A DNA stretch of 63,284 nt from Pseudaminobacter salicylatoxidans (lineage in GTDB: Bacteria; Pseudomonadota; Alphaproteobacteria; Rhizobiales; Rhizobiaceae): NCBI RefSeq assembly GCF_003148475.1, contig NZ_QGGG01000022.1:1-63284 (forward strand). The letters are read 5' to 3'. Position 1 is the first letter of the stretch, and every line of letters starts with the position of its first letter. The position numbers and the translations under genes were made by a program. Under the pieces are notes generated by a model. It made no database searches, was not told where the DNA came from, and saw only the letters and a list, made by a program, of their open reading frames with translations. This document shows, in pieces, positions 1 to 63,284 of this stretch.

Positions 1-165
1 AGGCCTTCGCTAAAATCAAGCATTGGATGCGAATGGCCCAGAAGCGAACTATCGAGGACACCTGGCGCCAGGTCGGACACCTCGTAACAACCATCAAAGC
101 TGACGAATGCCAAAACTATCTCGCAAACGCCGGATACGCTTCCGTCAAAACGTGAAGGACTCTAG
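1..165 (+). mobile_element. 3' end of an IS630-like insertion sequence (left contig end)
   Basis: These 165 bp recur inverted at 63120-63284 with two mismatches. They contain the end of a transposase reading frame followed by a short non-coding tail that ends in CTAG at 162-165. IS630-family elements insert at TA, commonly within CTAG, which fits this boundary. The unique sequence starts at about 166. Only the 3' end is present; the rest of the element lies outside the window. Confidence 0.8.
3..155 (+). CDS. IS630 family transposase, C-terminal fragment (partial, 5' end outside the window)
   Basis: An open frame runs from the window edge to TGA at 153-155 and gives the last 50 residues of a transposase. 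The segment RTIEDTWRQVG followed by DECQNYLANAGY is the usual C-terminus of IS630-type DDE transposases, where the catalytic core lies upstream. Catalytic residues are not in view. The copy at the right end encodes the same peptide, except that Lys here is Glu there. Transcription from this element points toward msrA, 96 bp downstream of its stop codon, so read-through is possible. Confidence 0.75.
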   Translation, partial: AFAKIKHWMRMAQKRTIEDTWRQVGHLVTTIKADECQNYLANAGYASVKT

Positions 166-251
166 CACGCATACGCTCACGCGAGCGTGTTCCGGCTTGA
201 TTTCCAATCCTGCCGCCCATCCTTTACTGGTGGAGGCAGGAGGAACGAGCC

Positions 252-863
252 ATGTTTCGCCACATCCTCGCAACCGGGGCGGCCGTGATCGCCTTCACCT
301 TACCCGACGGTGTTGCGCTGGCGAAGGCGCAGACCGCCATCTTCGCCGGCGGCTGCTTCTGGTCGGTCGAAAGCGATTTTGGCCATGTGCCGGGCGTGAT
401 CTCGATGACGGCCGGCTATATCGGCGGCACCAGCGACCATCCCACCTATGAGGATCACGAAAACGCCGGCCACCGCGAGGCGGTCAAGATCGAGTTCGAT
501 GACACCAGGATCAGCTATGCGCAGATGCTCGACGCCTATTGGCATTCGATCGATCCGACCGACCGCGGCGGCCAGTTCTGCGACCGCGGCCACAGCTACA
601 CGACCGCGATCTATGCCACCGGCAAGGAGCAACTGGCGCTGGCCACGAAGTCCAAGGCGGTGGCCGCGACCCAGCTGAAGCAACCCCTCGCCACCGAGAT
701 CGCGATGGCGCCGACCTTCTGGCCGGCGGAGGACTATCACCAGCACTATGCGCGGAAGAACCCGGTCCGCTACTCGAACTATCGCGTCGGCTGCGGCCGC
801 GACGCGCAGGTCGAGCGGGTCTGGGGGGCGACCGCCTATCACGGCATGGAGGCGGGGCACTGA
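252..863 (+). CDS. msrA: Peptide-methionine (S)-S-oxide reductase MsrA, exported
   Basis: 203 aa. The enzyme reduces the S-epimer of methionine sulfoxide in proteins. The family motif GCFW is at residues 34-37 with the catalytic Cys35; a probable resolving cysteine is Cys181, and the conserved GGQFCDRGHSYTTAIY stretch follows residue 105. A hydrophobic N-terminus (about residues 4-24) ahead of the catalytic domain suggests export to the periplasm, unlike the cytoplasmic form. A strong AGGAGG lies about 10 bases upstream of the ATG at 252. The gene stands alone, shortly after the left IS end, and faces lpdA across a terminator. Confidence 0.93.
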   Translation: MFRHILATGAAVIAFTLPDGVALAKAQTAIFAGGCFWSVESDFGHVPGVISMTAGYIGGTSDHPTYEDHENAGHREAVKIEFDDTRISYAQMLDAYWHSIDPTDRGGQFCDRGHSYTTAIYATGKEQLALATKSKAVAATQLKQPLATEIAMAPTFWPAEDYHQHYARKNPVRYSNYRVGCGRDAQVERVWGATAYHGMEAGH

Positions 864-865
864 CC

Positions 866-960
866 AGAGCATTTCCAGCAAAAATGCGAAGCGGCCTTGC
901 GCCCGCAAATGCGTAAAAACAACGGACGGCCCGGTTCCAACGAATCGCAAACAGGAACCG
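866..960. repeat. Palindromic intergenic repeat, rhizobial type
   Basis: The stretch begins AGAGCATTTCCAGC, continues through GCGAAGCGG and AAATGCGTAAAAACAA, and ends with GGAACCGCTCC. From memory this matches a repeat that is very common between genes in Mesorhizobium and relatives. It contains imperfect inverted repeats and no gene. It lies between msrA and the terminator at 977. Confidence 0.55.
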
Positions 961-976
961 CTCCAGGTTCCAAACA

Positions 977-1005
977 AAAACGGGCGCCACGCGGGCGCCC
1001 GTTTT
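977..1005. terminator. Bidirectional terminator between msrA and lpdA
   Basis: A perfect stem AAAACGGGCGCC / GGCGCCCGTTTT with a 5-base loop ends in a T-run on either strand. It lies between the convergent ends of msrA (+) and lpdA (-), so it can stop both transcripts. Confidence 0.85.
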
Positions 1006-1029
1006 CACATCAGCCGAAGCTGTCGGCAA

Positions 1030-2433
1030 TCACATATGGATCGGCTTGAAGAAGGTGGCGAGTGCCGCCTCCTTCACCGCTTCCGACATGGTCGGATGCG
1101 CGTGGCAGGTGCGGGCGAGGTCTTCGGCCGAGCCGCCGAACTCCATCAGCACTACCGCCTCGTGGATCATCTCGCCGGCGCCGAAGCCGACGATATGCGC
1201 GCCGAGCACCTTGTCGGTGGCCTTGTCGGCCAGCACCTTCACGAAACCGTCGGTGTGCAGCATGGCGCGCGCGCGGCCATTGGCGGTGAAGGGGAACTTG
1301 CCGACCTTGTAGTCGATGCCGGCCTTCTTCAGCTCCTCCTCGGTCTTGCCGACGGAAGCCACTTCAGGGCTCGTATAGACGACGCTCGGGATGACGTCAT
1401 AGTTCACGTGGCCGGCCTGGCCGGCGATGATCTCGGCAACCGCCACGCCCTCGTCCTCGGCCTTGTGTGCCAGCATGGGGCCGGCCACCACGTCGCCGAT
1501 GGCATAGATGCCCGGCACGTTGGTGCGCAGATGGCCGTCGGTCCTGACGCGGCCGCGCTCGTCCATCTCCACGCCTGCTTCCTTGAGGCCGAGACCCTCG
1601 GTGTAGGGGCTGCGGCCGGTCGCCACCAGCACGACATCGGCCTCGATGGTTTCGGCATCGCCGCCCTTCACCGGCTCGAATGTCACCGAAGCGCCCTTCT
1701 TGCCCTTGGCCGCGCCCGTTACCTTAGAGCCGAGCTTGAAGGCGATGCCCTGCTTGGCCAGCATGCGCTGGAACTGCTTGGCCACCTCGCCGTCCATGCC
1801 GCCGAGAATGGTGTCGAGATATTCGACCACCGTGACCTTGGCGCCCAGGCGCGCCCAGACCGACCCCAGCTCCAGCCCGATGACGCCGCCGCCGACAACC
1901 ACCAGCGTCTCCGGCACCTTGGGCAGCGACAGCGCGCCGGTGGAGGAAACGATGACTTTCTCGTCGAACTCGACCTTCACGCCCGGAATGCCGGCGACGT
2001 CCGAGCCGGTGGCGATGACGATGTTCTTCGCCTCGATCTCCTCGACCTTGCCGTCCTCGGCCGTGACCGCCACCTTGCCGGCCGCAACCACCTTGCCGGT
2101 GCCGCGAAAACTGTCGATCTTGTTCTTCTTGAACAGGAAGCCGACGCCGTTGACATTGGCCGAGACGGTGGTGTCCTTGTGCGCCATCATCTTCGAAAGA
2201 TTGAGCTTCGGTTCCACCTCGACGCCCAGCGTGTCGAAGGAATGCTGCGCCTCGGCAAGCATTTCGGAGGCATGCAGCAGCGCTTTGGAGGGGATACAGC
2301 CGATGTTCAGGCAGGTGCCGCCGAAGGTCTCGCGCTTTTCGACCACGGCCGTCCTGAGGCCGAGCTGGGCTGCCTTGATGGCGCACACATAGCCGCCGGG
2401 TCCCGATCCGATCACCACCACATCATAAGCCAT
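1030..2433 (-). CDS. lpdA: Dihydrolipoyl dehydrogenase (E3)
   Basis: 467 aa flavoprotein that reoxidises the lipoyl group of 2-oxoacid dehydrogenase complexes with NAD+. The FAD-binding GSGPGG is at 9-14, the redox disulfide GGTCLNIGC gives Cys41 and Cys46, a second nucleotide-binding glycine motif ([10 protein letters not shown]) lies near 180, and the C-terminal HAHPTMSE supplies His446 and Glu451. Length is typical. It is the last gene of the mdh-suc block, separated from sucB by three unrelated genes, and most likely serves the 2-oxoglutarate dehydrogenase made by sucAB. AAGGAAG precedes the ATG. Confidence 0.96.
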
Positions 2434-2455
2434 TTCGTCTTCCTTCTAGCTGATG

Positions 2456-3211
2456 TCAGCGTCCGCCGCTCACGTTCAAGATTGCGCCTGTCGCATAGGA
2501 TGCCTTGTCCGACAAAAGCCAGAGCACGGCCTCCGCGACCTCCTCGGCCTTGCCTTCGCGCTTCATCGGCACGAGGCCGCGAATGGCCGCTATGCGATCC
2601 GGCTGGCCGCCGGAGGCATGGATTTCGGTATCGATGATGCCCGGCCGCACGGCGCTCACGCGCACGCCCTCCGTGGCGACCTCTCGGGCAAGCCCGATGG
2701 TGAAAGTGTCGATCGCGCCCTTGGAGGCGGCGTAGTCGACATATTCGCCCGCCGAACCGAGTTGCGCGGCGGCCGAAGAGACGTTGACGATCGCCCCGCC
2801 CGTGCCGCCATGCAGCGTCGACATGCGCTTCACCGCCTCGCGGGCGCACAGCATCGAGCCGATGACGTTGATGCGCATCATGCGCTCCAGCCGTGCCGCG
2901 CTCATCTCGTCCACGCGCGCCCTGGCGTCGACCACGCCGGCATTGTTGACCAGTGCGTCGAGCCGTCCGAAGCGCGCATCGACGGCCGCGAACATGGCCA
3001 GCACATCGGCCTCGCTGCCGACATCGCCTTTCACGGCGAAGGCTTTGCCGCCTTCGGCTTCGATCTCGCGCACCAGTGCCGCTGCCGCCGCTTCGTTGGA
3101 AACGTAGTTGACCGCCACGCGGTAGCCGGCCTTGGCGGCCAGCCGGCAAATGGCCGCGCCGATGCCGCGTCCGCCGCCCGTCACCAGCAGAACCCTTGCC
3201 GCGCCGCTCAT
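2456..3211 (-). CDS. SDR family NAD(P)-dependent oxidoreductase
   Basis: 251 aa short-chain dehydrogenase. It has the nucleotide-binding TGGGRGIG at 11-18, NNAG at 89-92, and the catalytic Ser near 145 with Tyr160 and Lys164 (YAASK). The C-terminal half has the usual VRPGIIDTEI. Such proteins reduce or oxidise carbonyl/hydroxyl groups; the substrate cannot be told from sequence. The start at 3211 overlaps the stop of the upstream gene by ATGA, so the two are probably translationally coupled. A longer in-frame extension exists but is rejected because it would run back through the upstream gene. lpdA follows 22 bp downstream. Confidence 0.88.
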   Translation of the reverse strand: MSGAARVLLVTGGGRGIGAAICRLAAKAGYRVAVNYVSNEAAAAALVREIEAEGGKAFAVKGDVGSEADVLAMFAAVDARFGRLDALVNNAGVVDARARVDEMSAARLERMMRINVIGSMLCAREAVKRMSTLHGGTGGAIVNVSSAAAQLGSAGEYVDYAASKGAIDTFTIGLAREVATEGVRVSAVRPGIIDTEIHASGGQPDRIAAIRGLVPMKREGKAEEVAEAVLWLLSDKASYATGAILNVSGGR

Positions 3212-3711
3212 TCCTGGCACCCCTGCAGGGTGAACACGTCCCAGGGCAGCCTGGAGAACCCGCCTTCGCCATAGGCCGACGAGAAGCGCAGCGAATAGGC
3301 CAGGTCGGGAAAGATCAATGTCTCGGGCGCATCGGCGCGCTCGGCCGGCAGGAGCCCGATCCTGCCCGACTTGTCGGCGGAATAGATGACGCCCTGCCAT
3401 ACCGTGCAGGCTTCAAGCTCCTCGCCGGTGACGTCGCCTTCCGGACATTTGTACATCAGCATGCCGTTGGGCCGCTCAACGTCGTCGGTCCACATGACGA
3501 GGCCGTCCAGCACGACACCCTTGTCGAGCGCCATGCGAAACTGGTTGGTGATCGCCGCCCCTTCCCCGCGTGGCGTGAAATCGACGGTTGCGGCCTTGTC
3601 GCGGTCACCATAGACGGCCAGTTCCATCGGGCAGGCGGCCTGCGCGGACGCGGTCGCCGCCAGCAACACCGGAACCGCCGCCGAGACGAAATGCGGGCAA
3701 AGGCCGGCCAT
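3208..3711 (-). CDS. Exported protein of unknown function
   Basis: 167 aa. The start at 3711 is chosen for the AGGGG six bases upstream and because it opens a clear signal peptide (residues 1-27, ending ATASAQA before ACPMEL). The mature part has four cysteines, suggesting disulfides in the periplasm, but no motif I recognise. The stop overlaps the SDR start by four bases. It lies inside the TCA block between sucB and lpdA, with a VOC-family gene upstream. No function is proposed. Confidence 0.65.
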   Translation of the reverse strand: MAGLCPHFVSAAVPVLLAATASAQAACPMELAVYGDRDKAATVDFTPRGEGAAITNQFRMALDKGVVLDGLVMWTDDVERPNGMLMYKCPEGDVTGEELEACTVWQGVIYSADKSGRIGLLPAERADAPETLIFPDLAYSLRFSSAYGEGGFSRLPWDVFTLQGCQE

Positions 3712-3757
3712 GCGTCCCCTCAAAGCCGCTGTCGCGCGGAAGGCACGATGCCCGGCT

Positions 3758-4186
3758 TCACGGCTGCTGCTCCAGCGGCGCGTTGAAGGCCCAGACATGG
3801 CCGAAGGGATCGGTGATCTTGGCGTAGCGCGCGCCCCAGAACATATCATCGGCCGGCATGGTGACGGCGGCTCCGGCCGCCACCGCCTGCTCGACGGCGT
3901 GATCGACATCGCCGGGCTTTGGCAGGTTGATGTTGATGGTCAGCCCCGCGCCGCCGCGGCTGAGCGGCGACAGCACGTCGCTGGAAAATTCGGGGAACTC
4001 GTCATGCAGCATCACTTCCGAGCCGAACATGGAGAGATTGGCATGCAGCACGCGCTCGCCGTCCTCGGCCATCTGCTCATAGGTTTCGACCGCGTCGAAC
4101 GCCTTTTCATAGAAGGCGATGGCCTCGCGGCCGCCCTTGACGCACAGATGCACCTGAATGGGGGGAATGTTCGGTTCGAAGGCCAT
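3758..4186 (-). CDS. VOC family protein (PhnB/glyoxalase-like)
   Basis: 142 aa, a two-module vicinal-oxygen-chelate protein of the PhnB-like kind. The N-terminal VHLCVKGGREAIAFYEKAF and the later ITDPFGHVWAF are typical of the family. Members include glyoxalases, dioxygenases and antibiotic-binding proteins, so the ligand is uncertain. It is transcribed in the same direction as the suc genes but is separated from sucB by two hairpins (4215-4312), so it may start its own small operon with the exported protein and the SDR. Confidence 0.85.
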   Translation of the reverse strand: MAFEPNIPPIQVHLCVKGGREAIAFYEKAFDAVETYEQMAEDGERVLHANLSMFGSEVMLHDEFPEFSSDVLSPLSRGGAGLTININLPKPGDVDHAVEQAVAAGAAVTMPADDMFWGARYAKITDPFGHVWAFNAPLEQQP

Positions 4187-4214
4187 GGGTCCGCTCCTTT
4201 CGGCGGCAGCCTAA

Positions 4215-4262
4215 CGCATGGCTCCGCAAACCGAAATCGGTTTTGCGCAAGAGAGCCATGCG
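4215..4262. repeat. Long cruciform-type inverted repeat between the VOC gene and sucB
   Basis: Outer arms CGCATGGCTC (4215-4224) and GAGCCATGCG (4253-4262) match perfectly. Inside, CGCAAACCGA pairs with TCGGTTTTGCG with one bulged T. The result is a nearly 20-bp hairpin about 45 bases long. It may be an intergenic repeat element or an RNA-processing or stability structure in the operon. Confidence 0.6.
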
Positions 4263-4281
4263 CCGTTTCGGGATACGCAAG

Positions 4282-4312
4282 CGCGGATGCCTTGCGTCAC
4301 AAGGCATCCGCG
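4282..4312 (-). terminator. Hairpin downstream of sucB
   Basis: A perfect 13-bp stem (CGCGGATGCCTTG / CAAGGCATCCGCG) with a 5-base loop lies 18 bases past the sucB stop. No T-run follows on the minus strand, so it is either a weak terminator or a 3'-end-stabilising hairpin. Confidence 0.55.
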
Positions 4313-4330
4313 TTCGTGGAAAAACGGATC

Positions 4331-5602
4331 TCAGAGATCCAGAACCAGACGCTCCGGGTCCTCCAGGCTTTCCTTCACGCGCACCAGGAAGGTCACGGCC
4401 TCCTTGCCGTCGACGATGCGGTGATCGTAGGAGAGCGCCAGATACATCATCGGGCGGATGACGATCTGGCCGCCGACCACCATCGGGCGCTCCTGGATCT
4501 TGTGCATGCCGAGAATGCCCGACTGCGGCGCGTTGAGGATCGGCGTCGACATCAGCGAGCCGTAGACGCCGCCATTGGAGATGGTGAAGGTGCCGCCCTG
4601 CATGTCGGCGACCGAGAGCTTGCCGTCGCGCGCGGCCACGCCCAGGCGGCCGATCTCCTTCTCGATCTCGGCGATAGACATCTGGTCGGCGTCACGCACC
4701 ACCGGCACGACGAGGCCCTTCTCGGTGCCCACCGCCACGCCGATATGGGCGTAGTTCTTGTAGATGATGTCGGTGCCGTCGATCTCGGCGTTGACGGCCG
4801 GGATTTCCTTCAGCGCATGCGTCACGGCCTTGGTGAAGAAGCCCATGAAGCCGAGCTTCACGCCGTGCTTCTTCTCGAACACGTCCTTGTACTTGGCGCG
4901 CAGGTCCATCACCGCCTTCATGTCCACCTCGTTGAAGGTGGTCAGCATGGCGGCGGTCGACTGCGCATCTTTCAGGCGGCGCGCGATGGTCTGGCGCAGC
5001 TTAGTCATGCGCACGCGCTCCTCGCGCACCTCGTCGGCGCCCGAGGACGGCGCACGCGCGGCGGCGGGGGCCGCAGCCGGCGTGGCGGCCGGAGCCGTGA
5101 TGCCCCTGGCGACGGCGTCAAGCACGTCGCCCTTCAGCACCTGCCCGCGCTTGCCCGAGCCCGCCACCTGATCGACCGACAGATTGGCTTCGGCGAGCAG
5201 CTTAGCGGCCGAAGGGGCCGGCGGCATCTTGCGTTCCTCGACCGGACCTTCGCCGGCGATGCTGGCGGTCTTCTCCGCCGCTTCCCTGACGGTGGCGGCA
5301 CCGGCAGCACCGGCCGCCTGCGCGACCGCCTCGAGCTTCGTGGCCGGCTTGGCGGCAGCGCCCGCACCCTCGGCGATGGTGCCGAGAATGGCGCCGACGC
5401 CGACATTCTCGCCTTCCGGCGCGGCGATTTCCGACAGCGTGCCGGCGGCGGGCGCCGGCACTTCGATCGTCACCTTGTCGGTTTCGAGCTCGACCAGTGG
5501 CTCATCGACGGCAATGGCGTCGCCGACCTTCTTGAACCATTTGCCGATGGTCGCCTCGCTGACGGATTCGCCGAGGGTCGGGACGCGGATTTCGGTAGCC
5601 AT
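4331..5602 (-). CDS. sucB: 2-oxoglutarate dehydrogenase E2, dihydrolipoyl succinyltransferase
   Basis: 423 aa. It transfers the succinyl group from the E1-bound intermediate to CoA. The N-terminal lipoyl domain (residues 1-76) carries Lys43 in ETDKVTIE. An Ala/Pro-rich linker leads to the E3-binding domain (about 127-163), a second linker, and the catalytic domain ending in SYDHRIVDG with His394 and Asp398. Length and order are typical. It follows sucA by 33 bp. Its E3 partner is most likely the lpdA product nearby. Confidence 0.97.
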
Positions 5603-5635
5603 TTTTCTTTGCCTATCCGTTTCTTGATCTGAAAA

Positions 5636-8626
5636 CTATTCGCCGAGCGCATCGTCGAGGAACGCCTGGAGCTGGGCCAGGTGCTTCGACATCAGGCCGG
5701 TAGCCGGCGAAGCGGCGGCCGGCCGGCCGGTGTAGCGCACGCGCTGATGCTTGGCGTCGATATGGGCCAGCACCCATTCCAGATACGGGTCGATGAACGA
5801 CCACGCACCCATGTTCTTGGGCTCTTCCTGGCACCATACCATCTCCGCATTGCGGAAGCGCGACAGCTCGGTGATGAGCGCCTTGGCCGGGAACGGGTAG
5901 AGCTGCTCGACGCGCAGCAGGTAGATGTCGTCGATGCCGCGCTTCTCGCGCTCCTCGTAGAGGTCGTAATAGACCTTGCCGGTGCACAGCACGACGCGGC
6001 GGATCTTGGAATCCTTCTGCAGCTTGATCGGCTGGTCCTTGAGATACTGCGCATCGTCCCACAGCAGGCGGTGGAACGAGCTTTCGCCCGACATCTCGGC
6101 CAGCGTCGAGACCGCGCGCTTGTGGCGCAGCAGCGACTTCGGCGTCATCAGGATCAGCGGCTTGCGGAAGTCGCGCTTGAGCTGCCGGCGCAGGATGTGG
6201 AAGTAGTTGGCCGGCGTCGTGCAGTAGGCGACCTGCATGTTGTCTTCCGCACAGAGCTGCAGGAAGCGTTCCAGGCGCGCCGACGAGTGCTCCGGCCCCT
6301 GCCCCTCATAGCCATGCGGCAGCAGGCACACGAGGCCCGACATGCGCAGCCACTTGCGCTCGCCCGACGAGATGAACTGGTCGAACACCACCTGCGCGCC
6401 GTTGGCGAAGTCGCCGAACTGGGCTTCCCACAGGGTCAGCGCCTTCGGGTCGGCAAGGCTGTAGCCATATTCGAAGCCGAGCACGGCTTCTTCCGACAGC
6501 ATGGAGTTGATGACCTCGTAGTTCGCCTGCGCGGGCGAGAGGTTGTTGAGCGGAATGTAGCGGTTCTCGTCGCGCTGGTCGTAGAGCACCGAATGGCGCT
6601 GCGAGAAGGTGCCGCGCTCGGAGTCCTGGCCAGACAGGCGGATCGGGTTGCCGTCGAGCAGGATCGAGCCGAAGGCCAGCGCCTCAGCGGTCGACCAGTC
6701 GAGGCCTTCGCCCGATTCGATCATCTTGCGGCGCGCGTCGAGGAAGCGGCCTATGGTCCTGTGCGCCTCGAAGCCGGCCGGAATGTCGGTCAGCTTCTTG
6801 CCGATCTCCTTCAGCGTCTTGACCGGCACGGCGGTCTTGCCGCGGCGCAGCTCGTCCTGATTGTCGGCGGCGCGCAGGCCCGACCATGCGCCGTCCAGCC
6901 AGTCGGCCTTGTTGGGCTTGTAGGACTGGCCCGCCTCGAACTCGGCTTCCAGCGTGGCGCGCCACTCGGCGCGCATCGCGTCGACCTCGGCTTCGCTGAC
7001 CAGCCCCTGGGCGATCAGCTTGTCGGCATAGAGCTGCACCGTCGTCTTATGGACGCGGATGTTGCGGTACATGATGGGCTGCGTGAACGCAGGCTCATCG
7101 CCCTCATTGTGGCCGAAGCGGCGATAGCAGAACATGTCTATCACCACCGGCTTGTGGAACTTCATGCGGAACTCGGTCGCCACCTTGGCCGCGAAGACCA
7201 CGGCTTCCGGATCGTCGCCGTTCACATGGAAGATCGGCGCCTCGATCATCTTGGCCACGTCCGACGGATAGGGCGAAGAGCGCGAGAAGCGCGGATTGGT
7301 GGTGAAGCCGATCTGGTTGTTGATGATGAAATGCAGCGTGCCGGCAACGCGGTGGCCGCGCAGGCCCGACAGGCCGAGGATTTCGGCAACCACGCCCTGC
7401 CCGGCGAAAGCGGCGTCGCCATGGATCAGCAGCGGCAGCACCTTGGCGCGCTCCTCCAGCGGCACGATCTCGTGGCGCGGCGTGCGGTGGTGAAGCTGGT
7501 CCTGCTTGGCGCGGGCCTTGCCCATCACCACCGGATCGACGATTTCCAGATGCGAGGGGTTGGCGGTCAGCGACAGGTGCACGCTGTTGCCGTCGAACTC
7601 GCGGTCGGAGGAAGCGCCCAGATGGTACTTCACGTCGCCGGAGCCCTCCACATCGTCGGGCGCGAAAGAACCGCCCTTGAATTCATGGAAGATGGCGCGG
7701 TGCGGCTTGCCCATGACCTGGGAGAGCACGTTGAGACGGCCGCGATGGGCCATGCCCAACACGATCTCCTTCATGCCGAGCTGGCCGCCGCGCTTGACGA
7801 TCTGCTCCAGCGCCGGGATCAGCGATTCACCGCCGTCGAGGCCGAAACGCTTGGTGCCCTTGTACTTGACGTCGATGAACTGCTCGAAGCCCTCGGCCTC
7901 GATCAGCTTGTGCAGGATCGCCTTCTTGCCTTCGGAGGTGAAGGCAATGCCCTTGTCCGGCCCCTCGATGCGTTCCTGGATCCAGGCCTTTTCCTCGGGG
8001 TTGGAGATGTGCATGAACTCGACGCCGAGCGTCGAGCAATAGGTGCGCTGGAGGATGTCGAGCATCTCGCGGATGGTCGCATATTCCAGCCCCAGCACGC
8101 GGTCGATGAAGATCTTGCGGTCGTAATCGGCCTCGGTGAAGCCGTAGGACGACGGCGACAGCTCGTCATAGTCCTCGATCGGATTGGCGATGTCGAGCGG
8201 ATCGAGCTTGGCATGGAGATGGCCACGCATGCGATAGGCACGGATCATCATGATGGCGCGCACGGAATCGCGGGTCGCCTGCATGACGTCAATGTCGGAC
8301 AGCGCCTCGCCCCTGGCGGCGGCCTTGTCCTTCACCTTCTTTTCGATCGTCTTTTCGACCAGCGCCCAATTGCCGTCGAGCGCCGAAACCAGCTCGCCAT
8401 TGGCCTGCAGCGGCCAGTTGGCCCGCGCCCAGGAAGCGCCCCGCGCGTTCTTCTTCACATCGGCCGCATCATCCTTCAGCGACGCGAAGAAATCCTGCCA
8501 TTCGGGATCGACGGAAGACGGATCGTTCTCATAGGCAGCATAAAGCGCGTCGATATAGTCGGCATTGCCGCCATAGAGAAACGAAGTGAGGGAAAACTGA
8601 TCGTTGGCCTGATCTTGCCGTGCCAT
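5636..8626 (-). CDS. sucA: 2-oxoglutarate dehydrogenase E1
   Basis: 996 aa thiamine-diphosphate enzyme that decarboxylates 2-oxoglutarate in the TCA cycle. The protein begins MARQDQANDQFSLTSFLYGG and shows the family blocks LGMAHRGRLNVL, HFIINNQIGFTTNP, NEGDEPAFTQP and LPHGYEGQGPEHSSARLERF. The start at 8626 is chosen by family resemblance. An in-frame ATG at 8635 is possible: its AGGAGG is separated from the ATG by a small hairpin (GCGGGG / CCCCGC). The gene follows sucD after about 130 bp that hold an inverted repeat. Product of the conserved mdh-sucCDAB operon. Confidence 0.97.
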   Translation of the reverse strand: MARQDQANDQFSLTSFLYGGNADYIDALYAAYENDPSSVDPEWQDFFASLKDDAADVKKNARGASWARANWPLQANGELVSALDGNWALVEKTIEKKVKDKAAARGEALSDIDVMQATRDSVRAIMMIRAYRMRGHLHAKLDPLDIANPIEDYDELSPSSYGFTEADYDRKIFIDRVLGLEYATIREMLDILQRTYCSTLGVEFMHISNPEEKAWIQERIEGPDKGIAFTSEGKKAILHKLIEAEGFEQFIDVKYKGTKRFGLDGGESLIPALEQIVKRGGQLGMKEIVLGMAHRGRLNVLSQVMGKPHRAIFHEFKGGSFAPDDVEGSGDVKYHLGASSDREFDGNSVHLSLTANPSHLEIVDPVVMGKARAKQDQLHHRTPRHEIVPLEERAKVLPLLIHGDAAFAGQGVVAEILGLSGLRGHRVAGTLHFIINNQIGFTTNPRFSRSSPYPSDVAKMIEAPIFHVNGDDPEAVVFAAKVATEFRMKFHKPVVIDMFCYRRFGHNEGDEPAFTQPIMYRNIRVHKTTVQLYADKLIAQGLVSEAEVDAMRAEWRATLEAEFEAGQSYKPNKADWLDGAWSGLRAADNQDELRRGKTAVPVKTLKEIGKKLTDIPAGFEAHRTIGRFLDARRKMIESGEGLDWSTAEALAFGSILLDGNPIRLSGQDSERGTFSQRHSVLYDQRDENRYIPLNNLSPAQANYEVINSMLSEEAVLGFEYGYSLADPKALTLWEAQFGDFANGAQVVFDQFISSGERKWLRMSGLVCLLPHGYEGQGPEHSSARLERFLQLCAEDNMQVAYCTTPANYFHILRRQLKRDFRKPLILMTPKSLLRHKRAVSTLAEMSGESSFHRLLWDDAQYLKDQPIKLQKDSKIRRVVLCTGKVYYDLYEEREKRGIDDIYLLRVEQLYPFPAKALITELSRFRNAEMVWCQEEPKNMGAWSFIDPYLEWVLAHIDAKHQRVRYTGRPAAASPATGLMSKHLAQLQAFLDDALGE

Positions 8627-8663
8627 TTTTCTCATGCGGGGTCTGCCCCCGCCTCCTTTTCAA

Positions 8664-8753
8664 GAATGGTGAACAGTGGATGGTCAATGGTGAATGGCAT
8701 CGGCCTCGAGACTCCGGGTGATGTCCATTCACCATTCACAATTCACAATTCAC
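8664..8753. repeat. Inverted repeat with ATTCAC heptads between sucD and sucA
   Basis: On the plus strand AATGGTGAATGG (8686-8697) is the exact reverse complement of CCATTCACCATT (8725-8736). The right arm is built of four ATTCACN heptads (8726-8753), and the left arm carries degenerate copies in the opposite sense from 8664. No ORF is supported. The element abuts the sucD stop codon at 8755 and lies within the operon, so its hairpin would be in the mRNA. Confidence 0.6.
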
Positions 8754-8754
8754 T

Positions 8755-9657
8755 TCATCCCTTGATCGCCTCGACCAGCGTGGTGCCGAGCCGCGCGGGC
8801 GAAGGCGACACGCGAATGCCCGCGGCTTCCATCGCCGCGATCTTGTCTTCCGCGCCGCCCTTGCCGCCGGAAATCACTGCGCCGGCATGGCCCATGGTGC
8901 GTCCGGGAGGGGCGGTGCGTCCGGCGATAAAGCCGGCCATCGGCTTGCTCCGGCCGCGCTTGGCCTCGTCGATGAGGAACTGCGCGGCGTCTTCTTCCGC
9001 CGAGCCGCCGATCTCGCCGATCATGATGATCGACTTGGTCGCGTCGTCGGCCAGGAACATTTCCAGGACGTCGATGAACTCCGTGCCCTTCACCGGATCG
9101 CCGCCGATGCCGACCGCCGTGGTCTGGCCAAGGCCGGCATTGGTGGTCTGGAACACCGCCTCATATGTAAGCGTGCCCGAGCGCGAGACAACGCCCACCG
9201 AACCCTTGCGGAAGATATTGCCGGGCATGATGCCGATCTTGCACTCGTCGGGGGTGACGATGCCGGGGCAGTTGGGGCCGATGAGGCGCGACTTCGACTT
9301 TTCGAGCCGGGCCTTGACCTTGACCATGTCCATGACCGGGATGCCCTCGGTGATGCACACGATCAGCGGGATCTCGGCCTCGATCGCCTCGATGATCGCG
9401 GCGGCCGCGCCTGCCGGCGGCACGTAGACGACGCTGGCGTCGGCGCCCGTCTTCTCCCGGCCCTCGGCAACGGAGGCGAAGATCGGCAGGGTCTCGCCCT
9501 TCGAGCCTTCCCAGGTCTCGCCGCCTTTCTTGGGGTTGATGCCGCCGACCATCCGCGTGCCGTGATAGGCAAGCGCCTGCTCGGTGTGGAAGGTTCCGGT
9601 CTTGCCGGTGAGGCCCTGAACCAGAACCTTGGTGTTCTTGTCGATGAGAATGGACAT
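8755..9657 (-). CDS. sucD: Succinate-CoA ligase, alpha subunit
   Basis: 300 aa. With SucC it makes succinate and a nucleoside triphosphate from succinyl-CoA. The CoA-binding Rossmann-like start has [12 protein letters not shown]; the middle has GPNCPGI; the phosphorylated His257 lies in [12 protein letters not shown]. Length is typical. The ATG lies four bases after the sucC stop, so the pair is co-translated. Confidence 0.97.
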
Positions 9658-9661
9658 CAGC

Positions 9662-10858
9662 TCAGTTTCCCTTCACCGCCGCGACGATCTTCTTGGCGGC
9701 GTCGTCGAGGTCGTCGGCGGAAATGACGTTCAGCCCGCTCTCGTCGATGATCTTCTTGCCAAGTTCGACATTGGTGCCTTCCAGGCGCACGACCAGCGGA
9801 ACCTTGAGGCCCACCTCCTTCACCGCGGCGACCACCCCCTCGGCGATGACGTCGCAGCGCATGATGCCGCCGAAGATGTTGACGAGAATGCCCTTCACGG
9901 CCGGATCGGCGGTGATGATCTTGAACGCCGCCGTGACCTTCTCCTTGGAAGCGCCGCCGCCGACATCGAGGAAGTTGGCGGGCTCGGCGCCGTAGAGCTT
10001 GATGATGTCCATCGTGGCCATGGCAAGGCCCGCGCCGTTGACCATGCAGCCGATATCGCCGTCGAGGGCGACATAGGCGAGGTCGTATTTCGACGCCTCG
10101 ATTTCCTTCTCGTCCTCTTCGGTGGTGTCGCGCAGCTCGAGAATGTCGGCATGGCGGAACAGCGAGTTGTTGTCGAACGACACCTTGGCGTCGAGCACCC
10201 GCAGGCGGCCGTCGGTCATGACGATCAGCGGATTGACCTCAAGCAGGCTCATGTCCTTCTCGACGAAGGCCTTGTAGAGCGTCGGGAACAGCTTTTCGCC
10301 ATCGCTTGCCGCCTCGCCCGTGAGCTCCAGCGCCGCGTTGAGCGCCGCCACGTCGGCGGCGGTGACGCCGGCTTCCGGGTCGATCGCCACGGTGACGATC
10401 TTCTCGGGCGTGTCATGCGCCACCTGCTCGATGTCCATGCCGCCCTCGGTGGAGACCACGAAGGCGACACGGCCGACGGTGCGGTCGACGAGGATCGACA
10501 GATAGAGTTCGCGGGCGATGTCGGCGCCATCCTCGATATAGAGGCGGTTGACCTGCTTGCCGGCCGGGCCGGTCTGCTTGGTCACCAGCGTGTTGCCGAG
10601 CATTTCCTTCGTGAAGGCGACGACCTCGTCGATCGACCTGGCCAGGCGCACGCCGCCCTTGGCATCGGCGGGCAGTTCCTTGAACTTGCCCTTGCCGCGA
10701 CCGCCGGCATGGATCTGGCTCTTCACCACGTAAAGCGGTCCGGGCAGCTTCTTGGCCGCGGCTTCCGCCTCACCGGCGTTGAAGATGGCCACACCTTCGG
10801 CCACCGGTGCGCCGAAACCCTTCAGCAGCGCCTTGGCCTGATATTCATGGATGTTCAT
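9662..10858 (-). CDS. sucC: Succinate-CoA ligase, beta subunit
   Basis: 398 aa. The N-terminal ATP-grasp domain starts [16 protein letters not shown] and includes [14 protein letters not shown]; the C-terminal CoA-ligase domain contains [16 protein letters not shown]. It forms the nucleotide-binding subunit with SucD. It sits 10 bp after mdh, so mdh, sucC and sucD are clearly one transcript. Confidence 0.97.
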
Positions 10859-10868
10859 CGGCCGACCC

Positions 10869-11969
<1,101 letters not shown>

Positions 11970-12049
11970 TTATTTCGAGCCCAAATATTTCAATCGTTTA
12001 GAAACAATGGGATTTACGTAAACGTCAAAATTTCAGGGCGAAAAGACCT

Positions 12050-13255
12050 TCAGGCGGTCATTGTTTTGCCGGTTTCCGATGCTTCCGGCCGGGCGTGCCG
12101 GGCGGCCCAGCCGTCAAGCCAGTCGCGGCTCTGCATTTCGATGAGACGCGAGACGGTGCGGTCGAACTCGAACGCCTCGGTGCTGCCGGGCTTGCCGGCA
12201 TAGAGCGCCTGCGGCGGCGCTTCGGCGCTGATCACCGTACGGATGTGATGATCGTAGAGCGTATCGACCAGCAGGATCAGGCGCTTGGTCTCGTTGCGCC
12301 TGGTCTCGTCCAGCACCGGCACATGGTCGATGAACACCGTGGCGTAGCGCCCGGCGATCGCCAGATAGTCGCGCGCGCCATGCGGCTGCGCGCACAGGTC
12401 GGCGAAGGTGAAGCGCGCGGCGTCTTCCGTCGCCAGCGGCACGATTATGCGACGGCCCTTGACCGTCACCGCGGCCGGTACGGCCGGCCGGCCATGCGTC
12501 ATCGCCTGCCAGGCCTCGTCCATCTGGCGGTCGGCCGACAGTCCGAGCGGCGTCACATAGACGGGCACGCGGTTGAGCTTCTGCAGCCGGTAGTCGGTGT
12601 CGGCATCGAGGTCGAGCACCTGCGCATGGTGCTTCAGCACATCGATGAAGGGCAGGAACAGCGCGCGGTTGAGGCCGTCACGATAGAGATTGTCGGGGGC
12701 GACGTTGGAGGTGGCGACCAGCACAACGCCATTGGCGAAGAGCGCGGAAAACAGCCGCGACAGGATCATCGCGTCGGCGATGTCGGTGACGGTGAATTCG
12801 TCGAAGCACAGCACCCAGGCTTCTTCGGCAAGGGTGGCGGCGACCGGCGGGATCGGATCGTCTTCCTTCGTCTCGCCGTTCTTGCGCGCCAGCCTGTGCT
12901 TCTGGATGCGGTCCTGCGCATCGGCCATGAAGTCGTTGAAATGCATGCGCCGCTTGCGCCTGACCGGCACCAGCTCGAAGAACATGTCCATCAGCATGGT
13001 CTTGCCGCGGCCGACATCGCCATGGATGTAGAGACCCTTGACCGGCGCCTTCTTCTCGCGCTTCTTGCCGAACAGCCAGCCCAGCGCGCTGGACTTCTTG
13101 GCCAGCCGCTTCTCGGCGATTTCGTCGATGAGATGGTCGAGGGCGCCGACGATCTCTTCCTGCGCGGGGTCGCGCGCGATCGCACCGGTTTCGACAAGAT
13201 GGTCGTAACGCTGCCTGACCGTTACACGCGTCTGGAGGCCGTCACGCACATGCAT
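12050..13255 (-). CDS. zapE: Cell division protein ZapE (AFG1-like ATPase)
   Basis: 401 aa P-loop ATPase. Walker A GDVGRGKT is at 79-86 and Walker B LCFDEF at 149-154, followed by VTDIADAMIL, a family signature. ZapE is known to associate with the division ring; homologues are mitochondrial AFG1/LACE1. It reads in the same direction as mdh with a 212-bp gap, an arrangement I recall as common in related genomes. Confidence 0.92.
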   Translation of the reverse strand: MHVRDGLQTRVTVRQRYDHLVETGAIARDPAQEEIVGALDHLIDEIAEKRLAKKSSALGWLFGKKREKKAPVKGLYIHGDVGRGKTMLMDMFFELVPVRRKRRMHFNDFMADAQDRIQKHRLARKNGETKEDDPIPPVAATLAEEAWVLCFDEFTVTDIADAMILSRLFSALFANGVVLVATSNVAPDNLYRDGLNRALFLPFIDVLKHHAQVLDLDADTDYRLQKLNRVPVYVTPLGLSADRQMDEAWQAMTHGRPAVPAAVTVKGRRIIVPLATEDAARFTFADLCAQPHGARDYLAIAGRYATVFIDHVPVLDETRRNETKRLILLVDTLYDHHIRTVISAEAPPQALYAGKPGSTEAFEFDRTVSRLIEMQSRDWLDGWAARHARPEASETGKTMTA

Positions 13256-13287
13256 CGGTCATGTCTCTGAAAAAATCCGCCACACCG

Positions 13288-13400
13288 TAGACCATGATGC
13301 CGAAAAGTGTGAAGCGGTTTTCGGACGGCATCATGGTCTGTCTAATTGATCTTGCCGCATGCGTGCAACGCCAAGTAATTCCACTTGACTGCAACATGCT
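13288..13400 (+). repeat. Mosaic palindromic repeat, copy 1
   Basis: 113 bp that match 23003-23114 on the opposite strand with 13 substitutions, all transitions, and one single-base gap. It contains one strong inverted repeat (AGACCATGATGCCG / CGGCATCATGGTCT) around a GAAGCGG core and a second, here imperfect, palindrome GCCAAGTAATTCCACTTGAC. A small reading frame through it is considered a by-product. It fills the gap between zapE and omp19. Confidence 0.8.
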
Positions 13401-13451
13401 CTCGCGGCCTGCCTCGGCGGCAGGCCGAACCTGTGAAATAACCCGCCGCTG

Positions 13452-13991
13452 TCAGCGGCTGAGCGAGATCGGCAGGCCGCTTTCGGTCTGTCCGTCGAAC
13501 TTTTCAGGGCCGGAGGAGTAGAGCCGGGCGAGCGTGCCGCCGTTCTCGTCATAGAGCGTAAGCTGCTTTCCGGCAACGTTCCACGACTTCACGCCGTCCA
13601 CGGGAGCCGGGCAGCGCAGCGGGCCGGCGCGGTAGCCCTGGCCGAACTTGGTCTGCGGCGTGGCCACGCGGCAGCTCTGGCCGGAGATGTTGACGTTCCA
13701 GACGCCCGCGACACTGCCGGCGGTGAGGTCTGGAGCGCCGGCGGCGGGGCCTGAACTCGGCGGCAGCGCCGCCACCTGCGTTTCAGTGCCCGGCGCGGCG
13801 GGGAATTGCGAGGCGTCGGTCGAACCGGGAGCCACCGGCGGCGGCAACTGGCCCGTGGTGACCTGCCCCGTCGGCGCGGGCGTCAACGGCGCGGGCTGGC
13901 TGTCGAAAGACGACATTCGTGAACTCTGGCAGCCAGCTGCCACCAATGCCGCCAACGAAACCGCCAACAGGCCCGCTCTCGAAAAACTCAT
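13452..13991 (-). CDS. omp19: Omp19-type outer membrane lipoprotein / protease inhibitor
   Basis: 179 aa. The start at 13991 has GGAGGG eight bases upstream and opens a lipoprotein signal with lipobox LVAAGC, so the mature protein begins with a lipidated Cys followed by QSSRMSS. A Pro/Ala-rich linker leads to a C-terminal AprI/Inh-like domain: AGVWNVNISGQSCRVATPQTKFGQGYRAG is split by two cysteines that likely pair. It strongly resembles Brucella Omp19, an outer-membrane lipoprotein with protease-inhibitor activity. It is monocistronic, divergent from the MBL-fold gene. Confidence 0.9.
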   Translation of the reverse strand: MSFSRAGLLAVSLAALVAAGCQSSRMSSFDSQPAPLTPAPTGQVTTGQLPPPVAPGSTDASQFPAAPGTETQVAALPPSSGPAAGAPDLTAGSVAGVWNVNISGQSCRVATPQTKFGQGYRAGPLRCPAPVDGVKSWNVAGKQLTLYDENGGTLARLYSSGPEKFDGQTESGLPISLSR

Positions 13992-14257
13992 CTGGCATCC
14001 CTCCATCGGAACCGTTGTTCTGCCGATCAAAACATTGCGCCACAAACAGGGCAGTATCGGTCAAATTTCAACCAGTCATGATTAACATAGGGTTTCGCGA
14101 CCCGAGATTGTTGCAGAAATGCCGCAAATGACCGACTGCCGCACGCCCTGTTCACGGGCCGCGCTCCCTTCTACGCTGCCCGGCACGAAGCCTCCGGCTT
14201 GCGCGGCGCGGCCCGGCCATTATCCTGCCGCTGTCGCGACCACACGCAGGAGCTTGC

Positions 14258-15277
14258 ATGGCGAGAAAGCCGAAATCCGCCAATCCATACTACCACGGCC
14301 CTGTGAGCGACCATTTCGACGGGCGCATTTTCTTCAACCCGAACGGCAAGCCGCCGGCCACGCTGAAAGGCCTGCTGAAATGGCAGTTCGGCGGCGGCCA
14401 CCGCGCCAAATGGCCCGCCGCCTGGCCGAGCCCGTTTGCGCATGCGGTTCCCGAGCCGGCCGTCCGCGATCACAATCTCAGGGTCACGATGGTGGGGCAT
14501 GCCTCGCTGCTGGTGCAGGTGGCGGGCGTGAACATCCTCACCGATCCGGTGTGGTCGCAGCGCGTCTCGCCGTTCTCCTTCGCGGGGCCGAAGCGGGTCA
14601 ACGCGCCGGGCATCGCCTTCGATGACCTGCCGCCGATCGGGATCGTGCTGCTCAGCCACAATCATTACGACCATCTCGACATCGCCACGCTGAAGCGGCT
14701 GCAGGCCGTGCATGACCCGCTGCTCGTCACGCCGCTCGGCAATGATGCGGTGGTGCGCGCCGGCGTGCCCGGGATGCGGATGATGACCGGCGACTGGGAC
14801 GACCGCTTCGAGCTCGACGAACTCACCGTTCACATCGAGCCGGCCCACCACTGGTCGGCGCGCGGCACGAAAGACCGGCGCATGGCGCTGTGGGCGGGCT
14901 TCGTCATCGATACGCCCTCCGGCAAGATCTATTTCGCCGGTGACACCGGCTTTCACGACGGCATCATCTACCGGCGGCTGGCGCAAAAGCATGGCGGCTT
15001 CCGCCTCGCCATACTGCCCATCGGCGCCTATGAGCCACGCTGGTTCATGGAGCCGCACCACCAGAACCCGGACGAGGCGGTGCGCGGCATGAAGCTGTGC
15101 AACGCCGCCTTCGCCGCCGGTTGCCACTGGGGCACGTTCCGCCTCACCGACGAGCCGATCGAGGAACCGCGCGAGAAACTGCAGGAAGCGCTCGACCGGC
15201 GCGGCGTGCCGCGCGAGCGCTTTCGCGCCATGCGTGCGGGGGAGGTATGGGACATTCCAGAAACCGCGGAGGGGTGA
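14258..15277 (+). CDS. MBL-fold metallohydrolase, NAPE-PLD-like
   Basis: 339 aa. Metal-binding SHNHYDHLD is near 131-139, with further ligands in EPAHHWSARG and FAGDTGFHDG. The N-terminal block PYYHGPVSDHFDGRIFFNPN is typical of the bacterial group related to N-acyl-phosphatidylethanolamine phospholipase D. Bacterial members are often annotated as membrane-phospholipid or lactonase-like hydrolases; the real substrate is unknown. No signal peptide is seen. It stands alone, 98 bp before dps. Confidence 0.85.
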   Translation: MARKPKSANPYYHGPVSDHFDGRIFFNPNGKPPATLKGLLKWQFGGGHRAKWPAAWPSPFAHAVPEPAVRDHNLRVTMVGHASLLVQVAGVNILTDPVWSQRVSPFSFAGPKRVNAPGIAFDDLPPIGIVLLSHNHYDHLDIATLKRLQAVHDPLLVTPLGNDAVVRAGVPGMRMMTGDWDDRFELDELTVHIEPAHHWSARGTKDRRMALWAGFVIDTPSGKIYFAGDTGFHDGIIYRRLAQKHGGFRLAILPIGAYEPRWFMEPHHQNPDEAVRGMKLCNAAFAAGCHWGTFRLTDEPIEEPREKLQEALDRRGVPRERFRAMRAGEVWDIPETAEG

Positions 15278-15375
15278 AAGCGGCGTCGGCTGCGTGAAAA
15301 TCGCGCATTCGGGAACGGAGTCCGGCGGTCTGCATTTCAGGAAGGCAACGCAAAACCGTTAGAGGGAGTCCCAAT

Positions 15376-15894
15376 ATGTCCGATACCAGCACCGCCAGGG
15401 CTCATCGCAAATCCCCCCTCACCACGCCGACCGGGCTTGGCGACAATGCGCGCCGCGACGTCACGGCCGCGCTCAACACGCTTCTGGCCGATGTTTTTGC
15501 ACTCTACATGAAGACCAAGAATTTCCACTGGCACATGAGCGGCCCGCATTTCCGCGACTATCACCTCATGCTGGACGAACACAGCGAGCAGATATTCGGG
15601 ATGACCGACATGCTGGCCGAGCGCGCCCGCAAGCTGGGCGGCACCACGCTGCACTCCATCGGCCACATCGCCCGGCTGCAGCGCATCCAGGACAACGATG
15701 CCGATTTCGTCACCCCGGAAGACATGCTGAGCGAGTTGCGCGAGGACAACGAGCAACTGATCGCCGCCATGCGCGAGGTGCACGACACCTGCGACGAGGC
15801 CAATGACGTCGCCACCGCAAGCGTGCTGGAAAACTATATCGACGAGGCCGAGCGCCGCGCCTGGTTCCTGTTCGAGGCGACGCGCAAGAACTGA
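15376..15894 (+). CDS. dps: DNA starvation/stationary phase protection protein Dps
   Basis: 172 aa ferritin-like mini-ferritin. The ferroxidase-site block KNFHWHMSGPHFRDYHLMLD (about residues 38-57) followed by EHSEQI is diagnostic. The basic, Ser/Thr-rich N-terminal tail (about 20 residues) could bind DNA. Dps oxidises Fe(II) with peroxide and coats DNA. GAGGGAG lies upstream of the ATG. No OxyR-like or Fur-like site was identified in the 98-bp upstream gap. Confidence 0.94.
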   Translation: MSDTSTARAHRKSPLTTPTGLGDNARRDVTAALNTLLADVFALYMKTKNFHWHMSGPHFRDYHLMLDEHSEQIFGMTDMLAERARKLGGTTLHSIGHIARLQRIQDNDADFVTPEDMLSELREDNEQLIAAMREVHDTCDEANDVATASVLENYIDEAERRAWFLFEATRKN

Positions 15895-16002
15895 CCTGCC
15901 GGCGAGACTGACGGATTTTTGATGCAAAGGGCAGGGGCGGCGCGCCTGCCAGAGCCCTTCTCTACTGGTAATTCACCGTCGTTTCCGCCATATAGGGCCG
16001 CA

Positions 16003-16884
16003 ATGAACAGGACAGCGCCCTTTGCCAGGATGAACGGGCTCGGCAACGAGATCATCGTTGCCGACATGCGTGGCCGCGCGGATCGCGTGACGCCGGCGGC
16101 CGCGATCGCGCTCAATGCCGATGCGGCGACGAAGTTCGACCAGATCATGGCCATCCACGACCCGCGCACCGCCGGCACGATCAACTATATCGAGATCATC
16201 AATTCCGACGGCACCCAGGCGCAGGCCTGCGGCAACGGCACGCGCTGCGTGGTGCAGGCGCTGGCCGCCGAGACCGGGCAGAAGGTGTTCACCTTCGAGA
16301 CCGTCGCCGGCATCCTCAATGCCGAGGAACATGCCGACGGGCTGATTTCGGTGGACATGGGCGTGCCGCGCTTCGGCTGGCGCGACATTCCGCTTGCCGA
16401 GGAGTTTCGCGACACCCGCATGATCGAGCTGCAGGTCGGTCCGATCGACGCGCCGGTGCTGCACTCGCCATCCGTCGCCTCGATGGGCAATCCGCACGCC
16501 ATCTTCTGGGTGGACCGAGACGTCTGGTCCTACGAGCTGGAACGTTTCGGGCCGCTGCTGGAAAACCATCCGGTCTTTCCCGAGCGCGCCAACATCTCCA
16601 TCGCCCAGGTCACCGCGCGCGACGCCATCACGCTGCGCACATGGGAGCGCGGCGCGGGGCTGACGCGCGCCTGCGGCACGGCCGCCTGCGCTGCCGCCGT
16701 GTGCGGGGCGCGCACGCGTCGCACCGACCGCAAGGTCACCGTCACCGTTCCCGGCGGCCCGCTGGTGATCGAATGGCGCGACGACGACCATGTCGTCATG
16801 ACCGGCCCGGCCGAATGGGAATTTTCCGGCAGCTTCGACCCCGCCACCGGTGCATGGCAGCGCGACACGCAGGACGTCGCCTGA
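16003..16884 (+). CDS. dapF: Diaminopimelate epimerase
   Basis: 293 aa. It converts LL- to meso-diaminopimelate for lysine and peptidoglycan. The two active-site cysteines are Cys76 (QACGNGTRC) and Cys224 (TRACGTAAC). The start at 16003 ([16 protein letters not shown]) is preferred to an upstream in-frame ATG at 15919, whose extension lacks conservation. Its TGA overlaps the ATG of mtaB (TGATG), so the two are translationally coupled. Confidence 0.95.
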
Positions 16885-18167
16885 TGGGTATCGACATCAT
16901 CACCTTCGGCTGCCGGCTCAACACCTATGAGTCGGAAGTGATGCGCCGCGAGGCGGAAGCCGCCGGGCTCGGCGCGCTGAAGAACGGCGCGGTGATCTTC
17001 AACACCTGCGCCGTAACCGCCGAGGCCGTGCGCCAGGCCAAGCAGTCGATCCGCAAGGCGCGGCGTGAAAACCCCGATGCGCGCATCATCGTCACCGGCT
17101 GCGCCGCCCAGACCGATCCGGACGCCTTCGTCGCCATGGGCGAGGTCGACCTCGTGCTCGGCAACGAGGAGAAGCTGAAGGCGCACAACTATCGCGCGCT
17201 GCCCGATTTCGGCGTCAACGACACCGAAAAAGCGCGCGTCAACGATATCTTTTCCGTGCGCGAGACGGCCGGTCATCTGGTCGATGCCATCGAGGGCCGC
17301 GCGCGCGCCTTCGTGCAGGTGCAGAACGGTTGCGACCATCGCTGCACCTTCTGCATCATCCCCTACGGGCGCGGCAATTCCCGCTCGGTGCCGATGGGCG
17401 CGGTGGTGGAGCAGGTCAAGCGGCTGGCCGGCAACGGCTATGCCGAGGTGGTGCTGAGCGGCGTCGACATGACCAGCTATGGCGCCGACCTGCCCGGCGC
17501 GCCCAAGCTCGGCAGGCTGGTGAAGACCATTCTGCGCCAGGTGCCGGACGTGAAGCGACTGCGGCTATCGTCCATCGATTCCATCGAGGCCGACGACGAA
17601 CTCATGGAGGCCATCGCCACCGAGACGCGGCTGATGCCGCATCTGCATCTTTCGCTGCAGGCGGGCGACGACATGATCCTGAAGCGCATGAAGCGACGCC
17701 ATCTGCGCGACGATTCCATCCGCTTCTGCGAGGAGGTGCGCCGCATGCGCCCCGACATCGTCTTCGGCGCCGACATCATCGCCGGCTTCCCGACCGAGAC
17801 CGAGGCGATGTTCGAGAACTCGCTGAACATCGTCGAGGAATGCGGGCTGACGCATCTGCACGTCTTTCCGTTTTCCCCGCGCGAGGGGACGCCTGCGGCG
17901 CGCATGCCGCAGGTCGACGGCCGCGCCATCAAGGAACGCGCCGCGCGCCTGCGCGCCGCCGGCGAGGCGGCCTATCGCCGGCATCTGGAACAGCTGGTGG
18001 GCACCCGCCAGTCGATCCTGGTCGAGCGCGACGGGCTTGGCCGCACCGAGGGGTTCACGCTCGCCGCCATTGAAGGCGGCGCGCCCGGCAGCATCCTCGC
18101 CGCCACCATTACCGGTCAGGACGGCGCCCGGCTGATCGCCGCGCCCACCGCCATGGCCGCCGCCTGA
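16884..18167 (+). CDS. mtaB: tRNA t6A37 methylthiotransferase MtaB (radical SAM)
   Basis: 427 aa. It adds a methylthio group to threonylcarbamoyladenosine-37 of tRNA. The N-terminal MTTase domain has its cluster cysteines at 10, 42 and 73; the radical-SAM cluster is Cys150, Cys154 and Cys157 (CDHRCTFC). The C-terminal TRAM-like region is short. The family was separated from MiaB and RimO by the GRGNSRS block. The start overlaps the dapF stop by one base; ftsY follows 11 bp later. Confidence 0.93.
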   Translation: MGIDIITFGCRLNTYESEVMRREAEAAGLGALKNGAVIFNTCAVTAEAVRQAKQSIRKARRENPDARIIVTGCAAQTDPDAFVAMGEVDLVLGNEEKLKAHNYRALPDFGVNDTEKARVNDIFSVRETAGHLVDAIEGRARAFVQVQNGCDHRCTFCIIPYGRGNSRSVPMGAVVEQVKRLAGNGYAEVVLSGVDMTSYGADLPGAPKLGRLVKTILRQVPDVKRLRLSSIDSIEADDELMEAIATETRLMPHLHLSLQAGDDMILKRMKRRHLRDDSIRFCEEVRRMRPDIVFGADIIAGFPTETEAMFENSLNIVEECGLTHLHVFPFSPREGTPAARMPQVDGRAIKERAARLRAAGEAAYRRHLEQLVGTRQSILVERDGLGRTEGFTLAAIEGGAPGSILAATITGQDGARLIAAPTAMAAA

Positions 18168-18178
18168 GAAGAGACAGC

Positions 18179-19957
<1,779 letters not shown>

Positions 19958-19962
19958 ACATC

Positions 19963-20610
19963 ATGAACGAACCGATCCTCGAACGCGACCCGTCGGACCC
20001 GAAGAAGAAGGAAGTGAACCCGCTGCTCAAGCTGGTGCTGGAGTTGGGGCCGCTGCTGGTCTTCTTCTTCGCCAATGCGCGCGGCGCGTGGCTGGTGGAA
20101 CAATTCCCCATCCTCGGCGATTTCGGCGGGCCGATCTTCGTGGCGACCGGCCTGTTCATGATTGCGACGGCGGTTGCGCTCATCATCTCCTGGGTGCTGA
20201 TGCGCTCGCTGCCGATCATGCCGCTGGTGTCGGGCGTCGTCGTCTTCATCTTCGGGGCGCTGACACTGTGGCTGCAGGACGATGTCTTCATCAAGATGAA
20301 GCCGACCATCGTCAACACGCTGTTCGGCGCCGTGCTGCTGGGCGGGCTGCTGTTTGGCAAGTCGCTGCTGGGCTATGTCTTCGACAGCGCCTTCCGGCTC
20401 GATGAGGAAGGCTGGAAAGTGCTCACCCTGCGCTGGGGACTTTTCTTCCTGTTCCTGGCCGTGGCCAATGAGGTGGTGTGGCGCAATTTCTCCACCGACG
20501 CCTGGGTGGCGTTCAAGGTGTGGGGCATCATGCCCATCACGCTGGTCTTCACCTTCAGCCAGATGCCGCTGATCATGCGGCATTCGCTGGACGACAGGTT
20601 CAAGAAATAA
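19963..20610 (+). CDS. ispZ: Septation protein A / inner membrane YciB-IspZ family
   Basis: 215 aa with about five hydrophobic membrane segments. Family blocks include [10 protein letters not shown] near the start and [16 protein letters not shown] near 185. The family is needed for normal septation and cell shape in some bacteria; the biochemical role is unclear. ATG 19963 is chosen. A TTG at 19954 overlapping the ftsY stop is a rival, because GGGG sits closer to it. It follows ftsY directly and is likely co-transcribed. Confidence 0.9.
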
Positions 20611-20663
20611 TCGACACAGGCAAGGCGCGTCGGGACCGTTAACCCGGCATGCGATCTCCGCAT

Positions 20664-20698
20664 TGCTGCATTGCGGCAATGAATGTTGCATTGCAGCA
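20664..20698 (+). promoter_or_regulatory. Candidate operator: two TGC-rich direct repeats upstream of the DUF1127 gene
   Basis: TGCTGCATTGCGGCA (20664-20678) and TGTTGCATTGCAGCA (20684-20698) are direct repeats with two mismatches whose starts are exactly 20 bp apart, about two helical turns. Each has TGC/GCA half-sites. TGC...GCA motifs are reported for PhaR/PhbF-type regulators, but assignment here is a guess. Confidence 0.4.
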
Positions 20699-20779
20699 TA
20701 ACTCTGGCAAACTCCTTACCGTCATCTGGGAGGAGCCGAACCGCCGACGGAATGCGGCGGCCCAGAAGGAGAACTTGCC

Positions 20780-20947
20780 ATGATCTTTTCAAACGTCATC
20801 ACCACCGCCCGCGACCGCATTGCCAAGCGCCGCCGCTACAATGCGCTTGTCGCCGAAATCGAGAGCCTGAGCCCGCGCGATCTTGCCGACTTCAACGGCA
20901 ACCGCAGCGAAATGCTCTATCACGCCTACCGCGAAATCTACGGCTGA
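20780..20947 (+). CDS. DUF1127 small basic protein
   Basis: 55 aa: starts MIFSNVITTARDRIAKRRRYN and ends YHAYREIYG. The arginine-rich core followed by LAEIESLSPRDLADFNG-like sequence places it in DUF1127 (short YjiS-like proteins). Small DUF1127 proteins have been linked to RNA turnover and phosphate or stress responses in other alphaproteobacteria, but no role can be read here. AGAAGGAG lies just upstream of the ATG. The transcript ends at a clear terminator at 21029, so it is a stand-alone gene. Confidence 0.85.
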   Translation: MIFSNVITTARDRIAKRRRYNALVAEIESLSPRDLADFNGNRSEMLYHAYREIYG

Positions 20948-21028
20948 GCCGCTTTTGCCCCATGCGACGCTGCCGACAGGCAGTCCGCGTTTTCCGGGCA
21001 AATGGGAGTTGCCGGAAATTATCCGAAT

Positions 21029-21062
21029 GGAGCGTTGCGCGATGGCGCGGCGCTCCTTTTCT
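21029..21062 (+). terminator. Terminator of the DUF1127 gene
   Basis: GGAGCG ... CGCTCC with an inner GCGC/GCGC pair forms a hairpin followed directly by TTTTCT. It lies 81 bp after the DUF1127 stop and just before the convergent DUF2332 gene ends. Confidence 0.75.
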
Positions 21063-21074
21063 GTTGCGGAAAGC

Positions 21075-22136
21075 TCACAACCAGTCGATCCAGCGGCCGT
21101 GATAGTCGCATCTGGCGAGATGCCGCGTCTCGCCATCAGGCCACAGAGTCAGGCTGAGGGTTGCATGAGGATCGCTGGTGGCGAGCGGCTCCATGCGCAG
21201 CCAGGCGATAGGCGCATCGGCCGTCGCATTCCGTCCGGCCATTTCGAGCACCCCGGAAATGTCCGCACGCGTCGTCTGCGGCATATATTGCCACATGATC
21301 GAATGAAACAGCACGAAGGCCGCGCCGGGCTGGCGTGACGCCAGACGCGTGCGCACGAACCCGGCGGCGTCGACCTGCTCCAGCGAGAAAGGCACGCCTG
21401 CCGCCAGCCCGATTGCGGCATCGAGCCTTTCGAGCCGCAATGCCTGATCCGCCCAGATGTAGGAGCGCAGGCGCAGCCTGTCGGCCGGATTGCCGATATC
21501 GACCGGGGCGATGTCGCAGCCATGGCGGCCGGTCACGACCAGATCGCCGTCCAGCTTCGGCAGCTTGCCGCGCAGTTCCGGCGCAAGCCGCACCGGCGAA
21601 CCTGCGTCACCCCATTCAGCCTCCCCATAGCGATAGTGGAAGCGATCGAACAGCAGGTTGAGCGCAGCGCTTGAGCCGATCTCGTGCAGCGCCAGCGGCA
21701 GGCCGGTTTCGCGCGCGACCGTCAGAAAACCTGGAAGCAGCATGCCCGACCGCGCGATCTCATTGGTCTGCGGCGCATTGACGAGAGCCGCAAGCAGCAC
21801 GGCGTCATGGCGGGCGATGGCATCGGCAAGGATGGCGCGAAGAGTTTCGTCGTCGATCCGGTTTGGCGGATAGATGTTCGCGAGGCGGCGGTCGGAACCG
21901 GACAGGACGAGTGCGTGCAGGCCGCCGCACAGGCGCAGCGCCAAGGCGTCGTCGCGCGGATCGCCCTGCCAGTCGAGTATGCGGCGGCCCGTCCCGGTCG
22001 CGCGGTCAAGCAACCTGGCAAGGGCGCGGCACAGCCTTGCGGTGAAGGACGAGCCGAGCGTGTCGCAGGCCTTCGCCTGCGCCTCGAAATGGGCGCGGAC
22101 GGCCGGAGCATCGTCGGAGAGGAAAAATTCGCTCAT
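21075..22136 (-). CDS. DUF2332 domain-containing protein
   Basis: 353 aa soluble protein spanning the whole DUF2332 family length. Recognisable blocks are QTNEIARSGML, LHEIGSSAALNLLFDRFHYRYG and FHSIMWQYMP. The glycine-poor LHEIGSSAALNL block is somewhat methyltransferase-like, but no function is established. It lies 36 bp after ccmG in the same direction and may be read with the ccm genes. Confidence 0.82.
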   Translation of the reverse strand: MSEFFLSDDAPAVRAHFEAQAKACDTLGSSFTARLCRALARLLDRATGTGRRILDWQGDPRDDALALRLCGGLHALVLSGSDRRLANIYPPNRIDDETLRAILADAIARHDAVLLAALVNAPQTNEIARSGMLLPGFLTVARETGLPLALHEIGSSAALNLLFDRFHYRYGEAEWGDAGSPVRLAPELRGKLPKLDGDLVVTGRHGCDIAPVDIGNPADRLRLRSYIWADQALRLERLDAAIGLAAGVPFSLEQVDAAGFVRTRLASRQPGAAFVLFHSIMWQYMPQTTRADISGVLEMAGRNATADAPIAWLRMEPLATSDPHATLSLTLWPDGETRHLARCDYHGRWIDWL

Positions 22137-22172
22137 TGCAATGCTCCGGGATTCGGCTGGTATTTTTCGGGG

Positions 22173-22757
22173 CTATGAGGTCGGAGCCGCGAGCGCCTTT
22201 TCCACTTCCGGCAGCAGCACGCTGCGCGCCGATTCCGGCGAGAGCGGGCCGACATGCTTGTAGGCGATCTTGCCGTCGCGGCCGATGACGAAGGTTTCCG
22301 GCACGCCGTAGACGCCCCAGTCGATCGCGGCGCGGCCGTTCTCGTCAACGCCGACGGCGTGGTAGGGATTGCCGAGATCGCCGAGGAAGCGGCGGGCGTT
22401 TTCGGGCTTGTCCTTGTAGTTCAGCCCGACGATGTCGAAGCGCTTGTCCTGCGACAGCGCCATGAAGACGGGATGTTCCTCGCGGCACGGCGCGCACCAG
22501 GAAGCGAACACGTTGACCAGCGTGACCTTGCCGGCAAAATTCGCCGAATCGATGCCCGGCAGCGAAATGCCTTCCAGCGGCGGCAGCTTCGTTTCCGGCG
22601 CCGTATGGCCGATGAGAGCCGAGGGAATGGCCGAAACGTCGCGACCTGACATGAGCTGCGTCAGGAAAATGCCGGCCAGCACCAGAAAGATCACCAGCGG
22701 CAACAAAAGGAGAAGCCGGCGGCGGGGCGGCTTCGGCTCCTGGGTTTCGACGCTCAT
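22173..22757 (-). CDS. ccmG: Thiol:disulfide interchange protein CcmG (DsbE)
   Basis: 194 aa. One N-terminal membrane anchor (about 14-36) is followed by a periplasmic thioredoxin domain with WCAPC (Cys88 and Cys91), the acidic residues after it, and GVYGVPETFVI with the cis-Pro. It keeps apocytochrome c heme-binding cysteines reduced. Its ATG overlaps the ccmD stop (ATGA), so the pair is coupled. Confidence 0.94.
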   Translation of the reverse strand: MSVETQEPKPPRRRLLLLLPLVIFLVLAGIFLTQLMSGRDVSAIPSALIGHTAPETKLPPLEGISLPGIDSANFAGKVTLVNVFASWCAPCREEHPVFMALSQDKRFDIVGLNYKDKPENARRFLGDLGNPYHAVGVDENGRAAIDWGVYGVPETFVIGRDGKIAYKHVGPLSPESARSVLLPEVEKALAAPTS

Positions 22758-22924
22758 GCGGCAGCCCCCCTGCGGTCGGAGCGGCGGCGCGCGCCGCTGG
22801 CTTCCAGTTCGGCCAGCTCGCGCCGGCGTGCGCGCTGGTCGAGCAGAATCCACCCCACGAGCGCGGCAAGCACCAGCGCCGACACGCTGTAGGCAGCCAG
22901 AACGTAAAGCGCATGAACGGTCAT
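22754..22924 (-). CDS. ccmD: Heme exporter protein CcmD
   Basis: 56 aa. A single membrane helix (MTVHALYVLAAYSVSALVLA onward) precedes a basic tail RRRELAELEASGARRR. In the known system CcmD sits in the membrane with CcmABC and helps release holo-CcmE. AGGAG lies six bases before the ATG. The gene that should precede it, ccmC, is absent; instead a repeat copy and a DUF411 gene lie upstream. Confidence 0.88.
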   Translation of the reverse strand: MTVHALYVLAAYSVSALVLAALVGWILLDQRARRRELAELEASGARRRSDRRGAAA

Positions 22925-23002
22925 GAAAATCTCCTGCGCGGCGCGGCAAAGCCGGTATCCGTCATGCGGTGGAAAGTCGCCTGTTTCATGGCCGTTACAT
23001 AT

Positions 23003-23114
23003 AGCATGTCGCAGCCAAGTGAAATCACTTGGCGTCGCACACATGCGGCAAAATCAATCAGATAGACCATGATGTCGTCCGAAACCGCTTCACGCTTTTC
23101 AGCATCACGGTCTA
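23003..23114 (-). repeat. Mosaic palindromic repeat, copy 2
   Basis: The reverse complement of this stretch matches 13288-13400 at 99 of 112 positions. All 13 differences are transitions. The second palindrome is perfect here (GCCAAGTGA / TCACTTGGC), and one base pair of the first palindrome changes from C-G in copy 1 to T-A in copy 2, which preserves pairing. It sits in the place where ccmC would be expected. Confidence 0.8.
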
Positions 23115-23188
23115 ACCGCGTCCATGCGGTCGTGCAATCGATCCGCGCGATCGGGGACCGACGATGAACGGATCGTGACCGCCAGCAC

Positions 23189-23647
23189 TCATCCGCCCGC
23201 GCGATAGTAGACGGATGGCTTGACCGACTGGTCGCGCGACACGGCGTAGACGTCATAGACCGCCCTGGGGTCGTTCCCCATTCCGAGCGATCCCTCCGGC
23301 ATGCCGGGAACCGCGATGCCGGCGATGTCCGGCTTTTCGGAGAGCAGCTTGCCCATGGCCTCGAGCGGCACATGACCTTCGAGGAAATAACCGTCTATCG
23401 CCGCGACATGGCAGCCTTCCATGCCCGCAGGCACGCCAGCCATCTTCCTGACCTGCGACAGATCCTCCAGATCCATCGACTTGACCTCGTAGCCGGCCTT
23501 TTCCACGGCCTGCGCCCACAGCTCGCAGCAGCCACACCAGGGCGTCTTGTAGACCATGACTGTCCCGTTCGCCTCCCCGGCCACGGCAACCAATGGCGAC
23601 CCAAGCAGCAGCGCGCCGGCCAGCAATGCTTTTCGGATGGAAGTCAT
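23189..23647 (-). CDS. DUF411 domain-containing exported metal-binding protein
   Basis: 152 aa. A signal peptide (residues 1-23, ending VAVAG) precedes the domain. The Cys-rich motif PWCGCCELWAQ (Cys38, Cys40, Cys41) is followed by GCHVAAIDGYFLEGHVP, where Cys and His could complete a metal site. DUF411 proteins occur with copper genes and are thought to bind metal in the periplasm. Here the gene lies between ccmB and ccmD, in the position ccmC normally takes. A role in copper or thiol handling during cytochrome c assembly is only an inference. Confidence 0.85.
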   Translation of the reverse strand: MTSIRKALLAGALLLGSPLVAVAGEANGTVMVYKTPWCGCCELWAQAVEKAGYEVKSMDLEDLSQVRKMAGVPAGMEGCHVAAIDGYFLEGHVPLEAMGKLLSEKPDIAGIAVPGMPEGSLGMGNDPRAVYDVYAVSRDQSVKPSVYYRAGG

Positions 23648-23772
23648 GGTCGCGGTCTCCTTGTCACGGCATGAAATGCGTCGCCCATGCTACCGGACGC
23701 TGCCCGGCATTGCAGCGGTCACGTCCGGGTGAAATTGCCGCACACTGCCCGCCGGGGGACCGGATCGGGGAT

Positions 23773-24438
23773 TTAATCCGTTCCATGGCGCAGCGCCAGG
23801 GCCGCGGCCACGGGCCCGATCACCGCGAGGAACAGGCTCAGCGCGCACAGGATGAGGAAGGGTTGCAGGAACGGATTCGGCGAATTCACCGCGCCATAGC
23901 TTGCCGAAACGCCGAAGATCAGCACCGGGATCACCAGCGGCAGCACCAGCACCGAAACCAGCAGGCCGCCACGCGGCAACGCCACCGCAACGGCGGCACC
24001 CGCCGCGCCGATAAAGGTGATGGCCGGCGTGCCGACCAGCAGCGTCAGCGCGGCAGCACCGATGCCGATCGGCTCCATGTTCATGAACAGGCCGAAGAGC
24101 GGGGCCGCCACCACCAGCGGCAGCACGCTGGCCGTCCAGTGCGCGAGGCATTTGACGAAGACGGTGGCAGCCAGCATGTGGCGGTCGTGGTTGAGCACGA
24201 TGAGGTCGAGCGAGCCGTCCTCGCGCTCGGCCTGGAACAGCCTGTCGAGGCCGAGCAGCGAGGCGAGCAGCGCGCCGATCCACAGGATGGCCGGGCCGAT
24301 GCGGGCAAGCAGGTTGAGATCCGGCCCGACGCCAAACGGTATGGTGGCGATGACGGCGAGGAAGAACAGCACGCCGACCAGCGCGCCGCCGCCAGCGCGG
24401 ATGCCAAGCCTGACATCGCGGATGTAGAGGGCCAGCAT
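23773..24438 (-). CDS. ccmB: Heme exporter protein CcmB
   Basis: 221 aa integral membrane protein with about six helices. The start at 24438 (MLALYIRDVRLGIRAGG) gives the usual length. Family blocks are FQAEREDGSLDLI and LPLVVAAPLFGL. It is the permease of the CcmAB ABC module. Between it and ccmA lie 115 bp holding a short piece of repeat-like DNA (CTGCGTTGCCCC) also found near 34350. Confidence 0.93.
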   Translation of the reverse strand: MLALYIRDVRLGIRAGGGALVGVLFFLAVIATIPFGVGPDLNLLARIGPAILWIGALLASLLGLDRLFQAEREDGSLDLIVLNHDRHMLAATVFVKCLAHWTASVLPLVVAAPLFGLFMNMEPIGIGAAALTLLVGTPAITFIGAAGAAVAVALPRGGLLVSVLVLPLVIPVLIFGVSASYGAVNSPNPFLQPFLILCALSLFLAVIGPVAAALALRHGTD

Positions 24439-24553
24439 CAGGCGATTTCTCCGGAAATGTGGCAGGCCCCGGCTGCGCGAGGAACGCACCCTGCGTTGCC
24501 CCCCTCTGGTGTAAAGGAACGCGCCATCTCGCTGTCGGCATGTGGTGAAAACG

Positions 24554-25162
24554 TCACTGATGTCCCTCCATGCGCAACTCCTGCACGCTCTCGAGCCCGA
24601 GCGGCAGGTGGGTGGCGGCGACGATGATGCCGCCCTCTTCCAGATGGGTGCGCATCAGTTCCGAAAAATGTGCTTCCGACCGCTTGTCGAGGCCCGAGGT
24701 CGGCTCATCGAGCAGCCAGACCGGCCGGTGGCTGACCAGCAGCTTGGCGATCGACACGCGCCGGCGTTGGCCGGTCGACAGGTAGCCGAAGGGAAGGTGG
24801 CCGATCGTTTCCAGCCCGACCGTTTCCAACGCCTCCATGACCGAAACCTGCGGTCGCCCGAAGAAGGACTGCCAGAAGCCGAGATTTTCCGAAACCGTCA
24901 GCGCCGTCTTCATCGCATTGTCGGGGCCGAGATAGTGACAGGCTGATTCGACGGACGGAAACTCCTCGCCGCCCCCTTCCAGCGAAAGCCGCCCCGCCGC
25001 ATGCGGCAAAAGGCCCCCCACCACCCGCAGCAGCGTGGATTTGCCCGCGCCGTTCGGGCCGGTGACGACCAGTGCTTCGCCCGCTCCCAGCGTGAAGCCG
25101 ATGCCGGAGAAGATGGTTTCCCCGCCACGGCGGCCTTCGATATTTTCGGCGGACAGCCGCAT
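24554..25162 (-). CDS. ccmA: Heme exporter ATP-binding protein CcmA
   Basis: 202 aa ABC ATPase. Walker A is GPNGAGKS near 35-42, the signature YLSTGQRRRVSIAKLL follows in the middle, and Walker B is VWLLDEPTSGLD. CcmA powers release of heme-loaded CcmE. It is the first gene of the minus-strand ccm group and is divergent from acnA; the 275-bp gap holds a candidate Irr box. Confidence 0.93.
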   Translation of the reverse strand: MRLSAENIEGRRGGETIFSGIGFTLGAGEALVVTGPNGAGKSTLLRVVGGLLPHAAGRLSLEGGGEEFPSVESACHYLGPDNAMKTALTVSENLGFWQSFFGRPQVSVMEALETVGLETIGHLPFGYLSTGQRRRVSIAKLLVSHRPVWLLDEPTSGLDKRSEAHFSELMRTHLEEGGIIVAATHLPLGLESVQELRMEGHQ

Positions 25163-25223
25163 CGGGTTCCTTTCGCAAACGTCCTGGGTGGTTATCGCGT
25201 TGCAGCAAATTTGCCTTTATCGC

Positions 25224-25240
25224 TCTAGAACTATTCTGAA
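25224..25240. promoter_or_regulatory. Candidate Irr (ICE) box between ccmA and acnA
   Basis: TCTAGAA-CTA-TTCTGAA matches the rhizobial ICE pattern TTTAGAA-N3-TTCTAAA with one change in each arm. Irr is the heme-responsive iron regulator of rhizobia, and acnA is a reported Irr target in Bradyrhizobium. The site is about 60 bases upstream of the ccmA ATG and about 200 upstream of the acnA start, so it could serve either or both. Confidence 0.55.
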
Positions 25241-25437
25241 AAATTCTCTATATGCCAGCCAACCACGCCAGCGGTCGGCATGGTATCAGAATTAGCGCCG
25301 AACCAGCGCGCGCGCCGCCTTGAACGGCCGGGTCGCAGGAAGCGGACAGCGGAAATGGCCGTACCCGCACCTTTGCGCGTGATTGCATGCACTGGCGTCC
25401 GTTTCCCCCATCGGCAACCGACAGTTAGGGATCGCAC

Positions 25438-28128
<2,691 letters not shown>

Positions 28129-28155
28129 TCCGCCTGCCGCCGCACACGTGAAACA

Positions 28156-28187
28156 AGCCGCCGGTGCCCACGCTCCGGCGGCTTTTT
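28156..28187 (+). terminator. Terminator of acnA
   Basis: AGCCGCCGG and CCGGCGGCT form a perfect 9-bp stem with a 10-base loop, followed by a T-run. It lies 28 bp after the acnA stop. Confidence 0.9.
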
Positions 28188-28370
28188 CGTGCCTTGTCCG
28201 CCTTTGGTACAAGGGCGCCCCCCAATCCGGTTCATTTCAGGCACATAACGCGATTATCACGCTGATCGCCCGTGTCTGTCACCGCAACGTGACTTCACCT
28301 TGAAGTCGCCATCTGCCTATTGTTTTGGCAAAGATAAGCCGGCGTCTCGCCGGCACCGGTTGGAACGGAT

Positions 28371-29168
28371 ATGAAATTGTATTTTGTCACTCGCCTGGCG
28401 GTGTTGGCGCTGGTGCTGCCGACGCTTGGTGCCGCTGCCAGCGCCCGCGACCTTGCACGCCCCGACGGCGTTATCGAACTTTTCACGAGCCAGGGCTGCA
28501 GCACCTGCCCGCCCGCCGACAAGCTGTTCGAGGAATTCGCCACCAAAGGCAATCTGGTGGCGCTGGCCTATCACGTCGACTACTGGGACTATCTGGGCTG
28601 GCGCGATACGCTGAGCAATCCCGACAGCACCGATCGTCAATATGCCTATTCGCGCGCCTTCGGCACCCGCTCGGTCTACACCCCGCAGGCGGTGATCAAT
28701 GGCCGCATCCACGTCAATGGCGCCAAGCGGGACGACATCGCCGATGCCTTCGACGAACTCAACAAGGCCGGCGAAGGCCTCAGTGTCGATGTCGCCATCC
28801 ATGAGACCGGCGACAGCATGATGATCGAGACCGGCGCAGCCGGCAAGGCGCCGGCGCGCAAGGCGCATGTGCTGCTGATCTTCTTTGCGCCGCCGCAGTC
28901 GGTGGGCATGAAGAAGGGCGAGAACGAAGGCCGCACCATCACCTACTGGAACGCGGTGACCAATGTGCAAACTGCCGGCGTGTGGCGCGGGGAGCCGGCA
29001 AAATACGAGATTCCCGATGGCAACATCCCGCCCGATGGCGGCTGCGCGGTGCTGTTGCAGGCCGTCGGCAAGGATGGCGCGCCCGGCCCCATTCTCGGCG
29101 CCGCGATCTACCGCAAGGCTGCCGCCGGGGACGAAACCTCGCTGCACGAGAACGCCGCCGCCCAGTGA
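28371..29168 (+). CDS. DUF1223 domain-containing exported protein
   Basis: 265 aa. A signal peptide (1-25, ending AAASA) precedes a thioredoxin-like fold with FTSQGCSTCPPAD (Cys43 and Cys46), followed by YHVDYWDYLGW and YTPQAVING, the latter resembling the cis-Pro region. DUF1223 proteins are periplasmic and probably redox-active, but no substrate is known. A 7-3-7 palindrome (GACTTCA-CCT-TGAAGTC, 28291-28307) lies 64 bp upstream of the ATG and could be an operator. Confidence 0.86.
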   Translation: MKLYFVTRLAVLALVLPTLGAAASARDLARPDGVIELFTSQGCSTCPPADKLFEEFATKGNLVALAYHVDYWDYLGWRDTLSNPDSTDRQYAYSRAFGTRSVYTPQAVINGRIHVNGAKRDDIADAFDELNKAGEGLSVDVAIHETGDSMMIETGAAGKAPARKAHVLLIFFAPPQSVGMKKGENEGRTITYWNAVTNVQTAGVWRGEPAKYEIPDGNIPPDGGCAVLLQAVGKDGAPGPILGAAIYRKAAAGDETSLHENAAAQ

Positions 29169-29208
29169 GCGGCGAAAGCTTCGTGCGGGAGATGTGGCGC
29201 GCGGATAG

Positions 29209-29357
29209 AAAAAACCGGCGCCTGTGACTGCTGGCACCGGTCAGTTGGTTTGGGATCGTCGCGCTCGGCTCCTCACAAGGAGGCCGAGGTTGGTTCGATC
29301 CGACGCAGACCCGTGGGCGGGGGGCTTGGGGTTTACAGGCCGGTGCCGGACCGAACC
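29209..29357 (-). ncRNA. Probable structured small RNA, family not recognised
   Basis: The minus strand ends with an intrinsic terminator (29214-29241: ACCGGTGCC pairing with GGCGCCGGT, then six T). Upstream are helix CTCGGC/GCCGAG (29264-29288) with a C-rich CCTCCTT facing its loop, and two competing pairings: GGTTCGGTCC with GGATCGAACC, or GGATCG with CGATCC. GGCACCGG near 29339 can also pair with CCGGTGCC of the terminator. No ORF is supported on either strand. The 5' end is not determined. It lies between DUF1223 and DUF2794, both on the other strand, so it would be an independent transcript. Confidence 0.5.
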
Positions 29358-29604
29358 GTCTCAGGCAACGATGACAAGTTCGTCTGACATTGGGGCGTGA
29401 TCGCGGATAAAAGGCGGCAGAAATGTGGCGGGGAATCACCATTGAAAACAAGGCGTGCCTGTTCGTGACCGTTTTGCCGCTCGGCGGTTGCCGTTTGCCG
29501 ACCCCGAGACCACCAGCAGTTGCATGAAGCGGTTGGCAGGGCTTGCAATTGAGGCGCGAAAGCGCGACCCTGTCTTTCATCGAACTGTCATGAGAGGCGC
29601 TTGG
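29358..29604. other. Gene-free stretch upstream of the DUF2794 gene
   Basis: No gene is supported here. An open frame can be drawn from 29455 into the DUF2794 gene, but the first 50 residues look unlike the family. The region should hold the promoter and leader of DUF2794 on the plus strand and the promoter of the minus-strand RNA; I see no convincing -35/-10 pair for either. Confidence 0.5.
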
Positions 29605-29994
29605 ATGAGCAATCGCGCAAATTCAGGGGAGGGTGGGGAGGAATCAGCAATATTGATCCCTCTTCAGGAAGCCAGACGTGAAAGACAGACGATGCCGGTT
29701 TGCTTCGACCGGCGCGAACTCGATCAGATCCTGAAAGTTTACGGCCGTATGGTCGCCGCCAATGAATGGCGCGACTACGCCATCGACCATCTCGCCGACC
29801 GGGCGGTTTTTTCGGTGTTCCGGCGGACCAGCGAAACCCCGCTTTACCAGATCGTCAAGGACCCGAAACTGGCGCGCAAGCAGGGCGCTTTCAGCGTCGT
29901 GGCGATGGGCGGCCTGATTCTCAAGCGCGGGCATGAGCTGGCGCGGGTGCTGGGCGTGTTCGACAACAAGCTGAAGCTGGTGCGCCAGGCCTGA
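29605..29994 (+). CDS. DUF2794 domain-containing protein
   Basis: 129 aa from ATG 29605 (MSNRANSGEGG). The domain fills most of it: FDRRELDQILKVYGRMVAANEWRDYAIDHL is a hallmark, followed by AVFSVFRRTSETPLYQIVK and GGLILKRGHELARVL. It is widespread and conserved in alphaproteobacteria with no assigned function. No signal peptide or membrane segment. A longer start at 29455 is possible but less likely. Confidence 0.85.
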   Translation: MSNRANSGEGGEESAILIPLQEARRERQTMPVCFDRRELDQILKVYGRMVAANEWRDYAIDHLADRAVFSVFRRTSETPLYQIVKDPKLARKQGAFSVVAMGGLILKRGHELARVLGVFDNKLKLVRQA

Positions 29995-30056
29995 GGCCGT
30001 CGCCACCGCGCATCGGCAGGCCGCGCGAGCGGCAGCAAAGCGCCTGTTCTGGCGAA

Positions 30057-30629
30057 CTACCTGCCCTTGGCCGCAAAATTGCGCTCCGGCAACGAGGCCG
30101 GATCAGGCGCGAGGCGATTGCCGCCATTCATCTCGAACTGCATGAACACCGTGTCCAGCCAGCGTCCGTGCTTGTAGCCCGATCCTTCGAGCACGCCGCT
30201 ATGGCGGAAGCCGGCCCGTTCGTGCAGCCTCACCGACGGGCTTTCGGGCGAACCATCGCCGATCACCGCCACCATCTGGCGAAAGCCGAGCGCCGTTGAT
30301 TCGGAAATCAGCCGTTCCAGCAGCCGGCGGCCGATGCCCTGCCCCTTCGCCGCCGGCGCCACATAGATCGAATTCTCGACCATGAAGCGATAGGCGGGAC
30401 GCGCCCGGAACGGACCCGCATAGGCATAGCCGACCACGCTCCCGTCGCGCTCCGCGACCAGATAGGGATAGGCGTCTTCGCGCAGGCCGGCGAAACGCGC
30501 GGCCATCTCCTCCCTTGTCGGAGGATCCAGTTCGTAGCTTGCGGCGCCGTGGATCACCGCGTCGGCATAGATGGCGGTGATGGCGTCGAGGTCTTCCGGC
30601 GTGGCGGCGCGGATGGTGGTACTGCTCAT
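30057..30629 (-). CDS. GNAT acetyltransferase, phosphinothricin/methionine sulfone N-acetyltransferase-like
   Basis: 190 aa. It begins IRAATPEDLDAITAIYADAV and has the acetyl-CoA loop AAKGQGIGRRLLERLI (near 93-108), then SVRLHERAGFRHSGVLEGSGYKHGRWLDTVFMQ, which is typical of the Pat/MnaT group that acetylates amino-group amino acid analogues such as phosphinothricin. The C-terminal 20 residues extend past the usual end. Single gene; the native substrate is unknown. Confidence 0.85.
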   Translation of the reverse strand: MSSTTIRAATPEDLDAITAIYADAVIHGAASYELDPPTREEMAARFAGLREDAYPYLVAERDGSVVGYAYAGPFRARPAYRFMVENSIYVAPAAKGQGIGRRLLERLISESTALGFRQMVAVIGDGSPESPSVRLHERAGFRHSGVLEGSGYKHGRWLDTVFMQFEMNGGNRLAPDPASLPERNFAAKGR

Positions 30630-30752
30630 TTTTTAGGCACCTTTGCTACATGCCTGAATTTAAGCAAAGAGTGCGGCAAAAGAAAAGGGCGGCCGCCTGG
30701 CCGCCCCGATCCTGTTCCGGTTTCGTGGCCCGCAAGCCACGCAATCCCGCCT

Positions 30753-31532
30753 TTATTCGCGGTTGCCCATGAACTGCAGCAGGAAGGTGAACAGGTTGAT
30801 GAAGTCGAGATAGAGCGTCAGCGCGCCCATGATGGCCTTGCGACCGGCGACCAGAACGTCGTCGCCCTCGAAATACATCTCCTTGATCTTCTGCGTGTCG
30901 TAGGCGGTGAGGCCTGCGAACACCAGAACGCCGATCGCCGAGATGGCGAACTGCAGCGCCGAGGACTGCAGGAAGATGTTGACCACCATGGCGATGATGA
31001 GGCCGAACACGCCCATCACCAGGAAGGTGCCCATGCCGGTGAGGTCACGACGGGTCGTGTAGCCCCACAGCGACAGCGCGCCGAAGGCGGTGGCGGTGAT
31101 GAAGAAGGTCTGCACGATGCTCTGCGCGGTGAAGACCAGGAAGATCGACGACAGCGACAGACCCATCAGGGCCGAGAACACCCAGAAAGCGGTCTGCGCG
31201 CCGGAAACCGTCATGGTGTGGACGCGTGCGCTCAGGAAGAACACGACACCGAGCGGCGCCAGCATGACCAGCCATTTCAGCGGCGAGCCGTAGAGCGCCA
31301 CGCCGGCGCTGGTCAGCATCTTGCCGTTGGCGAGCGTGGCGACGGCGGTCGCCGGATCGTTGGTGGTGGCCATCATCATCGTGGCCAGTGCGGCCACGCC
31401 AGTGATTGCGAGGCCAAGCGCCATCAGGTTGTAAACCTTGAGCATGTAGGCGCGCAGGCCCTCGTCGATCGCGCTGTCGGCGCGGGAACCCGCGGGCGCG
31501 ACGCGCGTCTGATAGTTGCGAAGGTCAGCCAT
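30753..31532 (-). CDS. Bax inhibitor-1/YccA family membrane protein (YbhL type)
   Basis: 259 aa with seven predicted membrane helices after a 40-residue cytoplasmic N-terminus. The C-terminal YDTQKIKEMYFEGDD and LYLDFINLFTFLLQFMGNR are family hallmarks. Homologues are proposed calcium-leak channels or regulators of membrane proteolysis. The start at 31532 has AGAGGAAA upstream. The leader upstream may be a ybhL RNA element. Confidence 0.92.
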   Translation of the reverse strand: MADLRNYQTRVAPAGSRADSAIDEGLRAYMLKVYNLMALGLAITGVAALATMMMATTNDPATAVATLANGKMLTSAGVALYGSPLKWLVMLAPLGVVFFLSARVHTMTVSGAQTAFWVFSALMGLSLSSIFLVFTAQSIVQTFFITATAFGALSLWGYTTRRDLTGMGTFLVMGVFGLIIAMVVNIFLQSSALQFAISAIGVLVFAGLTAYDTQKIKEMYFEGDDVLVAGRKAIMGALTLYLDFINLFTFLLQFMGNRE

Positions 31533-31632
31533 TGATTTCCTCTGTTGCTTCTGCCCCGTCGGGTGTCGGATTTCCTGCGAACCCAGGCGCCGCTGGCGGG
31601 ACTCCAGCATGCCTACGGCAAATATGATGATT
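31533..31632 (-). ncRNA. Candidate ybhL-type 5' leader RNA
   Basis: The about 100 bases before this YbhL-type gene include GGAGTCCCGCCAGCGGCG, GGGTTCGC and CCGACACCCGACGGGGCAG, then the ribosome-binding site. A conserved ybhL leader motif is known from Rfam in alphaproteobacteria upstream of this family; the composition looks right from memory, but I could not align it. Confidence 0.4.
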
Positions 31633-31752
31633 CTTTTGGGCAAGAACAAGACCCGTTACACGGTGCAATCCCTTGTGATTGCAGGGAATATCCCGAAATT
31701 CGACCCGATTGCGAAGATTTGATGCCCGCCAGCCCGGCCGCCGCCTTGCACG

Positions 31753-34305
31753 CTACAGCTCCCGCAGCACCGGCGCAGCCTTGTGACCCAGCACCCTCCA
31801 GGTGCCGACAAGCCCGACGCCGACCGTCACGACAAGCGCGATCAGCAGCGTTACCACGGCCACTTCCGGCAGGAACAGCCATGGCAGTTTCATCACCCGT
31901 GCGACAACAAACCACGCCGCCACACCACCCGCCGCGAGCGCGAAAACGGCGGTCGCAAGCCCGATCAGCATATATTCGAGGGAAAAGGCGGCAATCAGCG
32001 TGCGCCGCGTGGCGCCGAGCGTCTTCAGCACCACCGCGTCATGGATGCGGGCGCGGTTGCCGGCGGCCAGCGCCCCGGCCAGCACCAGCACCGAGGCGAC
32101 CAGCGCGACGCCGGCGGCCACGCGGATGGCGGTGCCGAGCTGGTCGATCAGGTGGTTTATGACCTCCAGCGCATCCTTCACCCGCACGCTGGTGACGGCC
32201 GGGAAGGCGCGCGTCACAGCGTTCAGCACGCGCGCATCGTCGGCGGTGCCGGTGCCGGGCGTCAGCAGCGTCGCCAGCCAGGAATGCGGGGCGCCGGCGA
32301 AGGTGTTGGGCGAGAACACCATGACGAAATTGATGCCCATCGATTCCCACTTCACTTCGCGGAAGCTGGCGATCTTCGCCGTCACGTTGCGGCCCAGCAC
32401 ATTGACGGTGACGGTGTCGCCGAGCTTCAGCCCCAGCTCACCGCCCTCCTGAGCGGAAAAGGACACCAGCGGCTCGCCCTGATAATCCGGCGGCCACCAT
32501 TCGCCGGCCGACAGCGTCGAGTTTTCCGGCAGGTTCTTCGCATAGGTCAGGCCGCGGTCGCCGCGCAGCACCCAGGCGCCGGCCGGCGGCACGTCCAGTT
32601 TCTGCACCTCCACGCCGTTCAGCGCCATCACGCGGCCGCGCAGCATGGGCACGCGCACCAGCTTGCCGCCCGGCGCTTCCCTGGCGATAAGGTCGGCGAA
32701 GGCATCGACTTCGGTCGGCTGGATGTCGACGAAGAAGAAATTGGGCGCATCCTTCGGCAGGCTGCCCGAAATCTGCCGGCGCAGATTGCCGTCGATCAGC
32801 GCCAGCGTGACGAGCAGGGTGAGCCCGAGGCCGAGCGACAGCACCACCGAAGGCGTCAGCGCGCCGGGACGATGGATATTGCCCAGTGCCAGCCTGAGCG
32901 CGGTGGAGCGTACGCGCGGGCTGCGGCGCGCCAGCCATTGCACGCCGAGCCCCACCACGCGCAGCACGATGAAGGAAAACACCGCCGCGCCGACGAAGAT
33001 CAGCGCCAGCCGCCGGTCGCTGGAAAACCACACCGCGAGCGCTGCAAGCAGCACGGCGAGCCCGCCAGCGGCAGCGACATAGCCGAGCTTCGGCAGGCCG
33101 CCGCCAAAGCCCATCTCGCGGAACAGCGCGGTCGCCGGCACGTTGCGCGCGCGGCCGAGCGGCAACAGCGCGAAGGCGAGCGTCACCAGGAAGCCGAACA
33201 GCGCGCCCATCGCCAGGGCGCCGGGATAGACGCCGCCTTCGGCCGGCACGGGGATGACGCTGGCAAGGGCAGCGGCCGCCGCAAAGGGCATCAGCGCGCC
33301 AAGCACAAGGCCGATCGCCACGCCGATCGCCGCGATCAGCAGGATCTGCACCAGATAGACGGTGAAGACGAAGCCGCCGGACGCGCCGAGGCTCTTGAAG
33401 GTGGCGATGACCGCGCGCTTGCTGTCGAGATAGGCGCGCACCGCATTGGCCACGCCCACGCCGCCGACCACCAGCGCGGTCAAGCCCACCAGCGTCAGGA
33501 ACTGCGAAAAGCGCTCGATATTGGCCGAAAGGGCGGGGGCCGCATTGCTGCGGGTGCGGATGCTCCAGCCGGCCTGCGGAAATTTCTCGCCGGCCTCGGT
33601 ACGGATATCGGCAAGCCGGGCTTCGCTCACGCCATCGGGCAGGCGGATCTTGTAGGCGTGCTCGACAAGGCTGCCGGGCTGGATGAGCCCGGAGGCGCGC
33701 AGGCCCTCCAGCGACACCATCAGGCGCGGCGCGAAGCCGAACCCTTCGGAAATGGCGTCCGGCTCGTTCACGATCGTCGCGCGCAGTTCGAAGACGGCAT
33801 TGCCGAGCATGACGCGGTCGCCCACCTTCAGGCCGAGCCGCTCCAGCAGGAGATCGGCGGCCGCCGCGCCATAGACGCCGCCCGTCTCGCCGAACAGGTC
33901 TTCGCGGGAAAGAGCCGGCGCGGTTTCCAGCGCGCCGAACAGCGGGTAGGCGGCATCCACCGCCTTGACCTCGGCCAGCGACTGGTCCGCCCCGTCCGGC
34001 AGGCGCACCATGGAGCGCATATTGGCGCTGCGCGACAGGGCGCCCAGGCTTTCCAGATAGGCGGCCTCATCGGCGGTCGCCTCACGCTGGTTGAGCTGGA
34101 AGCGCAGGTCGCCGCCGAGCAGCACCTGACCCTGACTGGCGACGCCGGCGGTGATCGACCGGGCGACGGAATTCACGCCGCCGATGGCCGCCACGCCGAG
34201 CGTGATGCAGGTGAGGAAGATGAGGAAGCCGCGCAACCCCCCGCGCATTTCGCGCAGCGAGAAGCGGAAGGCGAGCCGCAAGGCCTTTGCCGTCGTCATG
34301 CGCAC
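31753..34305 (-). CDS. ABC transporter permease of the FtsX/YbbP type
   Basis: 850 aa. One N-terminal helix (LRGFLIFLTCITLGVAAIGG), a large extracytoplasmic domain, then groups of helices near 265-480 and at the C-terminus give the usual MacB/FtsX-like fold in two halves. With the ATPase upstream it forms a mechanotransmission-type ABC complex rather than a classical importer. In many proteobacteria this pair neighbours tesA, as here; suggested roles include lipid or lipoprotein handling, but the substrate is unknown. Confidence 0.9.
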   Translation of the reverse strand: MRMTTAKALRLAFRFSLREMRGGLRGFLIFLTCITLGVAAIGGVNSVARSITAGVASQGQVLLGGDLRFQLNQREATADEAAYLESLGALSRSANMRSMVRLPDGADQSLAEVKAVDAAYPLFGALETAPALSREDLFGETGGVYGAAAADLLLERLGLKVGDRVMLGNAVFELRATIVNEPDAISEGFGFAPRLMVSLEGLRASGLIQPGSLVEHAYKIRLPDGVSEARLADIRTEAGEKFPQAGWSIRTRSNAAPALSANIERFSQFLTLVGLTALVVGGVGVANAVRAYLDSKRAVIATFKSLGASGGFVFTVYLVQILLIAAIGVAIGLVLGALMPFAAAAALASVIPVPAEGGVYPGALAMGALFGFLVTLAFALLPLGRARNVPATALFREMGFGGGLPKLGYVAAAGGLAVLLAALAVWFSSDRRLALIFVGAAVFSFIVLRVVGLGVQWLARRSPRVRSTALRLALGNIHRPGALTPSVVLSLGLGLTLLVTLALIDGNLRRQISGSLPKDAPNFFFVDIQPTEVDAFADLIAREAPGGKLVRVPMLRGRVMALNGVEVQKLDVPPAGAWVLRGDRGLTYAKNLPENSTLSAGEWWPPDYQGEPLVSFSAQEGGELGLKLGDTVTVNVLGRNVTAKIASFREVKWESMGINFVMVFSPNTFAGAPHSWLATLLTPGTGTADDARVLNAVTRAFPAVTSVRVKDALEVINHLIDQLGTAIRVAAGVALVASVLVLAGALAAGNRARIHDAVVLKTLGATRRTLIAAFSLEYMLIGLATAVFALAAGGVAAWFVVARVMKLPWLFLPEVAVVTLLIALVVTVGVGLVGTWRVLGHKAAPVLREL

Positions 34306-34416
34306 GCCCCCGCGATGGCGAGCGGTGCGCGGACTGGAGAGGAAGGCGCTCTGCGTTGCCCCTCTCTGGTCAGAGGGGAGTGTGAAGGGGCGAGACGTTT
34401 TTCCATCAAACTCGAC
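34306..34416. other. Gap with hairpin between the YbbP-type permease and its ATPase
   Basis: 111 bp between two genes of one transporter, which are usually adjacent. It holds CCCCTCT / AGAGGGG, a 7-bp hairpin, and CTGCGTTGCCCC, which also occurs in the ccmA-ccmB gap near 24500. It is probably a fragment of an intergenic repeat inserted in the operon. Confidence 0.45.
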
Positions 34417-35112
34417 CTACGCGCTGACGGCAACCGCCGCGCCCGCCTCGATGCGGCCCGAGCGCATGGCGACCTGCCGCGAGCAGCGCGCGGCGAGGGC
34501 CGGATCGTGCGTGACCAGCACCAGCGTCATGCCGCGCTCGCGCGCCTTGTCGAACAGCAGGTCGGCGATCTGCCGGCCCGTCGCCTGGTCGAGATTGCCG
34601 GTAGGTTCGTCGGCGATGAGGATGCGCGGCTCCGGCGCCAGTGCGCGCGCGATCGCCACGCGCTGCTGCTCGCCGCCCGAAAGCTCGCCCGGATAATGCG
34701 TGACGCGGTCGGCCAGCCCCACCGCCGCCAGTTCGCGCGCGGCAATTTCGAAGGCGTCGTGGCGGCCGGCAAGCTCCAGCGGCACCGCCACGTTTTCCAG
34801 CGCCGTCATGTTGGGGATGAGGTGGAAGGACTGGAAGATGATGCCGACGTTGCGGCCGCGAAAGGCGGCAATGCTGTCCTCACTCCTGCCGTTCAGCAAC
34901 TCGCCCGCGATGCGCACCGAGCCGGCATCGACCCCTTCCAGCCCGGCCAGCACCATGAGCAGCGTGGACTTGCCCGAGCCCGACGGCCCGACGATGCCGA
35001 CCGCCTCGCCCGACGCCACCGAAAGGCTGACGCCCTTCAGCACATGCACCATGGAAGCCCCGCTTCCCAGGGTCAGCGAGACGTCCTTCAGGTCGATGAC
35101 GGTTTCTGTCAC
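34417..35112 (-). CDS. ABC transporter ATP-binding protein (YbbA/LolD type)
   Basis: 231 aa. Walker A GPSGSGKST lies near 39-47, the Q-loop is NVGIIFQSFHLIPNMTALENV, the signature is LSGGEQQRVAIARAL and Walker B is ILIADEPTGNLD. The sequence matches the MacB/LolD/YbbA branch. It is divergent from tesA over 75 bp, the classic tesA-ybbA arrangement, and is the partner of the permease downstream. Confidence 0.93.
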   Translation of the reverse strand: MTETVIDLKDVSLTLGSGASMVHVLKGVSLSVASGEAVGIVGPSGSGKSTLLMVLAGLEGVDAGSVRIAGELLNGRSEDSIAAFRGRNVGIIFQSFHLIPNMTALENVAVPLELAGRHDAFEIAARELAAVGLADRVTHYPGELSGGEQQRVAIARALAPEPRILIADEPTGNLDQATGRQIADLLFDKARERGMTLVLVTHDPALAARCSRQVAMRSGRIEAGAAVAVSA

Positions 35113-35147
35113 GGCGATCCGATCCTATATGAGAAAGGAAAAGGCGG

Positions 35148-35173
35148 AATTTCTGGACATAATTTCTGGACAT
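35148..35173. promoter_or_regulatory. Perfect 13-bp tandem repeat in the ybbA-tesA divergent promoter
   Basis: AATTTCTGGACAT occurs twice head to tail (35148-35160 and 35161-35173). The junction creates CATAAT, a good -10 element for tesA. It could be an operator pair or a recent duplication. It ends 14 bp before the tesA ATG. Confidence 0.45.
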
Positions 35174-35187
35174 ATGGGCGGTGCGGC

Positions 35188-35835
35188 ATGGCATTGAAAC
35201 ATCTGATAATTGCACTTTTTGCCGCATTCCTTTCCCTTCCGGCCCTGCAGCCCGCCGTGGCGGAGCCGTTCCGCATCGTCGGCTTCGGCGACAGCCTCAT
35301 GGCGGGCTACGGCCTCGATGCCGGGCAGAGCTTTCCCGAAAAACTGGAGGCGGCGCTACGCAAGGATGGTCACGATGTCGTGATCGCCAATGCCGGCGTT
35401 TCGGGCGACACCACCAGCGGCGGGTTGTCACGGCTCGACTGGTCGGTGCCGGACGGAACGCAACTGGTGATCCTCGAACTCGGCGCAAATGACATGCTGC
35501 GCGGCATTTCGCCCGAACTCAGCGAAAAGAACCTCGACACCATGATCGCCCGGCTGAAGGAACGCGGCATCCCGGTGCTGCTGGCCGGCATGCGCGCCGC
35601 GCCCAATCTCGGCGCCGACTATGGGCGGAAGTTCGATGCGATCTATCCGCGGCTCGCGCAAAAATATGACGTTGCGCTTTATCCGTTCTTCCTCGACGGC
35701 GTCGCCGCAGATCAGAGCGTGCTGCTGGAGGACGGAATGCACCCGAACGCCGCCGGCATCGACCGCATGGTCGAGCGTATGATGCCGGTGGTGGAACAGG
35801 CGATAACCGCCGCGCTGCAAGCCGAAGCCGGATAA
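35188..35835 (+). CDS. tesA: Arylesterase / acyl-CoA thioesterase I (TesA, GDSL hydrolase)
   Basis: 215 aa. A signal peptide (1-25, ending PAVA) directs it to the periplasm. The SGNH blocks are GDSLMAGYG with Ser36, GVSGDTTSGG, LGANDMLRG and DGMHPN with the catalytic Asp and His. It hydrolyses thioesters and esters, with a possible lysophospholipase role. The start at 35188 was chosen because it opens the signal peptide. Divergent from the ABC pair. Confidence 0.93.
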   Translation: MALKHLIIALFAAFLSLPALQPAVAEPFRIVGFGDSLMAGYGLDAGQSFPEKLEAALRKDGHDVVIANAGVSGDTTSGGLSRLDWSVPDGTQLVILELGANDMLRGISPELSEKNLDTMIARLKERGIPVLLAGMRAAPNLGADYGRKFDAIYPRLAQKYDVALYPFFLDGVAADQSVLLEDGMHPNAAGIDRMVERMMPVVEQAITAALQAEAG

Positions 35836-35947
35836 CCTTCCGGCCGCAGCGGTTACGCTTGTTGAGTGGAGAGAGCGAATTAGCGGTTGCCCCGATGTGG
35901 AAACAATGATTCGCTCAAGTACAGAAAGTCGATTCGGGGAGGCTGCG

Positions 35948-36544
35948 ATGCCAAGACTTTTCACCGCCCTCGAAATCCCGCGAGATGCAGCGCTTTCACT
36001 TTCATTGCTGCGCGGAGGCCTTCCGGGAGCCCGCTGGATAGACGTCGAAAACTACCACCTGACCTTGCGCTTCATTGGAGATGTCGAAGGCCATATGGCC
36101 GACGAGATTGCCAGCGCGCTCGACCGGGTGCGGCGTCCCGCCTTCCAGCTCAGGCTTTCGGGTGTCGGCGCTTTCGGCTCCAAGAAGCCGCATGCGGTGT
36201 GGGCCGGCGTGGCCTCTTCGCCGGACCTGATGGCGCTGCAGGCCGAGATCGAGCGCATCTGCCAGCGTCTCGGCGTGCCGTCCGACCCGCGCAAATTCTC
36301 GCCTCATGTCACGCTGGCGCGGCTGCGCAACCCCAATCCGCTGGACGTCGCCAAATATCTGTCGGCGCACGGCAATTTCTCGGCCGCGCCCTTCAAGGTC
36401 GGCCGCTTCGTGCTGATGTCGTCGCGCGATTCGGTCGGCGGCGGCCCTTACATCGTCGAGGAAGCCTGGCCGCTTTCCGGCGCCGGGGCGCGGTCCGGCA
36501 ACCTGCCCGCCAGCGACTCCGACGCATTGCGGATCATGCGGTAG
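35948..36544 (+). CDS. thpR: RNA 2',3'-cyclic phosphodiesterase ThpR
   Basis: 198 aa of the 2H phosphoesterase family. The two catalytic HxTL motifs are HLTL at 37-40 and HVTL at 120-123. The start at 35948 has GGGAGG upstream; a longer start at 35897 is not supported. The last about 30 residues pass the usual C-terminus and run 97 bp into the 3' end of the convergent phosphatase gene on the other strand. Confidence 0.92.
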   Translation: MPRLFTALEIPRDAALSLSLLRGGLPGARWIDVENYHLTLRFIGDVEGHMADEIASALDRVRRPAFQLRLSGVGAFGSKKPHAVWAGVASSPDLMALQAEIERICQRLGVPSDPRKFSPHVTLARLRNPNPLDVAKYLSAHGNFSAAPFKVGRFVLMSSRDSVGGGPYIVEEAWPLSGAGARSGNLPASDSDALRIMR

Positions 36545-36966
36545 ACATTCTCGAAGTCCTTCGCATCGCCATAATAGGGGTCGGGCACATCGCTCGCCCG
36601 GCCCTGCGCGAAATCGAGATAGAGATGGATTTTCGCGCGTGTCGGCGCCGGCGCGATGCGCTGCAGATCGGCGACGTTCGCGCGGTCCATGCCAAGGATA
36701 ATATCGAAGCGGTGAAAATCGTCGGCCATGATCTTGCGCGCCCGTAAGCCAGATATGTCGAGGCCGTTACGGGCAGCCACGGCGATGGAACGACGGTCCG
36801 GCGGCGAGCCGATGTGCCAGCCGCCGGTGCCGGCCGAATCGAGCAGGAAGCCGCCACGCGTGCCGTGCTCTTCCAGCACATGGCCGAACACGCCCTCCGC
36901 CAGCGGCGAGCGGCAGATATTGCCGAGGCAGACGAACAGGATCGAGGTCTTGGGCTGTGCTGTCAT
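36448..36966 (-). CDS. Low molecular weight protein-tyrosine phosphatase
   Basis: 172 aa. The P-loop CLGNICRS gives the nucleophile Cys13 and Arg19; the general-acid Asp is in DVPDPYYGD. The C-terminus is longer than in most members (about 155), and this extra part overlaps thpR on the opposite strand. Substrates may be tyrosine-phosphorylated proteins; in other bacteria such enzymes act on exopolysaccharide kinases. No kinase gene is nearby. Confidence 0.93.
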   Translation of the reverse strand: MTAQPKTSILFVCLGNICRSPLAEGVFGHVLEEHGTRGGFLLDSAGTGGWHIGSPPDRRSIAVAARNGLDISGLRARKIMADDFHRFDIILGMDRANVADLQRIAPAPTRAKIHLYLDFAQGRASDVPDPYYGDAKDFENVYRMIRNASESLAGRLPDRAPAPESGQASSTM

Positions 36967-36984
36967 GAGGGCTTGGGCCTGTTA

Positions 36985-37175
36985 TCTGTCTGGCTCCGGT
37001 TTGCTGCGCAAACCACCATTCCGGGGCGAGCCGCGGGTCTCGCCCGTCCTTCGGACCCCCGATCGACGGGGGAGAGGAAATGCTGTCCGCGAGCCTGGCT
37101 CCCTTCCTCTCCCCTTTTGAAGGGGAAAGGTGCCGACCCCGGATTTGATCCGCGAGAGGCGAAGTGGGGGTAGAT
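36985..37175. repeat. Intergenic palindromic repeat, copy A
   Basis: It holds, in order, CTCCGGTTTGCTGCGCAAACC, CCCCCGATCGACGGGGGAGAGG, GTCC, CTCTCCCCTTTTGAAGGGG and GCGAAGTGGGGGT. The same series, in the same order, occurs at 52290-52425. Several parts are inverted repeats. No gene is supported between the phosphatase and the ubiH-type gene; 37176-37250 has nothing recognisable. Confidence 0.7.
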
Positions 37176-37250
37176 CACGGCCGTATATGATCGCCCCCGC
37201 ACGGTCGCAGCCTCGCGGCAAATCCCCGACCGGCGGCAGCGCCGGGTTTC

Positions 37251-38495
37251 CTAAAGCGCCTCGCCACGCAGCAGCCTGGGCATGTCGCCGCTCAGGCCCG
37301 ATGCCTGCCGGATGAAGAAGGACTTCATGGCCGGCATGCGGTCCACCAGCCCGAGCCCGAAATCGCGCAGCGCACGAACCGGGCCGAAATCGTTGGAGAA
37401 CAGGCGGGTGAGCACGTCGGTGGTCACGCCCATCTGCACCGTGTCGAAGCGACGCCAGGCCTGATAGCGCTGCAGCACGTCGAGCGCGCCGATGTCCTGA
37501 CCGAGCCGATCGGCCTCCACCACGGTCTCCGCAAGGGCGGCCACGTCCTTGAAGCCGAGGTTGAGGCCCTGCCCGGCGATGGGGTGGATGCCGTGGGCGG
37601 CGTCGCCCGCCAACGCGAAGCGCGGCGCCACGAAGTCGCGCGCCAGCGTCAGCCCGAGCGGCCAGGCGCGCGGCTTGCCTTCCACGCGCAGCTCGCCGAG
37701 CTGCAGGCCGAAGCGCTGCTCCAGCTCGCTCTCGAACACCAGCTCGTCGCTGGCGACCAGCCTGTCGGCGTCTTCCGTGCGCTCCGACCAGACGATGGAC
37801 GAGCGGTTGCCCTTCAAGGGCAGGATGGCGAAGGGACCGGCGGGCAGGAAATGCTCTTCGGCGCGGCCATTGTGCGGACGCTCATGCGCAACGGTGCAGA
37901 CGATGCCCGACTGGCCGTATTCCCAGCGCACGGTCTTGATGCCGGCCATGTCGCGCAGGCGCGACTTGACGCCATCGGCCGCCACCAGCAGGCGCGCATC
38001 GAGCGAGGTGCCGTCGGCCAGATGCACGGCGACGCTGGCAAGCCCGGTCTCGAAGGCCTGCACGGCCATGCCCTCGATGAGGTCGATGCCGAGTTCGTGC
38101 GCGCGGCGGCGCAGCGCCCCGTTCAGCACCTTGTTTTCCACCATATGGGCAAAGGGCTCGCCCGGCGCGACCTCGCCGTCGAAGGTGAGATAGACCGGCC
38201 GCACCGGGTCGGCGATGCGCGAATCGGTGATGACCATGTCGGTGATGGGCTGCGCTTCGGGCAGGATCTCGTCCCAGCAGCCGAGCTGGCGCAGCATGCG
38301 GCAGGCGGCTGCTGCAATCGCGGAAGCGCGGGTGTCGCGCTGCCAGACGCCTTCGGGCGCGGCATCGACGATGGCGACGGACATGCTGGGCCGCGCCTGC
38401 TTTATCGAAACGGCGGCGGCGAGGCCGACATAGCCCGCTCCGGCGATCAGAACATCGAGCGCCAGCTTGTCGTCCGCGGATTTCCTCTCGACCAT
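37251..38495 (-). CDS. FAD-dependent monooxygenase, UbiH/UbiF/VisC/COQ6 family
   Basis: 414 aa. The FAD-binding GAGYVG is at 19-24, the DG motif is in VAADGVKSRLRD and the second FAD motif is LAGDAAHGIHPIAGQGLNLGFKD. These enzymes hydroxylate the ubiquinone ring; which carbon cannot be told. The start at 38495 has GGAGGTGAG upstream; longer in-frame starts run into the divergent tesB promoter. Divergent from tesB. Confidence 0.92.
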   Translation of the reverse strand: MVERKSADDKLALDVLIAGAGYVGLAAAVSIKQARPSMSVAIVDAAPEGVWQRDTRASAIAAAACRMLRQLGCWDEILPEAQPITDMVITDSRIADPVRPVYLTFDGEVAPGEPFAHMVENKVLNGALRRRAHELGIDLIEGMAVQAFETGLASVAVHLADGTSLDARLLVAADGVKSRLRDMAGIKTVRWEYGQSGIVCTVAHERPHNGRAEEHFLPAGPFAILPLKGNRSSIVWSERTEDADRLVASDELVFESELEQRFGLQLGELRVEGKPRAWPLGLTLARDFVAPRFALAGDAAHGIHPIAGQGLNLGFKDVAALAETVVEADRLGQDIGALDVLQRYQAWRRFDTVQMGVTTDVLTRLFSNDFGPVRALRDFGLGLVDRMPAMKSFFIRQASGLSGDMPRLLRGEAL

Positions 38496-38554
38496 CGCCC
38501 TCACCTCCAGCTCTTCGATTCCGACTTGCCTTGACTTGGCCGGACGTCCGTTCG

Positions 38555-38586
38555 AAACCTTCCGCACACATATTGTTGGAAGGTTT
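38555..38586 (+). promoter_or_regulatory. Hairpin covering the tesB ribosome-binding site
   Basis: AAACCTTCC (38555-38563) and GGAAGGTTT (38578-38586) pair perfectly around a 14-base loop. The right arm contains GGAAGG, the best Shine-Dalgarno for the tesB ATG at 38593, so folding would hide it. Confidence 0.5.
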
Positions 38587-38592
38587 TCGGAC

Positions 38593-39465
38593 ATGACGGC
38601 GGCCATGCAAGAGCTTCTGGCCATTCTCGACCTCGAGGAGCTGGAACACAACCTCTATCGTGGTCGCAGCCCCCAGCTCGACTGGCAGCGAGTCTTTGGC
38701 GGCCAGACCATAGCACAGGCGCTTGTAGCCGCCCAGCGCACCGTCGCGCCCAACCGCCATGTCCACTCCCTGCACGGCTATTTCATGCGGCCCGGCGACA
38801 CCAAGGTGCCGATCATCTATCAGGTGGACCGCATCCGCGACGGCAGCTCCTTCACCACGCGCCGCGTGGTGGCGATCCAGCACGGCCAGGCCATTTTTTC
38901 GCTGGAAGCATCCTTCCAGAAAGACGAGCCCGGTCTCGACCACCAGTTCCCCATGCCGCTCGACGTGCCGGCGCCCGAAACGCTGGGCACGCAGCAGGAG
39001 CTGATCGCCCGTTTCGGCGACGCCGTGCCCGAAGGCATTCGCCGCTATTGGGAGCGCGACCGGCCGATCGAGATGAAGCCGGTGGTGCTGAAGCACTATA
39101 CCAGCCGCGAGAAGCTGGCGCCGGAGCAGAAGATCTGGATCCGCACCACCGGCCCGGTGCCGGACAACCGCGCCACGCAGGCCACCGTGCTGGCCTATCT
39201 GTCCGACATGACGCTGCTCGACACCTCCACCTTCGCCCATGGCCGGGCGATCTTCGACCGCGACATCCAGGCAGCCAGCCTCGACCATGCCATGTGGTTC
39301 CATCGCAGCCATCCGCTCGACGACTGGCTGCTCTACACGCAGGACAGCCCCTCCACTTCCGGCGCGCGCGGCTTCACCCGCGGCCTGCTCTATGCGCGCG
39401 ACGGCACGCTGATCGCCTCGGTGGCGCAGGAAGGCCTGATCCGGCTTCGACAGCCCGAAAATTAG
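38593..39465 (+). CDS. tesB: Acyl-CoA thioesterase II (TesB)
   Basis: 290 aa double hot-dog protein. Typical blocks: RGRSPQLDWQRVFGGQTIAQAL near the start, HSLHGYFMRPGD, and, near the C-terminus, LDHAMWFHR and YTQDSPSTSGARGFTRG. It hydrolyses medium- and long-chain acyl-CoA. ATG 38593 is preferred over ATG 38605 because GGAAGG lies at the right distance. Monocistronic. Confidence 0.94.
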   Translation: MTAAMQELLAILDLEELEHNLYRGRSPQLDWQRVFGGQTIAQALVAAQRTVAPNRHVHSLHGYFMRPGDTKVPIIYQVDRIRDGSSFTTRRVVAIQHGQAIFSLEASFQKDEPGLDHQFPMPLDVPAPETLGTQQELIARFGDAVPEGIRRYWERDRPIEMKPVVLKHYTSREKLAPEQKIWIRTTGPVPDNRATQATVLAYLSDMTLLDTSTFAHGRAIFDRDIQAASLDHAMWFHRSHPLDDWLLYTQDSPSTSGARGFTRGLLYARDGTLIASVAQEGLIRLRQPEN

Positions 39466-39583
39466 GCAAATCCAAAAGCCTGCACATTTTATAATCAGCC
39501 TTATTCGCCCCGGATTGCCATCCGCAATCGGGAAGGCGAAAAATATCACGCATTTTCAAATGGCTGGGCTGCTTCGGCGGAAC

Positions 39584-39599
39584 TGGCACGAAGCTTGAT
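39584..39599 (+). promoter_or_regulatory. Candidate sigma-54 promoter of glnK-amtB
   Basis: TGGCACG-N4-TTGAT matches the -24/-12 consensus TGGCACG-N4-TTGCW except at one base of the -12 element. It lies 85 bp upstream of the glnK ATG. Rhizobial glnK-amtB is known to depend on NtrC and sigma-54. I did not find a convincing NtrC site upstream. Confidence 0.6.
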
Positions 39600-39683
39600 T
39601 TACCCAAGACACTCACCGGCTGCTCTCGCATCCCGGCGATGTCATGCACGCGCGGGATTGCGCACAGCAAAGGGGTAAAGCGG

Positions 39684-40022
39684 ATGAAAATCGTGATGGC
39701 CATCATCAAGCCATTCAAGCTCGACGAGGTGCGCCAGGCGCTCACCGCGGTCGGCATCGAGGGCCTGACCGTCACCGAGGTCAAGGGCTACGGCCGCCAG
39801 AAGGGACACACGGAAATCTATCGCGGCGCCGAATATGCGGTGAGCTTCCTGCCCAAGGTGAAGGTCGAGGTCGCGGTTGCCACCGACATGGTCGACAAGG
39901 CGATCGAAGCGATCATCGGCGCGGCCAAGACCGGCCAGATCGGCGACGGCAAGATCTTCGTTTTCGGCATCGACCAGGCCGTGCGCATCCGCACCGGTGA
40001 AACCGACACCGACGCGCTCTGA
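39684..40022 (+). CDS. glnK: Nitrogen regulatory protein P-II (GlnK)
   Basis: 112 aa. MKIVMAIIKPFKLDEVRQAL opens the family; the T-loop has EIYRGAEY with the uridylylated Tyr51; GDGKIFVFGIDQAVRIRTGE closes it. It senses 2-oxoglutarate and ATP/ADP, and blocks AmtB when ammonium is high. It directly precedes amtB (86-bp gap) and shares its sigma-54-like promoter, which argues for GlnK rather than GlnB. Confidence 0.96.
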   Translation: MKIVMAIIKPFKLDEVRQALTAVGIEGLTVTEVKGYGRQKGHTEIYRGAEYAVSFLPKVKVEVAVATDMVDKAIEAIIGAAKTGQIGDGKIFVFGIDQAVRIRTGETDTDAL

Positions 40023-40107
40023 CATTTCCGGCTGCGCGCTCGCGGCCGGCGCGCTGCGCCGCGAAAACGCACCCGTCGATCACCACCACATCCGAATGGA
40101 GACCTCG

Positions 40108-41463
40108 ATGAGAATTCCAACCTGTTTTGCACAAATGGCCCGCGCCGCCCTCACCGGCCCGGTGGCGCTGGCCGCGCTGGGTGTCCTGCCCGCACTGGCG
40201 CAGGAAACCGCGCCCGAGGCCGCGCCGGCCGATGCGGCGGCACCCGCGCTCAATTCCGGCGACACCGCCTGGATGCTCGTCTCGACCGCGCTCGTGCTCT
40301 TCATGATCCTGCCGGGCCTGGCGCTGTTCTATGGCGGCCTGGTGCGCGCCAAGAACATCCTCTCCGTCCTGATGCAGTGCACGATGATCACCGCGGTCGT
40401 CATTGTCGTGTGGGTGCTGTGGGGCTACTCCTTCGCCTTCGGCGGCGGCCAGAGCCCCTTCTGGGGCGGCTTCGGCAAGGCTTTCCTTGCCGGTGTAACG
40501 CCGCAATCCATAAGCGGCAGCATTCCCGAATATGTCTTCATCTGCTTCCAGATGACCTTCGCCTGCATCACGCCGGCGCTGATCATCGGTGGCTTTGCCG
40601 AGCGGATAAAATTCTCGGCCGTCATCCTCTTCGTGGTGCTGTGGGCCACCTTCGTCTATTTCCCGATCGCCCATATGGCGTGGGATAGTGCCGGCCTGTT
40701 CTTCAACTGGGGAACGATGGACTTCGCCGGCGGCACTGTCGTCCACATCAATGCCGGCATCGCCGCCCTCGTCGGAGCCGTCATGATCGGCAGGCGCGCC
40801 GGCTATGGCCGCGACAACATGGCCCCGCATGCCCTGCCGCTGACGCTGACCGGCGCAGGCATATTGTGGGTCGGCTGGTTCGGCTTCAACGCCGGCTCCG
40901 CGCTCGCGGCCAATGGCAGCGCCGCACTTGCCATGATCAACACCTTCACCGCCACCGCCGGCGCGGTCATCGCATGGTCGGCGATCGAGAAACTGGTGCG
41001 CGGCAAGGCCTCCATGCTGGGTGGCGCCTCGGGCGTGGTTGCCGGCCTCGTCGCCGTCACGCCGGCGGCCGGCTTCGTCGGCCCGGTCGGCGCCATCGTG
41101 CTCGGCATGATCGCCAGCGCGGTGGCCTACTACTTCGTCACCGTGGTGAAGATCAGGTTTGGCTACGACGATTCGCTCGACGTGTTCGGCATCCACGGCG
41201 TTGCCGGCATCATCGGCGCCATCGGCACCGGCGTGCTGGCCTCGTCCTCGCTCGGCGGTGTCGGCTATGCCGAAGGCGTAAGCATGGGCGCGCAGGTCTG
41301 GACCCAGTTCGTCGCGGTGGCCGTCACCGTCGTCTGGTGCGGCGTGGTCTCGGCCATCCTCTACAAGATCGTGGATCTGGCGGTGGGGCTGCGCCCGGTG
41401 CCGGAAGCCGAATCCCAGGGCCTCGACATCACCTCGCACGGCGAAGTGGCCTACCACACATAG
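40108..41463 (+). CDS. amtB: Ammonium transporter AmtB
   Basis: 451 aa, with a cleavable N-terminal signal (residues 1-30, ending PALA) and eleven membrane helices. Hallmarks are GLALFYGGLVRAKN, DFAGGTVVHINAGIAALVGA and DVFGIHGVAGIIGAIGTG, giving the pore histidines. ATG 40108 is chosen because GGAGACC lies upstream; ATG 40096 lacks a ribosome-binding site. Paired with glnK, whose product plugs the pore. Confidence 0.96.
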   Translation: MRIPTCFAQMARAALTGPVALAALGVLPALAQETAPEAAPADAAAPALNSGDTAWMLVSTALVLFMILPGLALFYGGLVRAKNILSVLMQCTMITAVVIVVWVLWGYSFAFGGGQSPFWGGFGKAFLAGVTPQSISGSIPEYVFICFQMTFACITPALIIGGFAERIKFSAVILFVVLWATFVYFPIAHMAWDSAGLFFNWGTMDFAGGTVVHINAGIAALVGAVMIGRRAGYGRDNMAPHALPLTLTGAGILWVGWFGFNAGSALAANGSAALAMINTFTATAGAVIAWSAIEKLVRGKASMLGGASGVVAGLVAVTPAAGFVGPVGAIVLGMIASAVAYYFVTVVKIRFGYDDSLDVFGIHGVAGIIGAIGTGVLASSSLGGVGYAEGVSMGAQVWTQFVAVAVTVVWCGVVSAILYKIVDLAVGLRPVPEAESQGLDITSHGEVAYHT

Positions 41464-41533
41464 GCACGCCTCGGTTGCGGCCGACTAAAAAGATCCCGTC
41501 GTTGGCCGATTGAAGGAGCGGACCACACGCTTG

Positions 41534-41562
41534 AGGCCCGGTTCATTCCGGGCCTCCTTTTT
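41534..41562 (+). terminator. Terminator of glnK-amtB
   Basis: AGGCCCGG (41534-41541) and CCGGGCCT (41548-41555) form a perfect stem followed by CCTTTTT, 71 bp after the amtB stop. Confidence 0.88.
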
Positions 41563-41883
41563 ATGCGCGAGGCGAATCGAATCAACCTGGGTACAGGCTA
41601 TCTATCTGGATGGTATGAATAAAATGACCGTATAGTCTGAAAAAAATGACCAAAGCGACCAGGTCCGAAATTATGACATATCTGCCACACTTGCCTTGGA
41701 TTGGCCCTCAATGTGGCGAGAAAAATCGCATTTCAGGGTTGAGTGCGGAGACGCTGCGGGCGACCTCAGCCACGAGGAAGCGCGCCTCCCACGCGCCCCT
41801 CATCGAAACCGGTCAGGGTTATGTGGGTCCTCCAGCGCACACCCCTGGCCAAGTTTAAAATGTGTTTTTGATTGGAATACAAA
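41563..41883 (+). other. Long, partly AT-rich leader region of the porin gene
   Basis: No gene is supported in these 321 bp. The first 130 bp are AT-rich and carry AATGACC twice (41623 and 41645 areas); the rest returns to high GC. A -10-like TATAGT is at 41631 without a good -35. It presumably holds the porin promoter, with a long 5' untranslated region. The porin ribosome-binding site is weak (GGA before ATG). Confidence 0.45.
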
Positions 41884-42978
41884 ATGAACATCAAGAGCCT
41901 TCTTCTCGGCTCCGCTGCGGCTCTCGTCGCAGTTTCCGGCGCCCGCGCCGCTGACGCGGTTGTCGTCGCCGAGCCCGAGCCGATGGAATACGTCCGCGTT
42001 TGCGACGTCTACGGCGCCGGCTACTACTACATCCCGGGCACCGAGACCTGCCTGCGCGTCGGCGGCTACCTGCGCTACGACATCGGCGTCGGCAAGGGCG
42101 GCTACGGCGGCCTGATCGACGTTGCCGACAAGATGGGTGACGGCCTGAACGACACCTACTACAAGCGCGCCCGCGCCGCCCTGCAGCTCGATGCCCGTTC
42201 GGAAACCGAACTCGGCACCCTGCGCGCCTACATGCACATCAACTTCGACTGGAACGCCGGCGTCACCGCCGACAACCTGACCTCCACGGGCACCAATGTC
42301 GGCATCAACCATGCCTACATCGAACTCGGCGGCTTCCGCGTCGGTAAGACCGATTCGCTGTTCGCCACGATGACCGGCTACACCGGCAACGTCATCCAGG
42401 ACGACCTGATTTCGTACGCTGGCGGCGCTGGCGCCGACTACGGCACGCACCAGATCGCCTACACCTATGTCGGCAGCAACGGCTTCTCGGCGGCGGTCGC
42501 CGTGGAAGAAGGCGCCTACGACAACGCGATCGACTCCTATGTTCCGCACGTGGTTGCCGGCGCTGCCTTCACGCAGGGCTGGGGCGGTGTCTCGGGCGTC
42601 GTCGGCTACGACTCGAACTACGAAGAGTGGGCCGGTAAGGTTCGCCTCGACGTCAACGTCAACGAGCAGCTGTCGCTGTTCGTGATGGGCGGCTACGGCA
42701 CCGACGACAATGTCACCCGCAACTTCTACAAGGGTTGGGGCGGCAACTGGGCTGTCTGGGGCGGCGGTACCTACCGCTTCAACGAGAAGGCTTCGTTCAA
42801 CGCTCAGGTTTCCTATGCCGAGAACAAGGACGTCGCCGTGGTCGCCAACGTCGCCTACCAGCTCGTTCCGGGCCTGACGATCACCCCGGAAGTTGCCTGG
42901 AACTCCTGGCACACCGAGAACAAGGTCAAGATCGACGACGGTTTCGGCGGCTTCCTCCGCTTCCAGCGTTCGTTCTAA
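41884..42978 (+). CDS. Alphaproteobacterial porin (Omp2/RopA type)
   Basis: 364 aa. A signal peptide (1-22, ending GARA) is followed by ADAVVVAEPEPMEYVRVCDVYGAGYYYIPGTETCLRVGGYLRYD, the N-terminus typical of this porin family with two cysteines. The rest is aromatic, glycine-rich beta-barrel sequence ending in Phe (LRFQRSF), the outer-membrane insertion signal. It forms a trimeric general diffusion pore. Codon use is strongly biased and less GC-saturated than neighbours, as expected for high expression. It ends with a strong terminator. Confidence 0.94.
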   Translation: MNIKSLLLGSAAALVAVSGARAADAVVVAEPEPMEYVRVCDVYGAGYYYIPGTETCLRVGGYLRYDIGVGKGGYGGLIDVADKMGDGLNDTYYKRARAALQLDARSETELGTLRAYMHINFDWNAGVTADNLTSTGTNVGINHAYIELGGFRVGKTDSLFATMTGYTGNVIQDDLISYAGGAGADYGTHQIAYTYVGSNGFSAAVAVEEGAYDNAIDSYVPHVVAGAAFTQGWGGVSGVVGYDSNYEEWAGKVRLDVNVNEQLSLFVMGGYGTDDNVTRNFYKGWGGNWAVWGGGTYRFNEKASFNAQVSYAENKDVAVVANVAYQLVPGLTITPEVAWNSWHTENKVKIDDGFGGFLRFQRSF

Positions 42979-43000
42979 TCGGCTTAAAAGTCGATTTGAG

Positions 43001-43029
43001 AAACCCGGCGGGCAACCGCCGGGTTTTTT
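43001..43029 (+). terminator. Terminator of the porin gene
   Basis: AAACCCGGCGG and CCGCCGGGTTT form an 11-bp stem with a GCAA tetraloop and a following T-run, 22 bp after the stop codon. Confidence 0.93.
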
Positions 43030-43074
43030 GTTTCAAGGGCCTGCGGCGAGCAGTTGCCCGGCCTCCATCCATGG

Positions 43075-43090
43075 TTAATGCGACCTTAAC
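43075..43090 (+). promoter_or_regulatory. Candidate CtrA-binding site upstream of ftsK
   Basis: TTAA-TGCGACC-TTAAC fits the CtrA consensus TTAA-N7-TTAA exactly, followed by C. It lies 80 bp upstream of the ftsK ATG. CtrA is the cell-cycle master regulator of alphaproteobacteria, so control of a division gene is plausible. Confidence 0.6.
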
Positions 43091-43170
43091 TTTCCCGCAG
43101 CTATTCTGACGCCGACTCCGGCTCTGGGTGCGCTCGCCCCAGGCCCTTCAATTGCGGACGGGGAAGCAGA

Positions 43171-45768
43171 ATGCGTTCAGCCACACATCTCGCGCTGACC
43201 GATACGGGACATGGCCTGAAGGATTTCGCCAGGCGGCAGGCAGCACGGCTGGCCGGTTTCGGCCTGTTCGGCTTCGTGGCCTTTGCGCTGGCCAGCCTCG
43301 GCACGTGGAACGTGGCCGATCCGAGCTTCAGCCACGCCACCGACAACCCCGTCACCAATGCGATGGGCTATCCGGGCGCGGTGTTTTCCGATCTCGCCAT
43401 GCAGTTCTACGGCCTGTCGTCCGTGGCGGCGCTGGTGCCTGCGGTGATCTGGGGTTTCTTCTTTGCCACCGCGCGCGGCGTGGACCGCATGCCACGTCGC
43501 GCGCTGGCCTGGTTCGGCGCCTCGCTGCTGGCTGCCGGCATGGCCGGTTGCGCCACGCCCCCGCCCACCTGGCCGCTGCCGACCGGCCTCGGCGGTGTGT
43601 TCGGCGACATGGTGCTGAAGCTGCCCGGCATGTTCACCGGCGGCTATCCGAAGGGTGTCGTCGCCAGCGTGATCGTGGTGGTGCTTGCCGGTCCCGCGCT
43701 TTGGCTCGCCGCCTTCGGCGCCGGGCTTCTTTCGCGCGGCAGTGCCGCCGAACACGATGCGGTCGACGCGCGCGAGCAGGACTTTGCCGCCATGCTCGAC
43801 GAGGACGACGAAAGCGACGGCAACGCCATCCTTGGCGTGCTGGTCCATTGGTGGCTGTCCTTCCGCGCTTTCCTGCATCGCCGCTTCGGCCAGCGGCACC
43901 GGCATGACGACTATGCGGACATGCCGACCGAACCCAGCGCGTGGCGCCGCGCCGCCGAGCGGGTGGAGGTCGCCGAGCGTGCCGAGGCGCGCGTCACCGC
44001 GCATGGGCGCACGCGCGTCGATCCGGAATTCCATGCCCGGGAGGATGAAGACGACGAACTCGATTTCGTCCCCGACGGCATCATCCCCGAAACGCCTCGT
44101 CGTCAGCCCACGCGGGTGCAGAATTTCCGCACCCCCGCCAATCCCGACGCACCGCTCGCCACCGGCGCGCGCGTGGCAAATCCCGCGCCGCGCCCTGCCC
44201 CGGGCGGGCGCGTAGAGCGCGAGGCGCAAACCTCGCTGATCGCTTCGGGCAGCTTCGAGATGCCGTCGCTGCATTTCCTGTCGGAGCCGAAAAACGTCGC
44301 GCGCGACCCCAGCCTGTCGAAGGACGCGCTTGAGCAGAATGCGCGTCTGCTGGAAGGCGTTCTGGAAGACTTCGGCGTCAAGGGCGAGATCATCCATGTC
44401 CGGCCCGGCCCTGTCGTCACGCTTTATGAACTGGAACCCGCGCCGGGCATCAAGTCGAGCCGCGTCATCGGCCTTGCCGACGACATCGCCCGCTCGATGA
44501 GCGCGATCGCCGCGCGCGTGGCCGTCGTGCCGGGACGCAATGCCATCGGCATCGAACTGCCCAACGCCAAGCGCGAAACCGTCTATCTGCGCGAAATCCT
44601 CGCCAGTCGCGATTTCGAGACCACCAAGGCCAAGCTGGCGCTGGCGCTCGGCAAGACCATCAATGGCGAAGCCGTGATCGTGGACATCGCCAAGATGCCG
44701 CACGTGCTGGTGGCCGGCACCACCGGCTCGGGCAAGTCGGTGGCCATCAACACCATGATCCTGTCGCTGCTCTATCGCATGACCCCGGAGGAGTGCCGCC
44801 TGATCATGATCGACCCCAAGATGCTGGAACTGTCCGTCTATGACGGCATCCCGCACCTGCTGACGCCCGTCGTCACCGATCCGAAGAAGGCCGTGGTCGC
44901 GCTGAAATGGACCGTGCGGGAGATGGAGGACCGCTACCGCAAGATGTCCAAGGTGGGCGTGCGCAATATCGACGGCTTCAACGCCCGCGTCGCGCAGGCG
45001 AAAAAGAAGGGCGAGCAGATCAGCCGCACCGTGCAGACCGGCTTCGACCGCCAGACCGGCGAGGCGATCTACGAAACCGAGGAGCTGGATCTCGAGCCGC
45101 TGCCCTACATCGTCGTCATCATCGACGAGATGGCCGACCTCATGATGGTCGCCGGCAAGGACATCGAAGGCGCGGTGCAGCGCCTGGCACAGATGGCGCG
45201 CGCCGCCGGCATCCATGTCATCATGGCCACCCAGCGCCCGTCGGTGGACGTCATCACCGGCACCATCAAGGCGAATTTCCCGACCCGCATCTCCTTCCAG
45301 GTGACGTCGAAGATCGACAGCCGCACCATTCTGGGCGAGCAGGGCGCCGAGCAGCTTCTGGGCATGGGTGACATGCTCTACATGGCTGGCGGCGGCCGCA
45401 TCCAGCGCGTGCACGGCCCCTTCGTCTCCGACGACGAGGTCGAGAAAGTCGTCGGCCACCTCAAACTGCAGGGCGTGCCGGAATATCTCGACGCCATCAC
45501 CGAGGACGATGACGAAGACGAGGGCGAATCGTCCTCGAAGGGCGGCGGCGGCAATCTGGAAGATTCGGACGACCCCTACGATCAGGCCGTGGCCGTGGTG
45601 CTGCGCGACGGCAAGGCCTCGACCAGCTATATCCAGCGCCGCCTCGGCATCGGCTACAACCGCGCCGCCTCGATCATCGAGCGCATGGAGCAGGAAGGCG
45701 TGGTCGGCCCGGCCAACCATGCCGGAAAACGCGAAATCCTCGTGCCGACGGAAGAGGAGCAGTTCTGA
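43171..45768 (+). CDS. ftsK: DNA translocase FtsK
   Basis: 865 aa. Four membrane helices lie in the first about 190 residues, followed by a charged linker (about 200-345). The motor domain has Walker A GTTGSGKS at 516-523, [17 protein letters not shown] and [12 protein letters not shown]. The C-terminal gamma winged helix ([20 protein letters not shown]) reads KOPS sites. It pumps DNA at the septum so that dif sites meet. A CtrA-like box lies upstream. Confidence 0.96.
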
Positions 45769-45896
45769 AGCCCGCCCAGCTCCGGAGGCGCTGACGCGAC
45801 TTTGATCGGCCCGCCTCTTGCCAAGGCCAAACTTCAGCCCAACTAGGGCAGTATCCGCTCTGGCGAACGCATGAAAACCCCAAGGTGAAGACCGGC

Positions 45897-46577
45897 ATGA
45901 CCAGAAATGCTTTGACCCCGACCTGGAAGCAGAAGGCACGCGTGGGCCTGCTTGGCCTTGGCCTCGCGGCTTTCGGTCTGGCAACGCTGCCGGCGATGCC
46001 CGGCTTCGAGGCACACGCGCAATCCGCCGGCATGGCGGAAGCCCAGAAGATCGCCGACCACTTCGCCAGCGTGCGCACCATGGCCGGCGAGTTCGTGCAG
46101 TTCGGCCCGCGCGGCGAGCAGACCGGCGGCAAGTTCTACATCGAGCGGCCGGGCAAGATCCGCTTCGACTATGACGGCTCGTCCCGCTTCCAGGTGGTTT
46201 CGGACGGCCAGTCGGTGGTGCTCGACAACCGCAAGATGAACACGGTCGATCTCTATCCGCTGTCGAAGACGCCGCTGAAGCTTTTGCTCGACACCCATAT
46301 CGATCTCTCCGGCGACAAGGTCCGGAGCGTCAAGCAGGATGACGACCTGACCACCATCCAGCTTGCCGACAAGTCGGTGTTCGGCAATTCGCGCATCACC
46401 ATGATGTTCGACCCGAAGACCTATGAGCTGCGTCAGTGGACCATCACCGACGCGCAGGGCAAGGACACCACCGTCATGGTGTTCAACGTGCGCGAAGGCG
46501 TGCAGCTGGACGCCAGCCTGTTCAAGATCGACTATCGCCGCAATATCGAAGTCAACAAGCGCAAGCGTGGCGGCTAG
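45897..46577 (+). CDS. lolA: Outer-membrane lipoprotein carrier protein LolA
   Basis: 226 aa. An N-terminal signal segment (about 17-45, ending EAHAQS) sends it to the periplasm. FASVRTMAGEFVQFGPRGEQTGGKFYIERPGKIRFDY is the family core. It ferries lipoproteins from the LolCDE complex to the outer membrane. ATG 45897 has AAGGTGA upstream; a GTG at 45885 is an alternative. Downstream of ftsK, an arrangement also seen in other bacteria. Confidence 0.92.
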   Translation: MTRNALTPTWKQKARVGLLGLGLAAFGLATLPAMPGFEAHAQSAGMAEAQKIADHFASVRTMAGEFVQFGPRGEQTGGKFYIERPGKIRFDYDGSSRFQVVSDGQSVVLDNRKMNTVDLYPLSKTPLKLLLDTHIDLSGDKVRSVKQDDDLTTIQLADKSVFGNSRITMMFDPKTYELRQWTITDAQGKDTTVMVFNVREGVQLDASLFKIDYRRNIEVNKRKRGG

Positions 46578-46683
46578 GATCAGGACCTGAGCCCGTTGGT
46601 GCGGGTTTTGCCCGCGCACTTGTAATTGTCGGCCGTGCCTGCCAATTTCCGGCGCAAATTCGTCAGCACCGGAAAATCCCCTC

Positions 46684-47490
46684 ATGTCTTTTTCAATCGT
46701 CACCTGGAACATCAACTCCGTGCGGCTGCGCATGCCGCTGGTCGAGAAGTTCCTGCTGGAAAAGGCGCCGGATGTTCTGTGCCTGCAGGAGACCAAGTGC
46801 CCGGACGATCTGTTTCCGGCCAAGGCCTTCCGCAAGCTCGGCTACGAACACATCGCGATCCATGGCCAGAAGGGCTATCACGGCGTCGCCACCGTCGCCC
46901 GCCGGCCGATCGAGATGGTCGAGAAGCGGCGCTTCTGCGAGATCGAGGACAGCCGTCACCTGTCCGTGCGGTTCGAGGCCGGCGGCAAGCAGATCCTGCT
47001 GCACAATTTCTACGTGCCCGCAGGCGGCGACGAGCCCGATCCGGAAATCAATCCGAAATTCCGCCACAAGCTCGATTTCGTGGCCGAGATGAACGCCGTG
47101 CGCGCGGACCATGACGAGGGATCGGCATCCATCCTCGTCGGCGACCTCAACATCGCGCCGCTGGAGCATGATGTCTGGTCGCACAAGCAGCTTTTGAAGG
47201 TGGTCAGCCACACGCCGGTCGAAACGGAAAACTTCGAGGCGATGCGCAAGGCCGGCGACTGGGTCGATCTGATGCGGCTCAACGTGCCCCATGAGCAGAA
47301 AATCTACACCTGGTGGAGTTACCGCGCCAAGGACTGGGAGACTTCCGACCGTGGCCGCCGGCTCGACCATATCTGGTCGTCGCAAAATCTGGTGCCGAGC
47401 TTCAGCGGCTACGAGATCCTGCGCGAGGCGCGCGGCTGGGACCGGCCATCGGACCATGTGCCGGTGGTGGCGCGCTTCGACCTCGGCTGA
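46684..47490 (+). CDS. xth: Exodeoxyribonuclease III
   Basis: 268 aa of the EEP nuclease family. WNINSVR at 8-14, LQETKC with Glu36, VGDLNIAP, RRLDHIW and SDHVPVVA supply the metal and catalytic residues. It cuts at abasic sites and degrades DNA 3'-5' in base excision repair. It lies 106 bp after lolA and convergent with holA. Confidence 0.95.
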   Translation: MSFSIVTWNINSVRLRMPLVEKFLLEKAPDVLCLQETKCPDDLFPAKAFRKLGYEHIAIHGQKGYHGVATVARRPIEMVEKRRFCEIEDSRHLSVRFEAGGKQILLHNFYVPAGGDEPDPEINPKFRHKLDFVAEMNAVRADHDEGSASILVGDLNIAPLEHDVWSHKQLLKVVSHTPVETENFEAMRKAGDWVDLMRLNVPHEQKIYTWWSYRAKDWETSDRGRRLDHIWSSQNLVPSFSGYEILREARGWDRPSDHVPVVARFDLG

Positions 47491-47611
47491 GTTTTTGTTC
47501 CCGGAGCGAGACGGCGTTCCCGGATTTGTCGCCTCGGTCTATCTTTTTGGGAGCATGTCCGGAAAGTCTGCAACCTTTCGCTGCCGCGGACCTTCGGTTC
47601 GGGATCAAGGC

Positions 47612-48661
47612 TCAGCGTCGCTGGCGCTGGCGCGCGCTTTCCACCGCAATGCCGAGCAGCGCCTGCCGCGCGATTGCCGCGGCGAGATCGGGGCGGCGGC
47701 GGGTCTGGAGCACCGCATCCTGCAAACGCGCCAGCGCACGAATGAGGGCAGGTCCGCTCCAGCGCTCCACCGCGCCTTCCACGATCTTGCGGCGGGAGAA
47801 GAAGACCGGCGGCCGGGCGGCGGCGACGATGGCGCCGGCGTTGCGGGCGCCGCTATTGTCCATCGCGCCGCGCATGAGCTGGATGGCCTGAAACTGCCGC
47901 ATCGCGGCCGCCAGCATCAGGAAGGGCTGCGCGCCGGTCTGGGTGTGGCGGGTGAAGACTGTGTCGAAGGCCTCGATCCGGCCTTCCAGCACGGCGTCGA
48001 TGGCATCGTCGAAGGAGATGCCGGACACGTCGCCGATCATCGCCTTCACGTCCTCCAGATCTATCTGGCTCTTGCCCATGGCGTAGAGCGTGAGCTTCTG
48101 GATCTCGCCGCGCGAAGCCAGCCGGTCGCCACCGAGGTTTTTGCGCAGCGCCTGCCGCGCTTCCAGCGTCAGCGACATGCCGGCCTTCTGCATCTCCTCG
48201 TCGATCACCTGATCGATGCCGCGCGCCTCGTCGGCATAGCAGGGCAGCGCCATACCCCAGTCGCAGCCCTCGACCACCGTGCGCAGGGCGGCGCCCTTCT
48301 TCAGGTCGCCGGCCTCGATCAACACGATGGCGTCGCGTGGCGCTTCCTTCGCAAGCAGCTTCACATCGTCGGCCAGCCCTTTCTGGCCGGCGGCATTGCG
48401 CACCCACAGCAGGCGGCGCGTAGAAAACATCGGCACGGTGTGCGCCTCGTCGAGCAGGCGGCCGCTTTCCTTCTCCACCTCCGAGCCTTCGAGACGGACG
48501 ACCGTGAACGGATCGTCGAGCGGCAGCCCGGTCTTTGCGGCAAAGGCGCGCGCGCGTTCGGCCACCAGCCCGCGATCCGGGCCGTAGATCAGGATGATGA
48601 CGGCCCTGGAATCGGGCCGCGCCAGCCAATTGTCGACTTCATGCGCTTTCTTCTGTGCCAT
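47612..48661 (-). CDS. holA: DNA polymerase III delta subunit
   Basis: 349 aa. It begins MAQKKAHEVDNWLARPD and has IYGPDRGLVAERARAF, a degenerate P-loop-like region, and the delta C-terminal collar helices. The delta subunit opens the sliding clamp within the clamp loader. In many relatives holA follows lptE; here it follows the peptide ABC operon in the same direction by 61 bp, so it may partly depend on that transcript. Confidence 0.9.
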   Translation of the reverse strand: MAQKKAHEVDNWLARPDSRAVIILIYGPDRGLVAERARAFAAKTGLPLDDPFTVVRLEGSEVEKESGRLLDEAHTVPMFSTRRLLWVRNAAGQKGLADDVKLLAKEAPRDAIVLIEAGDLKKGAALRTVVEGCDWGMALPCYADEARGIDQVIDEEMQKAGMSLTLEARQALRKNLGGDRLASRGEIQKLTLYAMGKSQIDLEDVKAMIGDVSGISFDDAIDAVLEGRIEAFDTVFTRHTQTGAQPFLMLAAAMRQFQAIQLMRGAMDNSGARNAGAIVAAARPPVFFSRRKIVEGAVERWSGPALIRALARLQDAVLQTRRRPDLAAAIARQALLGIAVESARQRQRR

Positions 48662-48722
48662 GAGCTTCGGTTAGCACGGCCGCGCGCGCGGGCAAAACGC
48701 AAAGCTTCGGGAGCGTGCCTTG

Positions 48723-49502
48723 TCAGGTGCTGTGCCTGAGCTTTGGCGCAGCCGCCACCAGCGCCTGTCCCGTGTCGGACTGCGGGTTGGCGATCACCTC
48801 GGCGGCCCTGCCTGTCTCCACGATCCGGCCGTGATCCATGATGGCGATGCGATGGGCGACGGCCCGCACCACGCCGAGATCATGCGAGATGAACAGATAA
48901 GCGATGTTTTGCGCGCGCTGCAGGTCGAGCAACAATTGCAGAATCTGCCCGCGCACGGACACGTCGAGCGCCGACACAGCCTCGTCAAGCACGATCAAAC
49001 GCGGGCGCGTGGCGATGGCGCGGGCAATCGCCACACGCTGGCGCTGGCCGCCGGAAATTTCGTGGAGCGCGCGCGCCTCAAGATCGGGCGACAGGCCGAC
49101 ACGCTGGAGAAGCTGCGCAATCGCCTCCGGCCGCTCCCTGCGTGGCACGATGCCATGGATGCGCAGCGGGTCGTCCAGCACCCGCGCAACGGTCGCACGC
49201 GGGTTGAAGGCCGCGCGCGGGTCCTGGAACACCATCTGCAACCGGGCGCGGACGGCACGCAGCCGCGCTCCCCTGAGCGCCAGCAGATCCTCGCCCTCGA
49301 AGCGGATGTCACCGCCGTCGAGCTCGGTCAGTCGCACTAGGGCGCGGGCGGCGGTGGTCTTGCCGCTGCCCGAGGGGCCGACCAGCGCCAGCGTCTCGCC
49401 CGGCGCAACCTCGAAGCTGACATCGTCCAATGCGGCGACAGTGCGGCCGCGACTGTCAAAGCGCTTGCTCAGGTTCGTGGCTGTGAGAAGCGGCGCGCTC
49501 AT
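48723..49502 (-). CDS. Peptide-type ABC transporter ATP-binding protein (DppF/OppF-like)
   Basis: 259 aa. Walker A GPSGSGKT, Q-loop LQMVFQDPRAAFNPRATV, signature ISGGQRQRVAIARAI and Walker B LIVLDEAVSALD match the second ATPase of Opp/Dpp systems. The usual C-terminal Cys-rich oligopeptide tail is missing. Its ATG overlaps the previous ATPase gene by four bases. Last gene of the five-gene importer. Confidence 0.92.
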   Translation of the reverse strand: MSAPLLTATNLSKRFDSRGRTVAALDDVSFEVAPGETLALVGPSGSGKTTAARALVRLTELDGGDIRFEGEDLLALRGARLRAVRARLQMVFQDPRAAFNPRATVARVLDDPLRIHGIVPRRERPEAIAQLLQRVGLSPDLEARALHEISGGQRQRVAIARAIATRPRLIVLDEAVSALDVSVRGQILQLLLDLQRAQNIAYLFISHDLGVVRAVAHRIAIMDHGRIVETGRAAEVIANPQSDTGQALVAAAPKLRHST

Positions 49503-50293
49503 GCAGCACCTTCGGGCGCGAGCAGCGACGGCGTGTCGAGCCCCATATGCGCGGCAAGCAGGCTTTTGGTGTAGGCTTCGCGTGGTGCCCCGACGATCTG
49601 CCCCGCCTTGCCGATCTCGACCAGCCGGCCGTTGCGGAACACCGCAATGTGGTCGGCAATCTGGCTGGCCAGCGCAATATCGTGGCTGATGAACAGAAGC
49701 GACATGCCGTCTTCGGCCGTCAGTTCCTCGATCAGCCGCACGATCTCTGCCTGCACGATGGTGTCGAGCGCGCTGGTCGCCTCATCGGCGATCAGCAGGC
49801 CCGGTCGCGCCGCGATAGCCTCGGCAATCGCCACGCGCTGGCGCTGGCCGCCGGAAAGCTGGTGCGGGAATGCTTTCAGCATGGACGACGGGTCGGGCAG
49901 GCGCACGCGGCCCAGCAGCATTTCGGCACGGGCATAAGCCTGCCGCCAGCCAAGCCCCAGATGCGCGCGCGCCACCTCGGCGATCTGCTCGCCGATGGTC
50001 AGCACCGGGTTGAAGCTGGAGGATGGGTCCTGGAAGACAAAACCGAGGTCGCGGCCATTGGCCGGAAGCCTCCCGAGTTCGGGCCAGCGGATGCTGCCGT
50101 CCACGCGGGCCGTCGCCGGCAGCAGGCCGGCAATTGCCAGCGCCAGCGTGCTCTTGCCCGAGCCGCTTTCGCCGATGATGGCGAGCCGCTCGCCGGCGCC
50201 GAGTTCGAAAGAGACGTCCTTCAGCACCTCGGTCTCGCGACCGTCGCCGCGATAGCCGACGCCGAGCTTTTCCACCGCAAGACGAACGCTCAT
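49499..50293 (-). CDS. Peptide-type ABC transporter ATP-binding protein (DppD/OppD-like)
   Basis: 264 aa. Walker A GESGSGKST, Q-loop DLGFVFQDPSSSFNPVLTIGE, signature LSGGQRQRVAIAEAI and Walker B LLIADEATSALD. The start at 50293 overlaps the permease stop (ATGA); the reading frame stays open much further upstream, but only because it crosses the permease gene. It pairs with the downstream ATPase. Confidence 0.92.
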   Translation of the reverse strand: MSVRLAVEKLGVGYRGDGRETEVLKDVSFELGAGERLAIIGESGSGKSTLALAIAGLLPATARVDGSIRWPELGRLPANGRDLGFVFQDPSSSFNPVLTIGEQIAEVARAHLGLGWRQAYARAEMLLGRVRLPDPSSMLKAFPHQLSGGQRQRVAIAEAIAARPGLLIADEATSALDTIVQAEIVRLIEELTAEDGMSLLFISHDIALASQIADHIAVFRNGRLVEIGKAGQIVGAPREAYTKSLLAAHMGLDTPSLLAPEGAA

Positions 50294-51120
50294 GACTGGC
50301 GCTTCCTTGCGGCGGAGGCTTCGACAACACCCTCGCCTGCGAGATAGACGCCGAGCACGGTGAGAACCAGCGCGATGCCGGGGATGATCGACAGGAAAGG
50401 CGCGGAGCGCAGCACGGCGCGGCCCTCGGCGATCATGCCGCCCCAGGTCACGCGGTTGGGGTCGCCGAGGCCGAGGAAGGAAAGGGCTGCTTCGACGAGG
50501 ATGGCGGCCGCCACGATGATGGACGACAGTGCCAGCACCGGCGGCAGCGCATTGGGCAGCACCTCGCGGAAAGCGATTTCCAGCGGGTGCATGCCGATCA
50601 CACGGGCGCTGGCGACATAGTCGCGTTCGCGGATCGACAGAACTTCGGCCCGCGCCACCCGCGCCGGGCCGGTCCAGGCGCCGAGCGCGATCGCGATCAC
50701 CACCACGGCCAGCGACGGCCCGACGACGCTGACGAAGGCCAGCGCCAACAGAAAGCCCGGCACGGTCTGGAAGGCGTCGGTAATGCGCATCAGCACCTCG
50801 TCGGTCAGGCCGCCGGCAAAGCCGGCCAGCGTACCGACGATTGCGCCGATGGCGATGGAGGTTGCCGCCGCCGCAAGCCCGACGGCAATCGAGGTGCGCG
50901 CGCCATGAAAGAGTTCGGCCAGCACGTCGCGGCCGAGCCTGTCCGTGCCGAGCGGTAGCGACCAGTCCTGGAAAGGCGGTAGCAGTGCGGGTCCTGCAAT
51001 CGACAGCGGATCGCGCGGAAACAGCAGCGGTGCCGTCAGCGCCATGGCCACGAGTGCGGCGAGGATCAGCGCGCCGGCCACTGCCTCGGGCGTGCGCAGG
51101 AAGTGGTGCCCAAAACTCAT
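50290..51120 (-). CDS. Peptide-type ABC transporter permease (DppC/OppC-like)
   Basis: 276 aa with six membrane helices. The N-terminal block LGTDRLGRDVLAELFHGARTS and the EAA-loop region EREDYVASARVIGMHPLEIAFREVLPN-like sequence near 170-195 identify the second permease. Start and stop both overlap its neighbours by ATGA. Confidence 0.92.
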   Translation of the reverse strand: MSFGHHFLRTPEAVAGALILAALVAMALTAPLLFPRDPLSIAGPALLPPFQDWSLPLGTDRLGRDVLAELFHGARTSIAVGLAAAATSIAIGAIVGTLAGFAGGLTDEVLMRITDAFQTVPGFLLALAFVSVVGPSLAVVVIAIALGAWTGPARVARAEVLSIRERDYVASARVIGMHPLEIAFREVLPNALPPVLALSSIIVAAAILVEAALSFLGLGDPNRVTWGGMIAEGRAVLRSAPFLSIIPGIALVLTVLGVYLAGEGVVEASAARKRQS

Positions 51121-52103
51121 GCGCGCTCCTCGCTCGCGCCGACGCGCGGGTCGAGCACGGCATAAAGCATATCCACCACGAGATTGATGAGGATGACCAG
51201 CACGGCGCTGACCAGGATGATGCCGAGCAGCAGCGGCGTGTCGCGCGAGCCGACCGCCTCCTGCGCCAGCCGGCCGAGGCCGGGAATGGAAAACACGCTT
51301 TCGATGACCACGCTGCCGCCCAGCATGGCCGCCGATTGCAGGCCGAGCATGGTGACGAGCGGCAAAAGCGCGTTGCGCGCCACATGCCGCCAGACGATGC
51401 GTCGGCGGGAAATGCCCTTGGCGCGGGCGGCAAGAACAAAATCCATGCGCCAGACCTCGGCCATGCCGGCGCGCATGACGCGCAGATAGAGCGCCAGATA
51501 GATGATGCCGAGTGCCGTCACTGGCAACACGAGGTGCCGGGCAATGTCGAGCGCGCGCGAAAACCCGGTCTTGCCCGAGGCGATGGTTTCGATGCCGCTT
51601 GAGGGGAACCATCGCAGTTGCACCGAAAACAGCACCGTCAGCACCAGCCCGAGCCAGAAACCCGGCACGGCATAAAGCGCCAGCGAGCTGATGGACAGGA
51701 AGCGGTCGCGAAAGCTGCCCGGTCGTGCGCCGGCAGCAATGCCGAGCAGGGAGCCGATGCCGAAGGAGAGCGCGGTGGCGCTGCCCATCAAGAGCAGCGT
51801 GTTGGGCAGCCGCTCCAGAATCACGTCACGGATCGGTCGCGAGAAGCTGACCGAATAGCCGAGATCGAGATGCGCAAGGGACCAGAGATAGGCCGCCAGT
51901 CGCATCAGCGCCGGCTGGTCGAGGCCCCAGGTCTGGCGCAGCTCCGCGATCAGCCCGGCATCGCCGCCGGTCATGCCGACATAGGCGTCCACCGCGTCGC
52001 CGGGCGCGGCTTCGAGCAGCAGGAAGGTTCCGATGATCACGATCAGCAGCACCGGAATGGCGCCGACCAGCCGCCGGCGCAGGAGGCGAAGCGCGCGGGT
52101 CAT
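51117..52103 (-). CDS. Peptide-type ABC transporter permease (DppB/OppB-like)
   Basis: 328 aa with six helices. The N-terminus LLRRRLVGAIPVLLIVIIGTFLLLEAAPGDAVD and the loop FVLAARAKGISRRRIVWRHVARNALLPLVT define the DppB class. The start at 52103 is preferred; an extended frame reaches into the repeat DNA upstream and is not credible. The gap to the binding-protein gene is 467 bp and repeat-filled. Confidence 0.92.
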   Translation of the reverse strand: MTRALRLLRRRLVGAIPVLLIVIIGTFLLLEAAPGDAVDAYVGMTGGDAGLIAELRQTWGLDQPALMRLAAYLWSLAHLDLGYSVSFSRPIRDVILERLPNTLLLMGSATALSFGIGSLLGIAAGARPGSFRDRFLSISSLALYAVPGFWLGLVLTVLFSVQLRWFPSSGIETIASGKTGFSRALDIARHLVLPVTALGIIYLALYLRVMRAGMAEVWRMDFVLAARAKGISRRRIVWRHVARNALLPLVTMLGLQSAAMLGGSVVIESVFSIPGLGRLAQEAVGSRDTPLLLGIILVSAVLVILINLVVDMLYAVLDPRVGASEERA

Positions 52104-52570
52104 GGGCGGATGGACTCCGCCTGGGTTGCAGGCGTCCTTGTACCCCCACCCCCAGCCCCTCCCCACAAGGGGGAGGGGAATTGCTTCACCGTAAACGCCA
52201 CCCCATTCGGCGGCGACCGGAACTGGGCGGTGGTGCGGCAGAGTTCCTCCCCCCTTTGTGGCAGGGCTGCCGCATATGGACTTCGACCCCCACTCCGGTT
52301 TGCTTCGCAAACCACCTCTCCCCCGATCGACTGGGGAGAGGAAAGACAGTCCACGCGCTTGGCACCCTTCCTCTCCCCTTTTGAGGGGGAGAGGTGCCGA
52401 GCGGAGCGAGGCGGAATGGGGGTGCTAACCCGTGCCCCAAATAGCCGCCGCCCCCGCAAAAGCGCAGGCAATGGCGGCCTGGTCGGCCGCCCGGACAAGC
52501 AAAGGCGATGCAAGCTGTTCACGACGCGACTTCAGCACCCACGGCAATGCGTTGCAAGACGTTGCGTCGC
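52104..52570. repeat. Repeat-rich gap inside the peptide ABC operon, with intergenic repeat copy B
   Basis: 52141-52175 is C-rich then G-rich (CCCCTCCCCACAAGGGGGAGGGG), a hairpin. 52290-52425 repeats the motif order of copy A at 36985-37175 (CTCCGGTTTGCTTCGCAAACC, CCCCCGATCGACTGGGGAGAGG, CTCTCCCCTTTTGAGGGGGAGAGG). The last 130 bp show nothing. No gene is supported. The hairpins may reduce read-through from the binding-protein gene to the permeases, a common device for giving more binding protein. Confidence 0.7.
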
Positions 52571-54181
52571 TCAGCTCTCCACCCAGGTGTCGGCCCAGTT
52601 CGACACCGCCCAGCGCGGATTGTTGGAGACGTTCTTCACCGTGTCGCGGGCAACCGTGATAAAGCTCCATTCGGCCACGTTGATAAGCGGCAGGTCTTCC
52701 ACCACCTTTTTCTGGAACTCGCGATAGAGCTCGGTACGGGCGTCCGCATCGATGGTCTCGGAGGCCTTTTCGATCAGCGCGTCGATTTCGGCATTCTTGT
52801 AGCCGCCCTGATTGGAGAAGGGCACGCCGTCGGGAATGCCGCTCTGCACCAGGATGGTGGTGGAGATGGCCGGATCGCCGCGGAACACCGGCGGCGCGAC
52901 CGCGAGGTCGAAATCATGGTCGGTATAGACCGCCTTCTGGTGCGCGGCTGCGTCGTTGTTGACGAGCTGCGCGTCGATGCCGATGGCGGCCAACGCCTGC
53001 CGCAGATAGTCGCCGAACTGCTTCGTCTCGTTGAAGTATGGCGCGGGCAGCAGCTTCAGCTTGAAGCGTATGCCATCGGCGCCGCGCGTGTAGCCAGCCT
53101 CGTCGAGCAGCGCATTGGCCCTGGCCGGGTCGAAGGCGTAGGCCGGCACGTCCTTGGTGTGGAACTGCTTGTCGTTCTGCGGCACAGGTCCGGTCGCGGG
53201 CGTGGCATAGCCGAGGAAGACCGTCTTGACGACGAAATCCTTGTCGATGGCGTGGGCGATGGCCTGACGCACCTTCAGGTCGGCCAGCTCCTTGCGGCGG
53301 TGGTTGATCTCGACCACGAGCTGATAGGTGAGGCCCTCATAACCCTTCGTCACCACCTCGATGCCCGGCACCTTGGAAATGCGGGCAAGGTCGGCCAGCG
53401 GCACGGCCGAGAAGGCGGCAAGGTGGATTTCCTCCGCCTCCAGCGCCCCCGCTGCCGCCGCGCGGTCGGGCAGCACGCGATAGACGATTTCGTCGAGATT
53501 GGGCTCGCCCTCGCCCCAATATGTGTCGTTGCGCTCCAGCCGGTAATATTCGCCGGCCTTGTGCTCGGCGAACTTGAACGGCCCGGTCCCGATAAGCGCG
53601 GTGTTGGCCGGATTTTCGGCAATGTCGCTGCCTTCATAGATGTGTCTGGCGACCACGCTGGTGAGCGCCGGCAGCGCATTGCGGATGAGCTGGAACGGCG
53701 TCGGCCTGGAGAAGCGGAACACGGCGGTGTGGTCGTCGGGCGTATCGACCGCCTCGAGGTCCTTGAACACGACGCGGCCGAGATTCTGCAGCGGTTTCCA
53801 CACCTGCAGCGCCGAGAAGGCGACGTCAGCCGAGGTGAACGGCTTGCCGTCGTGCCAGGTCACGTTGTCGCGCAGCTTGAAGGTGACTGTGAGGCCGTCA
53901 TCCGAGCCTTCCCAACTGAGCGCAAGGCGCGGCTCCAGCCCATCCTTGCCGTCATAGGAGGCTTCCGCCAGCGGCTCGATGACCTTGCTGGCGACGAAGA
54001 ACACGCCGTTGGAGGCGACGATGGCCGGGTTGAGATTGCGCGGCTCGGAGTCCGACGCCACGACCAGCCGCCCGCCCTTCACCGGCGTCTGCGCCCACAG
54101 CGTGCCCGGCAGCGCGGTGGAGGCGAGCAAACAGGCCGAGCCGGCCAGAACGCCGCGCCGGGAAATCCTGAAATCTGACAT
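52571..54181 (-). CDS. Peptide-type ABC transporter substrate-binding protein (family 5)
   Basis: 536 aa. The N-terminus has a Tat-like signal (SRRGVLAG at 7-14, then a hydrophobic stretch ending LWAQ). The family 5 signature lies in LTVTFKLRDNVTWHDGKPFTSADVAFSA, and GTGPFKF and ARANALLDEAGY follow. It binds peptides or similar solutes in the periplasm. The start at 54181 has GGAG six bases upstream; longer starts lack one. The ligand is unknown. Confidence 0.92.
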   Translation of the reverse strand: MSDFRISRRGVLAGSACLLASTALPGTLWAQTPVKGGRLVVASDSEPRNLNPAIVASNGVFFVASKVIEPLAEASYDGKDGLEPRLALSWEGSDDGLTVTFKLRDNVTWHDGKPFTSADVAFSALQVWKPLQNLGRVVFKDLEAVDTPDDHTAVFRFSRPTPFQLIRNALPALTSVVARHIYEGSDIAENPANTALIGTGPFKFAEHKAGEYYRLERNDTYWGEGEPNLDEIVYRVLPDRAAAAGALEAEEIHLAAFSAVPLADLARISKVPGIEVVTKGYEGLTYQLVVEINHRRKELADLKVRQAIAHAIDKDFVVKTVFLGYATPATGPVPQNDKQFHTKDVPAYAFDPARANALLDEAGYTRGADGIRFKLKLLPAPYFNETKQFGDYLRQALAAIGIDAQLVNNDAAAHQKAVYTDHDFDLAVAPPVFRGDPAISTTILVQSGIPDGVPFSNQGGYKNAEIDALIEKASETIDADARTELYREFQKKVVEDLPLINVAEWSFITVARDTVKNVSNNPRWAVSNWADTWVES

Positions 54182-54397
54182 CACATGCTCCATTGCGTTA
54201 GATGCCCGTTCCCCCTCCGGGAGCCGGCATTTTGAAATGCTGATGACCGAATGTGTCAGCGAGATTAATCGAATATCGGCATTATCGATATGGCCGGGCA
54301 TTAAGCCAGCGACGGAATTGCCCCGATCCATCGGCGTGGGAGAATTTCCGTTTCAACCGGCTTCGTTCCGGAGCAGGTTTGCACCACCGGCTTGCCG

Positions 54398-55858
54398 TTA
54401 CAGCAGTGGCCCGAGCATGGCGATGGTGTTGTTCCACAACCGGCGCGGCCAGCGCCATTGCGCCACCTCGGCCAGTTCGACCGGCACGGAAGCCTCGATA
54501 TAACTTTGCTGGCGCGCGCGCATGTCGGCCGTCAGTTCCGGATCGCAGAACAGGATGTTGTTTTCCGAGTTCAGCTCGAAGCTGCGCCTGTCCATATTGG
54601 CCGAGCCGATCAGCGTGACCTCGCCGTCCACGGTCATGGACTTGGTGTGCAGCAGGCCGCCGACATATTCATGGATGCGCACGCCCGCTTCCAGAAGCTC
54701 CCGATAGTAGCTGCGGCTGGCACCCGCCACGATCCAGGAATCGTTGCGGCGCGGGAAGATGATGGTGGTGGCCACGCCGCGATGCGCGCTGGCGCACAGT
54801 GCGGCCTGTATCGGCTCGTCGGGCACGTAATAGGGCGTGGTGATGACCAGTTCGCGCCGCGCCGCGTTCATCATGGCCACGAACATTTCCGGCATGGCCG
54901 AATAACGCACCGTCGCGCCGGTGCCGACGACCTGCGCGGCAAAGCCCGGTTCGCTCTCCGCGATCGGCTGGCGCAGCAGGTCGCTCAGGTCCTCGTTGAC
55001 ATGCCCCATCCAGTCGCTGGCGAACAGGTGCTGGTTCTGGCGCACGACAGGCCCCTCGAAGCGCATCATGATGTCCACCCAGGGCGCGAACCTGGCCTTC
55101 ACGGCAAAGGCGGCATCGGCGCAATTCTGACTGCCGCAATAGGTGACGCGGTTGTCGATCACCACGATCTTGCGGTGGTTGCGCATGTCGATGCGGCCCT
55201 TGAAGGGGCGCGACAACGGGTTGCCGATGGGAAGGGCGCGGGCCAGCCGCACGCCCGCGGCGGCCATATCCTTCCAGTGGACGGAGCGGATCAGCGCGCG
55301 CGAGCCGAGGTCGTCCACCATCGCGCGGCAGGTCACGCCGCGTGCGGCGGCGCGCTTCAGCGCCTCCACCATCTTCAAGCCGTTATTGTCGGCGAGCCAG
55401 ATGTAGAACAGCAGATGCACATGGTCGGTCGCCGCGTCGATGTCGTCCACCATGGCAGTGATCGACGCATCCGAATCCTCCAGCAGCCGCGCGCTGTTGC
55501 CACCCACCGGGGGATAGCTGCTGATCGACTGTCCCACCCGGAAAAGCGGCGTATAGCGCTTGGGGATCGCGCGGTAGCGCCTGTGGCGCCCGTTCTGGCC
55601 ACCGCTGATTTCGGACAGCGACGGCAGACGCTTCAGCGCCGCGCGCATGCGGGCAATGCGGCGGCGGCCGATATTGGCGTCGCCGAACAGCACATAGGCC
55701 AAGATGCCCACCACCGGGGCGACCGCGATGACCACGATCCAGGCAAGCCGCGAGGCCGGCTCGCGATAGGGCCGCAGCAGGGCGCGAATGATGAAGGTGA
55801 TCTGCAGGATGATGTGCAGGGCCACCAGTATTGAGCCGATATACGCGGTTCCGATCAT
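54398..55858 (-). CDS. cls: Cardiolipin synthase (phospholipase D family)
   Basis: 486 aa. Two N-terminal membrane helices precede two PLD half-sites: NHRKIVVIDNRVTYCGSQNCAD and HTKSMTVDGEVTLIGSANMDRRS, each with HxK(x)4D. It condenses phosphatidylglycerol into cardiolipin at the inner membrane. Start MIGTAYIGSILVALH. The 216-bp gap before the peptide-binding protein gene shows no feature beyond an imperfect palindrome near 54275. Confidence 0.93.
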   Translation of the reverse strand: MIGTAYIGSILVALHIILQITFIIRALLRPYREPASRLAWIVVIAVAPVVGILAYVLFGDANIGRRRIARMRAALKRLPSLSEISGGQNGRHRRYRAIPKRYTPLFRVGQSISSYPPVGGNSARLLEDSDASITAMVDDIDAATDHVHLLFYIWLADNNGLKMVEALKRAAARGVTCRAMVDDLGSRALIRSVHWKDMAAAGVRLARALPIGNPLSRPFKGRIDMRNHRKIVVIDNRVTYCGSQNCADAAFAVKARFAPWVDIMMRFEGPVVRQNQHLFASDWMGHVNEDLSDLLRQPIAESEPGFAAQVVGTGATVRYSAMPEMFVAMMNAARRELVITTPYYVPDEPIQAALCASAHRGVATTIIFPRRNDSWIVAGASRSYYRELLEAGVRIHEYVGGLLHTKSMTVDGEVTLIGSANMDRRSFELNSENNILFCDPELTADMRARQQSYIEASVPVELAEVAQWRWPRRLWNNTIAMLGPLL

Positions 55859-55978
55859 GCGGGAGGACTACCTTCGGGCATGGCTGGAAACGGTTCGATC
55901 ACCTTCGGATAAAAGATTCAACCATGTCGTGCGGCCGGCACGACATATGCGGCCGCAATCGCCGGGGCAAGCCTGCCG

Positions 55979-56557
55979 CTAGGATCTGGCGAACGGCGCC
56001 AGCAGCCGCTGCTGCGTCTCTTCGGCCAGCGCCAGCAGCACCTGCCCATGTCGGTCCATGACCCAGAGCGAGGCCATGGCTGCGGCCAGGCCGACGATGA
56101 TGGAGCCGACCATGTCGAGCGGATAATGGACACCGATATAGATGCGCGACCACGCCATGACGAGGCCCAACCCTGTAGCGACCCAGGCGACCGTCTTGCG
56201 CCGGAGCATGAACAGAACCGCCGCGCAGGTGGCGAAGGCAAGGCCGTGATTGCTCGGGAAGGAGGCGTTCGGCCGGTGTTCGACCAGCGCATGGCCCAGG
56301 CCGACCATGAACGGGCGCGGCCTGAACATGACCAGGCCGACCAGATAGCTGAGGACAATGGCGATCACCAGCGCGAGCAACAGCGCGATTGCCGTCAGCC
56401 GCCGCCGGCGGCCGCCAAGCAGCCAGAGAACGACGAGATAGAGCGGGATCAGCAGCAACAGCACCTTGGTGGCGGAGATCGCCAGCCAGGAAACGATGGC
56501 ATTGGGAGTGGCCCCGGCGTTCAGGAGCAGGAACAGGTTGCTGTCGAATGTGAACAT
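55979..56557 (-). CDS. PAP2 family phosphatase, undecaprenyl-diphosphatase (BcrC)-like
   Basis: 192 aa with five to six helices. The three PAP2 signature parts are FRPRPF, SFPSNHGL and SRIYIGVHYPLDM. Start MFTFDSNLFLLLN resembles BcrC-type enzymes, which recycle undecaprenyl pyrophosphate for cell-wall synthesis. GAGG lies upstream of ATG 56557. Upstream, 56558-56825 is shared with the divergent iron-uptake operon. Confidence 0.87.
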   Translation of the reverse strand: MFTFDSNLFLLLNAGATPNAIVSWLAISATKVLLLLIPLYLVVLWLLGGRRRRLTAIALLLALVIAIVLSYLVGLVMFRPRPFMVGLGHALVEHRPNASFPSNHGLAFATCAAVLFMLRRKTVAWVATGLGLVMAWSRIYIGVHYPLDMVGSIIVGLAAAMASLWVMDRHGQVLLALAEETQQRLLAPFARS

Positions 56558-56704
56558 CTTGCCGTCCTCAACCCCCGAAATCCGCTTCAATGATCGTCAC
56601 CGCAGGGTCAACAAGCCGTTAACCGACTCATTAATCCCTCAGCGATCGTTTCGGCTAGAAGCGGGCGATAGCGGAATTGTGGCGCGATGGAAACGAAACG
56701 CTTG

Positions 56705-56740
56705 CCGGGATGGAAATCCCCGAAAAAATTTTCATCCCGG
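56705..56740. repeat. Stem-loop in the PAP2/fbpA divergent region
   Basis: CCGGGATGGAAA (56705-56716) pairs with TTTTCATCCCGG (56729-56740) with one G-T wobble, around a 12-base loop. It lies 25 bp upstream of the candidate RirA box. Function unknown. Confidence 0.5.
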
Positions 56741-56764
56741 ACCCGGTAGGCAAGGGCGTTAAAC

Positions 56765-56779
56765 TTGATTATAGAAATC
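56765..56779. promoter_or_regulatory. Candidate RirA iron-responsive operator (IRO box)
   Basis: TGATTATAGAAATCA fits the IRO pattern TGA-N9-TCA, here with perfect TGATT/AATCA arms. It lies 47 bp upstream of the start of the ferric-iron binding-protein gene. RirA is the Fe-S iron repressor of rhizobia and controls iron uptake. Confidence 0.7.
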
Positions 56780-56825
56780 ATGTATTCGCAGCCCTGCAAG
56801 AGCAGGCCCAGTTGAGGAGTTCGAC

Positions 56826-57833
56826 ATGAAGCCCCTTCTTTCCATGCTGACCGGCGCAGCCGTTGCCCTGTTCGGCGTCCACGCCGCCGCAGCGCAGGAA
56901 GCGTCCGATGGCATCGTTGTCTACAATGCCCAGCATGAAAGCCTTGCCAAGGAATGGGCCGAAGGTTTCACCAAGGAAACCGGCATCAAAATTACGCTGC
57001 GCAACGGCAAGGACAGCGAATTCGGCAACCAGATCGTCGCCGAGGGCGCTTCGTCGCCCGCCGACGTGTTCCTGACCGAAAATTCGCCGGCCATGGCGCT
57101 GGTTGAACAGGCCGGCCTGTTTGCGCCGGTCGATGCCGAGACACTGGCGCTGGTGCCGGAGACCTTCCGGCCGGAAAGCGGCAAGTGGACGGGCATCGCC
57201 GCGCGCAGCACGGTGTTCGTCTACAACAAGGAAAAGCTTTCCGCCGACCAGCTCCCCAAGTCGATGCTCGACCTTGAGAAGCCGGAATGGAAGGGCCGCT
57301 GGGGCGCATCGCCTTCCGGTGCGGACTTCCAGGCCATCGTCGGCGCGCTGCTGCAGCTCAAGGGCGAAGAGACCACTGCGGCCTGGCTCAAGGGCATGAA
57401 GGATAACTTCACCGCCTATCGCGGCAACGGCACGGTCATGAAGGCGGTCAATGCCGGCGAGATCGATGGCGGCGTGATCTACCACTATTACTATTTCGGC
57501 GATCAGGCCAAGACCGGCGAAAACAGCAATAATGTCGAACTGCACTACTTCAAGCAGCAGGATCCGGGCGCTTTCGTCTCGATTTCCGGCGGCGGCGTGC
57601 TGGCTTCGAGCAAGCATCCCAAGGAAGCCCAGGCCTTCCTGAAATGGATCGCCGGCAAGGGCGGCCAGGACATCCTGAAGAACGGCACGTCCTATGAATA
57701 TGCCGTGGGCGTGGGTGCAGAATCCAATCCGAAGCTCGTGCCGCTGGCCGATCTCGATGCGCCTGCCGTGAACCCTTCGCAGCTGGATTCGAAGAAGGTG
57801 ACCGATCTGATGACGGCTGCCGGTTTGCTTTAA
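56826..57833 (+). CDS. fbpA: Ferric iron ABC transporter, periplasmic binding protein (FbpA/AfuA type)
   Basis: 335 aa. A signal peptide (1-23, ending HAAAAQ) precedes IVVYNAQHESLAKEWAEGFTKETGIKI, typical of the family. YHYYYFGDQ (about 219-227) supplies the Fe(III)-binding tyrosine pair region. Good TTGAGGAG before the ATG. Ahead of permease and ATPase genes, and under a RirA-like box, so iron uptake is well supported. Confidence 0.92.
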   Translation: MKPLLSMLTGAAVALFGVHAAAAQEASDGIVVYNAQHESLAKEWAEGFTKETGIKITLRNGKDSEFGNQIVAEGASSPADVFLTENSPAMALVEQAGLFAPVDAETLALVPETFRPESGKWTGIAARSTVFVYNKEKLSADQLPKSMLDLEKPEWKGRWGASPSGADFQAIVGALLQLKGEETTAAWLKGMKDNFTAYRGNGTVMKAVNAGEIDGGVIYHYYYFGDQAKTGENSNNVELHYFKQQDPGAFVSISGGGVLASSKHPKEAQAFLKWIAGKGGQDILKNGTSYEYAVGVGAESNPKLVPLADLDAPAVNPSQLDSKKVTDLMTAAGLL

Positions 57834-57870
57834 CCGGCATTCGTTCTAAAGAAAGATCGCAATCGCAGCG

Positions 57871-57893
57871 CCCGCGGAAGCTTTCCGCGGGCA
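57871..57893 (+). terminator. Attenuating hairpin between fbpA and fbpB
   Basis: GCCCGCGGAA and TTCCGCGGGC form a perfect 10-bp stem with a 3-base loop. Only a weak T-run follows (ATTTTG), so part of the transcript probably continues into the permease. Confidence 0.7.
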
Positions 57894-57917
57894 TCTCATT
57901 TTGAAAGGCCGACACTC

Positions 57918-57983
57918 ATGAGCCGCTTTTCCGACCCAATCTTCGTCGGTCCGGCGCTTTTTGTCGGCAGCCACCGCATCTGA
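57918..57983 (+). CDS. Possible 21-residue upstream ORF before the permease
   Basis: ATG at 57918 ([21 protein letters not shown]) has GAAAGG about 13 bases upstream, a better site than the permease itself has. Its stop ends four bases before the permease ATG 57988, which would allow coupling by re-initiation. It could be a leader peptide, or the remains of a permease N-terminus in another frame. Confidence 0.3.
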
Positions 57984-57987
57984 GCCG

Positions 57988-59577
57988 ATGGGATACTCGA
58001 CCGGCAGCTATGCCCGCAGCGACCTCGGGGCCACGCTCCTGACGGGTCGGCGCGCGCGCCGGCGCCCGGTGTCGTGGATGGCGGTCGCGGCGGTTGTGGT
58101 CTCGCTGTTTGCCCTGCTGCCGCTCGGCTTCGTGATCTTTTCGGCCTTCCAGGCCGGCTGGCCGACCGTGGTGGAACTCGTGTTCCGGCCGCGTGTCGGC
58201 GAATTGCTGACCAATACCATATTCCTGATGCTGCTGACGGTGCCGCTGACGGCCGTGCTGGCAACGGCCCTGGCGTGGCTCACCGAGCGCAGCGACCTGC
58301 CGGGCGTGCGGATATGGTCGTGGCTCGCGGTGGCGCCGCTGGCGGTTCCGGCCTTCGTGCATTCCTATGCCTGGGTGACGCTGATCCCCGGCATGCACGG
58401 CCTGTTCGCGGGCGTTTTCATTTCCGTCATCGCCTATTTCCCGTTCCTCTATCTGCCGATCTCGGCGGCGCTGCGCCGCCTCGATCCGGCGCTGGAGGAT
58501 GCGGCCTCCTCGCTTGGCCTCAGCCCGGCCAGGGTGTTCCTGCGCGTGGTGCTGCCGCAATTGCGGCTTGCACTGTGTGGAGGCGGTCTTCTGGTGGCGC
58601 TGCATCTGCTTGCCGAATACGGGCTTTACGGCTTCATCCGCTTCGACACCTTCACCACCGCGATCATCGACCAGTTCCAATCCACCTTCAACGGAGCGGC
58701 CGCCAACATGCTGGCCGGGGTGCTGGTGAGCTGCTGTCTGGTGCTGCTCACGATGGAAATGCTCATACGCGGCCAGGAGCGTTATGCGCGCGTGGGCTCC
58801 GGCGCGGCGCGGCAGCAGCCGCGCATCAGGCTCGGCCGCATGACCCTGCCATGCCTCGTCCTGCCGCTCGTCGTCGCGCTCGTGTCGCTGGGCGTTCCGA
58901 TCCTCACCGTCGGCCGCTGGCTGATAGCGGGCGGCGCCGATGTCTGGCGCCTCGACGAGATCGGGCTGGCGCTCGGCCAGACGCTGGTGCTGGCGCTGCT
59001 CGGCGGCCTGGTGGCGACGGTGGCCGCAATTCCCATGGCCTGGATCTCGATCCGCGCGCCGGGATGGCTGCAGCGCATACTGGAAGGCACGAACTATGTC
59101 GCCGGCTCCTTGCCGGGCGTGGTGGTGGCGCTGGCGCTGGTGACGGTCGCGATCAGGGTCGTGCCGCCACTCTACCAGACGCTTTTCACCATCGTCGTGG
59201 CCTATGGCCTGATGTTCCTGCCGCGCGCGCTGATCAGCCTGCGGGCGTCGATCGCGCAGGCTCCGGTCGAACTGGAGCGCGCCGCCGGCAATCTCGGCCG
59301 TCCGCCGCTGCGGGCGCTGTGGGCGACCACGATTCGCCTTTCGGCGCCGGGCGCGGCCGCCGGCATGGCGCTTTCGGCGCTCGGCATCATGAACGAGCTG
59401 ACGGCCACGCAGATGCTTGCCCCCAACGGCACGCGCACGCTGGCCATGGCATTCTGGAACTACAGCGGCGAGATCGACTACGCCGCCGCCGCACCCTATG
59501 CGGCGATCATGGTGGCGATGTCGCTGCCGCTCACCTGGCTGCTCTATGTGCAGTCCAAGAAAATGGCTGGACGATGA
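57988..59577 (+). CDS. fbpB: Ferric iron ABC transporter permease (FbpB type)
   Basis: 529 aa with about twelve helices in two homologous halves. Each half has an ATPase-docking EAA loop: [23 protein letters not shown] near 170-192 and [23 protein letters not shown] near 425-448. ATG 57988 is used; TTG 57961 is an in-frame alternative, and neither has a good Shine-Dalgarno. The stop overlaps the ATPase start (ATGA). Confidence 0.9.
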
Positions 59578-60668
59578 GCCTGCTGGAACTTCACGGATTG
59601 AAAAAGACATATGGTCCCGTCACGGCGCTGGCCGGCGTGGACCTTTCAGTTGCCTCGGGCAGTCGCACGGCGATCGTCGGCCCCTCGGGCTGCGGCAAGA
59701 CCACGCTGCTGCGGCTGATCGCCGGCTTCGAGACGCCCGACAGCGGCAGCATCATGCTGGACGACAAGCCGCTGGCGAACGGTGCCGGCGCGGTGCCGGC
59801 GCATCTGCGCGGCATCGGCCTGGTGGCGCAGGATGGCGCGCTGTTTCCCCATCTCAGCATTGCCGAGAATATCGGCTTCGGCCTCGGGCGTCATGCCGCC
59901 GGACGCAATGAGCGCATCACCGAGCTTGCCTACACGGTGGGACTGGACAGCGCCCTGTTGAAGCGGCGGCCGCACCAGCTTTCCGGGGGCCAGCAGCAGC
60001 GGGTGGCGCTGGCGCGAGCGCTGGCCATGAGGCCGCGCCTGATGCTGCTCGACGAACCCTTCTCGGCGCTCGACACGGGCCTGCGCGCCTCCATGCGCAA
60101 GGCCGTTGCCGAACTGCTCGAGACGGCGGGCATCGCCACCGTCCTCGTCACCCACGATCAGGCCGAGGCGCTGTCCTTCGCCGATCAGGTGGCCGTCATG
60201 CGGGAGGGATCGTTCTCGCAGGTCGGAACCCCGCGCGAACTGTATCTGAAGCCCAGGGACCGGATGGTGGCCGAATTCCTCGGTGAGGCGTTGGTGCTCC
60301 CGGCAATGATCGTCGATGGCTTTGCCGAGACCACGCTCGGCCGCCTGCCGCTGGACGGCAGCGGCGAAAGGCCCGCCCTCGCCCGCGTCATGCTGCGGCC
60401 CGAGCAGGTGATGCTGGAAATCCGCCCCGCAACCGAAGCGGCCGATCCGCAGGCCGGCGCGCTTTACGGCGAGGTGGTGGAATCGGAATTCGCCGGCGCC
60501 ACGTCCACCGTGGCGGTGAGGCTCATCAACAGCCCCGATTCCCCCGAAGCGGCGGCAATCGCAAATACGCCGCTGGTGCTGCGCAAATCCGGCATCGAGG
60601 CGCCCGCCGTGGGTGAGATCGTGCGCATCCGCACGATCGGCACCGCGCATGTGCTTGCGGCGGGTTAG
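59574..60668 (+). CDS. fbpC: Ferric iron ABC transporter ATP-binding protein (FbpC type)
   Basis: 364 aa. Walker [11 protein letters not shown]-loop [22 protein letters not shown], signature [15 protein letters not shown] and Walker [15 protein letters not shown]-terminal regulatory TOBE-like domain (about 245-364) gives the CUT/FbpC length. Coupled to the permease by a four-base overlap; last gene of the iron operon. Confidence 0.93.
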
Positions 60669-60722
60669 CCCGAGCACCTTTTGACCGCAGAGAAATCCCT
60701 CGCGAAAAAAATAATTCCGGCA

Positions 60723-60753
60723 CCGATGGAATAAATCCATCGGGTCATTCGTT
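60723..60753 (+). promoter_or_regulatory. Candidate ECF-type promoter, partly inside an inverted repeat, upstream of sorA
   Basis: GGAAT (60728-60732), 17 bases, then CGTT (60750-60753) resembles ECF sigma promoters (GGAA- near -35, CGTT near -10). It lies 41 bp before the sorA ATG. The -35 part is inside CCGATGGA-ATAAA-TCCATCGG (60723-60743), a perfect 8-bp inverted repeat. Confidence 0.5.
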
Positions 60754-60793
60754 TCTTCTGTCACGATTGATTTATGGATGTCGGAGAGGACGA

Positions 60794-62011
60794 ATGATCA
60801 GCAGACGTCAGATGCTCAAAACCGCAGGCTCGGCAGCGCTCGGGGCGGCCGGCGGGCTTGCTTTTCCGGGATTGGCGGCACGCGCCGCCGAGACCGTCAC
60901 CCTGCCCTTCGCCAATGGCGAGCGCCCGCTGGTGCGTTATCCCGGCAAACGCCCGCTGATCGGCCAGACCGCGCGCCCGCCGCAGCTCGAAACGCCCTTC
61001 AGCGTCTTCAACGAAGGCATCATCACCCCCAACGACGCCTTCTTCGTGCGCTATCATCTGGCCGACATACCGCTGGAGATCGACCCCGAAGCCTACCGCG
61101 TCGAGGTCAAGGGGCTGGTCGACACGCCGCTGTCGCTGTCGCTGGACGAGCTGAAGGCGCTGCATGATCCGGTGGAGCTCGTGGCCGTGCACCAGTGCTC
61201 GGGCAACAGCCGTGGCTTTTTCGAACCGCGCATGGGCGGCGGCCAGCTCGCCAACGGCGCGATGGGCAATGCCCGCTGGAAGGGCGTGCCGCTGAAGGCC
61301 CTGCTCGACAAGGCCGGCGTGAAAGCCGGGGCGGTGCAGGTTTCGTTCAACGGCATGGATGGCCCGGCGCTGCCCGAGACGCCGGATTTCGTCAAGGCGC
61401 TGGATATCGACCACGCAGGCGATGGCGAGGTGATGATCGCCTATGCGATGAACGGCGAGGACCTGCCCTGGCTGAACGGCTTCCCCGTGCGCCTTGTGGT
61501 GCCGGGCTGGTATGGCACCTATTGGATCAAGCATCTCACCGAGATCACGGTGCTCGACAAGCCGCTCGACAATTTCTGGATGAAGACGGCCTATCGCATT
61601 CCCGACAATGACTGCGCCTGCACCGAGCCGGGCAAGCCGGCCGAAAAGACGGTGCCGATCAACAAGTTCTCCGTCCGCTCCTTCATCACCAGCGTTCTGG
61701 ACGGAGACAAGGTTGCTGCGGACGCCCCGCTGAAGCTGCGCGGCATCGCCTTCGATGGCGGGTCGGGCATCAAGGAAGTGGCCGTCTCGATCGACGACGG
61801 CAAGAGCTGGATGCCGACCGATCTTGGCGAGGACCTCGGCAAATATTCGTTCCGCGAATGGACCAGCACGGTCAAGCTGCCCAAGGGCGAACATGTGCTG
61901 AAGGTGCGCGCCACCGGCAATGACGGCAAGACCCAGCCGGAAAAGCAGCCGTGGAACCCGTCGGGTTATATGCGCAACGTGGTCGAGACCACCAAAGTCG
62001 TCGCGGCCTGA
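60794..62011 (+). CDS. sorA: Sulfite dehydrogenase, molybdopterin subunit (SorA type)
   Basis: 405 aa. A Tat signal (SRRQMLKTAG at 3-12, then a hydrophobic stretch ending AARAAE) sends a folded molybdoprotein to the periplasm. VHQCSGNSR has the Mo-ligating Cys135; the C-terminal dimerisation domain starts near 300 (LKLRGIAFDGGSGIKEVAVSIDDGKSW). It oxidises sulfite to sulfate. The next gene encodes its cytochrome partner, as in SorAB of Starkeya. Confidence 0.92.
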   Translation: MISRRQMLKTAGSAALGAAGGLAFPGLAARAAETVTLPFANGERPLVRYPGKRPLIGQTARPPQLETPFSVFNEGIITPNDAFFVRYHLADIPLEIDPEAYRVEVKGLVDTPLSLSLDELKALHDPVELVAVHQCSGNSRGFFEPRMGGGQLANGAMGNARWKGVPLKALLDKAGVKAGAVQVSFNGMDGPALPETPDFVKALDIDHAGDGEVMIAYAMNGEDLPWLNGFPVRLVVPGWYGTYWIKHLTEITVLDKPLDNFWMKTAYRIPDNDCACTEPGKPAEKTVPINKFSVRSFITSVLDGDKVAADAPLKLRGIAFDGGSGIKEVAVSIDDGKSWMPTDLGEDLGKYSFREWTSTVKLPKGEHVLKVRATGNDGKTQPEKQPWNPSGYMRNVVETTKVVAA

Positions 62012-62022
62012 GGAGAGGGATC

Positions 62023-62337
62023 ATGAAGCGTATTTCCGCAAAGGCATTGTTCGTCGCCGGTGCAACCGCCCTGCTGGGCGCCGGCTATGCCGCGGCCGAA
62101 AGCCTGTCCTACGAACTGCCGGACGAGACGGCCGAGTTCCGCCAGGGGCCGGGTGTCGAGATGGCCGAGATCAACTGCGTCGCCTGCCATTCGGCCGACT
62201 ATATCGAAACCCAGCCGCCCGCAATGGGACACGGCTTCTGGGAGGCCGAGGTCAAGAAAATGAAGAATGTCTATGGCGCGCCGATCGAGGAGGCGGACAT
62301 CCAGGGCATCGCCGACTATCTGGCTTCCACATATTGA
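62023..62337 (+). CDS. sorB: Cytochrome c subunit of sulfite dehydrogenase (SorB type)
   Basis: 104 aa. A signal peptide (1-25, ending YAAA) precedes a single heme site CVACH (Cys52, Cys55, His56) with probable axial Met68 in PPAMGHG. It takes electrons from the SorA molybdenum centre. GGAGAGGG precedes the ATG, 11 bp after the sorA stop. Its maturation requires the Ccm system, part of which is in this window. Confidence 0.9.
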   Translation: MKRISAKALFVAGATALLGAGYAAAESLSYELPDETAEFRQGPGVEMAEINCVACHSADYIETQPPAMGHGFWEAEVKKMKNVYGAPIEEADIQGIADYLASTY

Positions 62338-62460
62338 GTCGGTGCGGAATGCCTCGCATCGCTCTCTCATACGTGGTCATGCTGACGCAGGCGGGTTGCG
62401 CCGCGTTGTCGCGGCCGCAGCGATGACGCATGCTCAGGCGATGCACCGGGATCGTGACGA

Positions 62461-62994
62461 ATGCTGACGCGCACGCGCTTTGCCGAACGCCTTGCGCGCC
62501 ACCAGCAGCGGCTCTACGGCTACGCGGTCGCCATCACCGGCGACCGCGAGCGGGCGCGCGATCTTCTGCACGATTGCGTGGAACGGGCCGCGGGCGCGCG
62601 TAAATCGCCTGCCGATGATCCTGCCTTTCGCGCATGGCTGTTCACGATCATGCGCAATCTGTGGATCGACCAGGTCCGCGCCGACCGGCGGCACTCGCTG
62701 GCCACGGAAACGCTTGGCGATGCGAGGCCGGACATGCCGGTGTCGCTCGAAACCACGATGGTCAACACCTTCGCCGTCAGGCAGGCGTTCGAGCGGCTTT
62801 CGCACGACCATCGGGAGGTGCTGGCGCTGGTCGATATTTCCGGGTTCAGCTACCAGGAGGCAGCCGACCTGCTGAGCGTGCCGCGCGGCACCGTCATGAG
62901 CCGGATCAGCCGGGCGCGCGAGGCGCTGGCGCGGCTGCTTGCCGATGACGAGCCGACGGTCGTTCCCTTTTCCAGAGCCCCAAGAAAAGTATGA
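62461..62994 (+). CDS. ECF-family RNA polymerase sigma factor
   Basis: 177 aa. Region 2 spans about 8-80 (HQQRLYGYAVAITGDRERARDLLHD, AWLFTIMRNLWIDQVR); region 4 about 112-160 (HREVLALVDISGFSYQEAADLL, RGTVMSRISRAREAL). No region 3, so ECF type. It follows sorB by 123 bp and overlaps the next gene, an anti-sigma factor, by ATGA. In Sinorhizobium two ECF factors respond to sulfite and drive a sulfite oxidase operon, so a matching job here is a reasonable inference. Confidence 0.92.
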   Translation: MLTRTRFAERLARHQQRLYGYAVAITGDRERARDLLHDCVERAAGARKSPADDPAFRAWLFTIMRNLWIDQVRADRRHSLATETLGDARPDMPVSLETTMVNTFAVRQAFERLSHDHREVLALVDISGFSYQEAADLLSVPRGTVMSRISRAREALARLLADDEPTVVPFSRAPRKV

Positions 62995-63140
62995 CAGATA
63001 CCGACCGCGACCTCGAACTGCTGAATGCCTATGTCGACGGCGAATTGTCGGCGGATGCGCGTGATCTGCTGGAAGCGCGTATCGCTTCCGATGCCGGCCT
63101 TGCGCGCAAGGTGGAAACGCTAGAGTCCTTCACGTTTTGA
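62991..63140 (+). pseudogene. Anti-sigma factor gene, truncated by IS insertion
   Basis: Only 43 native residues remain: MTDTDRDLELLNAYVDGELS, then ARDLLEARIASDAGLARKVET. This is the usual zinc-finger-like or helical N-terminus of an anti-sigma factor that binds its ECF partner (ELLNAYVDGEL). At 63120 the IS630-like element begins, adding six foreign residues (LESFTF) before a stop at 63138-63140. The membrane or sensing part, normally another 150-200 residues, is lost. The start overlaps the sigma gene by four bases. Confidence 0.85.
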
Positions 63141-63284
63141 CGGAAGCGTATCCTGCGTTTGCGAGATAGTTTTGGCATTCGTCAGCTTCGATGGTTGTTA
63201 CGAGGTGTCCGACCTGGCGCCAGGTGTCCTCGATAGTTCGCTTCTGGGCCATTCGCATCCAATGCTTGATTTTAGCGAAGGCCT
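63120..63284 (-). mobile_element. 3' end of an IS630-like insertion sequence (right contig end)
   Basis: Reverse complement of 1-165, with two differences: one changes Lys to Glu in the transposase, the other is silent. It begins CTAG at 63120, directly after the anti-sigma codons. The transposase of this copy reads leftward, antisense to the anti-sigma and sigma genes. Confidence 0.8.
63130..63282 (-). CDS. IS630 family transposase, C-terminal fragment (partial)
   Basis: The last 50 residues of the same transposase as at the left end, on the minus strand, running to a stop at 63130-63132. The rest is beyond the window edge, so whether the copy is intact cannot be told. Confidence 0.75.
   Translation of the reverse strand, partial: AFAKIKHWMRMAQKRTIEDTWRQVGHLVTTIEADECQNYLANAGYASVKT

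Follow-up and report, generated by a model that had tools for sequence, protein, structure and literature searches.

The anti-sigma gene that follows an intact ECF sigma factor gene beside sorAB in Pseudaminobacter salicylatoxidans is, with near certainty, split in two by an IS630-family element. From this split we infer a loss of inhibition, read-through into the sigma gene and constitutive expression. Our main explanation, to which we give a probability of roughly 0.65, is that the element inserted into a TA within the gene for the partner anti-sigma of an ECF26-type sigma factor linked to sorAB, leaving intact sigma still being made, while the anti-sigma was cut to a 49-residue fragment with neither membrane anchor nor periplasmic domain. 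The freed sigma would bind RNA polymerase and drive sorAB from a conserved ECF promoter even when sulfite is absent, and this transcription probably continues into the sigma gene, which would reinforce the on-state.

The window, by which we mean the whole stretch of DNA analyzed (63,284 nucleotides), is an entire contig (C22); the draft genome to which it belongs (G000) comprises 4.84 Mb in 43 contigs. The features of the locus are as follows, with identities given to L057, the locus of Mesorhizobium sp. 1M-11 and the nearest relative.

60728..60753, + strand: ECF26-type promoter match GGAAT-N17-CGTT, beginning 66 bases 5' of the sorA ATG
60794..62011, + strand: sorA, SorA family sulfite dehydrogenase catalytic subunit (NF052245, 699 bits, cut-off 600; 88% to L057)
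62023..62337, + strand: sorB, SorB family c-type cytochrome subunit (NF052246, 124.9 bits, cut-off 93; 71% to L057)
62461..62994, + strand: ECF sigma factor gene of the RpoE4/SigE kind, intact (profiles, homologues)
62991..63122, + strand: 5' part of the anti-sigma gene, 44 native codons (homologues, alignment); the rest lies at C13:100-726, on another contig of the same genome
63121..63122, no strand: TA at the IS junction; TA also stands at the C13 junction
63123..63284, - strand: right end of the IS630-family element, transposase C-terminus (frame 63130-63282), its 3' end facing the sigma gene

Division of the anti-sigma gene

The sigma ORF (62461-62994) encodes 177 aa and carries both domains expected of an ECF factor, sigma2 and sigma4, with Sigma70_r2 and Sigma70_r4_2 each above its Pfam cut-off. 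The only other match to it in the genome (E <= 0.001) was on C4, next to the gene for a response regulator whose N-terminus is sigma-like, and we take this to be a factor of the general-stress EcfG type. Among the ECF factors of S. meliloti 4H41 the best match was the sigma beside a sorT-like gene (the place of L061), at approximately 53-55% identity, while the next two matched at 38% and 40%. By sequence identity, the window sigma is closest to the sulfite-responsive RpoE4, which is described as an ECF26 factor (PMC3511301). The ECF26 label used here for the window sigma is presumptive and goes by this kinship.

The anti-sigma start at 62991 overlaps the sigma stop, and the ORF reads 49 aa to 63140 (stop codon 63138-63140). 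It had been predicted to stop at residue 43. This requires correction, as there are 44 native codons (62991-63122), whose final two bases are the target TA (63121-63122), followed by five residues translated from the IS, which begins at 63123. The absent 209 residues were found at the start of contig C13 (C13:100-726), preceded by the IS end other than the one in the window. When the intact anti-sigma of a congener (locus L014 of genome G003) was compared with our genome, its residues 41-253 matched at C13:88-726 in addition to the window stub, and no third match was obtained at E <= 1. When both pieces were aligned with 11 relatives, the stub filled columns 1-44 and the C13 piece ran from column 45, so that they abut. 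Neither piece contains a stop, and their NG86 dN/dS values against L057 were 0.23 and 0.26, from which the break looks recent. A complete sigma gene coupled to an IS-truncated anti-sigma gene, as originally predicted, was confirmed.

A second intact anti-sigma gene for the same factor was also sought in the genome, and at E <= 1 just the two pieces of the one gene were found. With the stub as query a single further match was returned, on C1 (E 0.365), in a frame that we take to encode a GntR-type regulator, and it was set aside as a second anti-sigma for this sigma. The stub is named an anti-sigma because of its homologues. With respect to Pfam zf-HC2 (PF13490) it scored 22.0 bits, just under the cut-off of 22.2, and three intact relatives were also under it (16.3, 20.2 and 21.4 bits). 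Membership of zf-HC2 was set aside, as the gathering cut-off was not reached and fails to separate this anti-sigma group.

A scan of named genomes gave 63 related loci. L057 has the same order, sorA-sorB-sigma-anti-sigma, with the anti-sigma uninterrupted; the sigma is 77% identical to that of the window and the two anti-sigma pieces 61% and 56%. An anti-sigma frame of at least 200 aa was open in all 29 loci with a recognizable anti-sigma after the sigma, which provides the intact gene that relatives had been expected to show. In L069 just 50 anti-sigma residues match, within a frame of 210. The other 34 of the 63 loci were uncounted, having no match to this anti-sigma or an insufficient sigma match.

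The IS630-like character of the inserted end was supported. The window end shares 83% identity with one end of an element, carried on an Aminobacter plasmid and annotated as belonging to the IS630 family, which suggests a full length of about 1 kb; the IS end before the C13 piece is 84% identical to the opposite end of the same plasmid element. IS630 elements are expected to duplicate a TA target, and TA was present at both junctions together with inverted ends, which are short and imperfect. As to the transposase, only the IS ends match closely in the draft (83-84% to the annotated element). Copies found in the genome number at least 7 right ends, a lower bound since 40 of 118 candidates were scored, and at least 9 left ends. 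For the middle of the IS no close match was present in the draft among the matches listed, which included two weaker stretches at 70-73%; this would be as expected if the copies had collapsed and dropped from the draft. Both ends of C22 are copies of one IS end. The left contig end (1-162) is a further copy of this IS right end, with 99% identity to the one at the opposite side of the window, and adjoins a gene at 252-863 that from its translation is presumably msrA-like.

With contigs ending in so many repeated IS ends, and with a gene order past the anti-sigma that differs from L057, one may ask whether the junction is a simple insertion at all, or whether an assembly error, a mixed population or IS-IS recombination put the halves apart. 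We regard this as highly improbable, given the TA at both junctions and the abutting halves. Even if a rearrangement had taken place, the anti-sigma would be split all the same and the regulatory reading would stand. The adjacency of C22 and C13 is probable on these grounds. Synteny was rejected as proof of their joining, because the genes after the anti-sigma differ between L057 and C13: in L057 they are, as we take them, ABC transporter genes, while on C13 other genes follow on the opposite strand. Directly after the anti-sigma remainder, C13:764-5751 (L047) holds two long minus-strand frames of 1132 and 530 aa, which we presume to resemble a DnaE2/ImuB mutagenesis cassette.

ABC transporter genes also stand before sorA in the window (56826-60668), and those of L057 occupy L057:7747-12145; we take both sets to be of the iron type. 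DNA matches between them were 58 bases at 79% and 338 bases at 67% in the ATPase gene, and 30 bases elsewhere, and the likeness may be general ABC similarity.

A putative sorA promoter and probable transcription into the sigma gene

sorA and sorB do lie directly upstream of the sigma gene, and both products pass the NCBIfam equivalog cut-offs and qualify as a SorAB sulfite dehydrogenase. The promoter match 5' of sorA reads GGAATAAATCCATCGGGTCATTCGTT, and L057 has the same spacing. A second match stands 315 bases 5' of sorA, within the upstream gene. As the motif alone is not rare within the window (6 found, 5.13 expected), the promoter call is made from position and conservation. GGAAT-N16-18-CGTY was present 5' of sorA or sorT in 18/18 related loci with both genes, where approximately 0.18 were expected (200 mononucleotide shuffles per locus, sorA start estimated from the match); these loci are not all independent, since L059 and L060 appear to be duplicate records of one locus, and L061 is closely related to L064. 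This conservation upholds the proposal that sorAB is a target of the sigma.

A GGAAT/CGTC consensus is known from promoter mapping in both S. meliloti and St. novella (PMC6527743), and the mapped S. meliloti promoters described in PMC6180224 are those of sorT, rpoE4 and SMc01418. The putative sorA promoter of the window agrees with both save for its -10, CGTT rather than the commoner CGTC, a form also present in 5/18 related loci. The window has linked sulfite-oxidizing enzyme genes with a promoter match of this type, CGTT replacing CGTC. Naming a wider regulon by the motif was abandoned, as GGAAT-N17-CGTY gave too many matches in the genome (76, as 33+43, versus 24, as 8+16, for the reversed pattern).

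A sorA- or sorT-like gene stands near the sigma in 18/63 loci, and in 17 of these 18 the sigma and anti-sigma come first. The order of the window, which is shared with L057 only, is less usual in that the sigma gene comes after the sorA promoter that the sigma itself is taken to recognize. The motif precedes the sigma in five of the 18 loci (L058, L059, L060, L061 and L064), and no motif of the GGAAT-N16-18-CGTY form does so in the window or in L057. There is a GGAAT at 62346-62350 followed 21 bases on by CGTG (62346-62375), beyond the tested spacing, which is a possible promoter of the sigma's own. A simple scan of 60600-63284 gave no terminator-like and no sigma-70-like site (2.2 and 0.4 expected). 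As the sigma gene begins 123 bases 3' of sorB, and neither a motif of the tested form nor a terminator-like site was found in between, it is plausible from the sequence, and we think probable, that transcripts begun at the sorA promoter run on into sigma.

The sigma might instead be silenced in effect, by antisense transcripts from the IS or through its cost being offset elsewhere, with the sulfite response off or unchanged. The transposase on the minus strand does read toward the sigma, and free sigma may be costly, because over-expression of RpoE4 slowed S. meliloti (doubling time approximately 4 h versus 3 h, PMC3511301). We judge silencing very unlikely all the same. The sigma frame is intact, with an NG86 dN/dS of 0.22 against L057, while an outward promoter in the IS is hypothetical and the middle of the IS is absent from the draft.

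Inhibitory potential of the anti-sigma fragment

An AlphaFold2 model of the L057 anti-sigma (L057:6531-7292; 15 sequences, mean pLDDT 81) has helices at residues 3-15, 21-33, 35-57 and 72-97, followed by an alpha/beta domain. We take helix 72-97 as the membrane span and the alpha/beta domain as periplasmic. The L057 model accordingly has the N-terminal helical domain, membrane helix and periplasmic domain of the EcfR4 kind; both pieces from our genome align to it, while the window piece alone covers only the first 44 residues. A cut after residue 44 keeps helices 1 and 2 and 10 of the 23 residues of predicted helix 3. Because a cut inside predicted helix 3 removes everything after it, derepression of sorAB is likely on this model: a stub with two helices and less than half of the third from the predicted sigma-binding domain, and with neither anchor nor periplasmic part, would leave the sigma free to bind RNA polymerase.

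The stub could nevertheless still inhibit, helices 1 and 2 binding sigma4 and holding the sigma largely inactive with no sulfite signal, and the regulon being locked low or half-on. It keeps helix 1 with the conserved AYVDGEL stretch and a start that overlaps the sigma stop. In class I anti-sigma domains helix 1 contacts sigma4 and helix 4 contacts sigma2 where sigma2 meets the polymerase, and two helices are enough for CnrY, an anti-sigma of class II, to hold its sigma (PMC7406223). We consider inhibition by the stub unlikely, since predicted helix 3 is cut and all beyond it lost, the second helix of CnrY binds sigma2, and in class I domains helix 2 is described as non-critical for binding (PMC7406223). 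With helix 4 as the class I contact to sigma2 and the cut falling in helix 3, the sigma2 contact should, by analogy, be lost, and retained helix 1 leaves possible room for weak inhibition. This reasoning from helix 4 may not apply here, because group AS26 anti-sigmas are described as fitting the class I alignment poorly (PMC7406223) and the L057 model has no clear helix 4, residues 58-67 being under pLDDT 50.

With respect to solved relatives of the anti-sigma, sequence comparison gave a single match (E 0.97), and fold comparison of the model by Foldseek gave none at E <= 0.001. Seven of the eight top Foldseek matches were RseB or MucB (E 0.013-0.072, TM 0.2-0.3). These matches are a weak hint that the anti-sigma is fused to a periplasmic domain resembling RseB, which, if true, bears on sulfite sensing. 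How these anti-sigmas sense sulfite is given as an open question in PMC6527743. A strain in which the membrane and periplasmic parts are removed and helix 1 is kept is a ready-made test of the inhibiting versus the sensing part.

Probable sulfite supply and precedents

A Sox cluster on C5 (G000:C5:81000-94000, L131) has SoxA, SoxB, SoxC and SoxY over cut-off and a TsuA-like gene below it, and from its gene content is a likely internal source of sulfite. Because the genome has these four genes, the organism is likely a thiosulfate oxidizer. A second SoxY match, on C20, stands beside a quinoprotein-associated SoxYZ-like carrier and outside any Sox cluster. A taurine route was set aside, as no Xsc match over the curated cut-off was present in the genome; the same search also gave matches below cut-off in 14/14 control genomes.

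It is possible, and compatible with our main explanation of a freed sigma, that the insertion arose in this strain or in the laboratory and has no adaptive meaning, which may also be true of the ecfR1 defect in S. meliloti 1021. We hold this to be the less probable view, while noting that the event looks recent (IS ends 99-100% identical among the copies found, both gene halves free of stops) and that the comparable ecfR1 defect is absent from the related GMI11495 (PMC3511301, PMC3616915). Against it, SoxA, SoxB, SoxC and SoxY make conceivable a standing sulfite load that favors constitutive SorAB. The stronger proposal is that anti-sigma loss through a single IS insertion turned a signal-gated response into a self-sustaining, permanently on housekeeping loop in support of Sox, with the sigma transcribed through sorAB from a promoter that it itself recognizes, and that the lineage retains the loop because sulfite is supplied by thiosulfate oxidation. 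This we regard as doubtful.

Sulfite-responsive ECF factors in S. meliloti, on which the original prediction drew, are well founded (PMC3511301, PMC6527743). Its further suggestion that a natural constitutive variant would be new was too broad, since the ecfR1 and cnrY cases make spontaneously freed ECF sigma factors already known, even in the same ECF group. In S. meliloti 1021 a one-base difference breaks the frame of the RpoE1 anti-sigma and RpoE1 targets are raised, the partly inactivated anti-sigma being named as a possible cause (PMC3511301); the strain is described as having a defective ecfR1 and high constitutive RpoE1 activity (PMC3616915). In Cupriavidus metallidurans, IS insertions and other mutations in cnrY/cnrX liberate CnrH and switch the efflux operon on (PMC4803752). 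Both of these come from the laboratory, whereas the mucA mutations of mucoid P. aeruginosa in patients arose in nature (PMC3750012). A narrower form of the suggestion may hold: among the papers listed from the literature searched, which excluded most subscription journals, none reported a freed sorAB-linked sigma in an isolate, or an anti-sigma gene with a link to sulfite that an IS had interrupted. What appears new, on the evidence of the sequence, is a sorAB-linked sigma probably freed via an IS630 split, in a sorAB-first order and in the genome of a likely thiosulfate oxidizer. The case would add sulfur oxidation to the list of IS-freed ECF regulons.

Among the closest known systems is RpoE4-EcfR4 with sorT-sorU-azu2 in S. 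meliloti, which shares an ECF26 sigma, a membrane anti-sigma, an adjoining sulfite dehydrogenase gene and a GGAAT/CGTC promoter (PMC3511301, PMC6180224). There the sigma and anti-sigma precede sorT and the sigma has its own motif (PMC3511301, PMC6180224), whereas in the window sorAB precede the sigma, no motif of the tested form stands before it, the enzyme scores as SorA rather than SorT and the anti-sigma is broken. In Starkeya novella sorAB is likewise linked to an ECF sigma, SigE, whose promoter is without the consensus; unlike in the window, the sigma and anti-sigma are upstream of sorAB, and no break is known there (PMC6527743). The ecfR1 defect resembles our case in that an ECF26 anti-sigma is broken, with targets up and activity called constitutive, and differs in being a one-base difference in a G run, in concerning RpoE1 of a laboratory strain and in that transcripts were measured (PMC3511301, PMC3616915). 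The cnrY/cnrX insertions of C. metallidurans match our case in that an anti-sigma gene is interrupted by an IS and an ECF sigma driving the neighboring operon is thereby freed, while metal efflux, laboratory selection and a class II anti-sigma set them apart (PMC4803752).
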